A DNA stretch of 64,000 bases from the NCBI GenBank assembly GCA_028753945.1, contig JAPNXP010000006.1, positions 806,001-870,000 on the forward strand, given 5' to 3'. How positions within the stretch are numbered: position 1 is the stretch's first letter; every line of letters begins with the position of its first letter. Below the pieces are notes generated by a model, which did no database searches, was not told the DNA's origin, and saw only the letters and a list, made by a program, of their open reading frames with translations. Shown piece after piece: positions 1-64,000 of this stretch. The position numbers were made by a program, and so were the translations under genes. The DNA comes from Hexactinellida sp. DTS-2022. Its lineage: Eukaryota > Porifera > Hexactinellida.

Positions 1-1935
1 CTAATAATTGAGTGCGGCATTGTCTCTCCTGCGCTTGAGAATATCTTCCATACAAAGCCGCTTAGTGTGAGATTATGGCTCTGGTTAGTTAATCCTATTT
101 ATATTTATTTATAGTTTGTAAAGGCAGTTGTTCTCATATTTACTACAGTCGAGTTCGCGTATTTGCAAGTCGCATTTTGCAGAGAATTTGTTTGCTAATA
201 GACGAACTTGCTATTAGAGGAATAGAATTGCATTAAATGCTCGCTTTGGGATTAAAAGTAATTTGTTATAGACAAATTTGCTATTGGACACATTACTATT
301 AGGCGAATACCACTGTAATATTACCTGAGCAAAATGTAATACTTTTGTTAGACAACACGATTAATATTGCATTGTTTCTGAACAATAAAGCGACACTTAT
401 TAACATTAAATTTGACGATCTGACATGAGTCGACTGTAGAAAGCATAGCCTGATTGTTATAGTAGATTCCGATTAACTGGTACATGTAGATTTCATGTAT
501 TTATTACTTATTCTGCATGATTTATGCGTTCTTGATTTACGAAATTATATTGCATAGAATCCAGATACTATGAATAATGGTTTGCATTTGAAATATTATA
601 TACCGGTATAATCCATTGTCTAAACTCTATAGTTATAAATATAACAATCTTCTATGTATTATGGACTCCCAAGTTCCAATGCATCTCTGTAGCATACAGA
701 CAGTTGATTGCTGTACAAATAACTGCCTTCTGTAGGTGTGTGTTCCTGGGAATGTTCGAGCTGATCTGGAACCAGATAATCCGTCTCTATCCGGTGTGGC
801 TGGTGCCTAAGCTCGGACTGCTCGCGGCGCCTCTGAAGCGAGTGTGGGTGCGACTGAGGGGCAGGGGCCGCCGACAGGGCAGAGACAGTCCCAGCTTTCT
901 GAGAGACGGAGAGGAGGAGGAGGCAGAGGCGAAGGCGAGACAGAGATGGGTACTCGGGATCAGGCGGGTGCAGACACAGGTCAGACACACATCTATAACG
1001 GACATAGGCATAGTACAGCCAATAATAGATACTGTAGATGTCGCGTATAAGCACACCGGTTATAAGAACATATCGGATATAACCATATGTACAGTAGAAC
1101 TTGTTAGTAGGAACACGGTTAATACGAATTCTGGTAAGACGAACAACAGTTCCACAAAATCAGGTCCCTACAATGGTTATTAATTGGGTATTACTCCGGT
1201 TAATACGAACTCCGGATAAAGCGAACATATTTCTACCTTCTGTTGGTGTTCGTATTAACGAGGTTCTACTATATATACAGCCACTAAATAGATACAGTGA
1301 GTAGATGTCGGATATAAGCACACCGGTTATAAGAACACTATGTTGGAAAACGGTTGCCATATACCCTATATAATTTATGTCGGTTATAAGAACAAGCCGG
1401 TTATAAGCACATTAAGTGCAGTTCCCGACGATGTGCTTATAACCGGCATCCACTGTACTGTATTTCCATTAATAAGCCACGGGACAATATAATGGCATTC
1501 GTATGATAATGATTAATAGCAATTACAGTCAAGCTCGATTATCCTAACTTCAAACCTGGCTGGTCCCAATATGCACACTTTAAATGTGAAAATATTATGT
1601 TGACACCAGTTAGTTTGCCATAATAATAACAAATACAAAATAATTTGCAAATCTAAGTAACATTTATGAAAATTGCATCAGACCAGGATTAGGATCGTAT
1701 TTACAAATGGTTGTATAAATTATTACACTGGAGTACATAGATACCTAATAGGAAGATTGCCATTACATTAAAGAGACCCAATTCTACCTTAATCCCCTCT
1801 GTTTAGATTCGCGTAGTGAACGCATTCCGTGGAGCAGTCCCGTACCAAGAAGAGATCGAGACTTCTGTCCCTCCAACGCCTGTCGCTAGTCTCCACACAA
1901 CCAGTGAGGTCGGGTTCTCTCGCTTCACTAGCTGA
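1..1935 (+). CDS. ATP2B: Plasma-membrane Ca2+-transporting ATPase (PMCA), C-terminal part, 3 exons
   Basis: Partial at the window edge. Exons read as <1..83, 736..979 and 1807..1935, with phases 2 and 0 joining correctly. The first exon ends in PLSVRLWLW and the second opens CVFLGMFELIWNQIIRLYP, the last transmembrane helix of P2B pumps, where vertebrate PMCAs have WLWC-F-G--EL-WGQ. An acidic stretch (EEEEAEAKAR) is followed by WVLGIRRVQTQ, and the last exon continues IRVVNAFRGAVPY: together the classic PMCA calmodulin-binding segment. The pump exports cytosolic Ca2+ across the plasma membrane using ATP; Ca2+-calmodulin relieves autoinhibition by this tail. The tail is short (about 29 residues after NAFRG) and ends in RFTS without the ETSV/ETSL PDZ ligand of vertebrate forms. 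The catalytic domain lies to the left of the window. Donors are GTTAGT and GTCAGA. Family assignment is firm; exact exon edges are inferred. Confidence 0.88.
146..315. repeat. MITE, family E (intron of the Ca2+ pump)
   Basis: Starts CAGTCGAGTTCGCG and ends CGAATACCACTG between TA dinucleotides. It carries the shared internal text 'cgcattttgc' and 'attaaatgctcgctt'. Other copies lie at 22270, 26556, 32036 (variant), 39760, 50979 and 60272. Confidence 0.8.
1031..1455. repeat. Cluster of MITEs, families D, B and D
   Basis: A truncated family D copy (about 1031-1089, GATGTCGCGTATAAGCAC) is followed by a family B copy (1092-1271, CAGTAGAACTTG to GAGGTTCTACTA). A full family D copy then follows (1295-1455, CAGTGAGTAGATGTCGG to GGCATCCACTG, flanked by TA). 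All lie in the last intron of the Ca2+ pump. Confidence 0.75.
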
Positions 1936-2520
1936 GTACCAGTGTCTTATCCTCGTGTGAAAATATTTACGTTTAATAACTTGTTTGTTTATCGTATCGC
2001 CTCTCTCTGATTACTATAAGATTGTTGGAGTGATACAAATACAGGTTTCTTTTCTATGTGTACGTGACTATTGTACTATTTGTGTTTTGATTGTATATAT
2101 ACATTCTATTTAGTATTCTCTACTAGCATATTATGATATCACAATTATAATATTACAAGTTTCACGAATAGCCGTAACAGATTAGTTGATTATTTAAATC
2201 AATCAAGATTGAAATCAGAGCATATTACAATAGTGTTTGGTTAGGTTAGAACAAGGGTTAATCTTGATGCATAATTTGGATTTGTTCTAACGAATATCTA
2301 CATTGCATTGATTCAAATTTTTTATTTGTTGAAATTTGATTCATTATGCCTCTTAAAGAAATAATACCAGTCAAATCATAGCATAAATTCTGTTATTAAT
2401 GATTCAGAATCGAGCTATCCTTATGGTGCAGCTGAAATTTATAGAGCAATTAATTTGATAATTTTAATTTCCCAAACAAATAAGATTGTGTAACATATCT
2501 ATTTATTATGAGTAATATTT
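1936..2520. other. Intergenic sequence, no gene seen
   Basis: AT-rich sequence after the Ca2+ pump stop codon. It presumably includes that gene's 3' untranslated region. No open frame with coding character and no clear terminal inverted repeats were seen. Confidence 0.5.
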
Positions 2521-2532
2521 TGAGGAGGGGAA

Positions 2533-2620
2533 GGCTGCGAAGCGGCCGTTAATTGTATTACGTAGTGTCTAAAACGAACGAACAAAGGTCGCGAAGCGAC
2601 CGAGACCGAAGGGCTCTTAT
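2533..2620 (+). repeat. Hairpin-rich repeat block (copy 1)
   Basis: Contains GGCTGCGAAGCGGCC (2533-2547, six pairs with one G-T, loop GAA) and GGTCGCGAAGCGACC (2587-2601, six pairs, loop GAA). It ends CGAGACCGAAGGGCTC. The same text recurs at 9195 and 47996. Read as the end of a mobile element of Helitron-like character; this classification is inference. Confidence 0.65.
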
Positions 2621-2664
2621 TTATTAGATTATGTGAACAGAGAACATTGTTTGAAATCAAACAT

Positions 2665-3720
2665 CTATCTGTATATTAAAAGAGGAATTGTTGTGTGTTT
2701 GTGTGTGTTTGTGTTTGTGTTTGTTTGTGTTTGTTTGTGTTTGTTTGTGTTTGTTTGTGTTTGTGTGTGTGTTTGTCCAGAATTAATAGGAAAGACTACG
2801 AGTCCTAGAAAGCTGAAAATTGGCATGCAGGGGTAACTTTGTACTGCGACAACGATCTATTGGTTTTCTAAGCGAAATAACAGGATTATGACGTCACGTT
2901 TGCATAAAACAGATATTTTGTACTAGCTTCCCAATTTTGCTCCACGTACACTAAATTTCTACACCTGATAGCAGTTCACGAATTCCCATTTTACTTCTGA
3001 TTGTGACACAGTTAATTAATTAGTCCCTGCACTAATCAACCATAAATAGTGTATCGTACCAACACAGGTATAGCAAAGTGCAAGTGTGTGTTTGTGTGTG
3101 TGTTTGTCCAGAATTAATAGGAAAGACTACGAGTCCTAGAAAGCTGAAAATTGGCATACAGGGGTAACTTTGTACTGCGACAACGATCTATTGGTTTTCT
3201 AAGCGAAATAACGGGATTATGACGTCATAAACGCACATATTTGGGGATAACTCATTCAGTTTTTATTCGATTCTCCCACAATTTTCGATAATAACACAAC
3301 ATGCAATGAGACACACGTATACCAATTTATGGGAATGTGACGTCACGTAGGAACTAATTTGGATTCAGCTCTTACATTTTTGGTTCAATCGACAAATAAT
3401 TTTGTCACATTATAAAACAGAATGTATTGCATATCTCTAGAAATTTTTATAATTTTCGCACTTAATCTGCGCCAGGCAATAACAAAAATGTAACCTCCTA
3501 TTGCTGCATCATTGCACATATTGAGGTTTGATGATTTAATCTTCACCTACATTATTTCCGAAATTACATACTTGATTAATCATAATAATAATTGGCCTAC
3601 GACGGGCCTGCCCTGTATGCCAATTTTCAGCTTTCTAGGACTCGTAGTCTTTCCTATTAATTCTGGACAAACACACACACAAACACACAACAATTGCGCT
3701 TTTAATATACAGATAGATTA
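2665..3720. mobile_element. About 1.06 kb element with long terminal inverted repeats and TG-rich microsatellite
   Basis: The left end reads ATCTATCTGTATATTAAAAG, then GAATTGTTGTGTG, a long (TTTG/TG)n tract and TTTGTCCAGAATTAATAGG. The right end (3610-3720) is its reverse complement, ending CTTTTAATATACAGATAGAT. An internal partial copy of the left end repeats at about 3085-3230. No transposase is visible. It interrupts the 3' flank of the first NHL gene, whose paralogue's flank (6398-6440) preserves the text just left of the insertion. Confidence 0.75.
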
Positions 3721-3764
3721 GAGCAATGCATTAACTAAGCACAGTAGATAAGCAGAAATAGCAG

Positions 3765-5018
3765 TTAAGCAGTAAATATTTGGAGACCGAAGTTGTGGTT
3801 TTGAGAGACACGAACTAATTTAGTGTTGTTGAGGATAGCAATGCCACAAGGGAAGTTAAACATTCCAAGTTGATGTCCAGCTTGTTGAACTTTATGTCCT
3901 ATCGTGTGTATGAGGTCTCCTGCTGGAGAGAATACCTTGATAGCAGAGTGGTCGCTGATGACAATATTATTGCGTCCGTCTAAACAGAAGAACCATCCTC
4001 CTGAAACTTCCATTCCTATTCCTCCTCTGGTAACTATGGAGCGATTCTTCTCTCCTGATAGTGTAAACACGTGAACACAGGGATTGTCTTCACGGCTTAA
4101 CACAAACATTTCTTCATTTGTGAATTTAACATCGACAGGTCTTGTCATTGTTTTATGTCGTAGCGATCGTTGGAAATCTAGTTCTGTAGACATGATTTGA
4201 ATTCTGTTGTTGTCTGTGTCTGGCACGTAGAGGCGTTGGTTTGGAGAGATAGCGAGTTGTTTCGGAATATTGAATTCTTGCTTTCCAGATCCTTTCTTCC
4301 CTACTCGCTTTACCATTGTGAGATCTGACAGCTTGAATTGGAATATAGCGTGGTGTCCTATGTCCGTAACAAATATGCTGTCTTGGTAGGATAATATGCC
4401 CCATGGCTTGTACAGGTATTGATTCCCGAATTGATTGAGACATTCTCCTGTTTCAGAGAATATTTGGATTCGGCTGTTGACTGTATCTGCCACATAAATG
4501 TGTCCAGATGTTTGTTCGATGGTAACACCTCTTGGCCAGTTTAACTCTCCAGGAGCTGATCCTTGTTTCCCAACAGCAACACTGGGCTGTAGGAATGCAG
4601 CGTAGTCAGGCACTGCTGGAGGAATGTCGATCTGTGCAATCTCTCCCAGACGGGAGATGTGTCCCTCTAGGTCCCGTGTGTCGCACAGGAAGTTCAGGTC
4701 TTGAGGAGGCGGGGCATTGGCTTGCATTTCAGCTCGCGTAGCTTCTAACTCTGCCATTATTCTCTCCTGCATGGATTGGAGCTTATTGTGCATTAGTTGG
4801 CCTTCCAAAAGCGCGCGTGTTTCTGTTATTTGTAGCTCGACTTGTTGTCGCGCCACCCGATTGGCTCTCATTTCCTCTCGGCTGTCCCTTAAGTCGGTCA
4901 ACAGCTGGAATCTTCTCTGCTCGAGAGAGCGTATCAACCTGTCTATCGATTGGTTTATTTGTGTCGATATTGGGTCTACGAGTGGCACTGGTATGGGTTC
5001 TGGAAACTGTGTCGCCAT
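3765..5018 (-). CDS. NHL-repeat propeller protein with N-terminal coiled coil (copy 1)
   Basis: An intact single-exon frame of 417 aa starting at ATG (MATQFPEPIP). Residues about 20-105 are rich in heptad-like Q/E/R/L and should form a coiled coil. From about residue 150, repeated blocks of the form GELNWPRGVTIEQTSGHIYV and NSRIQIFS are NHL repeats of a six-bladed beta-propeller. The order resembles the C-terminal half of TRIM2/3/71-type proteins, but no RING or B-box precedes it. NHL propellers bind protein or RNA; the ligand here is unknown. A near-identical paralogue lies 1.5 kb downstream on the same strand, and a diverged one at 16129. No signal peptide is seen. Role cannot be deduced. 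Confidence 0.85.
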   Translation of the reverse strand: MATQFPEPIPVPLVDPISTQINQSIDRLIRSLEQRRFQLLTDLRDSREEMRANRVARQQVELQITETRALLEGQLMHNKLQSMQERIMAELEATRAEMQANAPPPQDLNFLCDTRDLEGHISRLGEIAQIDIPPAVPDYAAFLQPSVAVGKQGSAPGELNWPRGVTIEQTSGHIYVADTVNSRIQIFSETGECLNQFGNQYLYKPWGILSYQDSIFVTDIGHHAIFQFKLSDLTMVKRVGKKGSGKQEFNIPKQLAISPNQRLYVPDTDNNRIQIMSTELDFQRSLRHKTMTRPVDVKFTNEEMFVLSREDNPCVHVFTLSGEKNRSIVTRGGIGMEVSGGWFFCLDGRNNIVISDHSAIKVFSPAGDLIHTIGHKVQQAGHQLGMFNFPCGIAILNNTKLVRVSQNHNFGLQIFTA

Positions 5019-5101
5019 TTTGTTATTGATGGAGTTTCTTTGTTTGTTATTTTATTTTTCAATATTATTGAGTATTTTATTTAATATACTATTTATAGCT
5101 T

Positions 5102-5638
5102 CTGAACTGGAAAGTTAGATAGTTTTTCTGTGGTTGCTATCTGCAATAATTACTAGAATTATGTCTGTCGTATACACTATATTATGGTTTGTATCGATTA
5201 CAACTTTCATTAGTGATCATCATACGATTATCCAATATTTCATAGTTAACATTATTACTATTTACAATTGTTGATCAAGATACGATTCTCGCTTAATTCA
5301 TACACTTGTGCTCATTTTGGAGACCAAATTTGTGACTGTACTACATAAGCAATCAAGACACACAACTATTTACCATTATTTACACACTCATTACAATAAC
5401 ATAACACTGCATCCTATCTATTTTAACAATCACACATTCTATATGCAAGGAGATCTCTTGTTTATTGAGGATGACCTATGTACCATCCTATTAGCCCCCT
5501 GTATATCCCCTTTCTCCCTTATTCCCTTTAACCCGCGCCTCCCCCTTGTCCCCACTGGTCCGTATCCCCAGGCAACCCACGGGACCGTCCATCCCAGTCT
5601 CACCGATATCAGCTGTAAGGACACTAATTGCTACAACA
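5102..5638. other. Intergenic sequence between the NHL copies
   Basis: Upstream of NHL copy 1. About 5500-5640 is richer in C and G than its surroundings (runs of cccc) and has an open frame, but there is no family resemblance and no codon bias I can recognise. It presumably includes the copy 1 promoter. Confidence 0.4.
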
Positions 5639-5945
5639 CAGTGGTCTCAGCGTGGGTCACCCGATCTATTACGGTCAATGCAAGCAGTGTATTATACAGC
5701 CATTTGTAAATACGCTCCTAATCCTGGTCTTATCCAATTTTCATATGCCTAAATAACAAATTAATGTTACGGTATAGGAGAGAATTCCAAATTTTCGCAC
5801 TCCTAAATTCTAATTTTCCAAAATCATACTCCAAAAGGAGCGTCTCGAGCTCCTGGATAATTCCTTGAATGCAAGGGAGTCCATTGAATGCATAATATTA
5901 CTATAGGGGTGGGATCTACAGATGAAAAAAAGTTGGAAATCGCTG
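5639..5945. mobile_element. Possible hAT-like non-autonomous element
   Basis: The left end CAGTGGTCTCAGCGTGGGTC and the right end AAAAAAGTTGGAAATCGCTG match the ends of the clearer hAT-like copy at 21837-21941. The flanking 8-mers (CTACAACA and CTATACAT) do not match well, so this is either an old or a composite copy. Confidence 0.4.
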
Positions 5946-6540
5946 CTATACATAATACCACATCGATCCTATTAATATTATTGATAATCACACATTCTAT
6001 CAGCTTTGAGTCCATATGGCCCTGTGGCCCTGGGTTAGCCCTCTCTCTTTATAGCAGAAGTTGTCCGTGTGCATGGAGTTTGGAGTTCTATGGCATGCTC
6101 TCTTGCAGTCACTATCAAACGACCAACCACCAAATGATTGTGGCTTCAAAGGAACATGCTTTCGGCACTGCTGTCATTTTAGATTTTCTAACCAATTCTT
6201 CACATTGATATTATAAAGTAATAAATTCCGATAGTTATAATAATCCGATGGAAAATTTTTAAAAATGGAATTTATTGCACATTTAGAATAAATAGTTAGT
6301 TAGAAAAAAATGCTATTAATTTGAAAACCTGTTTCGACTGTACAAAATTCAGCAGAATTCCGGCACAAAATTTTTAGATATACTTCCATTAAATATTTAT
6401 TAGATTATGTGGACAGAAAACGTTGTTTAAAATGAAGCATGCCTTTAGAAACGCTATTCTACCAAAGTAAACGATAACAATTCCCACTAGTTATGAAATT
6501 ATATTTATTTGGTCAAACATTAATTAGGCACAAATAGCAG

Positions 6541-7788
6541 TTAAGCAGTAAATATTTGGAGACCGAAGTTTTGGTTTTGAGAGACACAAACTAATTTAGT
6601 GTTGTTGAGGATAGCAATGCCACAAGGGAAGTAAAACATTCCATCTTGTTGTCCTTTCCGTCCTACCGTGTGTAGGAGGTCTCCTGCTGGAGAGAATATC
6701 TTGATAGCGTAAGCATAGCAGTCGCTGATGACAATATTATTGAGTCCGTCTAAACAGAAGAACCATGCTTCCTTAATTTGCATTCCTATTCCTCCTTTGA
6801 TAACTAGGGAGCGGGACTTCTCTCCTGATAGTGTAAACACGTGGATACAGGGATTGTCTTGGAAGCTTAACACAAGCATTTCTTTATTTGTGAATTTAAC
6901 ATCAACAGGTCTTGTCATTGTTTGATGTTGTAGCGAGTCTTGGAAAGTTAGTTCTGTAGACAGGATTTGGATTCTGTTGTTGTATTCATCTGGCACGTAG
7001 AGGCGTTGATTGGGAGAGATAGCGAGTTGTCTCGGATGATTGAATTCTTTCTTTCCTGATCCTTTCTTCCCTACTCGCTTTATCATTGTGAGATCTGACA
7101 TCTTGAATAGGAATATAGCAGCATGTCCTATGTCTGTAACAAATATGCTGTCTTTGTAGGTTAATATGCCCCATGGCTGCTTCAGGTGTTGATCTCCGAA
7201 TTGTTTGAGACATTCTCCTGTTTCAGAGAATATTTGGATTCGACTGTTACTTCTATCTGCCAAATAAATGTGTCCCGATGTTTGTTCGATGGTAACACCT
7301 CTTGGCCAGTTTAACTCTCCAGGAGCGCATCCTTGTTTCCCAACAGCAACACTGGGCTGTTGGAATGCTGCGTAGTTAGGCACTGCTGGAGGAATGTCGG
7401 CCTGTAGAATCTCTCCCAGACGGGAGATGTGTCCCTCTAGGTCCCGTGTGTCGCACAGGAAGTTCAGGTCTTTAGGAGGCGGGTAATTGGCTTGCATTTC
7501 AGCTTGCGTAGCTTCTAACTCTGCCATTATTCTCTCCTGCATGTAATGGAGCTTATTGTGCATTAGTTGGCCTTCCAGAAGCGCGCTTGTCTCTGTTATT
7601 TGTAGCTCGATTTGTTGTCGCGCCACCCGATTGGCTCTCATTTCCTCCCGTCTGTCCCTTAAGTCGGTCAACAGCTGGACTCTTCTCTGCTCGAGAGAGC
7701 GTATCAATCTGTCTATCGATTGGTTTATTTGTGTCGCTATTGGGTCTACGAGTGGCACTGGTATGGGTTCTGGAAACTGTGTCGCCAT
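6541..7788 (-). CDS. NHL-repeat propeller protein with N-terminal coiled coil (copy 2)
   Basis: An intact single-exon frame of 415 aa starting at ATG (MATQFPEPIP). It is collinear with the gene at 3765-5018, with most residues shared over the whole length: coiled coil at about 20-105, then NHL blocks such as GELNWPRGVTIEQTSGHIYL. Differences are scattered single residues plus small indels near the C-terminus. Both copies end in FGLQIFTA. Similarity extends only a little into the flanks: 3' text around 6398-6440 and 6515-6540 matches the other copy's interrupted flank. It is a recent tandem duplicate, and both frames are open, so both are probably functional. No RING or B-box is present. Confidence 0.85.
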   Translation of the reverse strand: MATQFPEPIPVPLVDPIATQINQSIDRLIRSLEQRRVQLLTDLRDRREEMRANRVARQQIELQITETSALLEGQLMHNKLHYMQERIMAELEATQAEMQANYPPPKDLNFLCDTRDLEGHISRLGEILQADIPPAVPNYAAFQQPSVAVGKQGCAPGELNWPRGVTIEQTSGHIYLADRSNSRIQIFSETGECLKQFGDQHLKQPWGILTYKDSIFVTDIGHAAIFLFKMSDLTMIKRVGKKGSGKKEFNHPRQLAISPNQRLYVPDEYNNRIQILSTELTFQDSLQHQTMTRPVDVKFTNKEMLVLSFQDNPCIHVFTLSGEKSRSLVIKGGIGMQIKEAWFFCLDGLNNIVISDCYAYAIKIFSPAGDLLHTVGRKGQQDGMFYFPCGIAILNNTKLVCVSQNQNFGLQIFTA

Positions 7789-8317
7789 TTTAAACTTGAT
7801 TCTGATACTATTCAGTTTATTGAGTTAGTTGCTACATAATATTTCTATTTATAACTGTGTGCATTAGAGCTCTGTAGAAACTCCTTATCCAACATAATCA
7901 GTGGAAATAAGATGACTAGATTTCTCAGTGGTTAGTGCTGTGTACTATTCTCTGAACTTTGTAGCCTTACACAATATTATTCCACAAACAAGTTTGTATT
8001 ACAAGAATCAATAAAGTTGTTTCTTAAGTTAGTTGTATTAGTGGTTGTATATTTGAACTCTTCTAGACACACTCGTTTGCACATGTTACGGAAGATGTTG
8101 GCTCGGTTAATTTGTATGGCTTTTCTTCAGCATAATGAGGTTTCAGTTAACCGCAGCACTTATCAGGTTTCCAGTTATGTAGCATTGATAAGGTTTCTGG
8201 TAACATTTGCAGTAATAAGGATTCCACAAATAGGATTTTGTAAACGCCAACATCTTCCGTATTGGAAGATGTTGGCTCGGGTATTACAAATATAATTATG
8301 ATCTGAAATATAGATAC

Positions 8318-8630
8318 AGTACACCCTCGCTAATCCGAACCTCGCTAATCCGAACAGGAGAACCAAAATATTCTTCTAATAAATGTGAGGAAAAAATCGT
8401 GAATTGCAATGGAAGTATAAAAATAAGTCTCAGGCAAGTATTTTAAGGAGTACACTAGATGTTTAGTGCGAATTAACAAGGTTTGTATGAGTTTGGTTCG
8501 GATTATCGAGATTCTCATTTATAGATGCCCATTGAAAATGCATTACTTCACTAATCCGAACGAATTCACTAATCGGAACAGAAATTTTTTGAATCGGAAC
8601 ACCTCTGTTCGGATTAGCGAGGGTGTACTG
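8318..8630. repeat. MITE, family F
   Basis: TA-CAGTACACCCTCGCTAATC at the left and GATTAGCGAGGGTGTACTG-TA at the right: a perfect inverted repeat with TA duplication, in the style of pogo/Tigger ends. Partial copies lie at 46755-46792 and 62925-63055. Confidence 0.85.
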
Positions 8631-8662
8631 TAATATGTAAATACTAGTAGTAAACATGAATA

Positions 8663-8744
8663 TAAAGTGAACTCTCGTTATAACGAAGTGCTTAGGAACT
8701 GTAAATTCCTTCGTTATATCCGGATATAACGAAGGGATTTACAG
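8663..8744. repeat. Truncated MITE, family A
   Basis: GTGAACTCTCGTTATAACGA at the left, then TCCGGATATAACGAAGG. It sits inside the foldback element. Full copies lie at 11742 and 34806. Confidence 0.65.
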
Positions 8745-9194
8745 TAATTATATTTGTAATTCCCGAGCCAACATCTTCCAATACGGAAGATGTTGGCGTT
8801 TACAAAATCCTATTTATGGAATCCTTATTACTGCAAATGTTACCAGAAACCTTATCAATGCTACATAACTGGAAACCTGATAAGTGCTGCGGTTAACTTA
8901 AACCTCATTAGTGCTGAAGAAAAGCCATACAAATTAACCGAGCCAACATCTTCCAATCGCCAACATCTTCCGTAACACACACAAATGTTGTTTATCCTTA
9001 TAATTGATCCCATTACTAAGTTTGTATTTTCCGGAATATTATAATAATTACTTATGGGTAATAGACTGTGCCTGCTTAGTTAATCCTGACTACAATGTAT
9101 GTCGATTTTTAATAATATTTGACTTGTCCTTTATATGATTTGTCTAAGGCAATAGAAAGGGACGTATATAACATCCTCCATGGAACAAGTCAAT

Positions 9195-9420
9195 GGCCGT
9201 ATAGCGGCCGTTAACTTGAGGTGCGTTCCACCGATCCGTCGCAAAGCGCCCGAGACCTAAGGGCTCGTTTTACTGAAACTATAATCTTTTTTGTTTTGTT
9301 TTTGTTTGTTTGTTTGTATGTTTGTTATAAATTGATTGGTGAACTGGTAAGAGCTACATACTTGAAATTTGGCAGGGGGTAGGGAATACTGTATCTAGAA
9401 ACAAGCTATAATATCTAAGA
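9195..9420 (+). repeat. Hairpin-rich repeat block (copy 2) with TTTG microsatellite
   Basis: GGCCGTATAGCGGCC (9195-9209) followed by GTTAACTTGAGGTGCG and a degenerate CGCAAAGCGCCCGAG, matching the block at 47996. A (TTTG)n tract at about 9288-9322 and the text AAATTTGGCAGGGGG follow. This resembles the AAAATTGGCATGCAGGGG that follows the microsatellite in the 2665 element. Confidence 0.6.
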
Positions 9421-9692
9421 AAAATATCACATCTTCCCTCCCTAAAGGTTCCAAAACTTTACCTAATAAATTCGAGGGTTTACCATTATGGATTAGCAGC
9501 TAGAACCAATTAGTATACAAAACCTCGTATTAACGAGGTTCTACTGTGGTATAATCTACAAGTGATAACTAGACATATTTTATGTTTTCACTATGTAGTC
9601 CCCCAATTCACTACTCAACAAATTGATAGTAACATAAGTATTTATTGTGTATTTTCTTTCCTATCCAATTGTTATGTACGTATTATCGAGAT

Positions 9693-12444
9693 ATGTTAGA
9701 AACATTGTATTATGAAGCTTCCCATCAAATCAAACACTCTTCCATCCAAAACCTGTTCGCAGCATCTGTTATAATCCGTGTACTACTGCTCACTTATGGA
9801 CACATACACGACACACTGTTCTCACTTAAATACACGGACATAGACTATGTTGTGTTCTCAGATGCAGCCATGCATGTGTGTACTGGCGGTTCTCCTTACG
9901 AGCGGGAGACGTACCGCTACACGCCGCTACTGGCGTGGGCACTAGTGCCTAACTGCTATTTCCCACTATTCGGTAAGATCCTATTCTCCTCACTGGACGT
10001 GCTCGCTGGGTTTATTATCTACTCTATTGTTGATGGGCGGACGCACGGAGAATATTCTAGAAGGCTAGCCACGTGTTTCTGGCTGTTCAATCCGCTCAAT
10101 ATTATTGTGTGCACGCGAGGGAATGCGGAATCTGTAGTGTGTATTCTGGTGCTGCTCACATTGGCCTGTCTGAAATCGGGCCGGGTTAAGTGTGCTGCTA
10201 TTCTGTATGGATTAGCTGTACACTTCAAAGTGTATCCCATTGTGTATGCGCTCCCTCTCTATCTGTATTGTGGGACCACGGATGGGAAGAAAGGGAAAAG
10301 TGTATTTCAGCTTTGGTTTAACAGAAAAGGAATTGAGTTTGGGATTATTTCTGGTTCTGTTTTCATCTTATTAGCGGCAGCATTCTATTCAATGTAAGTT
10401 CGTTTATTATTTGTAATTACCAGTTTTAGTAAATTTATATATTGTTCTTATTAAAGCGAATCTAAACGAAAAATATACTATATTTAAGAGGTTTCAGCAA
10501 CTTTGATGGTGCTATATTTAAGTCAGAAATAATCACGAATTTATGTATATAATGCTAAGTATTATGTGTTTTTTAACACACACTATCTCTCAATACAGTT
10601 ACGGTTATGAGTTCCTATCTGAGACATATCTCTACCACATTACACGCACTGACACGAAACATAACTTTTCTCCCTACTTCTACATGCTGTATCTCTCTCA
10701 GCACTCGGATATCCTCCCTATTATCGGGGCCTGTGTATTTATGCCCCAGTTGCTTCTCATCCTATACACCGGGTACTTGTTGCATGGTCAGGTAGAGCTA
10801 GCCGTGTTCCTGCAAACTGCTGTGTTTGCTACCTACAATAAAGTAGTCACTGCTCAGGTTAGCTTTGTATACACACTAGGGTATTTCACTTTTTTACACT
10901 TTGTGCAATTTCAGTTAGCTCTTTATGTTTTCTGGTTACATGAGAATTTATAGTATAATGTCCTATTTATTGTGGATCTGCCGGTATTTGGACATTAAAT
11001 TTTGGAACGGAAAATCGTACTGAAAATGTACTAAAGTTTTTAAAGCGATAATTATTAATTAACTATATGTCCCTTAATTTTGAATGTAAGGAAACTTTGA
11101 TATTAGGTTTGTATTTGTTAGTACGTATACTATGTACGTATATTTATAGAATTCAAAACAAATAAACATACACATGCTTACCACCTAGCGATTATTTCCA
11201 TCTTTATATAATTGACATAATTAAATACTTGTCATACCTTCAAAGTATATATCAATGGCTTGACATTTTAATGGCAAATCCTTGGATTTAGAACATTTAT
11301 AGTTACGTATTTAAATAAATTTACTTTTCCTTCAAGAAAATTACTCGAAAAGTGTAATACAAATTATGAAATATCCATTTTCGGGTAATTTAGCAATGAT
11401 AATAATGGCAAATTTGTTGAAGGGACAGGAATTTATCTAGCTAACTACCTACTGATTTAGTTTATGAATTCCTTATGCGATAAAAGGTTTTTAAGAGCGA
11501 GTTAATGAACAACATAATATGATATATAGGTACAAAGTTACAAATAGAGCCATTATTCTACCTAATATTATATCATTTCTGCTTTAGTACTTCCTATGGT
11601 ATCTGAGTATCCTCCCGCTATTGATCCCTCACTCAACTCTCTCTCTGAAAACAGCTGTTAACATGTTCTCTATGTGGATAATAGCACAGGTATGACTGAA
11701 TACTAACGTTAATTAGCCTATACTACATAGGGGACAATATACAGTGAACTCTCGTTATAACGAAGTGCTTTGGACCTGTAAATTCCTTCGTTATATCTGG
11801 ATATTCGTTATAAGCGGATTACAATTAATGCATTTAATGCTCTGGGGGAAATTTCCATTTCGTTATAAGCGGGTATTTCGTTATATCGGACTTCATTATA
11901 TCAGGAGTTCACTGTACGTATTTGTAGCACTTCAGTTATCAACTAATGGTATTAATTTTATCATACATATGCCATTTTTATTGACCTGCGCTTATTTGGG
12001 GTAATACACTGTATAATATAACTACAGTTTACTCCGCTTAATAGAGCCACCGGTTAATGGATTTCTCCGCTTAATGGGGTCAAAATTTCACAGGATTTAT
12101 AGGACGGAATTGAAGTTTGACTTATATTTTCGGTTAATAGATTACTTCGCTTAATTTGGTCAAACTACCCTTTAAGCGGAGTCAACTTTATTAATAAGTA
12201 ATGAGTAATGAGTCGGGGTAATACACTATACAATGTACCATAGCATGAGTGCGTATCATTGCCTTATGTATAGAATGCTATGAATGTACCTATACTTGTT
12301 TAGCTGCTATGGCTGCTACCTGCTTACTTATACGAATTCCAAGACTGTCCCACCTACCCGCTCCTCTGGCTAGCGGGACTCCTGTTCTTCTCAGTCAATG
12401 TGTGCAATATCGTGCTTATAGTCAGGCATCATAGATTCACTTAG
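9693..12444 (+). CDS. PIGM: GPI mannosyltransferase 1 (PIG-M), 4 exons
   Basis: Exons 9693..10393, 10599..10857, 11588..11689 and 12304..12444 give 400 aa (human about 423). PIG-M adds the first mannose to the GPI-anchor precursor on the lumenal side of the ER, using dolichol-phosphate-mannose. The DxD catalytic motif of this GT50 family is visible as YTDIDYVVF (D49, D51), followed by SPYERETYRYTPLL. Later blocks match the family: HFKVYPI, KHNFSPYFYMLYL, NKVVTAQ-YFLWYLS and LLWLLPAY. The protein is strongly hydrophobic with many membrane helices and ends VRHHRFT. The first ATG that fits the family N-terminus is 9693. Introns hold a family A MITE (11742) and a family C MITE (12025). DCAF13 follows 307 bp downstream on the same strand. 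Confidence 0.94.
11742..11915. repeat. MITE, family A
   Basis: TA-CAGTGAACTCTCGTTATAAC at the left and GGAGTTCACTG-TA at the right. Internal GTTATAAGCGGA motifs recur in other copies. Lies in PIGM intron 3. Confidence 0.85.
12025..12188. repeat. MITE, family C
   Basis: CAGTTTACTCCGCTTAATAG at the left and TTAAGCGGAGTCAACTT at the right, with the internal marker TTTCACAGGATTTATAGGAC. Lies in PIGM intron 3. Better copies are at 14094 and 34356. Confidence 0.8.
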
Positions 12445-12751
12445 AGATAGCACTCCCTTTATGTAATTATTAAATATGCTATTCTGTAGAAATAATGTAG
12501 TGTATAAAATGGTCTCACTTCTGTTACAAATTTATCGTCTCCTTTTCGACTGTGACTAACTAAACAATCGAACATATACAAACTGTACAATTTAGAGCTT
12601 ACTTATAACAACTTTAATATACAAATTTGGCTTTGTAAAGGTGATTTTATGTTACAAGCCCTTCCCTGTGCCGGAAAATTGCACTACAAAAGGTGTTGGC
12701 CGATACATAGTAATTCCTACGTAGTATTATTATTAGCAGTTAATACATTGG

Positions 12752-15457
12752 ATGGAGAAACCTCAAATAAAGGTCCTATCTCGAAACCCACTCCAATACA
12801 TGCGAGCGACCAAACACGACATCCACAAAGTGTCCCGTAACTACGATCCCTCCCTGCACCCATTTCCCGCCAGTAGGGAGTACACGCGAGCTCTTAACGC
12901 CACCAAACTAGATAGGATATTTGCTAAGCCATTCCTGTGCTGTTTAGACGGACATAGGGACGGTGTGTACTGTCTGGCCAAACACCCGAGACAGTTGTCA
13001 GTCCTGATTTCAGGTTCCTGTGATGGGGAAATGCGTGTGTGGAACTTGCAGCAAAGAACTTGTATTTATACTGTGCAGGCACACACTGGGTTTGTACGTG
13101 GCGTTTGTATGGGGACTGGTAACATTATTTCAGTTGGAGATGATAAGTGTATTAAACTATGGAGAGACACAAGCCTAAATGCATCGGGCGTTAGTGCTAA
13201 TGGCGATGAGCCAGTAGCGGTGATACTAACTACGCAGGTGCTAATGGGGTGTGACCACAGCTGTGAGGGGAGTGGTTTCGCCACCTGCGGCAGTGGACAG
13301 GTGGATTTATGGGACGAGCAGAGAGCAGAGCCCGTGAGCACATTCAAGTGGGACACGCCCTCCAACAGCTATGCTGATAGCGTTAATAGCGTTAAGTTTA
13401 ATCCGATTGAGAAGTGTGTGCTAGCTAGCACTGCTTCTGATAGGTAAGCTGTATTACAGTAGACTACCGTTATAGTTAAGTGGACTTAATGAAATATACC
13501 CGCTATTTATATACAGTTGAACCTCGTTTATAAATAGTACGAACTTAGAACGCGGTAAATACGGAATTCGTATTAAGTTATTAACGAGACTCTATCTTCT
13601 ACATTTACATATTTTGTCCTGCAACCTTGACCGTAACTATACAATATTACAATGCACAGTCAAATATCGTTGATACGAACACAAACGGTTAATACGAATT
13701 CCGGATAAGGCGAACGCATTTGATGGTCCCCTTGATGTTCCTACTATCGAGGTTCTACTGTATATAGTATTCCCCAAACGGATAAAGTAATTGATTTACT
13801 CCGCTTATATCGAAGTAAACTAATGGTACCTTGTACTTCGTTATGAGGATTCACTATAGCAAATAATATACTCCGATTAGGTCTGTATTGCTGTATGACG
13901 TCAGAGAATCAACCGCTTTGAAGAAACTAACTTTAAAATCTCGTTCCAATCAGCTGTGTTGGAATCCGATGGAAGCTTATCACTTCACACTCGCATGCGA
14001 GGATTCTAATTTGTATACGTTTGATATGAGAAATCTGGACATAGCGGTTAATGTACATCAGGACCATTTAGGTAATAGCTAGAAATTATTCTACAGTCGA
14101 CTCCGCTTAATAGAGGCACCAGGTAATAGATTTCTTCGCTTAATCGGGTCAAAATTTCACATGATTTATAGGACGGAATGACAGTTTGGCTTAAAATATA
14201 TCGGTTAATAGATTTCTCCGCTTAATCGGGTCAAAGTAACCTGGTCCCAAGGTGACTCTATTAAGCGGAGTCGACTGTAGTTTATTTATGTGAGATGCAT
14301 AATCGTTGTCAGAAGTCTTTACATAGAGTGTCCACTATTCTATGTTCTTACATATAAATACAATGTGCAAAGTTAGTTAATTTCGTGCAAATTTCGTGCA
14401 AATACTACTTTCTATTACAAAACACCGCTGTGTATTATACTACACTGTAGGTGCAGTTATGGATGTGGACTACTCTCCGACTGGAAAGGAGTTCGTATCG
14501 GCTAGCTACGACAAAACAATCCGTATATTCCCTTCAAAGGGCCCAGGGCATAGCAGGGAGATTTACCATACAAAACGAATGCAGCGAGTGTTTGGCGTAA
14601 AATGGTCTTTAGATGCTCACTACATAATATCATGCAGTGACGAAACAAATATCCGTCTGTGGAAAGCGAATGCATCTGAAAAACTAATGGTAACAAACTA
14701 AGGAAATAAAGAATATAATAAATAGTACTTGCTCACGAATAATGTTAAATACTTAGAATAAATGTGGACTATTCAAGGAAAAGGTAACAAATTGATGTAT
14801 TGAGTGTAATTAGATTCTGCTAGAGTTAATGAATAACGAGGAATTATATTATTAAATGATAAAATATGACGTTAAATCTGTATTCCTTTGAAATTGTATT
14901 ATGTTTTTCAAAAAGATAACATTAAAACAATAAATATATTAGGTCTAGGTGCCACAATAAATCTATTTGTATACAGTACAACCTGTCTAATCCGACACTG
15001 TTGGGATAGGGAAATGATCGGATTGCCAAATTGTCGGATTATGCAGGCTCTAATGCATAGTTAACGGAAAGTGTTGTTTTTACTGAATTCCAGATTATAG
15101 AGTGTCGGATTATGCAGGTTCTCCAGTACTAATAAGATAAGACCATATAAGTATTTATTAGATCTATTATTATGTCAAGTAATGCGAGTATTGTGTACTT
15201 AGGTAACAAACTACAGAGAGAGAACATCTCTTGAGTATAAAGCTAAGCTGCGAGAGAAGTACAAGCACCATCCGCAGATAAAGCGGATAGCTAAGCACAG
15301 ACACATCCCCCGACAGCTGTACCGGGCCAGAGAGGAGCGGAGGGGCGTGACAGAGCGCGAGCAGCGCAAGCAGAGGAATAGGGTTACACACTCCAAACCG
15401 GGCAGTGTTGTAGCAGTGCCGGAGAGGGAGAAAGCCGTATTAAAGATCGAGGATTAG
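12752..15457 (+). CDS. DCAF13: DCAF13 / Sof1 WD40 protein of the small-subunit processome, 4 exons
   Basis: Exons 12752..13443, 13881..14071, 14451..14689 and 15203..15457 give 458 aa (human 445). The start is the ATG of MEKPQIKVLSRNPLQY. DCAF13 is a nucleolar WD40 propeller of the U3 processome, needed for 18S rRNA maturation; in animals it is also a CUL4-DDB1 substrate receptor. WD units are visible (GSCDGEMRVWNL, DDKCIKLWRD, DETNIRLWKA), with the invariant DVDYSPTGKEFVSASYDK and the Sof1 C-terminal domain YKHHPQIKRIAKHRHIP followed by THSKPGSV. The last intron (14690-15202) is bounded by a perfect 12-bp direct repeat. Introns carry family A, B, C and H MITEs. No damage is seen. Confidence 0.95.
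13514..13858. repeat. MITE, family B, followed by a partial family A element
   Basis: TA-CAGTTGAACCTCGTTTATA at 13514 to GAGGTTCTACTG-TA at 13760, with ACGAATTCCGGATAAGGCG inside. Then 13761-13858 has CCCCAAACGGATAAAGTAAT and ends GGATTCACTATAG, an eroded family A copy. In DCAF13 intron 1. Confidence 0.75.
14094..14277. repeat. MITE, family C
   Basis: TA-CAGTCGACTCCGCTTAATAG and TTAAGCGGAGTCGACTG-TA, an almost perfect terminal inverted repeat of about 20 bp. In DCAF13 intron 2. Confidence 0.88.
14974..15127. repeat. MITE, family H
   Basis: TA-CAGTACAACCTGTCTAATCC at the left. AGTGTCGGATTATGCAGG lies near the right end and TTGTCGGATTATGCAGG inside. It has the same end style as the other families but its own sequence. 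Sits inside DCAF13 intron 3. Confidence 0.65.
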
Positions 15458-15570
15458 ATATAGCTATTTAGTAATGCATTGGTGGTATTATACGATTTAA
15501 GTTAATTTCTAGAACTTTTTAGTTTCTATTTTCTAGAGGAAGAGAGATATCATTTATCAGATCGATAATA

Positions 15571-15843
15571 CAGTAGATGCCGGATATAAGAACATTCTAC
15601 TGGAAAATGGTTTCCATATACCCTATATAATTGATGGCAGTTATAAGAACATTGTATGCAGTTTCCGACGATGTTCTTATAACCAGCATCCACTGTACAG
15701 TAAACATTGGATTTAACGACACTCGTTTGGGCAGGCTAGAAAGTTCACTAAACCCGAAGTAGTTCAATTGCTGGTACCGACCTCTGGCCAAGAGAAAAGT
15801 CGTTATTGACGATTTGTCGCTAAAGCCGAAATCCAATGTTTAC
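15571..15843. repeat. Two abutting MITEs, families D and I
   Basis: Family D at 15571-15695 (CAGTAGATGCCGGATATAAG to ACCAGCATCCACTG). Two bases (TA) separate it from a second element at 15698-15843, whose ends are CAGTAAACATTGGATTT and AAATCCAATGTTTAC. The second family is seen only once here. Confidence 0.75.
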
Positions 15844-16128
15844 AGTAGACAATTTTAGAAGACACGTCGATGTAGTGTAGACAGTATGCAATATATTATC
15901 GTTATTGTTAATTAAGGAGTATAAAGTTTAATTCCCTTAGCCTACGTAAATACAAATGCATAGGTAAATCCGGTTAATACATATTTTTGATTTTACGAAC
16001 AAATTTTCACGGTCCGTATTTACGAGTTTACTGCATTTAGTTCTTAAATCTATTCTTAATTCAAAAAATATCTTGCTATTATTTGTTTAACCTCTTACTA
16101 TCAATAGACTGTTTTTATAGAATACTAT

Positions 16129-17310
16129 ATGGCAACTGCAATCGACAGTTATTCCTCTCAATTCGAATCAATTCGTTCTAAAATCCACGTTTCCATAGAA
16201 TCAGCAATAAAGTTGCTTCGAGAAAAAGAGTCTTCCCTCATTAACCAACTTGAGGCACTACAGAGCGAGTATTCCACTCGAACAGCTGATCCACAAATAG
16301 CATTACAGCTTTCTGATGAGATTGTTATACGTGTAAATAACACTGATAAACAAACCGAAATAACCACTATAAACTATGTATTTAACCAACTATTTTATAG
16401 TCAAATTGAAGAAATAGCTAAGCTTGAAATTAGCACTAGAATCGTGTCACAATATTCTGCAAACAAACACATTGTTCCTGACTACACAACAAAGATTCTC
16501 CCAGTCATTAGTTGTTTTAAGAAAAATGTTACAAACGCACCTGTTTTAGGAGAATTCAAAACTCCTTGGGGTCTCGCCATAGAACCTAATTCTGGGAATA
16601 TTTACATTAGCGATAGGAGCCACTATTGTGTGCAAGTGTTTAATCACAATTGTAAGTTTCTATACAAATTCTCCCAGGATATGGGAGGGCCAGTTGGCAT
16701 GTGTTTTTCGCGGAATAGAATTATAATTTCGCAGTGGGGGAAGAACTATGTTACATCGCACGACTTGAATGGTCTGTTGTTAAAGAAAGTTGGGAAAAAG
16801 GGAAATGGCGAATTGGAATTCAACTCGCCATGGGGAATAGCTGCTAGTGATATAACCGGGAATTTGTATGTTTGCGAGAGAGAAAATAACAGAGTACAGA
16901 TTCTAACTGAGAGTTTAGATTTCAATTCATTCTTAGGAGAAGGCATATTCCAGGAACCTCGTGACGTTAAACTAACCAATAACGAGGTCTACATTCTAGA
17001 TACCCGTAACCCGTGTTTGCATGTGTTCGATCAGAGAGAGCATACATTGGTTAGAAGCTTCATTTCTTTAGGCATAGGGGCACTAGTGAGTAATCCTTAC
17101 TTCTTTGCTATTGATACTGAGAGTAGTATTATTATCAGTGACGCTGGGAACCGTTGTATTAGTATTATTTCGAATTCAGGGGTGATAGTACATAGAATCG
17201 GAGAGTCTATTGAGGAAGTGTTAGCTGAGGTTATGGCCGTTGCTATAGATACCGATGGAATGATATTTAGTGTGAGCGGGAATAGCAAAGGAATACTGAA
17301 TGTATTTTGA
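16129..17310 (+). CDS. NHL-repeat propeller protein, diverged paralogue
   Basis: An intact 393-aa frame starting at ATG (MATAIDSYSSQF). It has the same layout as the two tandem NHL genes: a helical N-terminal third (about residues 10-115), then NHL blocks such as GEFKTPWGLAIEPNSGNIYI, KVGKKGNGELEFNSPWGIA and NNRVQILTESLDF. The shared KR/KKVGKKG-G--EFN segment ties it to the 3765 and 6541 proteins, but overall identity is clearly lower. No RING or B-box is seen. A TTTTTATAG just before the start could be a splice acceptor, so an upstream exon is possible. Function unknown beyond a ligand-binding propeller. Confidence 0.82.
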   Translation: MATAIDSYSSQFESIRSKIHVSIESAIKLLREKESSLINQLEALQSEYSTRTADPQIALQLSDEIVIRVNNTDKQTEITTINYVFNQLFYSQIEEIAKLEISTRIVSQYSANKHIVPDYTTKILPVISCFKKNVTNAPVLGEFKTPWGLAIEPNSGNIYISDRSHYCVQVFNHNCKFLYKFSQDMGGPVGMCFSRNRIIISQWGKNYVTSHDLNGLLLKKVGKKGNGELEFNSPWGIAASDITGNLYVCERENNRVQILTESLDFNSFLGEGIFQEPRDVKLTNNEVYILDTRNPCLHVFDQREHTLVRSFISLGIGALVSNPYFFAIDTESSIIISDAGNRCISIISNSGVIVHRIGESIEEVLAEVMAVAIDTDGMIFSVSGNSKGILNVF

Positions 17311-17446
17311 GAATTATTTAATGAATTTAGTTATATAATTTTGTATTTATACAAAGTTTGTAGTTGTAGTTGTAGTATAATGGTGTATATGAATCTTCTC
17401 CTTACATTTCAACCTAGCTAAACATCAAAAAATAAATTCTTTAAGG

Positions 17447-17590
17447 GACCTTTAGATATTATTTAACTATTCCTTGGTTAACCAATGTGTGACAGACATC
17501 CTTTATATTACAAAAATGGTCAAAAAACTGTGACATAAGGGGGGATGTCTATTTACGGGAATTTTGCGTTACGTAACATTCAAAAAACAC
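17447..17590. repeat. MITE, family J
   Basis: Contains TTGGTTAACCAATGTGTGAC, ACTGTGACATAAGGGGGGAT and TTTTGCGTTACGTAACATTC, the markers of a family also found at 21955, 30700, 40120, 48085 and 60998. The ends include GTTACGTAAC palindromes. Confidence 0.65.
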
Positions 17591-17598
17591 GATTATAA

Positions 17599-17613
17599 TT
17601 TATTTGATTTATT
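17599..17613 (-). other. Likely polyadenylation signals of the EF-hand/WD40 gene
   Basis: Two AATAAA hexamers on the - strand, 55-65 bases beyond the stop codon at 17666. Confidence 0.5.
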
Positions 17614-17665
17614 AACAAGTACAATATACCAATTAGTGTCTACTACTGTAATACAATAATATTGA

Positions 17666-20600
17666 TCAAACAGATAAATCGAGATTCTGTTTTAATTCGG
17701 AAATAACACCGAACACATCTCTCACATCAGAATTAACTTGTCTCTTATCTTCCTTCGCATTAGTAGATACCTCTACCTGCTTACTTTTATTTCTATTCTT
17801 AACAACTCCAGTTTGGTACACATAATCATCTAGCGCAGGCGTTATAAGCTTGCTGTACACAGAAGTTATTTCTATATCCTGTGGTCGAACTATAACACCT
17901 AGATTATGTCTAGGCCGATACAGGTCAGGTTTTAAGAAGTTTGAGAGTAGTTTTGTGAGGTCTTCTTCTAACGGGATAATGTCTCTCTCGTTAATACCGT
18001 CGCTAGTTAGCTTGCCTAGCAGGCCGTGGTAGCGGTCTGATTTCTTTCTAGTTCCCGTTACTGTCCATAGAGCCTTTGCTTTCAGAAGGCTCTTGTACAT
18101 TCTACAGTAGACTCCCGTTATAATGAAGTCGGGTATAACGAAATAACCGCTTATATCGAAATGGAGATTTTCCCCCAGAAAACTAAATGCATTAATTATT
18201 ATCCGGATATAACGAAGGAATTTACAGGTCCTAATTATACTGTTCTGTGCATACATAGTTTTTATGGTAATTACGTACATAAAGATGAATTGTTATTGAT
18301 GAAATTACTGTCGATTAATTTAATTTATTTAAAACTTTTATCATTTCCTGTCTTGGGAATCTTACCTCCATTTAGTCTGCACTGGTCCTGTCATAGTGTC
18401 TATAGTATTTGAAGAGCCACACCTCTGGATCTCAGCTGGAATCTTCTTAGGCAGAATCTGTAGGTTTGTAGAGGGAGTAATCCTCCAGGGAGTCTTCTCG
18501 CCGAATGTCCCTATCAGTCAAATCAATTTAATTATTTTCCTTTCATGTATAAGACTTTTAAAATATTTATTTAGGAGCTACCAAACTAAAGAATTCTATA
18601 AAATAATCCGAAAATTCGCGATATAAAAGAACCTCAGTTGGCACGAACACTATTTCAGCCGCCTTCATAGACATTTCAATACGAATTAAATTGGGTAATA
18701 AGAGTTCCGGATAAGGCGAACGAATTTTGATGGTCCCTTGTAGTTCGTACTAACGAGGTTACTACTGTATGTTGTGAACAACATGTATATCATTCGCATG
18801 TAAATAAATTCCTGTTGTTTATTACTGACGAAATTCCCTAATTTTCTAAAAATTCCTTGATTCTACCCGGATAACAAAATTTATTAAATTCCCTCATTAC
18901 TTTTCATAATTCCCTGAATCGCTCACCTATGAATCTCCCCACATCAGTCCACAGTCTGACTCTGCTATCCGTAGAAGCCGTCAGCAGCAAGCCTTTATCC
19001 TTCAGATACTCAATAGAAACCACAGCCTCCAAGTGACAGCGAATTGACAGCAAACAAACAGGTTGTCTTCTACTCTTCGATTTCTTAAACCCATATTCGC
19101 TAATACTCCACGCCCTAACATATCCTCTCGAGTCCCCAGTATACAGAGTAGTGTTGTTTCTATTGCTAGTCAGTCCGTACACAGTCTCTTGTGTGTGTTC
19201 GTCTGTGAATGCAGAGAACTGAGATATCAGTTCGCCAAGAGTTATGTTCCAGAATTGGATCATCCCTCTAGCGCCTGCGGACACTAGACTTCCGGTCTCG
19301 CTGTCAGTGTGACATCGGGTGCTCAGGAATAATAGCTACAGTCACAGGCCTAGTCAGGGTGCCACCAAAATGCCCACTAGTATAATACTACAGTGTATAC
19401 TGACATACCAAAGTATTCGTACCAATCAATAATTTGTGCTACAATTATGGCGGGAAAATGTTGCGAATTTCATGTGTGTCTTATCAAACTATTCTGAAAT
19501 ATAGTATTTTTAAAGTTTGGTTTTTAGCTTGTTATGCCATCTTTAGTCAACATTTTCAAAGTGGCCCCTATAATGCTCATTTTTTCCTCAAAATTAAACA
19601 TTTTAACTTCCATCCCCTTACAGTTTACGAACGTACCCTGATACAATTAACTGTCAGTTATTAACCTACTTTCTCTACGGAGTTGGTGTAATCTGCATTG
19701 AGATATCCCAATGAGGCGGTGCCAGTGTTAAACCCGTCCCATTTGGACATGCGTCTCTTCCTGTTCAGCTTCGGAATGGGTTCCGTGTACGAATCTACCG
19801 GCGCTATTGAGACTCTGTGCGCATCAGCTGTTTCTGAGTTGGAGCACTGACTGAGCAGACTCAGTCTCTCAGTGCTGCTTATGTACGGGAGAGGGGAGTC
19901 CGCTTGTGTGGGGTCTCTGCTGCTGCTGGTAGTAGGATGAGAGATGTCTATAGTATAGAATACAGCTTATTCTGCATACAGTATAACCTCGTTAGTACGA
20001 ACACGGTAAATACGAATTTCCGGATAAGACGAACAAACAGTTCCACAAAATCAGGTCCCTACAATGGGTATTACTCCGGTTAATACGAACTCCGGATAAA
20101 GCGAACAAATTTACCGTCCGTTGGTGTTCGTATTAACGAGGTTCTACAGTTTATGACTGATAAGATACCGTTATTGGGTACAAGTTTGAGTCCCAGGCTA
20201 AACATACACTTGATTCTAATAATGTGTGTAATTAAATCTACTATATATACAGGGGACCATAAAATACTTCGTAGTATTAGTTATACGGTTAAGCCACCAA
20301 ATTTTGCCTTTGGTGGCTTAACTAATCCACCATAAATTGTGGGTTATTTAACTTTATGAGACAATATATTTCGTTGCATTATTTGTTGTTAATATTAGTG
20401 TTGTTTTACGGCATCAGAAGTTTGTTAAGCCATCAGCGGTTTGTTAAATCGGCCATTGTTTATTCTTTAGCTTCCAGAAAAAGTGAGGTGGTCGCTTAAT
20501 TACCCACCATCAAAATTTCATTTTGTCGAGCACTGAAACTCTACTGTATACTATATATATATATCCCGTTATTCTTAATATTAATAACAATATATATGTT

Positions 20601-23600
20601 AACAATACAGTACCTTCTGTATCTTCTATCTCCCCCATGGAAGAGTACATCTTCTTAAGCAGTTTCTGTGCGTCTATGTTCCATAGGAACACCTCCCCCT
20701 TATAGCTGCCGGAGGCCACCAAGTTAGGCGGCAGCAGCGCCGAGCATAGGATGTCCTCTTGGTGCACGCCCACTCCGAAGAACTGGTCCACTGTAGTCCT
20801 GGTCTCCTTGTTGTCTCTAAGGAATCATGCATTCATTCAACTACAGTGTGATACCGTTATAACGAAGTCCAAGGAACCCTTGGGTTACTTTGTGATAATT
20901 ATATAAGCGAAGTAAAATCAACTACTTTATCCGTCTGGGGAATACAGTCGACTTAGTTTAGTTCAGAGGGTAGTTTGACGCATTTATCGGAAAACTAATC
21001 AACTAAGAATATTGTAAACAAACTGTAATTCTGTTCAGTATATCCTCTGAAATGTTGGTCCAATTATGCAGAAAACCAATTTTACTGGTGGCTCTATTTA
21101 GCAGGTCTACTGTAGTATATAAATTTGTTATAACAGGTGTTTATTGTATATGTGAGTAGATGACATAGGTTCTAACCTTGTAAATCCAAACTTTCTGTTC
21201 CAGCCTGCTGTTACTATCTTCTCACCGATCATTAACAAAGAAGTTATCTGAAAAAGTAATTCGAACACTTAATTAATTATACATACGTACATATATCAGC
21301 CAACACATTGTAATGTAATTTTCGGGCACATGCAATGGCATTTTCTTAATATAAAAATCACTTTTTCAAAGCCGGGTTTTCAATTGAAAAACTCTTGGCC
21401 GATACAAGTTAGCCCTTACAGCAATACAATGGAATTCACCAAATACAATAATTACATTCCATAGTACCTCTGAGGTATCTCCCATGTCGATCTCAGAGAG
21501 ACAAGCTCCGTTGTTAAAATTCCAAATCTTAACTTTCCCATCTCTTCCCCCCGTCAGCAGTCTCCGGCCTGAGGGGTCAAAGGTCATGGCTGTGATCTCT
21601 CTATCTCCGTGCACCTTTGAGTATTGTATTATCTTCTCTCCTGTCTCTATGTCCCAGACGCTGATAACAGATCCCATGCATCCGCATACTATCTGGACAC
21701 AGAAGGGATATATATATGCGAAATCTACTTTAATTTTTGCAGCCCTATTGCCACTAACGTTTTTACATAACCCAGATTGCCCCCCCCTTGTATGCAAATC
21801 CTGTATGAAACACTGATAGCCACTTAACCTTTAAATCAGTGGTCCACAACCTGGGGTCCACAAGATGTATTACGGTCAATGGGAGGGGGTCCACAGAATG
21901 ACTATTGGGGGTCCACAGGTGAAAAAGGTTGGGAATCGCTGCTTTAAAAGTTAGGGGTCGTTCAAACGTTATGTAACGCAAAGATCAAAGTTAGACAGCC
22001 CCTATGTCACGTTTTTTACAAATTGTAATATAGATGTTTGCCACACATTGGTTAACCAACCCACTTGGAAGCGTTACGTAACATTTGAGATGTTGCAGCA
22101 ATATTGCAAATTTAGCATATACAGTTAGCTATTATTATTATTATTGAGTAATTTTATATATTTGCACGAACCTGGGGAACTGAAACTTGTACTCCCGAAG
22201 TTACTTCTTATCCATATTCGTACTAACGAGAGTCTACAGTATTACTTGCAGTATAACTAAGGTTTGCACTACTTGCTCTAAATAGCGGAATATTGCTCTA
22301 TTAGCAAGATATTTTCAGTCCCCAAACGAGCATTTAATGTTAATTTTATTAACAAGGAAATTTCGTGCAAAATGCGACTTGCTATTAAGGAACACCACAC
22401 TGTATTTAGCTTAGAAACCTGATTAAAGTTCTCGTTATACAAAGCAGTGCATAGCGGGCTGTGGTGGGTGACAGCTTCAGAATACGCGTTAGGAGACTTG
22501 GTTTCGTTTTCCAGCATCAAGAGTTGGTAGGCGCCTAGCAATAGGATGTTCCTCTTGTCGTGTAGACAGAGGGCTGTGGGGGGGTGTAGGGCCGGGTCGG
22601 TCCCTTTCTGACAGCTGATCGTCTGGATACAGCCGTGACTCTGTATGTCCCACACTTTTATAAGATTGTCTTTGGATAGACTTACAATCTGACCGTCGCT
22701 GTTGTTTATAACGAGGTGTAGGATTGCTGATTCGTGTCCACGGAGGGACTATAGTAATTGTTATAGAATAGTATGCAGTTAATTTGCTGGGATTTATATT
22801 TCCATTTGATTTAACAAATGCAGTATACCTTAGCATGTACACCAGAGGCTTTGCAATTCGTACATTAAACATTTACAGTTTTATCAGTATTTTAATAGCC
22901 AGAGTAACTCTAATTTGTAATTATAATCCTGTGATTTCGATCATAAACATAGGGTCTGGATTTAATTGGAATATTAAATCAAAATCAAGACCATTATTCA
23001 TAACAGGAATTCAATACTTTTTGTCCCGTTAGACAGTTACAGTGGATGCCGCTTATAAAACATCGTCGGGAACTGCTTATAATGTTCGTATAACCGACAT
23101 GTTCTTATAACCTGCATAAATTATATAGGGTATATGGCAACCGTTTTCCAGTAGAATGTTCTTATAACCGGTGTTCTTATATCCGATATCTACAATACTT
23201 ATCCCTTATAGGATACAAGTTATTACTAACAGCAGTAGGTGTGGTGGTGACGTAGGGATTCCACATCCGCAGGAGTCTATCGAGTCCCCCAGTGACTATA
23301 ACATTCCATTGTGAGGAATACTCAAAGGTGTTTACACCCTTGTTAACCTTGAATACGTTAGTCTTACGTCGCCTGTCTACGTCACACAATATAAGAGCAG
23401 TGTTCGTGTCCGTACTGCAGGAGACGAAACAGTTCAGCTTAGAACAGTACTGAACCTTGCGTGTCCATTCTCTGTGCAACTATGTGTAATGCATTTATAA
23501 TGCTATATATAGGTTGAGAAAATATACTACTAATTACTAAGAGCTAGGTTTAAACAAATCGTATCTTATAATTCTTTCAGCTTTTTCAATGGGAAACATA

Positions 23601-26600
23601 AATAATAATAATTTTCAAATAAGTATTTACTAATTTTAGTAGTCTCACTTATATACGCTTTTAGTAGATCTACTAATAATGTTGTTTGCATGTAAATTAT
23701 AGAGATCTAATCTAATGACCTAACATTTCTAAATAATTTAGTCTACTTTTTACTATTGTCACGTTAAATTCGTTTAGAAGGAACGAACTGGATTTTAGAA
23801 AATTGCTTTTAACCCCTTAATAAATATCCTGTATACGTACGTAATAATACAAATATATTTGTTATCTTACCTGTGGTGAGTACTGCACTACACAGTCATC
23901 ATACCTGCACTGTAGCAGGTCATACCAATTCAGCTTATGACAGCTAACTGGGGAAGGAGGGGGAATTATGAGATTTGTATTCAGTAAAGTTATAAATTAT
24001 ATTATTAATAAGCACTTTGGTAGAGAATTAACTTATATGTAGACCGTCTATTTCTAGACCAGGTTTTCTTACATATACATTATTATTACCCATAGACGGC
24101 AGGGCTTTGGTCTACAGAATTTATAGACGGTCTACAAACTTTTGGCTTATTTGTACGGGCTTTTATAGACCGTCTACATATAAGGATGCTCAGTAAACTA
24201 AATTTATCTAATAGCAATAATATTTATGTAAATGCAACTCTCAAATTAGACAAATGTTCTTCAATCTAAAAATATAAGTTAACAACAAATTAATTGAACC
24301 TTGTTTGTTTCCGGTTTGCAGACCGAATATTCCATTGTGTAGATTATCGAAGCAGATGGTGCCAACACCTCCATCCGTGTCTCCGAATATAAGAACTCCG
24401 GAGTGTCCAGACGGAGAGTCACACCTAGTCAGTAATGAAATACAATAATAATAATAATGTTATGTAGACTCTAGCTAATACGAACACAGATAAGCCTAAA
24501 TATATCGGTTAAAGAGTACAAGGTTTAATTCCCCTAGCCTATACAAATGCATGCAAAAGACGAATATTTTTAGACAGTCCCATGGTATTCATATTAACGA
24601 GAGTCTACTGTATTGAGAAATAAATCATCCAATTTACAACTACAGACTCGTTAGTACGAGGTTACCGTTGAAATTTGTTAGTTTTTGTTACAAAATATGT
24701 ATTTACAGGCATCTCAAAATACCAAAACACTTTAAACAATGTAGATACTATATTAACTGTGTTCTTAATAAGAGAGTCTATAACTAACCAATAGTCAATA
24801 GTTATTGGATTGAATGGCAGACCCACGATACGAATATGTTTTTCACAAGCTTGATTGCCGAGGTCATAGAAATCTATTGAAATTTGAGAAGATAAGTGAA
24901 TTAGTATTTCAGTAGTTAAGACAACTAACGTACTTATCTCTCCATCTGTTGTAGAAGTGATCACTTTGCCTGTGTTTTGCATGTAAATAGCGTCCAACAC
25001 CCACAGTTGTTTCAAACGAGTGGTATCGATCTTCAACAAACAAAATACAATAATTAATTGGAGATTGGAGATCATGAAAGGCTTGCCTCTTATAGAATCA
25101 AATTATGTAGTATAATGAGACTATTGCTCTAGTTATAAGCTACCGTATTGCTTCGAATAAGCGCCCGGAACTTATTGTTTTCGTGGGCCAAAATTATCCT
25201 GAAAATAATATTTAGGTCCGTTCTAATGGTTCTCACCGACAGTATACTACATACCGAAGTTGATAAAATCAATGGAATTACACTCCAGTGATCAACTAAT
25301 GTGTTTAAATTTTAACTTCCAATGCAATTTTATTGACCCGGCGCTTATTCGGGAAAATACGGTATACTACTCACGTGGTAAGATTTGAGTAAATTCATTT
25401 TTGTATCCCAAAACGCTACTGCTCCTTCCTTAGAGTAAGTAATGAATCTACCGTCAGACGGAGAGGCATTGCATAGGCCCACATCCGTATCCTGGTACCG
25501 GGCAGCCTGATGATGGTAGAAACTAATTCTACTTAGGAGATCTCTGTGGGGACTGATATGATAGATTTAAAATTAAATAATATACTTATAAATCTCTCTA
25601 TAGGAACCTGAAGATTTTTCCTTATTTACTAAGTTATAACAGTCCCTTAGGAAAATTTAAGTCTAAAAGAATACGGAACAAGATTTTGTTTAATGTACGT
25701 CGTTATTGATTAGAACTGGTTCCCAACCTGGGGTCCACAAGATCTCAAAATTTGTATACGGTAAATGAGACAGAATGTATAATATTTGCTATAGGGGATC
25801 CACGGTTGAAAAAGGTTGGGAATTGCTGGATTAGAATATCGTATTAGAAATGGATATATGTATTATGATTAACCAGAGTTATATAACAATTTAATACTTT
25901 TCACAGTCTGTTTTTAGCTAAAATTTTGACAAATATGTCCCGCGTCCAGTTTTTGTTTTGATTTTCATCAATTTCTACTCTGCGTTAATTATAGTTAATC
26001 TCATTTAGGACAAGAAGCAATAAATAGAGACTTCATATGTATTCACTTATTGTAGAAAGTTTATGCGAAAGATGAAATTTGCTTATTATTTATATGATTA
26101 ATAATCAACATAAGTAGGTATGTAAATATTACCTAAATATCATCCTCGATTCCTCGCTATTAAATTAGTAAGTATGCTATTTGTGTATGAAGTAGGAAAT
26201 TAAATTGTATGTAATTGTTAATTATTATTCCGTGTTATGCAAACGATATTTCTTATAATACTAACCTGTGAGAAACCTTCTTAATTGTGTTCAGAAAAGG
26301 CATCTAAACAAATAATGTTAACAAATTAGAAAGTTCAACAGGAATCCAAACAAAGATAACAAGTAAACAATGATTTTATAGGAATATATATATTAGTACG
26401 GTAGACTTCGTTAAATAGAGCCACAAGTTAATTGGCTCAACAGTTCACAGGATTTAAGGAACGAAATTACAGTTTGGCTTTCAATATATTATTAACTAAT
26501 TGAGTAATCTAGGACCAAAGTGACCCATTTAAGCAATTAAGCGGAATCGAAAGTACAGTAGTATTCGCCTAATATACATTTTTCTAAGAGAAATATTGTA

Positions 26601-29600
26601 CTTTCAAGTTTCAGACCCTAAGGGAGCATTTAATGTTAATTTTGTTTCTCTATTATAAGTTTATTAGTAAGTTTGCCTATTAACAAGCTAATATTGTGCA
26701 AAGTGCGACTAGCTATTTTGCGAACTCTACTATACTATAATAGTATATCTCACTTCTCCATCGTAGTTATTCATACTATCCTTCTCTTGATACTCCAGCA
26801 GCATGTAAGTACAGAACTCATCCTAAGTTAGGTAGCAGTCAAGTCAGAATAAGTGTATTCGAAAATACACAATAAAAGTAGGAAAATAATTGAATAAAAT
26901 AATCCATGAGACATTCTGATAATTTCAGGCCTTAATCATGCTAACTTTGGCCTGTTAGAGGACACAGAAAACAAAAAAAATAACTCTGTGATTTAGAAAC
27001 TATATAGTAGTTGGAAAAAAACAATAATATAGACTTTGGTGTATGAAAAGTTTCGGAATTATACTTATGTGTTGTGAATCCATTAAATTTGGAATTAACA
27101 AATGCATTTCTGCTAACTTACCCAGTCAACTGTTCCATCACAATTTGTATCAACTTTCATGAACATCGACTTTAGCTACACAAAATAAACCCGTGTTACT
27201 AAAGTATAATGTTGTTTATTTCTATATATCCTTTGATACAAAGGTCTGTATAATCAGAAGTATTGTTTTGTATAGCATCAGTTAATATATACAGCTTCAA
27301 TTAATTAATTCTAACAATCAAATTACAGTAGACTCTCGTTAAAACGAATACCAGGGGACCGTCCAAATTGTTCATATTATCTTGTTAACAGGAGTCACTT
27401 GCCTGCATTTGTATAGGCTAGGGGAATTAAACCTTGTATTCCTTATCCGATTCGTGTTAGTATAATCGAGAGTCTACTGTATATAAACTGGGATATTGTA
27501 TGATGATATTATTATTATGCGACAGATTATTTATCTACCTGTTTGTCTGATTTATTTGTACCCAGAATCTCTTTGAAAGCGTGCTGAAACTCTTCCAAGT
27601 CTAATCCATCGCTTCCATTCTCGTCAGCGCTCTATGGGTAGCAAACGGCTCTTAATTCTGTAAGAGTTCTCATTATTTCTATCTTAATGATAGGCTATAA
27701 TTTCAAGAATTCTTGAGTTTAATTAAATATTTGCTACGAAACACTTCAACTTATTTAACTAATTCTTATTAATGGTTTCCTTTGTCACAATACACGAAAC
27801 CTTTTCCTAATATCTAAGTGGACTGAATACTCGTGGAAATACACACTCATAATAATACTAATTAGGAAAGAACAGAGTTTAAAGTAAACAAATGTTAACA
27901 CTGATAAAAAGAATTTAATCAAATTAAAGTTTGTTGATAAGTTTACATAATTGTTGTTTGTATCTATATAACGCATAAGTTGTTACTATTAAAATTCCCA
28001 TCTGTTCATTAATTGCCTAACGACCTCTACCAAATATTATTTGGTAGCTTGCTTTAATAATAATTACGAACAAACATGAATTAAACAGTCTGATGACCTT
28101 TGAATGCAATAAATTTGATAACACAGGAGGAAATATGAAATTCACAGGAGAATAATTATTGTAAAATTAGCTAACATTTGCTTTATAAGAAACTATTATT
28201 AGATGTTTATCTTATAACAACAGAAGATACACTTTAGCTCATAATACAGTAGAATCGTCAGTACAAACATCAAGGTACCGTCAAAATGTGTTCGCCTTAT
28301 ACTGAATTTCTATTAACCATATTCAATTTGTCGTGAAAAAGTTTTGAAGGGGAAATAATGTTTCTATTAACTGGAATATTGTATTAACCGTGTTTGTACT
28401 AACGAGGTTCTACTGTATTACACTACAGGCCTGTAGAATGGGTTATCACTATTGAGTGTATGAAGAGAATGAAAATCATATGAATCATATGTAGAGAAAG
28501 CTAATTAGCTAATACGTACAGTACGATCGAATTCCCAACAAACTATTCGTAGTATAATCTCTGAAAATTTCGCTATAAAAGATATCTTAATTGTCAATAA
28601 AGTTACAAAAACAGTTAGATTAATAAATAATTTGAGTTTTAATTAGAACACATTTAGGTTGACAACATTACACCTTATCAACTGCCATGCTTTTGAATCA
28701 GTCAGAAGTGAGTTTATAAAATGACTTATAAAATCTTACAAGTTAGCAGCTGTATAAGAGAATGCAAGTCAAAATTAGAAATCTGAAAAGTTGGATTAGT
28801 GGGATTTGAATACTGAAACAATGGCCATAACCGATGGAAATATGTTGTTTTGTCCTGTTACAGATTCATTGCTTGAATGCATAGAACTGACAACAGAATA
28901 AGAACTTAATAATAATATTACAATCTGAAAATCAGATAATAATGAAACTTAATAGTACATTTAAGAATGCAATATTCAATTCTATACAACTTCAATAACT
29001 TCCAACTTGATAGCAGAACAAATAGACAGTATCAAAGCAGTTTAATTATTGCTATTAAATATGTAATGGGATGCCAATATTCCCAGCTATTCAAATAATA
29101 TTATAAATATGTATGTTTATGGATAATTTATTATATATGATTAGAACGATAGTTTGTATAATGTCTATGGGAAAGTTTTAAATTTCGAGCTTCTAGGTGC
29201 TAATTCAATACAATAGACTCTCGTTAAACACCAGGGGACAGTCCAAAATTTGTTCGAATTATTCCGATTCGTATTAACCGGAATTGCTTACATGCATTTG
29301 TTTCGGCTAGGGATATTAAACCTGTACTCCTTAACCAATATTACACCTTATCCGTGTTCGTATTAATGAGAGTCTATTGTTTTAAAATACTTAACTACGT
29401 ATAAGGCGATATAAAATAAATAACTTGTTTATCATCCCCGTCCGTCCCAATTTTTACCCTCAGCTCCGTCCGGATTTATTTAATTATTATCTTATGAACA
29501 TAATCGTAAAATATTTAGTTATAGACTTGTGTAAAGTAGTACTCCTAATCAATGTATCAATTTTTAATAAGTTTACCTGGTCTAAGGGATATGGAATCAA

Positions 29601-29754
29601 GGTAATACCCACGTACCTCGAATATGGACATAAGCTTCATGAGATGGTGCAGATTAACGCTATCCTCTATCTTATCGTGTCCCTCTCCACTGACAGAGGA
29701 CTTCACAGCTGTAGCGGACGAGGAGACCGGGGGGGCAGAGAGAGATTGGGACAT
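17666..29754 (-). CDS. EF-hand and WD40 repeat protein, WDR49/WDR64 family, 18 exons
   Basis: Exons (plus coordinates, 5' to 3'): 29617-29754, 27539-27631, 27122-27175, 26754-26822, 26266-26303, 25375-25543, 24930-25030, 24300-24424, 23871-23947, 23231-23479, 22419-22748, 21468-21692, 21177-21247, 20614-20816, 19670-19947, 18927-19335, 18366-18510, 17666-18101. All phases join, giving 1069 aa (human WDR64 is about 1081). The N-terminus holds a degenerate EF loop (ADENGSDGLDLEEF) and a canonical one (DTNCDGTVDWDEF). WD units follow (VAFWDTK, LRMWNPY, IKVWDIQ, ISVWDIE, VKIWNFN, VFLWNID, IQFWNIT, VRLWTDV). A low-complexity Ser-rich linker (exon 19670-19947) precedes the last propeller blades. 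The C-terminal exon is basic and unassigned. The family is often linked to ciliated cells, but the role here is not established. The last acceptor lies at the edge of a MITE. Confidence 0.87.
18105..18232. repeat. MITE, family A, at a splice acceptor
   Basis: Left end TA-CAGTAGACTCCCGTTATAA, then GGTATAACGAAATAACCGC, fading at TTTACAGGTCCTAATTATAC. It abuts the last exon of the EF-hand/WD40 gene. On the - strand the acceptor reads CTACTG-TAG, where TA is the target duplication. Confidence 0.75.
18627..18768. repeat. MITE, family B (eroded)
   Basis: AACCTCAGTTGGCACGAACAC at the left, GTTCCGGATAAGGCGAACG inside, and TACTAACGAGGTTACTACTG at the right. Confidence 0.65.
19979..20147. repeat. MITE, family B
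   Basis: TA-CAGTATAACCTCGTTAGTAC, AATTTCCGGATAAGACGAAC inside, and TATTAACGAGGTTCTAC at the right. The copy at 61463-61613 is close in internal sequence (TCAGGTCCCTACAATGG). Confidence 0.82.
20286..20320. repeat. Perfect hairpin GTTAAGCCACC / GGTGGCTTAAC
   Basis: Two inverted 12-13 bp arms separated by about 11 bases, in an intron of the EF-hand/WD40 gene. A related GGTGGTCGCTTAATTACCC follows at about 20490. Possibly one end of another inverted-repeat element spanning 20270-20515. Confidence 0.5.
20844..21112. repeat. MITEs, family A (eroded) and family C, adjacent
   Basis: 20844-20942: CAGTGTGATACCGTTATAAC through CTTTATCCGTCTGGGGAATA. 20945-21112: CAGTCGACTTAGTTTAG through GGTCTACTG, with the family C middle. 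In an intron of the EF-hand/WD40 gene. Confidence 0.6.
21837..21941. mobile_element. hAT-like MITE with near-perfect 8-bp duplication
   Basis: CAGTGGTCCACAACCTGGGG at the left and AAAAAGGTTGGGAATCGCTG at the right. Flanking 8-mers are CTTTAAAT (21829-21836) and CTTTAAAA (21942-21949), seven of eight identical. The CAGTGGT ends and 8-bp duplication are typical of hAT elements. Confidence 0.82.
21955..22088. repeat. MITE, family J
   Basis: GTCGTTCAAACGTTATGTAA at the left, TTGGTTAACCAACCCACTTG inside, and GCGTTACGTAACATTTGA at the right. It begins only 14 bases after the hAT-like element. Confidence 0.72.
22160..22402. repeat. Partial family G and family E MITEs
   Basis: 22160-22243 ends TACTAACGAGAGTCTACAG (family G). 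22270-22402 carries CCCCAAACGAGCATTTAATG, TTTCGTGCAAAATGCGACTT and ACACCACACTG (family E). Confidence 0.6.
23040..23195. repeat. MITE, family D
   Basis: TA-CAGTGGATGCCGCTTATAA at the left, TATATAGGGTATATGGCAAC inside, and TTATATCCGATATCTAC at the right. In an intron of the EF-hand/WD40 gene. Confidence 0.75.
24032..24184. repeat. MITE-like element, family M
   Basis: Perfect 20-bp ends CTTATATGTAGACCGTCTAT and ATAGACCGTCTACATATAAG. TAGACGG motifs repeat inside. Seen once, in an intron of the EF-hand/WD40 gene. Confidence 0.8.
24472..24610. repeat. MITE, family G
   Basis: Eroded left end GTAGACTCTAGCTAATACG and right end TTAACGAGAGTCTACTG-TA. Full copies lie at 27326 and 29211. Confidence 0.65.
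25141..25368. repeat. MITE-like element, family N
   Basis: Left end TACCGTATTGCTTCGAATAA followed by GCGCC. Right end GGCGCTTATTCGGGAAAATA followed by CGGTA. A right-end-like fragment occurs at about 11978-12013. Confidence 0.7.
25716..25828. mobile_element. hAT-like MITE with perfect 8-bp duplication
   Basis: Left end CTGGTTCCCAACCTGGGGTC, right end AAAAAGGTTGGGAATTGCTG. Flanked on both sides by GATTAGAA (25708-25715 and 25829-25836), a perfect 8-bp target duplication as hAT transposases make. Confidence 0.88.
26399..26735. repeat. MITEs, families C and E, back to back
   Basis: The family C copy (26399-26555, GGTAGACTTCGTTAAATAGA to GCGGAATCGAAAG) shares a TA with a family E copy (26556-26735, CAGTAGTATTCGCCTAATAT to GCGAACTCTAC). 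The pair ends about 20 bases from the donor of exon 26754-26822. Confidence 0.65.
27326..27479. repeat. MITE, family G
   Basis: TA-CAGTAGACTCTCGTTAAAAC at the left, TGCATTTGTATAGGCTAGGG inside, and TCGAGAGTCTACTG-TA at the right. Confidence 0.85.
28247..28415. repeat. MITE, family B
   Basis: TA-CAGTAGAATCGTCAGTAC at the left and GTACTAACGAGGTTCTACTG-TA at the right. Confidence 0.75.
29211..29379. repeat. MITE, family G
   Basis: CAATAGACTCTCGTTAAACA at the left and TATTAATGAGAGTCTATTG at the right. Lies in the first intron of the EF-hand/WD40 gene. Confidence 0.75.
29400..29570. repeat. Partial copy of family K element
   Basis: TATAAAATAAATAACTTGTT followed by TATCATCC, then the C-rich 'ccgtccgtccc' stretch. 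This matches the reverse complement of 62080-62230. Confidence 0.7.
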
Positions 29755-32703
29755 TTGTTGTATAAACCAGTGCAAATTCAATGGTATTACATGCGAAATC
29801 CGCGATATTGAGTATATTATATGATTCAGTATATAGAATAACAGAAGTTATGGAGTTACATATTAATCTCGAATCTTAGTTTGATTATAATTTAATTATT
29901 TAATTAAGCAATATAACGTGTTATAACCAGTAAATAGTAATTGACCTCATTGGCTTTTTATAATTTCTTAATATTATTAATGTGTTAGATCATTAAGGAA
30001 ACAGTTCAATTTACATCATACGGTCTGAATATTATATTATAATGTATGTTAAGGGGTGCATTTGATAAATAATCAGTCAAGTTTACTTAGAACCTCTATG
30101 GTACCAAAAATGTGCTAACAAAAGCCAATTAGTTTATTTAATAAAATTGTTCAAAACAAAGTTGCACCATGTGTAATCTATACGTATATTGTTTCTATAA
30201 TTCTATTTATTGTGTGCCTTCAAACAGTTCCCAGAAACTTTTAACTCATAATAAACGAATGTCATACAATATAAATTATCAATACGTATAAAGCTAAAGC
30301 CATTAAAGAAAATTTTTGCCTTAGAAATATTTCAAATCCTCCAATAATGTTGATTAGCTATTTAATTAAAACACAGAAATTGCATCAAATTGATACCAAT
30401 GTATTGATTATTCCATTGTTTCTCATTTATATTAAATAGCCATATAAATTACTTCTGCAAAAAATCTTTTTTGTGCAGAATTTCTTTATAATATTATTCT
30501 AAATTTTATATAGTTGCATTTTACAAATATAATATCAACCGACAAATAGCACAGGTTCGTCTACAATTATTCTTCGTAAACTATTTAAGCGGAAATTTGG
30601 AAACAGATAATAGGGATATTCGCTTAATTAATCACGACAACTTGATGGGAGTTGATTTTTCTTATAAATATAATTACAGTTAGATCCGACACTTATTCGC
30701 TTTCAAACCTTACGTAAAGCAAAATTCTCGAAAATAAAACACCCTCGCTATGTCACATTTTTTACAATTTTATATTATACAAAGGATGGCATGACGCACA
30801 TTGGTTAACCATCCCCTTGGAAGCGTTATGTAATATTTGAACGGCTATTTCCCAATAGTTTCAGATTCTACTGTATTTAATCGGATCCCACATCGGTTAT
30901 TGATTAATTAAACATTGATTCTTAAGGTTTCCCTATTTTCCGGCTGTTAATGTATTGAAATAATTTATAAGAATCCGGTTAATTTAATTAAATACAGGTG
31001 AGTCAATGTGCTCTGGTAATGAGGATCAATAGATTCGCGAATCACTGGATTTACATATGTTATCTCAACTCAATGAAATTAACATGCCTTCATGACTTGA
31101 AGATCTATCCATATCCTTCCTATAGCGATTCATGTGTAACTTGAAAATAGTTATATATATTGTTGATTCACCATAATATAATATGTAATATAGAAATCTC
31201 ACTGTTTGTATCTCATTATACCAACAGAGATTTGTATACTATTTTCAAGGTTGATACTGTCTGTAACAGGTACATAATTTCGTAAATTATTTACTTTATA
31301 TACATAATTATTAGTCTTATTCTGATGCTATTCATTGTGTAATACCCCTAAGGCATAGGTGACAATTTTTAGATGAGATGTATACGCAAATTCCAATAGA
31401 TTACGGTATTACGGGGTTGCCAAAATAGTTGCTCTCATTTTTTGGCAAAAATTTCGTTTATACTATTGTAATTTGTAACCCTTGCCATAAGGGTACAAAA
31501 TATTTGTATATTTTAAAAAATCTAGGGTTTATTAGTTAATTATGTATTATAATGTAGAATATAGCAATAAGCAATGAACTAGTTCAATAGAAACCCGAAA
31601 ATATTCCATAGGAAGGAAACCATTATTAAATCAGCGACAATAAAATTGTAAATTTTATACTGTTTTAATTCTTCATATTGCACTTGTTACTGCAAGAGAA
31701 TACAACAAAACTCCAAGTTATAGCGAAGTAGGATTTAACGTCAAAATTAATGAGAAACCGCTTATAACGAAGTTATATATTCCCCGGACGGATAAAGTAA
31801 TTTATTTTACTCTGCTTATAACGAAGTCCTTGTATTTTGGTATAACGGGAGTTCACTCTATTGTTTATTTATTTACATATTGTAACTAATTTTTTAAATA
31901 CTATACATTCTCATTGAAAATCTGCTCTATTTCCAAGCCTTAACTAAATAATATACAAATTAAATTATGTAAGGTTTGTAATTAAAACCCCACGTGTCCC
32001 CTACTCTACGTTAAATTTTTAGAAAGAACAAACTACAGAGGAATTGCTTTATTAGCAACTCGGGTTTACCACTAAATGTGGTTGCTAATAGGGGAATGAA
32101 ATTAACAGTATTATCACGCTTGGGACCCGAAAAGCGGTTGCTAATAAAGCAATATTGCTAATAGGGGAGTTGCTAATAAAGCAACTCCACTGTATATGCA
32201 ACTTTTCTCAGTAGAACCTCGTTAGTACGAACACCTTGAGATCGTCAAAATGCGTTCGCGTTATCCAGAATTCGTATTAGTTAATAACATTTGTATTGAA
32301 GACTTTGAAGGGTACTGAAAATAGTATTCATATTAACCGTGTTCGTACTAACAAGGTTCTACTGTTGTAATTGGAATCAAAACTAATTTAATTTAACTAA
32401 AGTTCAGTTAATTTCAATAAAAGTCAACAAATTAAACTAAAGTTCAATGACTAATCTAACGCAGGAATAAAACTATAGCCTTTTCTGCCATTTAAGTATA
32501 TTTGAAGACCTATATATGCAAACTAAATAGATTTATCCTACATTTACTGTATAAATGAACAAATGAATACAATACGCATTGGTCTGAAAGCCATTTCGTT
32601 AGACCAGCTATTCATACGAATCCTCACGACAGGAGTATAAATAGAAAATTCATTACGACAGCCAAACACATTTGTTTTGTATATTTTAATATTTGCTGGA
32701 AGA
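29755..32703. other. Gene-poor AT-rich stretch between the EF-hand/WD40 and MATH genes
   Basis: No exon with family resemblance was found on either strand. It holds a family J copy (about 30700-30845), an eroded family A copy (31704-31857), a family E variant (32036-32192, CAGAGGAATTGCTTTATTAG to GCAACTCCACTG) and a family B copy (32209-32364). Promoters of both flanking genes must lie here (divergent orientation), but none is recognisable. Confidence 0.6.
32036..32364. repeat. MITEs, family E variant and family B
   Basis: 32036-32192 has an internal GGTTGCTAATA motif and TA flanks. 32209-32364 runs CAGTAGAACCTCGTTAGTAC to TAACAAGGTTCTACTG. Confidence 0.72.
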
Positions 32704-35700
32704 ATGATACAGTTGAATGTGAATATCCCGTTTGTAAATGGAGATAGATCTTTTCAGAAATTGGTAGAGAACATACAGTTCCTAACAGGGGAAGGAGATT
32801 CTGTTGACAATATACAGAATAAAATGGAGAGTTTGGAAAATCAGCTTGCAGGCATTGCAATGAGGGTTTCAAAGTGTGAAGATCAGGTTAATGTTATTAT
32901 TATACGTATATTAATACAGTGGACTTTGTTAATACGTACACAGATAAGGCGAACAAGGTTTAATTCCCTAGCCTATACAAATGCATTGATTGCATTCAAT
33001 ATGACTCCGGTTAATACTAATTCCGGATAATATGAACAAATTTTGACTGTTCGTATTAACGATAATCTACGTACTGTATTGTGTAATTAATTCAGTAACT
33101 ATGCAAGGAAAATAGACTAGCAAGCGTATGTATTTACTACATTTCTTAGCTTTTAGCTGCAATTATCCACTGTATATTACAGTGAAACGTCTCTGTTAGG
33201 ATCACCAATGGATCCTGAAAATTAAATATTCGAAAGGCTCTATTAATTCAGTTTAATTTAAGTACATAATATATAGATACGAATGATTACAGTTGCATTT
33301 GTAAAATGTATTAATATTCATGAGTCAGTTTTATTCACAAAATATACTTGCTTTTGGGAGAATTTGCTATAATAAGTCACATGAGATAAAAGGTCACTGC
33401 TATTAGTCCAGTGGTATTTAACGAAAACTCGTTATTTACAGACTGGTAGTTATATGGTTTCAGTTTAAAGTGCGGAAGCTAAAATATGTCAATTTCTAGT
33501 TCATATGAGAAACTAAAATAGCATTTTCGAATCAGCTCTACTATATAAATACTCTAAATTTAAACCCCCCCCCTTTGGGGGGAATTACTATTCGAGTAAA
33601 TACGGGAGTTGACTCCAATGGCATCGATCCTGAGGGGGGCGATAATATCATTTCTTCCCGCCCCCCAATATTTCGTGCACCTCATATTTTTATCTCCACT
33701 AAATCAGTAAAATATTGTTGCCTTAAAATTATTTAGTAATATTCAAAGATATTTTAAAATCCTCTTCACCCCAAATTTTTTTCTCGCTCGCTATGGAATC
33801 GATCCATGTATACTTAGAATCTTAGATTAACCTTGTGTTAACTTATTACATACCGACGCTTGTTATAATTTTAATGAGACCATATTATGTTCGCGATATT
33901 ATGTTGACTGCACTGCTATTCTCTGTTAATTAATTAATACTAATATCACTTAATTAATATATCCTCCAATGCGAATGTGAAAGTAAACCGAAGAAGTTAA
34001 TTCACTTTCAATTCAAATTGAAAGTGAAAGTGGTATTTTTCTATTTATACCTTCTACCCCTATGCATTCGGGGGTTAAAATTAATATGAAATTTTTTGAA
34101 CAAACCCTATGGTCCCTAATTAGCAACTTACATAAGGTTTGTATTAAGTTTAGTTCTCTTATTATAGAGTCTTTATTATGAACACAATTTTTGGTCCCTT
34201 GAATATATCACTTAACAGGCCGGTTAATTCATGAAATTGCACCTTTGGAAATTTCATTGTTTAATGGGGATTTAATGAAGAAAATTGAAATTTGTGCATA
34301 TTTTTTCAACAACAGTAATAATCTGTTCAAACATTCGGGGTTAACATTATAAATACAGTCAACTCCGCTTAACAGAGCCACCGGTTAATCGGTTTCTCCG
34401 CTTAATCGGGTCAAAATTTCACAGGATTTATAGGACAGAATTACAGTTTGGCTTACAATATTTTCGGTTAATCGGGTCAAAACAACCTGGTCCCGAGGTG
34501 GCTCTATTAAGCGGAGTTGACTGTATACCACTTAACAGGCGGGCACGGTTGAGGGAGTGCTAGAGCGACTGAACAGATTAGCTGAGAGCATCGAGGTGCT
34601 GCAGGGAGACAACAAGAATATACGGGAGCAGGAGAAACATGACGTCACCAACATGAAAGACATGCTGGAGTCTCTCAACACGGAGAGCAGAGACATTATG
34701 GAGAGAATAGACAGCATAGACAAGCTCAGCACCTGGTTAGTATAGCGTAGTAGCGTAATTGTATTGTACAGTAGACTCCGTTAGTATTAGCGTAATTGTA
34801 TTGTACAGTAGACTCCCGTTATAACGAAGTCGGATATAACGAAATGTAGATTTTACCCAAGAGCACTAAATGCATTAATTATTATCCGCTTATAACGAAT
34901 ATCCGGATATAACGAAGAGATTTACAGATCCCAAGCACTTCGTTATAACAACAGTTCACTGTATGTATTGTAAACCCCAAATTAATAAACTTTGTTTAAA
35001 TTAATCACAACAGCACTCAATGAACACGCTTAATTAACATAACTGAACAATGGAAGAGACTGGAATTGATAAGTGATTAGACATTAGAGTTATAGAATAA
35101 TTGAAGGTGCCCTAATTAGTAAGTGCGGTAGAATGCCTGTCAGCATATGAAATGAATAAAATAGAGAAAATAAAATACTGGACTATGGATAATAGCAGCC
35201 GCTTATTGTGTCTCTAATCGCGCTTTTTCACACCCCAAATCAGAAAGCAGTTTATTGAGTGGAGTATTACGTTTGACTTTCAGATATTTCGTGTTTTTAA
35301 GAGTAACAACAGATGTCCATTGAGGCAATATTTCAAGTAAAAGAATCAAATGTTCCTCCAAATATTTCTGGTCCATTTTACTGTGATGGCTTTCTCTCAA
35401 CTTGTACACTACATCAGCCCATGGTAAAGTCCCTCTCTTCTCGGCTAAATACATATTACGAACTATGCTACACATCTCAGGTAGGCTCTCTAACATATCT
35501 AGCTTTTGGATCTGTTTGTCATCTCTAACCATGGATAACTTGACTTTCTCCTGTTCCCGAATACGAATTCGTTCTATTAGATTCTTTGAGATTCCTTTCA
35601 GTTCATTTGATTCATTACTGCGAACTTCGTTTGTTGTATTAGATTCCAACTCTGGTTGCTGACTCGAATGTTCTTCGATGAATTTCAGCATAACTCGACT

Positions 35701-38700
35701 GATCCGAGTTGGCAGCAATTCTTGTGAAGAAGCGAGGATTTGTTTCGCGGTTTGTGGCGTGTTTGATTGCGGTTTTCGCGGCATATTCCCCTCGGGAATA
35801 GCTGGTAATGTGTTGAGATCAAACTCCGGATGCCATCGCTTAATCTGCTCGAGAGGAATAACAACAGGAGGTACCATGGATAATAAGAACTCCGCATGAT
35901 ACTTTGATATGTACTTTGCAATAGAAGAGTTGAATTGATCTTTCCTTACCAGAAGCTCTTGATTGGTAAGAGACCGAACTGATCTGTTTGCACTAACCCT
36001 TGTAGGAGATTCTGAATGCAGATCGTTATTAGGCGCTATTATAAGTTGCTGCTGGCCGCGTCTCGGCGAGTTTATGGAGGTACGTATGGGTTGGTAAGAA
36101 AGGGAGAATGCTGTAGGATATATAAACAGGATTTGTGCCATGTTTTTCAATGTGATTTGTTTGCCACTCATTGTAGTAACTGCTCGCTGGAGTTTCTCGA
36201 AAGAACAAGTTTCCTTGCGTCTCTCAACCATGGATAATACCACGTCGATACAGCGGAAATGTTCTAGTAAAACAGAATGTGTGTAGGATACAGGCATTCG
36301 TGAATCGGAAGTTAGATGGGAAAGAGATTTGTATTGAGGCGTTTTTGTTGGAGTTTTCGTTTTGGTTGGACTTGAGAATTCTAGTTCAGTGAATTGATTC
36401 ATTTTTGGTGATTTTTCAGGAGTTTTCATCAATGATAGTCTTCTTATGAGATTAGCCTTTTTGCTTGGAGAGACACAACTCTCTGTTGAAGGATACTCAA
36501 TCGGTTTTAGAGTTTCTACGTTTGTCCTTTGTTTGAGTTCTACCTTGGTTGGCTCAGCTAATTTCATTGCAAGAGTTTGTTTCTTATTTGCTTCAGTTTG
36601 GGTTGGCAGTGGCGGAATACTGTACTTCCCTTTAGAGTCTAACTTTGCCATTAGCTTACTTCTCACTTTATTCACTTGTTCGATAGTTGAAGGGTCATTT
36701 TTCGGTATCTTCAATACAGTAGGTGTGTTGTACGATGATCTAGGGGAGGTTACCATGGGTACATTTGGTATTTGTTGGTTGGAATGTGTTGGGTCTTGTC
36801 TCGTAGCAGAGAGAGCCTTCATTCCGGAGTTGAGCGGAGTAGAAGGTTTGAGTGGCGACTTGCTATTGGTCAGCGCGTTGTCAAGCTGGGAAAATGTTTG
36901 ATTCGACGCGGGAATTACATTCCTTCTGGTTGATCGGGTTGCCGGGGGCGGAGCAGATAATTGCATAAGCTTTTTGTTGCCTCGCGGTTTCCTGGCGGGA
37001 GCTGGTTTTGCTTTCCTCGCAGTTGGTTTATTTGTTTCTTTTTGTGTTGTTTGTTTCTGTAGACACACGAAATCCTTAGAAATTATAGATTTGGTGGGAG
37101 AAATATTGAACCTAGCGTCTTTGCATTTCTTCGATTCCGGGATTGTTCTAGAAATCTGTCTCTTCCTTCCAGTCGCTTGGAAATATCCTCCGATGAGGGG
37201 TTGTTCTGTGGACATTAGCTATCCGATAAATCTAATTACTAATAGCTAAATAGCTATACGAATAGCTAAATAACTAATAAATTTAGTTATCCGATAAACT
37301 AATAGCTAAACATGGATTAGTAACATTAGGATTCTGAAAACGAGAATTTAGCATAATTGTTCCTAAATTATATTTGGTTTAGAACGGAATAACGACATTT
37401 CGTATACGACTATTCGGAACATGAGATGGGCTTTATTCTTGTATCGAAATGTAAGTAATCGGGAAAATTAAACACAGAAAATCTGATTTTACCCGCGACA
37501 AATTGAATCTGTTTTTATACAAATTAGAAACTGGAAATTAGGCGCATTCGGCAGTAAATTAATCTTATCTACATTGTTATGTTATAATCTGTTTTAGAGA
37601 ATTGACAGCTCTTGATAAATGATCCCTGAATTCTAATATCCATTGTCGCTCTGTTAAACGCATTACAAATAATAAATCATTGCAGTTCCAATAATAATTG
37701 TTATTATATAAATTTTTCAAGAAGTGCAATAATACTGACAATGCAAGCTCGATGACAATTTTACAGAAAAGGAGACACGAGGTTTGGCACATAATTGAAC
37801 ATGATAATCACAAGAAAAGTACAATAAGCAAAAATATACAGAGATGATGGAACAAATAACGTCTAAATTAAATGATTGAATTAACAAAATATCTTAGCTG
37901 GCCCTCAAAACTTGATTACTATTCATTTAAATTTTAAATATCAATAGTGCTGATTACACGGGTATTTAATAATACAATTATGCAATAATAGCTAAGCTGT
38001 ATAATACGCATACACGTATAATATGCAATACGTTCAATTGCTTCACATATAACGAAAAATTTACTTAGTTACAGAAAATCTATGTATAATAATCGGATAT
38101 TTGTTAAAGCAACTTATTTTTTACAGTTTTAATGATCTTTTCCCCTCGTCATACAATAAAATATTTCATATTCCAAATAACTTATTTTTTCATTTGTTCT
38201 ACATATGTATAAAACTTACGTTTAAATGTTAATACGTATTACAGTGGAACCTCGTTACTCGTAATTACGAACATGGTTAATACGAACACTATTTTAGTCC
38301 CCTTCAAAGCCTTTTCAATACAAATGACATTGGTTAATACGAATTCCGGCTAAGGCGAACACTTTGACGGTCCCCTGGTATTCTTACTAACGAGAATCTA
38401 CTATAATATACATAATATATGAGGGTAAATACATATATAATACAATAATGTATTAATAGCAACAATGCTCAACAAGAAGCTGCAAACAAACAGAACCTAA
38501 GTCTGTTGGAGGAAAGTTTGTTAAAGCACGAGGAACATTCTATTGATTTGGATGAGCTCAGGAAACAATTAGAAAAAGCTAACAAACTAAATGCTAAACT
38601 ATCATCTAAGGTTAGCTTGTATTACGTTATATTAAGTTTGTAAGCGTCTTTAATGCAATTCTATAGAATAAGGCTGATTATGTATTAATATTTGGTTAGT

Positions 38701-40994
38701 AAGCTTACAGCTAAATATTGATTTTATTTTATATCTTGTTATATTACATTTCACCCTTGTCAGCATTTAAGTTTAATTATATTAATATTAACTTATTTAT
38801 ATATCAATAATATTCCTTTACGAGCATACTCAAGACTCTCGTTAATACGTGAACCACGGGAATCGTCGAAATTTGTTCGTATTAACCCGAGTCACTTGCA
38901 TGCATTTATATAGGCTAAGGGGATTAAACCTATTAATTCGCCTTATCCGTGTTAGTGCTGCGAACTGGAATTAAATTTGATTCAATTCAGTTACAGTTAC
39001 AGTTACAGTTTTAGTTTCATTTCAGTTACAGTTTTAATTCAGTTACAGTTTCAGTTTTCATTTCAGTTACAATTTTTACCACAGTCAATACAATTTCGTA
39101 CTTAGTTAGGTATTCACAACTTTCACCTATTTTACGACTAAACCTTAGTTAATTATTACTAACTAGTGCTGCAAACCGGAATTTAATTTGAAGAAATTCA
39201 ATTTCAGTTTTAATTTCAGTTGGAGAAAAATACATTTCAGTAACAGTTACAGTTACAGTTTTATAAACGAGTACAATTCAGTTACAGTTACAGTTACAGT
39301 TTAGAAAAATCGCTAAAACAATTTCAGTTTTAATTCAGTTTCAGTTCGCAGCACTAGTCCGTGTTCGTATTTACGAGAGTCCATTGTACTATACTATAAT
39401 CTTATAATATCATGATATGGTACTTGTATAGCTTTCAGAAGTGAGCGATAAATACGATGGGTTAACACGAGAATCAGCTGATCGACAGAACAAGAACGAT
39501 TTATTACAGAGCCGACAAATCGACCTGATTGAGTCGCTGCAGGACAGAATCAAACTGCTGGAGGCACAGCTGTCCGAGGTGTCCAGTCCCTGTCCATTCA
39601 GTCCCACCTCCACCAGTGACCTGGGAGAGGAGACAGGAGGGAAGACAGAGAAAGGTCCGTACTCACAGCTGGAGAGAGAGAATGAAAAGCTTATGGAGAA
39701 GATTGATCTGCTACAAGTTGAGAATACTCAACTCAAAGATATGGTATTATAAACTGGCCCACATATACTGTTCGCCTAATAACAATTGTTCTATTGGCAA
39801 ATATTATATTTGTTCTATTAGCAAATATTATATTAGCAAGTTATTTTCAGTCCCCAAGCGAGAATTTAATGTTAATTTGTTCCTCTTAGTCTAATAGCAA
39901 GTTCGCTATTATCTAGCAAATTTCGTGCAAAATGTGACTTGCTATTAGTATTACGCGAATACCACTGTATTTACACTAATATAACAGTTTATCATTTTAT
40001 GGCACTAATGGCGTTAGGAATATTTTAAGAATCAATGGGGACTTAACATTTCAGAATAATTAGGAATTTAACATCAATAACTTGAGTGTATTTTTGTAAA
40101 ACAAGCTAAACAATAATTTACTTTCAAACGAGACGTAATACAAAATTCTCGAATATTAGACACCCCCTTCCTATATCACTCTTTTTAACCATTTTGTATT
40201 ACAAAATAATCGTTTGTCAGCGTTACATAACGTTTGAAAGCCTAATTTATAGACAATATTTAAACAAAACATAATGCATATAGGTAGATCCCGTGACGGA
40301 TGAAGAAATTATTTATAGTAGCTCTGAGGACGAACCTCCATTGGTATCTATTATACTTCCGAAACCTATCTTGTCATATGGCAGCAAAACTAACAAAGTC
40401 GAAAAGGCAAAGCTACAATCCCGTAGAGAAAAACTAAAAAACTTTCAAACTCTATTGGACAGTCTGAAAGATGACCACAGAAATTTGATAACTAAAATCG
40501 CTCGAATCCAATCTCATACAATGCGAAAGAAGATGGAAACACCTCGCACCCCCTATGTGTGGCTCGTGGACTTAGTGTCAATGCATATTGAAAAAGAAGA
40601 TTTAGTCTACAGTGAAGCGTTCATTTCCAATAAATCTGGTCACAAAATAGGTGCTCTGCTCGATTTCTCATTGGCTAAATCTTCGTATTTGCCGTCAGTA
40701 TCTTTCTACTTAACTATGCTACCTGGGGAGAACGATAAGAAATTAAAATGGCCGTTCAAAGCTGATTTCAAAATAACTCTTATAAACTATCTCAATAACA
40801 ATGATTCATATGTAAAGAAATTCAATGATTCTGGAAATACAGCATTCCAATTGCCACTAAGAGGAAAGGATTTCAACTTATTCGGGCTCACAAAATTCAT
40901 TTCTGTTCCACTCCTAACCAATTCTCCTAACAATACACTCTATGTGAGGAAGAATAGAATGGAGATACATATCGAGTTACAAGTTAATAGTTAA
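32704..40994 (+). CDS. Coiled-coil MATH (TRAF-domain) protein, 5 exons
   Basis: Exons 32704..32886, 34539..34735, 38460..38610, 39432..39743 and 40284..40994 have compatible phases and give 517 aa. Exons 1-4 are almost wholly coiled coil (for example SVDNIQNKMESLENQLAGI, LIESLQDRIKLLEAQLSEV). The last exon encodes a C-terminal MATH/TRAF domain: YVWLVDLVSMH, YSEAFISNKSGHKIGALLDF, LPGENDKKLKWPFKADFKIT and LYVRKNRMEIHIEL correspond to W-I, LYSPAFY-GYKL, GE-D-L-WPF and Y-R-D-I-I in TRAFs. TRAFs are trimeric adaptors for receptor signalling. No RING or TRAF zinc fingers were found upstream, so this is either a RING-less TRAF-like adaptor or a gene whose 5' exons I missed. Exon 1 may not be the true first exon. 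The large intron 2 contains CDT1 on the other strand. Confidence 0.72.
32917..33076. repeat. MITE, family G
   Basis: TA-CAGTGGACTTTGTTAATACG, TTCCGGATAATATGAACAAA inside, and an eroded right end CGATAATCTACGTACTG. In intron 1 of the MATH gene. Confidence 0.6.
33561..33672. repeat. C-run/G-run inverted segments
   Basis: CCCCCCCTTTGGGGGG at about 33567 is a hairpin with a three-base loop. GGGGGGCG (about 33636) and CGCCCCCC (about 33660) form a second inverted pair about 25 bases apart. These are striking in a sequence this AT-rich. Possibly the two halves of a degenerate element. Confidence 0.55.
34356..34523. repeat. MITE, family C
   Basis: TA-CAGTCAACTCCGCTTAACAG and TTAAGCGGAGTTGACTG-TA, near-perfect. 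It ends 15 bases before exon 2 of the MATH gene, so only CCACTTAACAG separates it from the splice site. Confidence 0.88.
34766..34961. repeat. MITE, family A, with a duplicated left end
   Basis: GTACAGTAGACTCCGTTAG at 34765 repeats as GTACAGTAGACTCCCGTTA at 34804. The main element is 34806-34961, ending ACAGTTCACTG-TA. The intervening TAGCGTAATTGTATT is also duplicated, suggesting a local tandem duplication of the insertion boundary. Confidence 0.75.
35203..37215 (-). CDS. CDT1: DNA replication licensing factor CDT1, intronless
   Basis: An intact single-exon frame of 670 aa (human 546) starting at ATG. Cdt1 loads the MCM2-7 helicase at origins in G1 and is inhibited by geminin. The N-terminus MSTEQPLIGGYFQATGRKR is a PIP box (Q5, I8, Y11, F12) followed by basic residues, the CRL4-Cdt2 degron that destroys Cdt1 in S phase. 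A long disordered region follows with many S/T-P sites and a cyclin-type RRLSL (about 258-262). Residues about 309-375 (LLEHFRCIDVVLSMVERRKE, TCSFEKLQRAV, ILFIYPTAFSLSY) are the geminin/MCM-binding winged helix. Residues about 560-650 (LPEMCSIVRNMY, LPWADVVYKL, LILLLEILPQW) are the C-terminal winged helix. The gene lies wholly inside an intron of the MATH gene, antisense. Confidence 0.92.
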   Translation of the reverse strand: MSTEQPLIGGYFQATGRKRQISRTIPESKKCKDARFNISPTKSIISKDFVCLQKQTTQKETNKPTARKAKPAPARKPRGNKKLMQLSAPPPATRSTRRNVIPASNQTFSQLDNALTNSKSPLKPSTPLNSGMKALSATRQDPTHSNQQIPNVPMVTSPRSSYNTPTVLKIPKNDPSTIEQVNKVRSKLMAKLDSKGKYSIPPLPTQTEANKKQTLAMKLAEPTKVELKQRTNVETLKPIEYPSTESCVSPSKKANLIRRLSLMKTPEKSPKMNQFTELEFSSPTKTKTPTKTPQYKSLSHLTSDSRMPVSYTHSVLLEHFRCIDVVLSMVERRKETCSFEKLQRAVTTMSGKQITLKNMAQILFIYPTAFSLSYQPIRTSINSPRRGQQQLIIAPNNDLHSESPTRVSANRSVRSLTNQELLVRKDQFNSSIAKYISKYHAEFLLSMVPPVVIPLEQIKRWHPEFDLNTLPAIPEGNMPRKPQSNTPQTAKQILASSQELLPTRISRVMLKFIEEHSSQQPELESNTTNEVRSNESNELKGISKNLIERIRIREQEKVKLSMVRDDKQIQKLDMLESLPEMCSIVRNMYLAEKRGTLPWADVVYKLRESHHSKMDQKYLEEHLILLLEILPQWTSVVTLKNTKYLKVKRNTPLNKLLSDLGCEKARLETQ
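37216..38241. other. Intron/upstream sequence between CDT1 and MATH exon 3
   Basis: AT-rich. It should contain the CDT1 promoter on the - strand. No E2F-like or other convincing site is picked out by eye, and no further exon was found. Short repeats of 'aatagctaaat' lie right upstream of CDT1 (37225-37310). Confidence 0.45.
38242..38405. repeat. MITE, family B
   Basis: TA-CAGTGGAACCTCGTTACTC, AATTCCGGCTAAGGCGAACA inside, and a right end ACTAACGAGAATCTACTA. It lies about 55 bases before MATH-gene exon 3. Confidence 0.72.
38828..39386. repeat. Family G MITE split by a second element
   Basis: Left part CAAGACTCTCGTTAATACGT to CCTTATCCGTGTT (38828-38953). The right part resumes TCCGTGTTCGTATTTACGAG and ends AGTCCATTG (39358-39386). 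The 8-mer TCCGTGTT occurs on both sides of the insertion. Confidence 0.7.
38954..39357. mobile_element. hAT-like element(s) with CAGTTACAGTT simple repeats
   Basis: Outer ends TAGTGCTGCGAACTGGAAT and AGTTTCAGTTCGCAGCACTA are inverted. A second left end, CTAGTGCTGCAAACCGGAAT, occurs at about 39164, so this is either two tandem or one rearranged copy. The interior is mostly (CAGTTA)n and variants. TCCGTGTT flanks suggest an 8-bp duplication. Confidence 0.68.
39760..39967. repeat. MITE, family E
   Basis: Left end TACTGTTCGCCTAATAACAA, markers CCCCAAGCGAGAATTTAATG and TTTCGTGCAAAATGTGACTT, right end GCGAATACCACTG. In the last intron of the MATH gene. Confidence 0.75.
40120..40245. repeat. MITE, family J
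   Basis: TTTCAAACGAGACGTAATAC at the left, ACACCCCCTTCCTATATCAC inside, and CAGCGTTACATAACGTTTGA at the right. It ends about 40 bases before the last MATH exon. Confidence 0.65.
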
Positions 40995-43272
40995 TGTTTA
41001 TTAATAGGAAATAAACCCATTTATATTTCTTACCCTAACCTCTCTTTATTATCTTAATTTATTCCATTGTACACTTATGTTAGCACCCAACTAACAATTA
41101 TTTCTAGTGCTACTAGTTGCATTCAAACACTTGTATTTGTATTACTTTCTACTTTGTTATTATTATTATTATTGTTGTTGAGCTAACAAATAAACACTTA
41201 TTTTACAAGTACTCATTATTTATAGGATAGGTTAATAATTCGATTTACATAAATCGTTAAGTTTTTCCTGATTACAATAATAAAATATATTGGGACTTTC
41301 CAGGAAATTCGTTTATTTGTGTTCCATTGATACGGAGTCAAACGTAATTTTAATGCCAGGAAAAATTTTAATTCAGAGAATTTACTTCTTGTTTTGCAAG
41401 TTATTAAAGTTATTTTAGTGGTATTTTTTTTATAATTACGATATAATTAATATTTAAGAACAGCATGTTTATTCGAACACACATATTTCAATACAGAATA
41501 AGACCCATTTATCAAATCGTTGTGTATCATGAATATTTACAAAGAAAAAGACGATAACTCTTGTTAGTGTGAGCTTAAAATTTCTCTATTTGGAATCTTT
41601 ATCTTAATTAATTCAGTTACATAGTTGATTTCTTGAAGTGCTTTTGAAGAATTTGATTCAAATTTAATTATACAAACCAAATTAAATTAGCTCCTCCTAT
41701 TAAAATGTGAATACTCTTGTACTTTAGCATCTACTTTAATGATAACCACATAAAATTTCAGTTTTAAAGCATTCAACATTCTACAAATGGTGCAATTCGT
41801 GTTTATCATAAACCTTGCACTAACTAACCAGTAGGGACAACTAAATTAATTCAAATTCGGATTACAAAGTCTAATTAACCGATCTAAGTAAGTAATCTGT
41901 AGTTACATTACAATTGTGTATTATGTCAATAATAGTTATATTTAGTAAACGGGAGTGGTTACGAATTATAAATGACACATTGTATTTATAAATAGCAATA
42001 ATTGATGTCATAAAATTGAGTGAGTTTACATAGATATTCCCTATTACATAAGAGCATAAAAAGAAATAATTATACAGTCAACAGGATAATAGTAAACGAT
42101 ACTTCGTTATTGTGTGAATATACTTATTCAAATGTTTTAGAAAATTATCAAAAGCGGGCGGGATTTTTTATTTAGCATTTTTTCAATTACAATTAAATCG
42201 TTATTCTAAGTCCACAATAAAGATTTGTATTCAATAAGATCAGGTAATACCCAGTATATTAAATTGGCATTATAAATACAAACCTATTAAAATTGATAAA
42301 TAAGGAGATTTCACAACGAGTTGATAGCAAATATTTGTGGTACATGTTCATGAGATAGTAATAAAATAATTATTTTGTATTAACTACGTAATTATAGAAG
42401 CGTAAATGTCTGTTGGACTTAGTATTCCAAGTAAATAATTCTAAATAGACGAAAATAAGTGATTGAACATGCGTCCTTGTATAAATATTTACAACTATTC
42501 AGGATTTTTCTAGTTAAATCCACTTGTGATAAGATTAAAATTATATGATTTGTTAATACTGTTTCAAGAAATAAAATTATGAATTCCAGTAATATTCTCG
42601 TGTGCTCAGTTCCAATCAGGTGTGTTCTTATATATTCACATATGATTAAAGTCATATTATTTCCAAAGTAACGAACTTTAAATCTGGATTGTCCAGGTTA
42701 TTCCAAAGACAATTGTTCAGTTTTGAAGTTGAGCTAATTATAACATGTGCTAGGTTGTGCGTCAATAAGAATAAAGGTCATTCAATGAACTGTATACAAT
42801 TATTAAGCAGATTACTATTCCAATTAAACTTAATTAATTATTCACATAGACCTTGTAAACTTATTCCACTAAATTTTTGTTCCTTTAAGTAAGTTAAACT
42901 AGACAGAAACGATTTATATTTGACTTAAATTATAGATAGGGTAATTTGTGGGCATATGGTTGTTTGGAAGAACTTTAGGAAATACAACCGCAATTTATTT
43001 AGATTGTACTTAACAAACCGGTTAAATATACAAACGTTAGGGTCTAGTTACCTTAAATTCAATTAATTAATCAAGTGATTATATGGTAACATCAGTATTT
43101 CAGAGAAATGTGAGAGAATAAAATCAATGGATAAAGAAATCTGACCCAAGGAAATCTCAAGTATTTCTGAATATAGTAAGAGAAGCCTTAGCTTTAGGCT
43201 TATCTTTCCTATTCAAAGCAATGGATAATATTGGATACATAAGGTATACCGAGATCCATAGAGTACATTTTA
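40995..43272. other. Intergenic AT-rich stretch
   Basis: Between the MATH gene stop and the EF-hand gene start. No convincing exon, repeat ends or RNA gene was seen. It contains a (TTA)n tract near 41155 and otherwise featureless A/T-rich sequence. Several short open frames are no longer than chance allows. Confidence 0.5.
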
Positions 43273-46200
43273 ATGATGGCGAGTGACGATAATCAGATAT
43301 TCCAGTCAGCAGAAATAGAAGGATTTCAATTCTTCGATCAGAAGGGTTTGGGTACCGTTACACCTGATGACGTAATCAATGCTGTGGAGAGGGCACGCAC
43401 TCAGCTTCCAGTTGACTCGCTACAAGCACTGCAGAAGAGTGGGGAATGGAAAGAAGATTTGGAAGTTAGCTTTTAGTTAGCTTATAATAGTCCAACTCTC
43501 CATACTAAGGTGTCTATCAGTAGCTTAGCTATTCATATTGGGTTATTAATTCGTAATTCGTAACTACTGGTATTAGGTCGTAAATAATACAAAGGAAGTT
43601 TGTAATCTAAAAATAGATATTTAATTAAAAAAATTCCGAAATACTTAACTAAATTTTTTCCAAATCTACTCAAGTGATACTCAAATATAAAACTAGATTT
43701 TCCGAATCTACTCAAGTTTTACAAAATAATTCCAATTCTGTTCAAATTTCAATAAATTCACATATCTACTCAAGTTTTATAAAGGTTATATTTGGTATTT
43801 ACTAATAAAGATTTGTCGTTGGAACACCAATGCTAGTTTCAATAATCCAATAATACTTGAGTCTATTTGGAAAAATATACTCGTTTTATTGGATTTTTTC
43901 TCATTTAAAAATAGATTTCTTAATTTCAACGTAAACAAAAACACAAAAATTAAGTCTCAAATTGGAACCTTTTATCAAAGGTGAAAGTAGTGCTTACATT
44001 AATTATTTAATACAAATCATTGAGTTGAAAAGTTCAACCATCACTAACTGTGTTTTCCATTACGAGTCATTTGAATATACTTCTCCTAAACTTTTAGAAA
44101 ATATGATTGTATAATCTTTTCATGTGACACCCCGAAAATAACAACAAAGTCAAACTCAACAATGATACAACGTAGTTTTAGAAAAGAAACCGTTTATCAG
44201 ATTATTTAACTATTATACAATAAAAATGCTACATAATCAGTTTAACTATGGTGATTAAATAAATTCCAGTGTAGAGGAACTTTTAGTAAAATTATGGAAG
44301 TTTTGAGTCTATTGTAATCGAGCAATTTAATTTATAAATTGCACAAAACAAATCACATTTTTATAAAATTTAAATCTGTGCATACTTTAATTTAGGTATG
44401 AAACGAATATTGAAATGGCACGAACGAACCTTTTTGTAAACAACGAATATTAGAATATTCGTTAGTTTTGATGACAAGCATTTAATAAAATAAAATACTC
44501 AAAATACAGTGGAATTTTTTTGTTAATGTTACAATAGTTTAACCATAGTTACAAAGTGTATTAGACACAAGTTCTATTAATCTGCTAGTTTTGGTAAGAA
44601 TTTATATTGACGATCTCTCCAATCTAAACAAAAGTTATGGTGTTGTCGAAAATAGTAATCGAATATCCGTTTAAACATAATATTCGTTCAAACTAATATT
44701 CGTTTGGAAACGAACGAATATTCGTTCAATAATTTCGAACGAATATTCGAATATTTCGCTATATTCGTATCAGCCCTACTTAGTTGAATTTAATAATTTC
44801 ATTTATGATCTCAGATGATGATGTCTGAATATGACGTTGATCTTGACGGTCGCCTTACGCACATAGAATTTAATGCATTTATTGAAGGCAATAGAAAGGA
44901 ACCAGAGCAGCTAGAAGAACTAGATTTAGTGGCGAGACAACTGAAAGAAGTATTCGATATGTTTGATACTGATAAGGACGGATATATTGATAGGAAAGAT
45001 CTTTCAACTGTAAGTTGAACAAAACCCATTATATAAAGTAGCCTGATATAATGAGTGATATTACAAAATAAACTACAAGTTATGTAATATAGTAGAAATA
45101 GGATAATCGGGCCATTAATCTAAGGGGTGATTGAACCTCGTTAGTACGAAGAACAAAGTACCGTCAAAATGTGTTCGCCTTATCCGGATTTTGTATTAAC
45201 CAATGTCATTTGTATTGAAAAGGCTTTGAAGGGGACTGAAATAGTGTTCCACTGTTTGTATTAACGAGTTTCTACTGTAATTATATTCACATGCTTTACA
45301 GAACGGAATTACAGTTTGGCTTGCATTAATCTACTCTCGGACCAAAGTGGCCCAAATAAGTGAAGTAAACTTTAATTTGAATTCCTGATAATTTCTCCAC
45401 AAAATTGAAAATATTAGGCGGTGCTAATGATTCTTAATTTCTTAGAGTATCATTTTAATCTTTGAACCTTTAATTGGCTCATAATTCTTCAAAGAACTGG
45501 GCTATACTAATATCAATACGTAACCCTCGTTTACTCATTTAACAGATAAGCTCTAATTATAATTTTAATAATATTAGATTTCACTCATAAATATGTTAAG
45601 TAAAGTATTTTAATTTATTCCTCCAGTAAATACAATCTAGTATAATGTGGTATGTTGTTGTGTATAGTGTAGGAAATTGTTGGGAAATACGTTACAAACT
45701 TAAATAAAAATAGATAAATTTACAAATACTATGTATACTAATCGAATTTCACTCATGAACATGTTAAGTCGAATGTACTATTTAGTTTATTTTAAGAATT
45801 CAATTATTTTGTATTGACTAGTGCTTTACGTCCACAAATAGCATTAACTTAGCATACCTACTATAATATATGGTTTTAGATATCAATTAGTTTGATTTTA
45901 AGAATTTTAACGAATCTACACATAGATAATAGATAATATTCTTAATTAAAGTTTTCAAAGTTTACAGTGATTTATTAAATTTTTTAGAATTAATTCTAAG
46001 AATCGTTCAAAAGTTCTTTCAACAATTCTTAGAAATAATTCTAAAATTTCAGTAATTACTAATCTGCATTACTTCTATTGTATTTCACTGTAAATTTTGA
46101 AAAGTTGTAGTATGTTCAGAAATTAAAATACTTCGTCTAAGTAGAGTTGCGCAACAACCAGAGAATTTAAAATATTATCAAACAACATCAAATGTTTTCT

Positions 46201-46966
46201 ATACTCAGCTAATTTGTGTAAACTCTTGTTCCATCCACCCCTATTACACTAGATATAATTGAATAAGGCGTGCTTAAGCAAGAAAGTTATGTAGAATGGC
46301 AAGTTTGGTTAATGGAAAGTCTGTGGAAAATATACGAGAAATACTTCCCTTTATAAACTTTTATTTATTATTAGAAATGCAAATATGAATGTAAACTCAT
46401 AATAAGTTCACTATACACGATTCGGGAATATTTCAATACTTAGATACGAGTGTAGGTTACATTAAACATGTTGAACTTATATTTCTCAGATAATCTGCAT
46501 AATTTGTAGAGTTATAATTACAAACAATGGACAGACAACAATAGTTTGCTAAAGTTCATATTTTAACCGTGTTCGTATAAATAAACAAAGTGTACTGTTA
46601 TTGGTTTTAATCAAGAATTCAGGATGGATTGTAATCCTAATCCAAATCCAGTCCATACTCGACAACGGATTTATAAATTCTGGAAATTAATAAATAACAC
46701 ATTAAAATTATAATAAGATTCCCACTTTTATTAGAAGTATATTTTTGGTTCTCTCGACTCTCGTTCGGATTAGCGAGAGTGTACTGTACTACTGTATTAT
46801 GATTTTTGAATGGATTTCAGAAAAATTTCCAATTAAAATCTAAAATCCATAATATATAGATTTTATATTATGGAATCCGTAAACATTATAATATATCCGA
46901 CTGATTGGTATTAGGGGGCCGTTTAAACGATACGTAATAAATCTATATTATTAAATCTCGATTGTT

Positions 46967-47007
<41 letters not shown>

Positions 47008-48379
47008 TTTGTTTGTTTGTTTGTCCGGATTGTATTAAAGTGATGGGGGAATAGAAACCGCATTTATATATGAGATATAAACTAACTTTCAAATGTTATA
47101 ATTGGTAAACAAAAGTTATAAGGGGTAAACAAGTATGCTGATTTCGAATTTCGCGTTTATAAATTTCTCATATTAATATTTGTTGTTGTTGTTTACACAA
47201 AATAGGTAAACAAATTAATGAAATTCAAAATCAACCTAGAAGTTTGCTTTCAACGGGTATTATAGGTAAACAAGTATGCTGAACACGAATTTCGCATTTA
47301 TAAATTTCTCATATTAATATTTGTTATTGTTGTTTACACAAAATAGGTAAACAAATTAATGAAAATTCAAAATCAACCTAGAAGTTAGCTTCCAACGGGT
47401 ATTATAGGTAAACAAGTATGCCGAACACGAATTTCGCGTTTATAAATTTCTCATATTAATATTTGTTGTTGTTGTTTACACAAAATAGGTAAACAAATTA
47501 ATGGAAATTCAAAATCAACCTAGAAGTTAGCTTTCAACGGGTATTATAGGTAAACAAGTATTCTGAACACGATTTTCGCGGTTAAAATTTTCTAATATGA
47601 ATATTTGTTGTTGTTGTTTACACAAAATAGGTAAACAAATTAATGAAAATTCAAAATCAACCTAGAAGTTAGCTTTCAACGGGTATTATAGGTAAACAAG
47701 TATGCCGGACACGAATTTCGCGTTTAAATTTTCTAATATGAATATTTGTTGTTGTTGTTGTTGTTTACTCAAAATAGCTAAACAATTTAATGAAAATTCA
47801 AAATCAACCTAGAAGTTAACTTTCAATAGGTATTATAAGTAAACAAGTGTGCTGAACACGAATTTCGCATTTATAAAATTCTAATATGAGTATTTGTTGT
47901 TGTTGTTATGGCACAAATAGGTAAACAAATTAATGAAAATCAAAATCATAACGTCCCTATCTACCATTTCCCATGGTAGAAAGGGTGAGGAGTAAGGCCG
48001 CACAGCGGCCGTTAACTTGAGGTGCGTAGCACCGATCTGTCGCAAAGCGACCGAGACCGAAGGGCTCGTAAATAAATAAACTTACCAATATGTGATATAT
48101 CATCCTTTTTGTATTACAGAACTGCCAAAAAAAGTGAGGGGTGACTTATTTTCGGGAATTTTGCTTTAAGTAACGTTTGAATATATTCTACAGGTGCTAT
48201 CCTGTATGGAAGGAGGCGAAATTAATGAAGATGACGTAACAGAAATGGTGAGTACGGTATCGACAGAAGGAGATAAAGTTTCATTCTCAGATTTCACGAA
48301 TATATTCAGAAAGGAAGCAGAACTGAAGACTGATGACATTGTGGATCTCATTCTTAATGACTATGACTATGACTTGTAA
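43273..48379 (+). CDS. Calmodulin-like EF-hand protein, 3 exons
   Basis: Exons 43273..43464, 44815..45009 and 48194..48379 all join in phase 0 and give 190 aa. The start is the first of two ATGs (MMASDD). Four EF-hand-like units are visible: a degenerate first (FDQKGLGTVTPDDV), a canonical second (DVDLDGRLTHIEF), a canonical third (DTDKDGYIDRKDL) and a degenerate fourth (STEGDKVSFSDF). It should therefore bind two Ca2+ in the central pair. The protein ends NDYDYDL. It is longer than calmodulin (149 aa) and not clearly an orthologue of a named family, so it is called a calmodulin-superfamily Ca2+ sensor. Intron 2 (3.2 kb) contains a minisatellite-bearing mobile element. Donors are GTTAGC and GTAAGT. 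Confidence 0.75.
44398..44779. repeat. Family L element (palindromic CGAATATTCG ends)
   Basis: Ends rich in GAACGAATATTCG, right end TCAGCCCT. Shares the interior (GACGATCTCTCCAATCTAAA, GTGTATTAGACACAAGTT) with an inverted copy at 49810-50160. In intron 1 of the EF-hand gene. Confidence 0.72.
45131..45380. repeat. MITE, family B, and family C fragment
   Basis: 45131-45276: TTGAACCTCGTTAGTACGAA to TAACGAGTTTCTACTG-TA. 45296-45380: ACAGAACGGAATTACAGTTT, a family C interior without its left end. Confidence 0.65.
47040..47945 (+). repeat. Minisatellite, about 142-bp unit, about six copies
   Basis: The phrase GTAAACAAGTATGCTGA starts units at 47125, 47266, 47408, 47550, 47692 and 47839, giving spacings of 141, 142, 142, 142 and 147. 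Each unit also has TTGTTGTTGTTTACACAAAA and AAATCAACCTAGAAGTTAGC. The last unit is expanded by extra GTT triplets. Confidence 0.93.
47996..48068 (+). repeat. Hairpin-rich repeat block (copy 3, most intact)
   Basis: Three consecutive hairpins with three-base loops: GGCCGC-ACA-GCGGCC (47996-48010), GGTGC-GTA-GCACC (48021-48033) and GTCGC-AAA-GCGAC (48039-48051). A weaker CGAG...CTCG pair lies around ACCGAAGGG. GC-rich in an AT-rich setting. Confidence 0.85.
48085..48182. repeat. MITE, family J (partial)
   Basis: GTGAGGGGTGACTTATTTTC and TTTTGCTTTAAGTAACGTTT followed by GAA. It stops about 11 bases before exon 3 of the EF-hand gene. Confidence 0.6.
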
Positions 48380-48561
48380 TATTATTCAATTATTGTCTTA
48401 TACAAACGGAAATTGTAAATTATGTTGTGAAGATTCTGTATATTGGTGTGATTATAGTTGATATCGTAAATAAATTAGCCTGTATTTCTCACAAGAGTTA
48501 GTTAGTATTACTCATTGAAATATTAATTTAGTTTGAGGCCGCTTTTGTTGAATGTGTTTAT

Positions 48562-48734
48562 CAGTATACTCTCGTTAGGAATACCAGGGGACTGACGAAA
48601 TTTGTTCATATCATCTGGTATTAACCGGAGTCACCTGTATGCATTTGTACAATTAGGGCAATTAAACCATGTCATATTTAACCAATATTACGCCTTATCC
48701 GTTTTCATATTAATTAATTAATGAGATTTCACTG
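48562..48734. repeat. MITE, family G
   Basis: CAGTATACTCTCGTTAGGAA at the left and AATGAGATTTCACTG at the right, with the TGCATTTGTA interior of the family. Confidence 0.72.
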
Positions 48735-49809
48735 TCTATACATTTCAGGTCACTGTGATGGTGCATTTTTCTTAAACCCTATAAGTAATCTTTTAGTTTA
48801 TAATTTTTGCGGACAATATTGGCAGCCGCAATCTATATAACCCTAATTAAAATACGATAAACAAGAAGTTCACTAATGTCTGTGAATTATTTTTGGGAAA
48901 ATCAATTTATCAAATGTATAATTCGTGGATTCAACATAAAATTGGAATTTTCTATTAAAAATTTTTTAGTTGTAATATTAATTTAATTGAAAACGACTTC
49001 GATCATAATAAATTTAAGAAAAGTTCCAGTCACTATTACTAAGTATTAGTTAAGCATTCAGATTTTAGGATTTTGATGAAATAAAACTATTTTGACTCAT
49101 ATACAAATTAAGTTACTACATAACTTACAAACGGGATGTATTATTGACTTTATTGTTTGATTCGTTTACTGTTAAAAAAACAATTAACAATATATAATGC
49201 GAATAATATTAAAAAGAAATAACATATACCCCAATTAATTAATAGATTAAAATTCTAATAAACATAGTATAAACAACAGGGAAGTGTCTAAATTTATTCG
49301 CTTAACATTAATAAGTGCTACTAAGCATTAGAAAGCTATTGAAGGGTATTAAAATAATGTACAGTCGAAACCGTTGTTCTAACACATATATTCAGAGCTC
49401 ATTCTACGAGAGTCAATAGAGACTGATTTCACCAACACGCGATACAGTAAATCATACGATCATATAATATCTCAAGACAAATAATTCCACTATAATATTG
49501 CCTGATTGTGTATCAATTATACTATAATCTCAAATGAAATATAATTAACTAAAATTATTCAAGAACAGGTAAAGGACTAGATATAATGACGAAATAATTT
49601 AAATTAATTAAGATTTCATTAGAACATGAAGGATCATCTTATGTAGCATTCCACAATATTATGTATTTTGAATATTAAAATTAAAATTTGTATAGTATGC
49701 ATTTATCCTGAATATATAGACTAATAACTTAGCCTGATCAAGTATCTGATTTCTATCAAGGAATTATAAAAATTATTTGATAGAATAGAATAATTGAATA
49801 CTAAAATTA

Positions 49810-50160
49810 GGGCTGAACCATAATACCGAATATTCGTTTAAATGATTTCGTTCGTTTCGAAACGAATATTAGGTTTAATCGGATTTTCGAATACTACTTT
49901 TGACAACAACATGCTTTGTTTAGATTGGAGAGATCGTCGTCAATATAAAATTCCTACCAAAACTAGCTGAGTAATAGCTAACTTGTGTCTAATACACTTT
50001 GTAATTATGATTAAACTATTGTTACATAAATAAAAAACTATTTTCCACTGTATTTTGAATTTGAATTTGATAAATGCTTAGTCATCAAAACGAACGAATA
50101 TTCGAATATTCGTTCGTTTAGAAAAGGTTCGTTCGTTACATTTCGAATAACCGTTTCTAC
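49810..50160. repeat. Family L element, inverted relative to 44398
   Basis: Starts AGGGCTGAACCATAATACCG, the complement of the other copy's TCAGCCCT end. Interior GATTGGAGAGATCGTCGTCA. The other side ends with AACGAACGAATATTCGAATA. Confidence 0.72.
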
Positions 50161-50526
50161 TAAAAATGATTAAAATAAGTTAAGAAATCTGGACTTTCGA
50201 ATTATTGATAAAAGAGTCAACAGTTGAATTTCAAATTTCGCTACCCATTATTAAAATATGAAATATCTGAAGTTACTTGGTGTTAATTTGATTATACTAT
50301 GTAGTTAAGAATTTGATTATTCTTATTCTAAATTGTTATAAACCTTAGGAGATTCAATGTTTACATATTTATCTTATAGGGAATAATAAATATTATCATA
50401 TTATAGTGATGGTATATGAAAATACTAATTCAAAGAGCTTAGTTTAACCAAAATAAAGGGAGTTAACAAATTATTTGGCTAAAGCAAATATTTCATTACT
50501 GAATCATTAGTACTTAGTTAACATTA

Positions 50527-50735
50527 CAGTCGACTCTATTATTATTATTATTATTATTATTACGAACATTATTATTATTAATACGAGTTTTACGACGAAC
50601 AAGGATAGGGTAAAATATCGGTAAGGAGTACAGTGTTTAATTCCCCTAGCCTATACAAATGTATGCAATTGACTCCGGTTAATGCGAACAAATATGGCCG
50701 GTCACCTTGTGTTCGTAATAACGAGAATCTGCTAT
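50527..50735. repeat. MITE, family G
   Basis: TA-CAGTCGACTCTATTATTATT at the left, expanded by a TTA run; GAATTCCCC-type interior ('cctatacaaatgtatgc'); right end TAACGAGAATCTGCTA. Confidence 0.6.
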
Positions 50736-50978
50736 AACGGAAAGAATTTAATAAGAGATTTGGGATACTTTTATAGGCCCATTGGAAGCACAAATTACAG
50801 AAGTCTCAGTTTAATTGAGAATCAGAACAAATTTCCAGGAATATATATGTCCCATATACTGTCTATACTAAGATTTTCTGTAAATAAATATTGTACTATT
50901 TCTTAAATAATAGCCCTCTCGGATTATCATCGCCATCATATACAGTTTTAGGATGACTTTACATGAGAATTTCTTATA

Positions 50979-51127
50979 CAGTGGTGTTCGCCTAATAGCA
51001 ATTGCTCTGATAGAAATATATGCTTTATTTTCAGTCCCCAAGCGAGCATTTAATGTTAATTTGTTCGCCTATTAGTAAACAAATTTCGTGCAAAATGCGA
51101 CTTGCTATTATTACGCGAACACCACTG
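50979..51127. repeat. MITE, family E (best copy)
   Basis: CAGTGGTGTTCGCCTAATAG and GCGAACACCACTG flanked by TA on both sides. Interior CCCCAAGCGAGCATTTAATG. Confidence 0.88.
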
Positions 51128-51566
51128 TAAAGTTTAAAATCAGAAATATTGAAGAAAAAATTTATTTCTGAGAGAAGACAAATCATGTTAAGATTCAAAG
51201 AACCAAAAATATTCAAACTTCCGACCTTTATCCTTGTACTTAAACCTGTTTAAATGATAAATACTATAGTATTACATAGTGTTGAATATGAATTAACGTA
51301 CCAGCTCACCACTTGGATATAACCATGTTACATTTTACATCTTAAAATGAAACGATGAAATATGTGTACTTCTAAATTGAGTAATTCCACATACCACAAA
51401 GTTTACAAACTTAACTTCAATCAGACTTTAGTTGAAAGTATATATTTATTTAAGTTACTATCGTATACAATTGAGTTATATCTAGTAAATACAATTATAA
51501 TAAATAAATTGGGCCAAATAAGATAGGGCCAGAAGATGGAAAAAAGTATAAATATATTTCCATAAT

Positions 51567-52175
51567 ATGATAATTTTACACGAAAAAATGTTCTCACAAG
51601 GAAATCAGATAAATGAAGTCACATATAAACCATCAGATAAAAAGTCAAGGTATTTCCACATAGAAGGTAAGTACACACCAAATACAAATCAAGATAAAGC
51701 AGTGTATGAACACATTCAAGAAGAAGACAACTTTGTTGTTAACAAGGTCAATAGAGTGCTAGCCAATAATGACAGAAATTGGGGAGAGGAGTATAACATT
51801 AGACGGGCTATCACATGGTTTGATAAAACTCGCTATAGCAAAATATTTGAGAACTTGCGAAGCAGCCAAATTCACGAAAACACAGCTGCAATTCATTTTC
51901 CCGATCAAGTGCAGATTTTCCCAATATATCCTATTCCCGAGAATGAAGATTTTACCATTTTTCCTGAAGCGAGCATAGCTTTCGACGAAACTCAATTTGA
52001 ATCTGAACAAAATCCCCCAAAGCTATTAGAACCGTTATTTCACCTGAATATACATTCATTATTGAGTGCTCTCGAATCAACTGAAGAAATATGTCCGGAA
52101 CATTTAGGTCTCTTAAAGGAATGCAATTGTGCTCAATTGAATCTCATGGTGCAACATTTGATGATGAGTAACTAA
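51567..52175 (+). CDS. Unrecognised protein, family member 1 (202 aa)
   Basis: An intact single-exon frame from ATG (MIILHEKMFSQG), 202 aa; an internal Met at codon 8 is an alternative start. I do not recognise the family. It aligns with the gene at 59426: FHIEGKYTPNTNQDKAVYEH against FFIKGKYTINHQQDLHVYEH, then NKVNRVLANNDRNWGEEYNI against YKTNRMKALNPNNWDDCDIV, FDKTRYSKIFE against FDETKYEHIYG, and near the end NIHSLLSALESTEEICPEHL against NIFSLEDMWDNIDYICPIEL. The N-terminal half looks like a small beta-rich domain and the rest is acidic. No signal peptide or membrane segment is seen. It is preserved in frame and in coding-like composition against an AT-rich background, so it is probably real. 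Confidence 0.62.
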   Translation: MIILHEKMFSQGNQINEVTYKPSDKKSRYFHIEGKYTPNTNQDKAVYEHIQEEDNFVVNKVNRVLANNDRNWGEEYNIRRAITWFDKTRYSKIFENLRSSQIHENTAAIHFPDQVQIFPIYPIPENEDFTIFPEASIAFDETQFESEQNPPKLLEPLFHLNIHSLLSALESTEEICPEHLGLLKECNCAQLNLMVQHLMMSN

Positions 52176-54147
52176 TATAATCTAACATGAATCAATTTTA
52201 TATATTTATACAAAATGGAAGAAATACTTACAAGTAGACATATCAATCCTGAAAAGAATCCAATTACAATTTGATTATATTACTGCTCTAAAAGGAATTA
52301 TATATTGCTATCTGATTTAATAATACAATTAAACTGCTTTATTGCATTCAGTCTACTAATAATGAATAAAATTTTTGTTGTAACTCCAATTTGCAAAAAA
52401 TGATACATATAAAAAAATTTCCCCCAATAGTTCAAACTGAATAATTTATGAATTAATCTCATAAATTGTAGCACAATTAATCTAGTCCATTAATTATATT
52501 AGACTAATTCGATTATTTCGATAGAGTGGCTCTGGTATGGCCATGAGCCTACCAATAATTTTTGAGAATTATTATTTTCCATTAACAAAAATGCAAATTG
52601 TCCCAAAAGGCCCTACCAATTATGCACCTATTCGATAGGCCTACCAATCTGCAACAACCTACAAATGGGCCTTCAATCCCCATATAAGCGACTGGAATCA
52701 ATACTAAGGTCTTACAATATACATATTTACAGACCAGTTCGTAACATGGACCGTCAATATTGGTTTGCCTTATCCGAAATTTTTATTAAAAAGATTTGGG
52801 ATGATCTACTAAGTGTAGGGATTTTGTATTACCTTTGCTATAATACCGAGATTTACAATATGGGTGGAATTAATGAAGTTAAACTGAACAGTAAATTTCC
52901 TGATTCCATTATGGTAATTTATGCCCAAACTTTACAAGACTATAGAACTTGAACAAAACAGATAATAAATAATTTTGATCAATGGAATCACCGGTTAATT
53001 GAATTCTCCGTTTAATTTGTTCAACGTTTCACAGGATTTAACAACAGATTAAAAGGTTGGTTATATTTTCAGTATGTTTTTAGGTTAATTAAATTATCCG
53101 TTTAATTTGGCCAAAACACACTCTTATCAAGGTGATAACAATTTCCACGACTAACTCATCTGCAAGTACGTAATTTAATAAAATAAAATAAACCGAATTT
53201 ATAATTAATAATCAACGTTTTTATTAATTATACTCCAAATAGTAAAATATTACGTATAATATTAGATAGGAACATTTCAAATAGTAGCGTCATTAAATCA
53301 GTGTACAAAGTACTTCACTGATTCTTAAAAATCAAATGAAACAAATGGTAGGGTAGATTTTAGGGCAAGGCTGGTAATTGTACAAAACTACCCAAGCTGA
53401 CAGGGAAATCCAAATTAATTAATTATTACTTTCATAATTATTTCAAATTATAATTGAAAACAGAGCAACTCATCCAAATTAAATTCTAAAATGAAGAAAT
53501 AAGTTGCACAATGAGTTCTAAATTAGCACAACGCTCATAATTACAGATGACCTAAACATGATACAATTATGCAATAGAACTTAAACTAATTGTCAGACTG
53601 TATTTCAGAGATAGCTGTGATATGATAACTAATATTAACTATTTGTAATTAAATAATAACAGTTCAAAAGGCAATAATCATCAACTCTACGGAAATTAAT
53701 GGTAAGCAGAATGTACATATATTACTTGTTTTAACTGATTGTACAATAAACTCTGGGACTTTCACTTCAAAAGAATAAACTTTATTTGCAAGAAGTGAAA
53801 TGATAATTACCGTTCAGTCTCATGTCTAAAATTACATATACAAGTATTGTAACGGATGTTATAACAATAATATACATAATACTATTCCAAATCACGCGAT
53901 AATTACCCTCTAAATCCCATCTAAATTAGCTAAAACAAAATACTCCTTTCCAACAATTTTCTGGATATTTTTTCCAATTACACAATGAGTGTAGGTAAGT
54001 TACCAACAATATACATACTTTGAATAAATACCAAATATACCACTGAAACCTGACCAGTAGGGATAGTACGTAACACTATATGCATTGGCTCAACAGTAAT
54101 CAATATAGATAAGTTATTAGTTCACGAAAGTTGAGATAGCAAGCAAA
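52176..54147. other. Intergenic stretch, no gene supported
   Basis: A degenerate family C element lies at about 52985-53130 (CACCGGTTAATTGAATTCTC). Around 52500-52680 several 'cctaccaat' words recur. A short open frame near 52665-52952 has no ATG that I trust and no family resemblance. The end of this stretch should hold the TRP channel promoter. Confidence 0.5.
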
Positions 54148-56838
54148 ATGGCAGTGAATTTATCTGATGGGTTAACAAGCGACAAACTGATGGAAAACAA
54201 CTACAAATCATTAAATAGTGAAATACAGGATTTTGAGTTCAGTGACTTGCACACCAGAAACGGAACAAAAAAGGAGAGTGTGTATGAGAAAGCATTAAAA
54301 AAACTGGATTGGGAGAAGTTAATTGAGTTGATTGAGTTGGGAGCTGATTACACACAGGGTTTGCAGATACAAAAAGACAAAGATCGAACAACAGCATTAT
54401 ACTATGGGGCGTTCTACTACAGAAATGACTTGGTTAAGCTGATTACACAAAAACATAGAGAAATAGGAAAATACTCATCTACATTCGTTAACCAATGTAC
54501 AGTGGCACTCAGGGCAGTTTGTATTAATAATAATTCCGAATTGGTTGATATACTCGTGGAAGCGGGAGCGGTAATAGCAGAGGAATATCACATTCATACA
54601 GCTGTACACCATGGCAGTTGGACTGTACTTAAAGAGCTGAAGAAGTTCTACCAGAACTTAGATTTGAATATAGCTGACGATTCAAACAATACACCGTTAT
54701 ACTACGCGAGCAAAAACGGACATTTACAGCTGATTAACTGGCTATTAAGTAACGGAGCGAAAGTTAATTTGAAAAACTCACAAGGAGATACGGCACTTCA
54801 TATCGCCTGTCTCTACGCAGACGAAGATTCAGTGCATTTGCTTATCAAAAGAGGAGCAAATATAGATGCAGCAAATGGCAAAGGAGAAACACCTGTGTTA
54901 ATAGCCGCCAGACATGGGAGGGAAGGTCTCATTGTTATTTTAGCGAGCGAGAAAGCTAACTTAGACAAAAGAGATGAGCATGGTAATTTCCCACTACAAC
55001 TTGCTTGCGAAAATGGTCACATAGGTGTGATTAAAGAACTGATCTCAAATGGAGCTAACTTCAAAGTGGTCGATGGGAACAGGTCTAGCTTTCTGGAAAA
55101 AGCGATTTTAAGCAGGAGAGATGGGACAGCCGCGATATGTGTGCGTTTATTCCCAAGTGAAGACTTTCTAGCGGAATACACGTCATATTTCGCGATTCCA
55201 GTAATCGACCTAGCCAAGTTTGGAATGATAGAAACATTGAATGCACTGTTAGATCGCATGGTGGTAGTAGGGTCTGAGAAAAAGGATGGAAAAGATGAGA
55301 TAAACATCAAAGGCAAGGTCCTCACAAAATATCTCGATTTGGATAGCGAGAATCGTATGCCTGATGACATTGAATATAAAATGAATCAAACGTACTTGTT
55401 ACAGCGAATTTGCCAACTTGACAATGAAAAATTAGCGTATCATGGCACAATAAGGATACTAGTTGATAGGAAAATGAAAACATTTGGGTATAATATTTTA
55501 GCGGTAAAACTACTGTTTCATATTTGTTTTCTGTTGACACTTGGTTACTCATTGATTCAAGCGTCGTATCAAAGTATTCCTAGAGATGCATATACACTGA
55601 ATTTCGCGAATGGATTTAGGATACTGACAGAGATTCTAACACTCATATATTTTATAGCCAACGTAATTACAGAGGGAGTGGAGTTCTTTCGCGTGACTCG
55701 ACTAACGCACCATCATGTTAAAGGGAAAAAGCTGGAGAAAATAAATGGAATAGATCGCAAACAAAATCATTCACAACACGAATCTAAATGGCAGAAATTA
55801 AAATGCTTCATGAACAAGTTGAAGAACAAAACCTTCATCAGAATGTTCTCAGATTATTTCAGTGATAAATCTAACTACTTGGACGTACTGGGTTTGCTAA
55901 CACTCTTTATTCTGTTTATACTGCGTCTATTAAGTCAGCCAATTCAATGGGTTTTCGCCGCTGCAACATTCTTTATTAACGCTTTGCGTTTATTTAAGTT
56001 AACTGTACTCATTCCAGTCCTGGGGCCCTATTCCACCATCATATACAAAGTGTTGAAAAACGATGTTCCAAAATTCGCAGCTCTATTCATCATCACACTG
56101 TTCACCTTTACAGGTACGTTCTTCATAGCACTACGAGCTCCATACACGGTAGAGGGGCTACTGAATGCATCTTTGAAACAGGATACTTATCGGGCACCAG
56201 GAATAGATGATGAGGTATGGTGGGTTCTAATATCTGGACTGAGGATACTGGTGCAAGGAAATGTGTTTGAAGGGATTTACACTAATTATATATATGAATC
56301 TCTGAATTGGTTGGCCGCAACAGTCTACCTAACCTTCCTATTCTTAACAGTCATTGTCTATATTAATGTATTCATTGCGCAACTCACAGACACATTTTCA
56401 AAATTCAAACTGAGAGCTGACTACAGTTTCGCATGGCACAGGCTGAATTTCATTGTCCAAGTACAGAGAACTTCTTTCCTATCAATTTTCATGGACATAA
56501 GGAAAAAGTACTTTACAGAATCTATTTCGATGGATAAAGACAAGTTGAATGAGTACTATAACGTATACGACATCCGACATTTGAATGTTAGGAGTTTCAA
56601 TGAGAATGTAGATGTGAAGAATATGCTTAGCAGCATACAATCACAACAAAGGACAAGCGAGAAAATAAAGAATGCAATGGAACAATCTCGATTTGAAACT
56701 GAGGATACAAGGTTGGAGCAAAAGGTGAATTTAATTAAGGAAGAAATGGAAAAAAGGTTTGATTTAATTGATAAACGTATGGATCAAATGTTCCAGATGT
56801 TAAAAGCTAACTTAAATCGGTCCCAAGATGTTGATTAA
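54148..56838 (+). CDS. Ankyrin-repeat TRP-type cation channel, intronless
   Basis: An intact 896-aa single-exon frame from ATG (MAVNLSDG). Ankyrin repeats occupy about residues 50-320, with clear units such as NNTPLYYASKNGHLQLINWL, GDTALHIACLYADEDSVHLL and NFPLQLACENGHIGVIKELI. Six hydrophobic segments follow at about 445-470, 489-513, 577-597, 601-628, 646-668 and 718-750. A pore-loop-like segment, DEVWWVLISGLRILVQGN, lies between the last two. S6 is followed by FSKFKLRADYSFAW and a C-terminal coiled coil (about 835-890, LEQKVNLIKEEMEKRFDLI). This order (ankyrins, six helices, pore before S6, coiled coil) is that of TRPA-like channels, though there are fewer ankyrins than in TRPA1. It is a plasma-membrane cation channel; the stimulus cannot be predicted. 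Lack of introns contrasts with vertebrate TRPA1. Confidence 0.87.
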   Translation: MAVNLSDGLTSDKLMENNYKSLNSEIQDFEFSDLHTRNGTKKESVYEKALKKLDWEKLIELIELGADYTQGLQIQKDKDRTTALYYGAFYYRNDLVKLITQKHREIGKYSSTFVNQCTVALRAVCINNNSELVDILVEAGAVIAEEYHIHTAVHHGSWTVLKELKKFYQNLDLNIADDSNNTPLYYASKNGHLQLINWLLSNGAKVNLKNSQGDTALHIACLYADEDSVHLLIKRGANIDAANGKGETPVLIAARHGREGLIVILASEKANLDKRDEHGNFPLQLACENGHIGVIKELISNGANFKVVDGNRSSFLEKAILSRRDGTAAICVRLFPSEDFLAEYTSYFAIPVIDLAKFGMIETLNALLDRMVVVGSEKKDGKDEINIKGKVLTKYLDLDSENRMPDDIEYKMNQTYLLQRICQLDNEKLAYHGTIRILVDRKMKTFGYNILAVKLLFHICFLLTLGYSLIQASYQSIPRDAYTLNFANGFRILTEILTLIYFIANVITEGVEFFRVTRLTHHHVKGKKLEKINGIDRKQNHSQHESKWQKLKCFMNKLKNKTFIRMFSDYFSDKSNYLDVLGLLTLFILFILRLLSQPIQWVFAAATFFINALRLFKLTVLIPVLGPYSTIIYKVLKNDVPKFAALFIITLFTFTGTFFIALRAPYTVEGLLNASLKQDTYRAPGIDDEVWWVLISGLRILVQGNVFEGIYTNYIYESLNWLAATVYLTFLFLTVIVYINVFIAQLTDTFSKFKLRADYSFAWHRLNFIVQVQRTSFLSIFMDIRKKYFTESISMDKDKLNEYYNVYDIRHLNVRSFNENVDVKNMLSSIQSQQRTSEKIKNAMEQSRFETEDTRLEQKVNLIKEEMEKRFDLIDKRMDQMFQMLKANLNRSQDVD

Positions 56839-56866
56839 TTATAAACATTTACAAACTATAAATTGG

Positions 56867-56872
56867 TTTATT
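56867..56872 (-). other. Likely polyadenylation signal of the selenoprotein U gene
   Basis: AATAAA on the - strand, about 320 bases past the stop codon at 57194 and 220 bases beyond the SECIS. It lies only 29 bases past the stop of the convergent TRP channel gene, so the two 3' ends probably overlap. Confidence 0.45.
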
Positions 56873-57088
56873 GGATTTAGTGTATATGTGATAAATTTGG
56901 TAAACTCGTGTGGAAATATAAATTGTGATGATTTTTTTGTAAAAACTTATGTAACGCTTCCAATGGGAGGAAGTAGCTACTAACATAAGACGGACCATCC
57001 TTTGTATGAAAGACTCCATATAAATTGCAGATTGAAATTGAAAGATGGTACCAATTACCAAAAGTATTATTGAACAGAACAAATACAT

Positions 57089-57162
57089 AGTGTCATCATC
57101 ATAAGATCAAATATTGAATTTCAAAAGATTTTAACAATATCATCATAAAGAGATGTGACACT
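57089..57162 (-). promoter_or_regulatory. SECIS element in the 3' untranslated region of selenoprotein U
   Basis: On the - strand, 32 bases after the stop codon. Lower helix: AGTGTCA pairs with TGACACT, and CATC with GATG across one bulged A. An internal loop follows, then ATGA (57143-57146) opposite TGAT (57106-57109), the non-Watson-Crick quartet that defines SECIS. Upper helix: GATATTG pairs with CAATATT (one G-U). An AAAA run (57129-57132) lies ten bases after the ATGA, where the conserved apical adenines belong. The upper helix is shorter than usual, and the apical part could form an extra AAAA/TTTT pairing. This directs UGA recoding through SBP2. Confidence 0.82.
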
Positions 57163-57193
57163 TAAACAAATACAATAAAATTTCGATATAGTA

Positions 57194-57832
57194 TTAAAGT
57201 TGTTCCAACGATTCTCGTAACACATCCAGTGGACACGTGTCTCCTATTTCTGTAGCTCTGCATTCCAATACAACTTTATCTTTCTGTATAACATACAAAG
57301 CACCTAACAATCTGCCCTCGCCTTCTGTGTTACCACTGAATCCGTCTTTCCAAGCGTTATAGGAACTGATCCAATTTCCCAGTTTAAAAAACTCCCCAAA
57401 TCCAATCCATCTCTCTTCAGGTCCATAAAATGTCCTAGCGCTGTCGAGAAAAACATCAGCTTCAAGAAATTCCTCAAATTCCCTAGCACCTAACTCGTCG
57501 TGAACAACTCCATATAACTTAACATTGTAGCGATAAGTTAAGGAAGCAATCTTAGTTGCTTCCGCTTTACACAGGAATCATCCTGGTCTCCGAATAGCGA
57601 GCAACACAACCGGGCTATCTATCCACAGTTGATTTGCTTTGAATTCCTTTCCCGTATCTAAAGTTTTCAATGTAGCTCTATTGAAATATTCAAGTAAATT
57701 CCTAGTATGCGAAATTTGTTGGCGTGCATTGTACTTCAGTAGTAGATTAACAGAAAAAGCGAATAGAGCGAATGACGCAGTAGAAATAACACATTTGTGT
57801 AAGATAGAAAGCCGTTTCCATTTAAGAGGCAT
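57194..57832 (-). CDS. SELENOU: Selenoprotein U (peroxiredoxin-like 2A), Sec at an in-frame UGA
   Basis: From ATG at 57832 to TAA at 57194 is 213 codons with one in-frame TGA, codon 85. Read through it gives 212 aa, close to human PRXL2A (229 aa). The site reads LLAIRRPG-U-FLCKAEATKI; human PRXL2A has RRPGCFLCREEA, and fish SelU has selenocysteine there. The UxxC pair (U85, C88) is the redox centre of a thioredoxin-like fold. Downstream family blocks are present: VFLDSARTFYGPEERW, FKLGNWISSYNAW, GFSGNTEGEGRLLGALYV and IGDTCPLDVL. An N-terminal hydrophobic anchor (about residues 13-33) matches PRXL2A. The frame stays coding on both sides of the TGA, and a SECIS follows the stop, so a pseudogene is unlikely. 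No introns. Convergent with the TRP channel gene. Confidence 0.92.
57578..57580 (-). other. In-frame TGA selenocysteine codon
   Basis: Codon 85 of the selenoprotein U gene, between CCA GGA and TTC CTG TGT. It sits exactly at the position of the active-site Cys/Sec of the family. Confidence 0.9.
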
Positions 57833-59425
57833 TCTACATTTGATCTAAATTCATTAATTACATTAACGTTGATAAGATAATTGAAGATAATTGAATATAA
57901 TCTATAACTGAATAATTTAAAATAATTGAGAGTAGAAGATATACAAATTTGGAATTCTTAGAATCTGTGTAACAAATACGGTACTTTCCATACGATAACT
58001 TATCCTACTCGCACAGTCTACTATGAAATTATTCCAATAAACACAATTCCTTAAATAGATGTTTCTTCTCTACAGCTATGCTGGAGTCGTTATTACGCAT
58101 AATTACCTAATCAATAAATCAGCAATTGTAAACAAGTTCCAATAAGAACTATCTTGAGTCAGTATAGTTTAATATATTTTGAACTTTCATTTCCTTTTAT
58201 AATTCAAATTAATGATGTTTTTTGATAAACACCTATGTATATAGCTTATTATAGACAATTAACGCTCCATGATCATAATATCCAGTACAGTTATATTTAG
58301 AATACTGCTGTATTTTCAGCACAGATATACAATGGGCCAATGGCTATGCAAAATTGTAAGCTACATATTTTCCGATGTACAAATGGGTATGCCAGGTTAC
58401 CATGTCTATCAAGTAGATTGTAAGCTTATTGGGATAATAAATTAATAATCTTAATATTTTTTTCTAATACTTATTCGCGTTAATTTATGGACTATTTGAA
58501 CATTTTTGCTCTTAATCGCGTTAATTTCATGGAGCTTCGTTAATTTCCTATAATAAGGTAATCAAGAAATATTATTTCTAACAAATGATACTCAATTAAA
58601 GAAACTTTTTCTATAGGGTATTTTTGTAAAGTTTTTATAATGTTGTGAAATTCTTTTGTGACCACACTCGAAAAACTGAAGTAAATTTGGTTATATTAAC
58701 AGTCTACATTAACATGCTATCTCTTTTAAGAAATTGAATATTTCTAGTTTACGTTGAATGAAAGTCAAATGTAATAAATGTTAACAAACTACTTAACCAA
58801 CATTGAAAATGAATAATTATAAAAATTAATGCTAATTTATTCTATTCATCACTATCCAATAAATATTATTTAAAGTTCCCTTATATTGGACATTTTATTA
58901 CATATACAGAATGAATTTTTGAGTGAAAACTAAAATACTTCTAAGTACATATAAATTATAATAATTGAATTTCAAAGAATCTACACAGATCAAAAGCTAG
59001 CAACAAGGTACGTATATTACAATTCTAGATAGATTTTCGCAAGAGATAATAATTGAAAAAACTACCTTTTGTATTAACATAATCGTTGAACATTATTAAA
59101 TATGATTTGGGTTTAATTTTAACTATATACAAATAAGGTAATGCCCTCTAAATGTGAGCCACATACAGAAGTAAATCATTTTCCTAAATTGCTAATTAAT
59201 ATTTAAGAAGCTTCAAGAAAATATAAGATTCAAGAAAATAAATACCTTTTTTAGAGTATTCAACAGAGGTCAATCATAAGTTTGAGAGCATGATTAGACT
59301 TACTAAAAATAGGAAATCATTTTTAAAAAGTATGAACATACTATAAAATTTGAAGTAACCAAGGGCCACAGGAATAAAATAACTGTTTTATAATTTGTTA
59401 ACACAAACAACAAATAAACACAACA
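57833..59425. other. Intergenic AT-rich stretch
   Basis: Upstream of selenoprotein U (- strand) and of the small-protein gene at 59426 (+ strand). No gene, RNA or clear inverted-repeat element was seen; very high A+T. Confidence 0.5.
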
Positions 59426-59905
59426 ATGTTAAGTGATTTAGAAAGGAAATACAGCATTTCAATAAATGGAAAACAAGAAATAAAACATAGGAGATTCTTT
59501 ATAAAAGGTAAATACACAATAAACCACCAACAAGACCTGCACGTATACGAACACAATGAAGAACTGGATTGCTATATTGTGTACAAAACAAATAGAATGA
59601 AGGCCCTCAACCCTAATAATTGGGATGACTGTGATATTGTTCTAAGCATAGACAAGTTTGATGAAACAAAATATGAACATATCTACGGTGATCAAAGTAT
59701 TAAGAAAAATAACACACAAAGTTTTAGTGAAAAGCTCATTTTTGAAGGTGAAATTTTTTCCTATGACATTGATCTGCTACTACCATTAAAATACATGAAT
59801 ATTTTTAGTTTAGAAGACATGTGGGACAATATAGATTATATATGTCCAATAGAATTAGCAATAAAGTACTGTTGTCAATGCCAAGTAAATTTATTTTCAG
59901 TTTAA
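59426..59905 (+). CDS. Unrecognised protein, family member 2 (159 aa)
   Basis: An intact single-exon frame from ATG (MLSDLERKYS) with TAA at the end, 159 aa. Clear paralogue of the gene at 51567 in two blocks: the N-terminal GKYT--x-QD--VYEH...NR...NW...FD-T-Y block, and the C-terminal NI-SL...I--ICP--L...C-C--NL block. It is shorter because the acidic middle of member 1 is missing. Lysine- and acid-rich, no membrane segment or signal peptide. Flanking sequence is extremely AT-rich, so an open frame of this length with conserved blocks supports a real gene. Function unknown. Confidence 0.6.
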   Translation: MLSDLERKYSISINGKQEIKHRRFFIKGKYTINHQQDLHVYEHNEELDCYIVYKTNRMKALNPNNWDDCDIVLSIDKFDETKYEHIYGDQSIKKNNTQSFSEKLIFEGEIFSYDIDLLLPLKYMNIFSLEDMWDNIDYICPIELAIKYCCQCQVNLFSV

Positions 59906-60271
59906 TTAAATAAGCAGTTTTTATAATTTAATGCTCTTGAGTAAGTTATGAATTTAAATTTGTATTATCTCATCAAATTAAAGACACAATACACCAACAG
60001 TAAAAGCAGAATCAAATTACTCCATAGATGGACATCAAGAAGTACAGTTGGTAATGTTTATTATTATAAAGTTGTATATAATCAAATATTTTATTGTATA
60101 TTTAAAAGTAAAATTTTATATTAAAAGTGTATATTGAATTTATATTCAAATAAAATATACATATTCTATTGTTTAAATATGTAGTATAAATTTTGCTATT
60201 TTTTTACTATTATTGTATATTTTTATAATATATTTACTAATTAATTAGACTTATGAGCCTCCTTCAAACGT

Positions 60272-60390
60272 AGTAAGTCGCATTTTGCACGAAATTTGCT
60301 TGCTAAAAGGCGAACTTGCTATTAAAAGAAAAAAATCAACATTAAATGCTCGCTTGGGAACTGAAAATAACTCCATTTTATGCTAATAGA
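60272..60390. repeat. MITE, family E (partial)
   Basis: AAGTCGCATTTTGCACGAAA at the left and ATTAAATGCTCGCTTGGGAA inside. The right end is lost near TATGCTAATAGAGC. Confidence 0.7.
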
Positions 60391-61208
60391 GCAAAAAAGC
60401 CATAGTTCTGCAAAATTAGAATGATTAATAACTTAATTATTTATGTTGCCTTATGTTTAATACTTAACGATTGAGTAAATCAACTTAAGTCCGGATGTGT
60501 TTCAACTATCTAGGGGTTAGTTAGTGCCATGACTTATTCTGGGTGTGTTCCACTAATCAGCCTTATTTCTAAAATGAAAGTATTATAATTGATCAAATTA
60601 GATTTTGTAGCCAAAAACGAAATTAGTTCAAAAAATTAATCTTTAGTGTATATATAAAGTAATTGCTTATGGGAAATATAGTTAGTCAACCTACCTCGTG
60701 ATACATTTCCCTACCCATTTATTTAAGCTGTGTCCCAGCTTAGTAGTTGAAACGTTTGCACATTTTATAGCAAGGTACATTACAACTTTCTATATGAGGT
60801 CAATAACTGACTACTCTAATAATATAAATGTCTAATATTATATTACTTGCAAAGAGTAAGCACTCAGGTAAAATACAGGAAATTAAAGTTGCATCTATAA
60901 TTAAATTGCGGAATTTTATGACTAAGTTTTAGGAATGCCAATTATGACTAAAGTTAATGTTTCAACAATGAATACTGACCCAAAAGCTCTATCAATATCT
61001 AGAGGCCGTTCAAACGTTACGAAGATGGTAAAAAGCGTGACATAGGGAGGGGAACATTTCAGGAATTAGCCTAATAAGGTTTGGAAATTTGAAAGGAAAC
61101 TTTTCTAAGCGCGTGGAAATCGAGAAATACTCTCATAGGCTTAATACAAAATGTGTAATTTATCACGTGTGAGCGAACACGAAGGCGCTCAGAAATTATA
61201 CATATGTT

Positions 61209-61353
61209 ATAGTGAACTCCCGTTATAACGAAGTCGGATATAACGAAATAACCGCTAATAACGAAATGGATATTTTCCCCCAGAGCACCAAATGCATCAA
61301 TCATTATCTGCTTATAACGAATATCTGGATATAACGAAGGAATAAGTCCCAAG
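61209..61353. repeat. MITE, family A
   Basis: AGTGAACTCCCGTTATAACG at the left, then ATATCTGGATATAACGAAGG. The right inverted end is lost at AAGTCCCAAG. Confidence 0.75.
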
Positions 61354-61462
61354 TTGTATATGTTGCAGGTACACTGGTGTGAGTGCAAACAAACCAAACT
61401 TACTTCTACCCTGTAACATATAACTTTTTATCGCCTGTGCACACTCCAATTTGTAATGTAAC

Positions 61463-61613
61463 TTACGAATTTCCGGATAAGACGAACAAACAGTGTCACA
61501 CTATCAGGTCCCTACAATGGCTATTCAATGGGTATTATCCGGTTAATACGAACTCCGGATAAAGCCAACAAATTATTACCGTCCGTTGGTGTTCGTATTA
61601 ACGAAGTTCTACT
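61463..61613. repeat. MITE, family B (left end lost)
   Basis: CTTACGAATTTCCGGATAAG at the left and TATTAACGAAGTTCTACTG at the right. The interior matches 19979-20147. Confidence 0.75.
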
Positions 61614-61865
61614 GGAATTACCATAAAATTCTCTGTATGTATGTACAGAACAGTTGTTTCTGTGTAAGTGTAATGTAACACACCACAAGCGGTTAATAGT
61701 ATAAATTAATATTAATGGACCACATAATAAGGAATAATTATAATAATATTATGTAACTGTGAATGTAGTAAATTTCAATAGCTACGGTGGCCTACAAAGC
61801 GTTTTAAATTTCACATTTCAATGAAATAATTTGATTTGGAGCATGTAAGATTTAACATCCTATAC

Positions 61866-62236
61866 CTATTAGGCCATATAAAATAAATAACTTGTTTATC
61901 ATCCGTATTTTTTCAGAAAATACGGACGGCGGACGGGATTTTATTTTTATTTTTTATTTCCGTTAATATGCAAAAAACATTACCCTATGCCAAACAATAA
62001 ATATTAATATTTAAATTAAATTATAAAATCACAAGACAATGCCCAATAATGAAAGTAATGTTCTAAATACAAGACTAATTAAATATTGCTAAATTAGGAG
62101 TACTTTACACAAGTTTATAGTTAATATCTGTACGATTATGTTCATAAAATAAGAATAAAATAGATCCGGACGGGGGGTAAATATAGGGACGGACGGGGAT
62201 GATAAACAAGTTATTTATTTTATATGGCCTAATAGA
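61866..62236. mobile_element. Family K element with about 41-bp terminal inverted repeats
   Basis: Left end CTATTAGGCCATATAAAATA continuing AATAACTTGTTTATCATCC. The right end is its near-perfect reverse complement, finishing TTTTATATGGCCTAATAG. Next to each end is a GC-rich patch (GGACGGCGGACGGGA at the left, CCGGACGGGGGG at the right). No coding capacity. A partial copy lies at 29400. Confidence 0.85.
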
Positions 62237-62924
62237 TTAATTATACATACACGTATATTTATGTCTGCATTTGTATATAATTAGTTCCACTGTCAATTCA
62301 GTAGTAATTTAGATAATTCTTGAAACAGAAAATTTTGTAAACAGAAAATTACCTAAAGTTGTATAGTTGACATTAATCATATTCTAATCTAAAAGTTTCG
62401 ATGTCTATTAGCGAAATAGCAAACAATGCAATAGGATTTATAGAAACAGTCAAACAGATGATTCTATTTAAGAAATTCCTTTCAAAATGATTGTTTCAGC
62501 GGTAAGTACATAGTAGGGTAAGTTTCTATATAACAGCTCTACAAAAAGTGTATTATGATTTGGAATAATTATCATGTAGAAAGTTTACTTACCTAAAAGT
62601 ACAGATTTAAAATAAAATAACCTAAATTAAACGTACACACATTAATAACGATAGTAAGTAAATTTAAAAAGTAGATTTCTAAGTAGATTGATTCTTCTCC
62701 AGGACACATACCATCTCTAGTAAATTCATAATACGTGTATGTGAAAAATAGCAATAATTTTAAATCTGTATTTTAGCAAGATCTCGGTGGCATACCTTTT
62801 TGAATTTTTTTAAATCGGTTAAAAACTTTTGAAGATTTCAATTTAAGAATACCGGAACATTAATTATCGAAATAATAGCGAAGTGTGTATGGCCTCGCAT
62901 TCCAAACTTATCCCCGAGCAAAAG

Positions 62925-63055
62925 ATTTGTACAAGTTTGGTTCGGATTATCGGAGTCTCATTTTGTAGATGCCTATAGAAAATGTATTACTTCTCTAATC
63001 CGAACGAATTAACTAATGGGGGAACACCTCTGTTCGGATTAGCGAGGGTGTACTG
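62925..63055. repeat. MITE, family F (right part)
   Basis: GTTTGGTTCGGATTATCGGA at the left and TTCGGATTAGCGAGGGTGTA followed by CTG-TA at the right. Close to the right half of 8318-8630. Confidence 0.78.
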
Positions 63056-63494
63056 TACTTATATGAAAGTATCTCTCGATTTTCGCGCGCCTAGAAAAAT
63101 TCGTTTCAAAATTACGCGGTTGGATGAAACCCTGCTTGTTAGTGCCTGAAATTACTTATAAATATAAAGGTATGGGCCATATAATTAATGCCTTTTATCT
63201 TTTGTATGGAAAAGCTAAATCTTACTAAACTTACTAAATCTGAAGAGTTAATTATCAGTAATACTAATTTATATTATAAATTCTTAATAATCAATTTGTA
63301 AAGTTCCCACTTTATTTTCGAAAATTACCACGTAATATCAGACCAATTAAATCCTGGTGAACTGGGGATTTTTCACGTATGTTTAATGATATTCATAATG
63401 AGACTGTGCCAGAGATATATGTATGTATAAATAAGGAAAATAAAATCCTTCAGTATAAGACAGGACACCAAATCACAGCTATAAAAGAGAGACT

Positions 63495-63947
63495 ATGCAT
63501 AGTGATAAAAGAATTATTTATGATGTTGATAAGAAAGAAAGCCAATACGAAAAGAACCGTTGCTTTTTAGTATTAAATGTGAAGAATAGCCTTCCTCTGG
63601 GTAAAATACAAGTCACAGAATTATACAAACACAAATCAAATGCGATTATAATTTGCTCAAAGAACGGAGTGAGGAAGAATACTAAAAGTATCTGGGGGAA
63701 TTATGAAGTGATTAGTATCAAGAAAAAGATCCCATGCGATTTTATAAAACAATCGATGGATGAAGCATCTCTTTATAAATGTACGGCTGAAAGCGATGAA
63801 GTAGCACATTTGAATGCAGTGAAACAAACATTGATCGAGGAGAAACAAAAACTAATTAAAGAAATAAATAACTATGGTGAAGAACTGAGGAGAGGAATCT
63901 ACAATCCCTATGAAAATTATATGAAGTCACTAGTGACTATTTTCTAA
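63495..63947 (+). CDS. Unrecognised protein, probable family member 3 (150 aa)
   Basis: An intact frame from ATG (MHSDKRIIYDVDKKE), 150 aa, ending in TAA 53 bases before the window edge. Its N-terminal part (RCFLVLNVKNSLPLGKIQVT, ELYKHKSNAIIICSKNGVRK, IWGNYEVISIKKKIPCDFIK) has the same spacing of F--G/V-K, Y-H, K-N-R/K and W--- motifs as the genes at 51567 and 59426, but identity is low and the link is tentative. Its C-terminus differs: a coiled coil (NAVKQTLIEEKQKLIKEINN) replaces the ICP-C-C block. No signal peptide or membrane segment. It may also be spliced to exons outside the window. Confidence 0.45.
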   Translation: MHSDKRIIYDVDKKESQYEKNRCFLVLNVKNSLPLGKIQVTELYKHKSNAIIICSKNGVRKNTKSIWGNYEVISIKKKIPCDFIKQSMDEASLYKCTAESDEVAHLNAVKQTLIEEKQKLIKEINNYGEELRRGIYNPYENYMKSLVTIF

Positions 63948-64000
63948 GTAAACTTGAATGAACTGATTCTTGGATCCGGCCTATACTGAACACAAGAATA

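Follow-up and report, generated by a model that had tools for sequence, protein, structure and literature searches.

The reverse strand of the window (the whole 64-kb stretch of DNA that was analysed, on contig C15 of a glass sponge genome) carries what is very probably, judging by its sequence, a working selenoprotein U (SelU) gene in which the UGA at codon 85 is read as selenocysteine (Sec). The locus combines a thioredoxin-like reading frame, a TGA at the redox site of that frame and a SECIS-like element, and the same genome holds paralogues with TGA and the genes of the Sec pathway. The window gene is a clean example of a selenoprotein gene that routine ORF calling cuts at 84 aa, and its host animal has retained the Sec pathway and has TGA in each of the PRXL2-family genes found.

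The SelU coding frame

The coding sequence occupies 57194..57832 (−) and consists of 212 codons followed by TAA, in one exon as read. An earlier note on this DNA had claimed that a TGA in the context RRPG-U-FLC was the only interruption of the frame, and this is borne out, as the TGA at codon 85 (57578..57580, −; putative selenocysteine U85) is the sole in-frame stop ahead of the TAA in the 212-aa translation of 57832-57194 (−). The same note had expected gene prediction to yield an 84-aa product, and mechanical ORF calling (minimum 50 aa) indeed returns an 84-aa ORF alone in the SelU frame. Codon 88 (57569..57571, −) encodes Cys and, by its column in a seven-row alignment of PRXL2-family proteins, is the second residue of a U-x-x-C redox motif.

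The protein belongs to the Pfam family AhpC-TSA_2 (PF13911), scoring 32.6 bits against a curated cut-off of 27, and its TGA stands where the xxxC redox motif of this family begins with Sec or Cys. A thioredoxin-like PRXL2 domain spans residues 54–203 (57224..57673, −), as defined by a phmmer match to PDB entry 9us9 (E 4e-8), a prostamide/prostaglandin F synthase that is the closest solved structure by sequence. Codon 85 aligns with a Cys of 9us9, which is Ser in entry 9usa; the synthase is a Cys enzyme with CxxC where the window protein has U-x-x-C. Residues 14–32 (57737..57793, −) are hydrophobic, with a Kyte-Doolittle mean of 1.99 over 19 residues, and form a possible signal anchor. The RRPG-x-FLC motif and the architecture, including this N-terminal hydrophobic segment, resemble those of PRXL2A (SelU1), which makes the gene a candidate member of that subfamily.

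PRXL2-family genes elsewhere in the genome

The genome searched comprises 18 contigs (112.4 Mb), and a search of it with PF13911 found eight places, seven of which are PRXL2-family genes; the eighth, on contig C1, encodes a peroxiredoxin-type protein with Cys and lies below the cut-off. All seven PRXL2-family genes found, that is six besides the window gene, have TGA at the alignment column of the window TGA (the alignment rows show C where TGA or U stands, by a convention of the aligner). In the codon-88 column, every one of the seven rows has Cys, or a TGA written as C, and TGA stands there in four SelL-like genes. The genome search worked exon by exon and scored its best candidates only, which means that a family member in Cys form could have escaped. 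A profile built from the seven members matched 9us9 (E 6.9e-17) and, less strongly, other thioredoxin-fold oxidoreductases.

Two of the seven are SelU-type genes, namely the window gene and a paralogue on contig C8 with the motif RRPG-U-GLC, and both have TGA. They share 35 % identity over 170 aligned positions (E 1e-31) with TGA at the same codon, the identities being 12 of 31 positions before the TGA and 44 of 127 after it. When the genome was searched with the window protein, only the protein itself and this paralogue were matched. No relatives of the window protein were found in viral contigs (10 pattern matches), and none of the SelU pair in prokaryotic genome contigs (59 pattern matches).

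The remaining five were called SelL-like by motif and alignment, one on contig C4 (UHPU) and four on contig C6 (C6a, ULPU; C6b, UNPU; C6c, UPFU; C6d, UIFC). The C6 genes are clustered in a stretch of about 5 kb, at 6720-7334 (+), 3746-4330 (−), 2581-3159 (−) and 5205-5777 (−) of locus L018 (C6:4871001-4881000), and each has a SECIS-like element 3′ of it, though that of C6b was missed by the pattern scan. Against the SelL-related NCBIfam model NF040769 (cut-off 120), C6a (the one SelL-like gene scanned) scored 114.2 bits and the C8 SelU paralogue 17.8. The window gene, at 13.6 bits and with UxxC rather than the UxxU of SelL, is not a SelL gene, though both fall in the same PF13911 superfamily.

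The SECIS-like element

The earlier note had described a SECIS-like hairpin 32 bases after the stop, with an ATGA/TGAT quartet, helices on both sides of it and an apical run of A, and all of these were present. The element, in the presumed 3′ UTR, was located by covariance model, fold and pattern scan at 57088..57162 (−), and it starts at 57162, which is 32 bases past the last base of the TAA. The 5′ and 3′ strands of the quartet are ATGA at 57143..57146 (−) and TGAT at 57106..57109 (−), with the apical AAAA at 57129..57132 (−). In the predicted fold, helix II (57141-57135/57116-57110, −) has seven pairs and helix I is formed by 57162-57152/57100-57089 (−). An AATAAA at 56867..56872 (−), 3′ of the element, is a possible polyadenylation signal. 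When the fold was compared with those of 200 dinucleotide shuffles, two were as good or better at the exact limits of the element (z −2.67) and 22 at wider limits (z −1.48).

The Rfam model SECIS_1 gave the window element 20.0 bits, below the gathering score of 35; the element was absent at E≤10 from a larger SECIS_1 scan that included it (L019) and was not among the four hits at E≤1 in a genome-wide search that returned best candidates only, one of the four being over the gathering score. That search also missed the element of C6d. Across the nine SECIS elements studied, the model passes only that of C6c (41.9 bits), those of C6d (34.3), a Sec-containing glutathione peroxidase (GPx; 30.9) and the window gene falling below, and the elements of C6a, C6b, C4, C8 and SPS2 going unreported at E≤10. 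With one of nine over the gathering score, SECIS_1 was rejected as the sole judge, and for the same reason a genome-specific model (R1) was built.

R1 was trained on eight elements that exclude the window's own (those of six PRXL2-family genes, the Sec GPx and SPS2), several of which were chosen by eye from sequence 3′ of the stops. Both sides have changed in nine of the 11 helix II pairs of the training set, and 90.5 % of the cells are paired; among 500 shuffles, 22 reach the pair count, and none attains either the paired fraction or the covariation score. With the window element thus left out, R1 ranked it first in the 64-kb window on both strands (21.7 bits, E 0.16). The sole other match up to E 10, at 42289-42221 (−) with 18.2 bits (E 0.77), is probably due to chance. 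Training members score 47–63 bits, by construction, and two candidates that R1 was not trained on score 35.7 and 29.1; taken alone, the 21.7 bits of the window element are weak evidence.

In a pattern scan with helix II of at least 6 and helix I of at least 5 pairs, five distinct sites were found in the window against 3.27 in shuffled sequence, and six of eight controls passed. With helix II of at least 7 and helix I again of at least 5, no site other than the SECIS-like element remained in the window (1.19 per shuffled window; five of eight controls), and with both helices at 7 the shuffle mean fell to 0.17 but only one of eight controls passed. A loose hit within 400 nt after the stop was recorded for seven of nine Sec genes (C6b and GPx being missed) versus one of ten other genes. 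The quartet starts 26–54 bases after the stop in all nine Sec genes. The hairpin alone is not unique; it is its placement, with the quartet 47 bases after the stop in the window gene, that makes it persuasive. The spacing from the quartet to the first A is 10 bases versus 12–13 in the other eight, and reaches 12 only if the last two bases of AAAA are counted. A SECIS element downstream of the stop, as expected of a selenoprotein gene, is supported here by R1, fold and pattern scan, with Rfam SECIS_1 below its gathering score.

The two candidates outside the training set lie in other parts of the genome. One, L015:1494-1569 (+), has 34.9 bits with Rfam and 35.7 with R1, and lies some 60 nt downstream of a frame that ends in GGG-U-G-stop, presumably similar to the C-terminus of SelS or SelK. 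The other, L017:1493-1569 (−), has 27.0 and 29.1 bits, respectively, and no recognised selenoprotein upstream of it.

Sec machinery, alternative explanations and known relatives

A Sec form of SelU was held in the earlier note to imply a working Sec machinery, and genes for tRNA-Sec, PSTK, SepSecS, SPS2, eEFSec and SBP2 were all found in the genome. The tRNA-Sec scores 75.8 bits (gathering score 47) and has the anticodon tca; the full cloverleaf is not seen in its single-strand fold. SepSecS was found at one place (E 2.8e-126). PSTK matched in two pieces of one 321-aa frame, both below the NCBIfam cut-off, the better one at E 6.6e-29. SPS2 is multi-exon and was recovered as four pieces, none of which reaches the cut-off for the whole protein; one exon includes KGUGC, its own Sec codon, and a SECIS-like element follows the stop. 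The eEFSec is 580 aa long and includes both eukaryote-specific domains (PF21208 and PF21131). The SBP2-like gene is present as two adjoining, very similar copies (L040 and L041, at about 2209653 and 2213273 of contig C8) with equal L7Ae-domain scores, and the copy that was tested matches 7zjw (E 1.8e-32).

With these components, SBP2 would bind the SECIS of the SelU mRNA and eEFSec would bring Sec-tRNA(Sec) to the ribosome, such that UGA 85 would be decoded as Sec and translation would terminate at the TAA. The mature protein, possibly tethered to a membrane by the hydrophobic segment near its N-terminus, would be a thiol/selenol oxidoreductase, with U85 attacking the substrate and C88 then resolving the selenenylsulfide.

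The 84-aa ORF seen under normal reading, and the modest score of the SECIS, are also what would be expected of a pseudogene or null allele in which a former Cys codon had become TGA. However, there is no further stop or frameshift across the 212 codons, conservation persists past the TGA, and the SECIS-like element lies at the distance usual for the Sec genes of this genome. The mutation must also have struck exactly at the column where six other genes have TGA, and we consider this explanation very improbable. That same column bears on an error of sequencing or assembly at the TGA; exclusion of such an error would rest on reads, but it would need to coincide with the TGA in the C8 paralogue and in the SelL-like genes, four on C6 and one on C4, and would not create a SECIS-like element downstream. 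It is the least credible of the alternatives, its likelihood being close to negligible.

In-frame TGA in several genes of one superfamily might instead mean that TGA codes for an amino acid throughout the genome, or that it is generally read through without Sec. The genome search translates through stops and counts them, yet there is no TGA in the matches to SepSecS (1), SelB-like GTPases (23), L7Ae-like proteins (7) or PSTK (3), and one NHL-repeat-like gene terminates in TGA. Seven ORFs lack internal TGA by construction, having been picked for being open with table 11. Within the PRXL2-family frames that were read, TGA is confined to redox-motif positions, and the presence of Sec-specific machinery likewise argues against reassignment, which we regard as scarcely more probable than an assembly error. 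All three are poor alternatives to a working selenoprotein gene.

The three SelU proteins, SelU1–3, are also named PRXL2A/B/C, FAM213A/B and AAED1. PAMM/adiporedoxin is mammalian PRXL2A, and the motif of human PRXL2A is numbered Cys85/Cys88. By description, PAMM/adiporedoxin, a redox regulator dependent on CXXC (PMC5150245), resembles the window protein with Cys in place of Sec. In common with SelU, the window gene encodes a Prx-like2 thioredoxin-type protein with a putative Sec in its redox motif, and its stop is followed by a SECIS-like element; the SelU of human and mouse are Cys forms, whereas both SelU-type genes found here have TGA.

Among SelU selenoproteins tabulated for other animals, there are four in Amphimedon, three in Trichoplax and one each in Nematostella, Lottia, Capitella and Branchiostoma (PMC3473315). 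The same source reports selenoproteins of both kinds, SelU and SelL, from sponge, placozoan and further invertebrates, with one SelL in Amphimedon, and UxxU proteins within a Prx-like family are mentioned elsewhere (PMC2398784). Since SelU and SelL with Sec have been published before for sponges and other invertebrates, the window gene is an addition to a known family. The earlier note had further concluded that the Cys form of mammals is derived. For SelU1 this is supported by evidence from other species (PMC2397514, PMC3316567, PMC3473315), the first two of these describing a later Sec-to-Cys change in mammalian SelU1, but a single genome is insufficient to establish it and such a change is doubted for SelU2 and SelU3 (PMC3316567). 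The genome adds a data point for Sec-form SelU and SelL being old in animals and converted or lost later, and leaves the published picture unchanged.

A literature search for hexactinellid selenoproteins found no publication, though one paper on a calcareous sponge came up, and the word 'selenoprotein' is absent from the main texts of two glass sponge genome papers (PMC10282587, PMC10280926). What may be new is the glass sponge host together with seven Sec-form PRXL2 genes and their four-gene SelL cluster. The fuller combination of a glass sponge with PRXL2 genes that are all Sec-form (two SelU and five SelL-like, with a four-gene UxxU/UxxC cluster) and a tandem SBP2 is put forward tentatively, with a little less than even confidence.

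The genome is compact, and many of the genes encountered in it read as one exon each, with SPS2 as an exception. The glass sponge Aphrocallistes vastus is described as having an 80-Mb genome, thought to comprise 10–12 chromosomes, with many single-exon genes and without Wnts (PMC10282587), and Oopsacas minuta as having a compact genome without Wnt and 1.59 introns per gene, similar to or only slightly below demosponges (PMC10280926), so that a low intron number does not set glass sponges apart. The 10–12 chromosomes of A. vastus compare with 18 contigs here. A Wnt search of the present genome gave no match, which is consistent with a glass sponge, and no control genome gave one either.

The GC content of the window is 29–41 %. 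It includes three single-exon genes labelled by look as NHL-repeat-like (3765-5018 and 6541-7788, −; 16129-17310, +), two of which are close duplicates. An ankyrin/TRP-like channel gene, also labelled by look and of a single exon, lies at 54148-56838 (+), tail to tail with SelU. A weak SECIS-like pattern match at 56888-56929 (+), 49 nt past the stop of the TRP-like gene, is the single false positive among the ten other genes in the loose scan and is probably due to chance.
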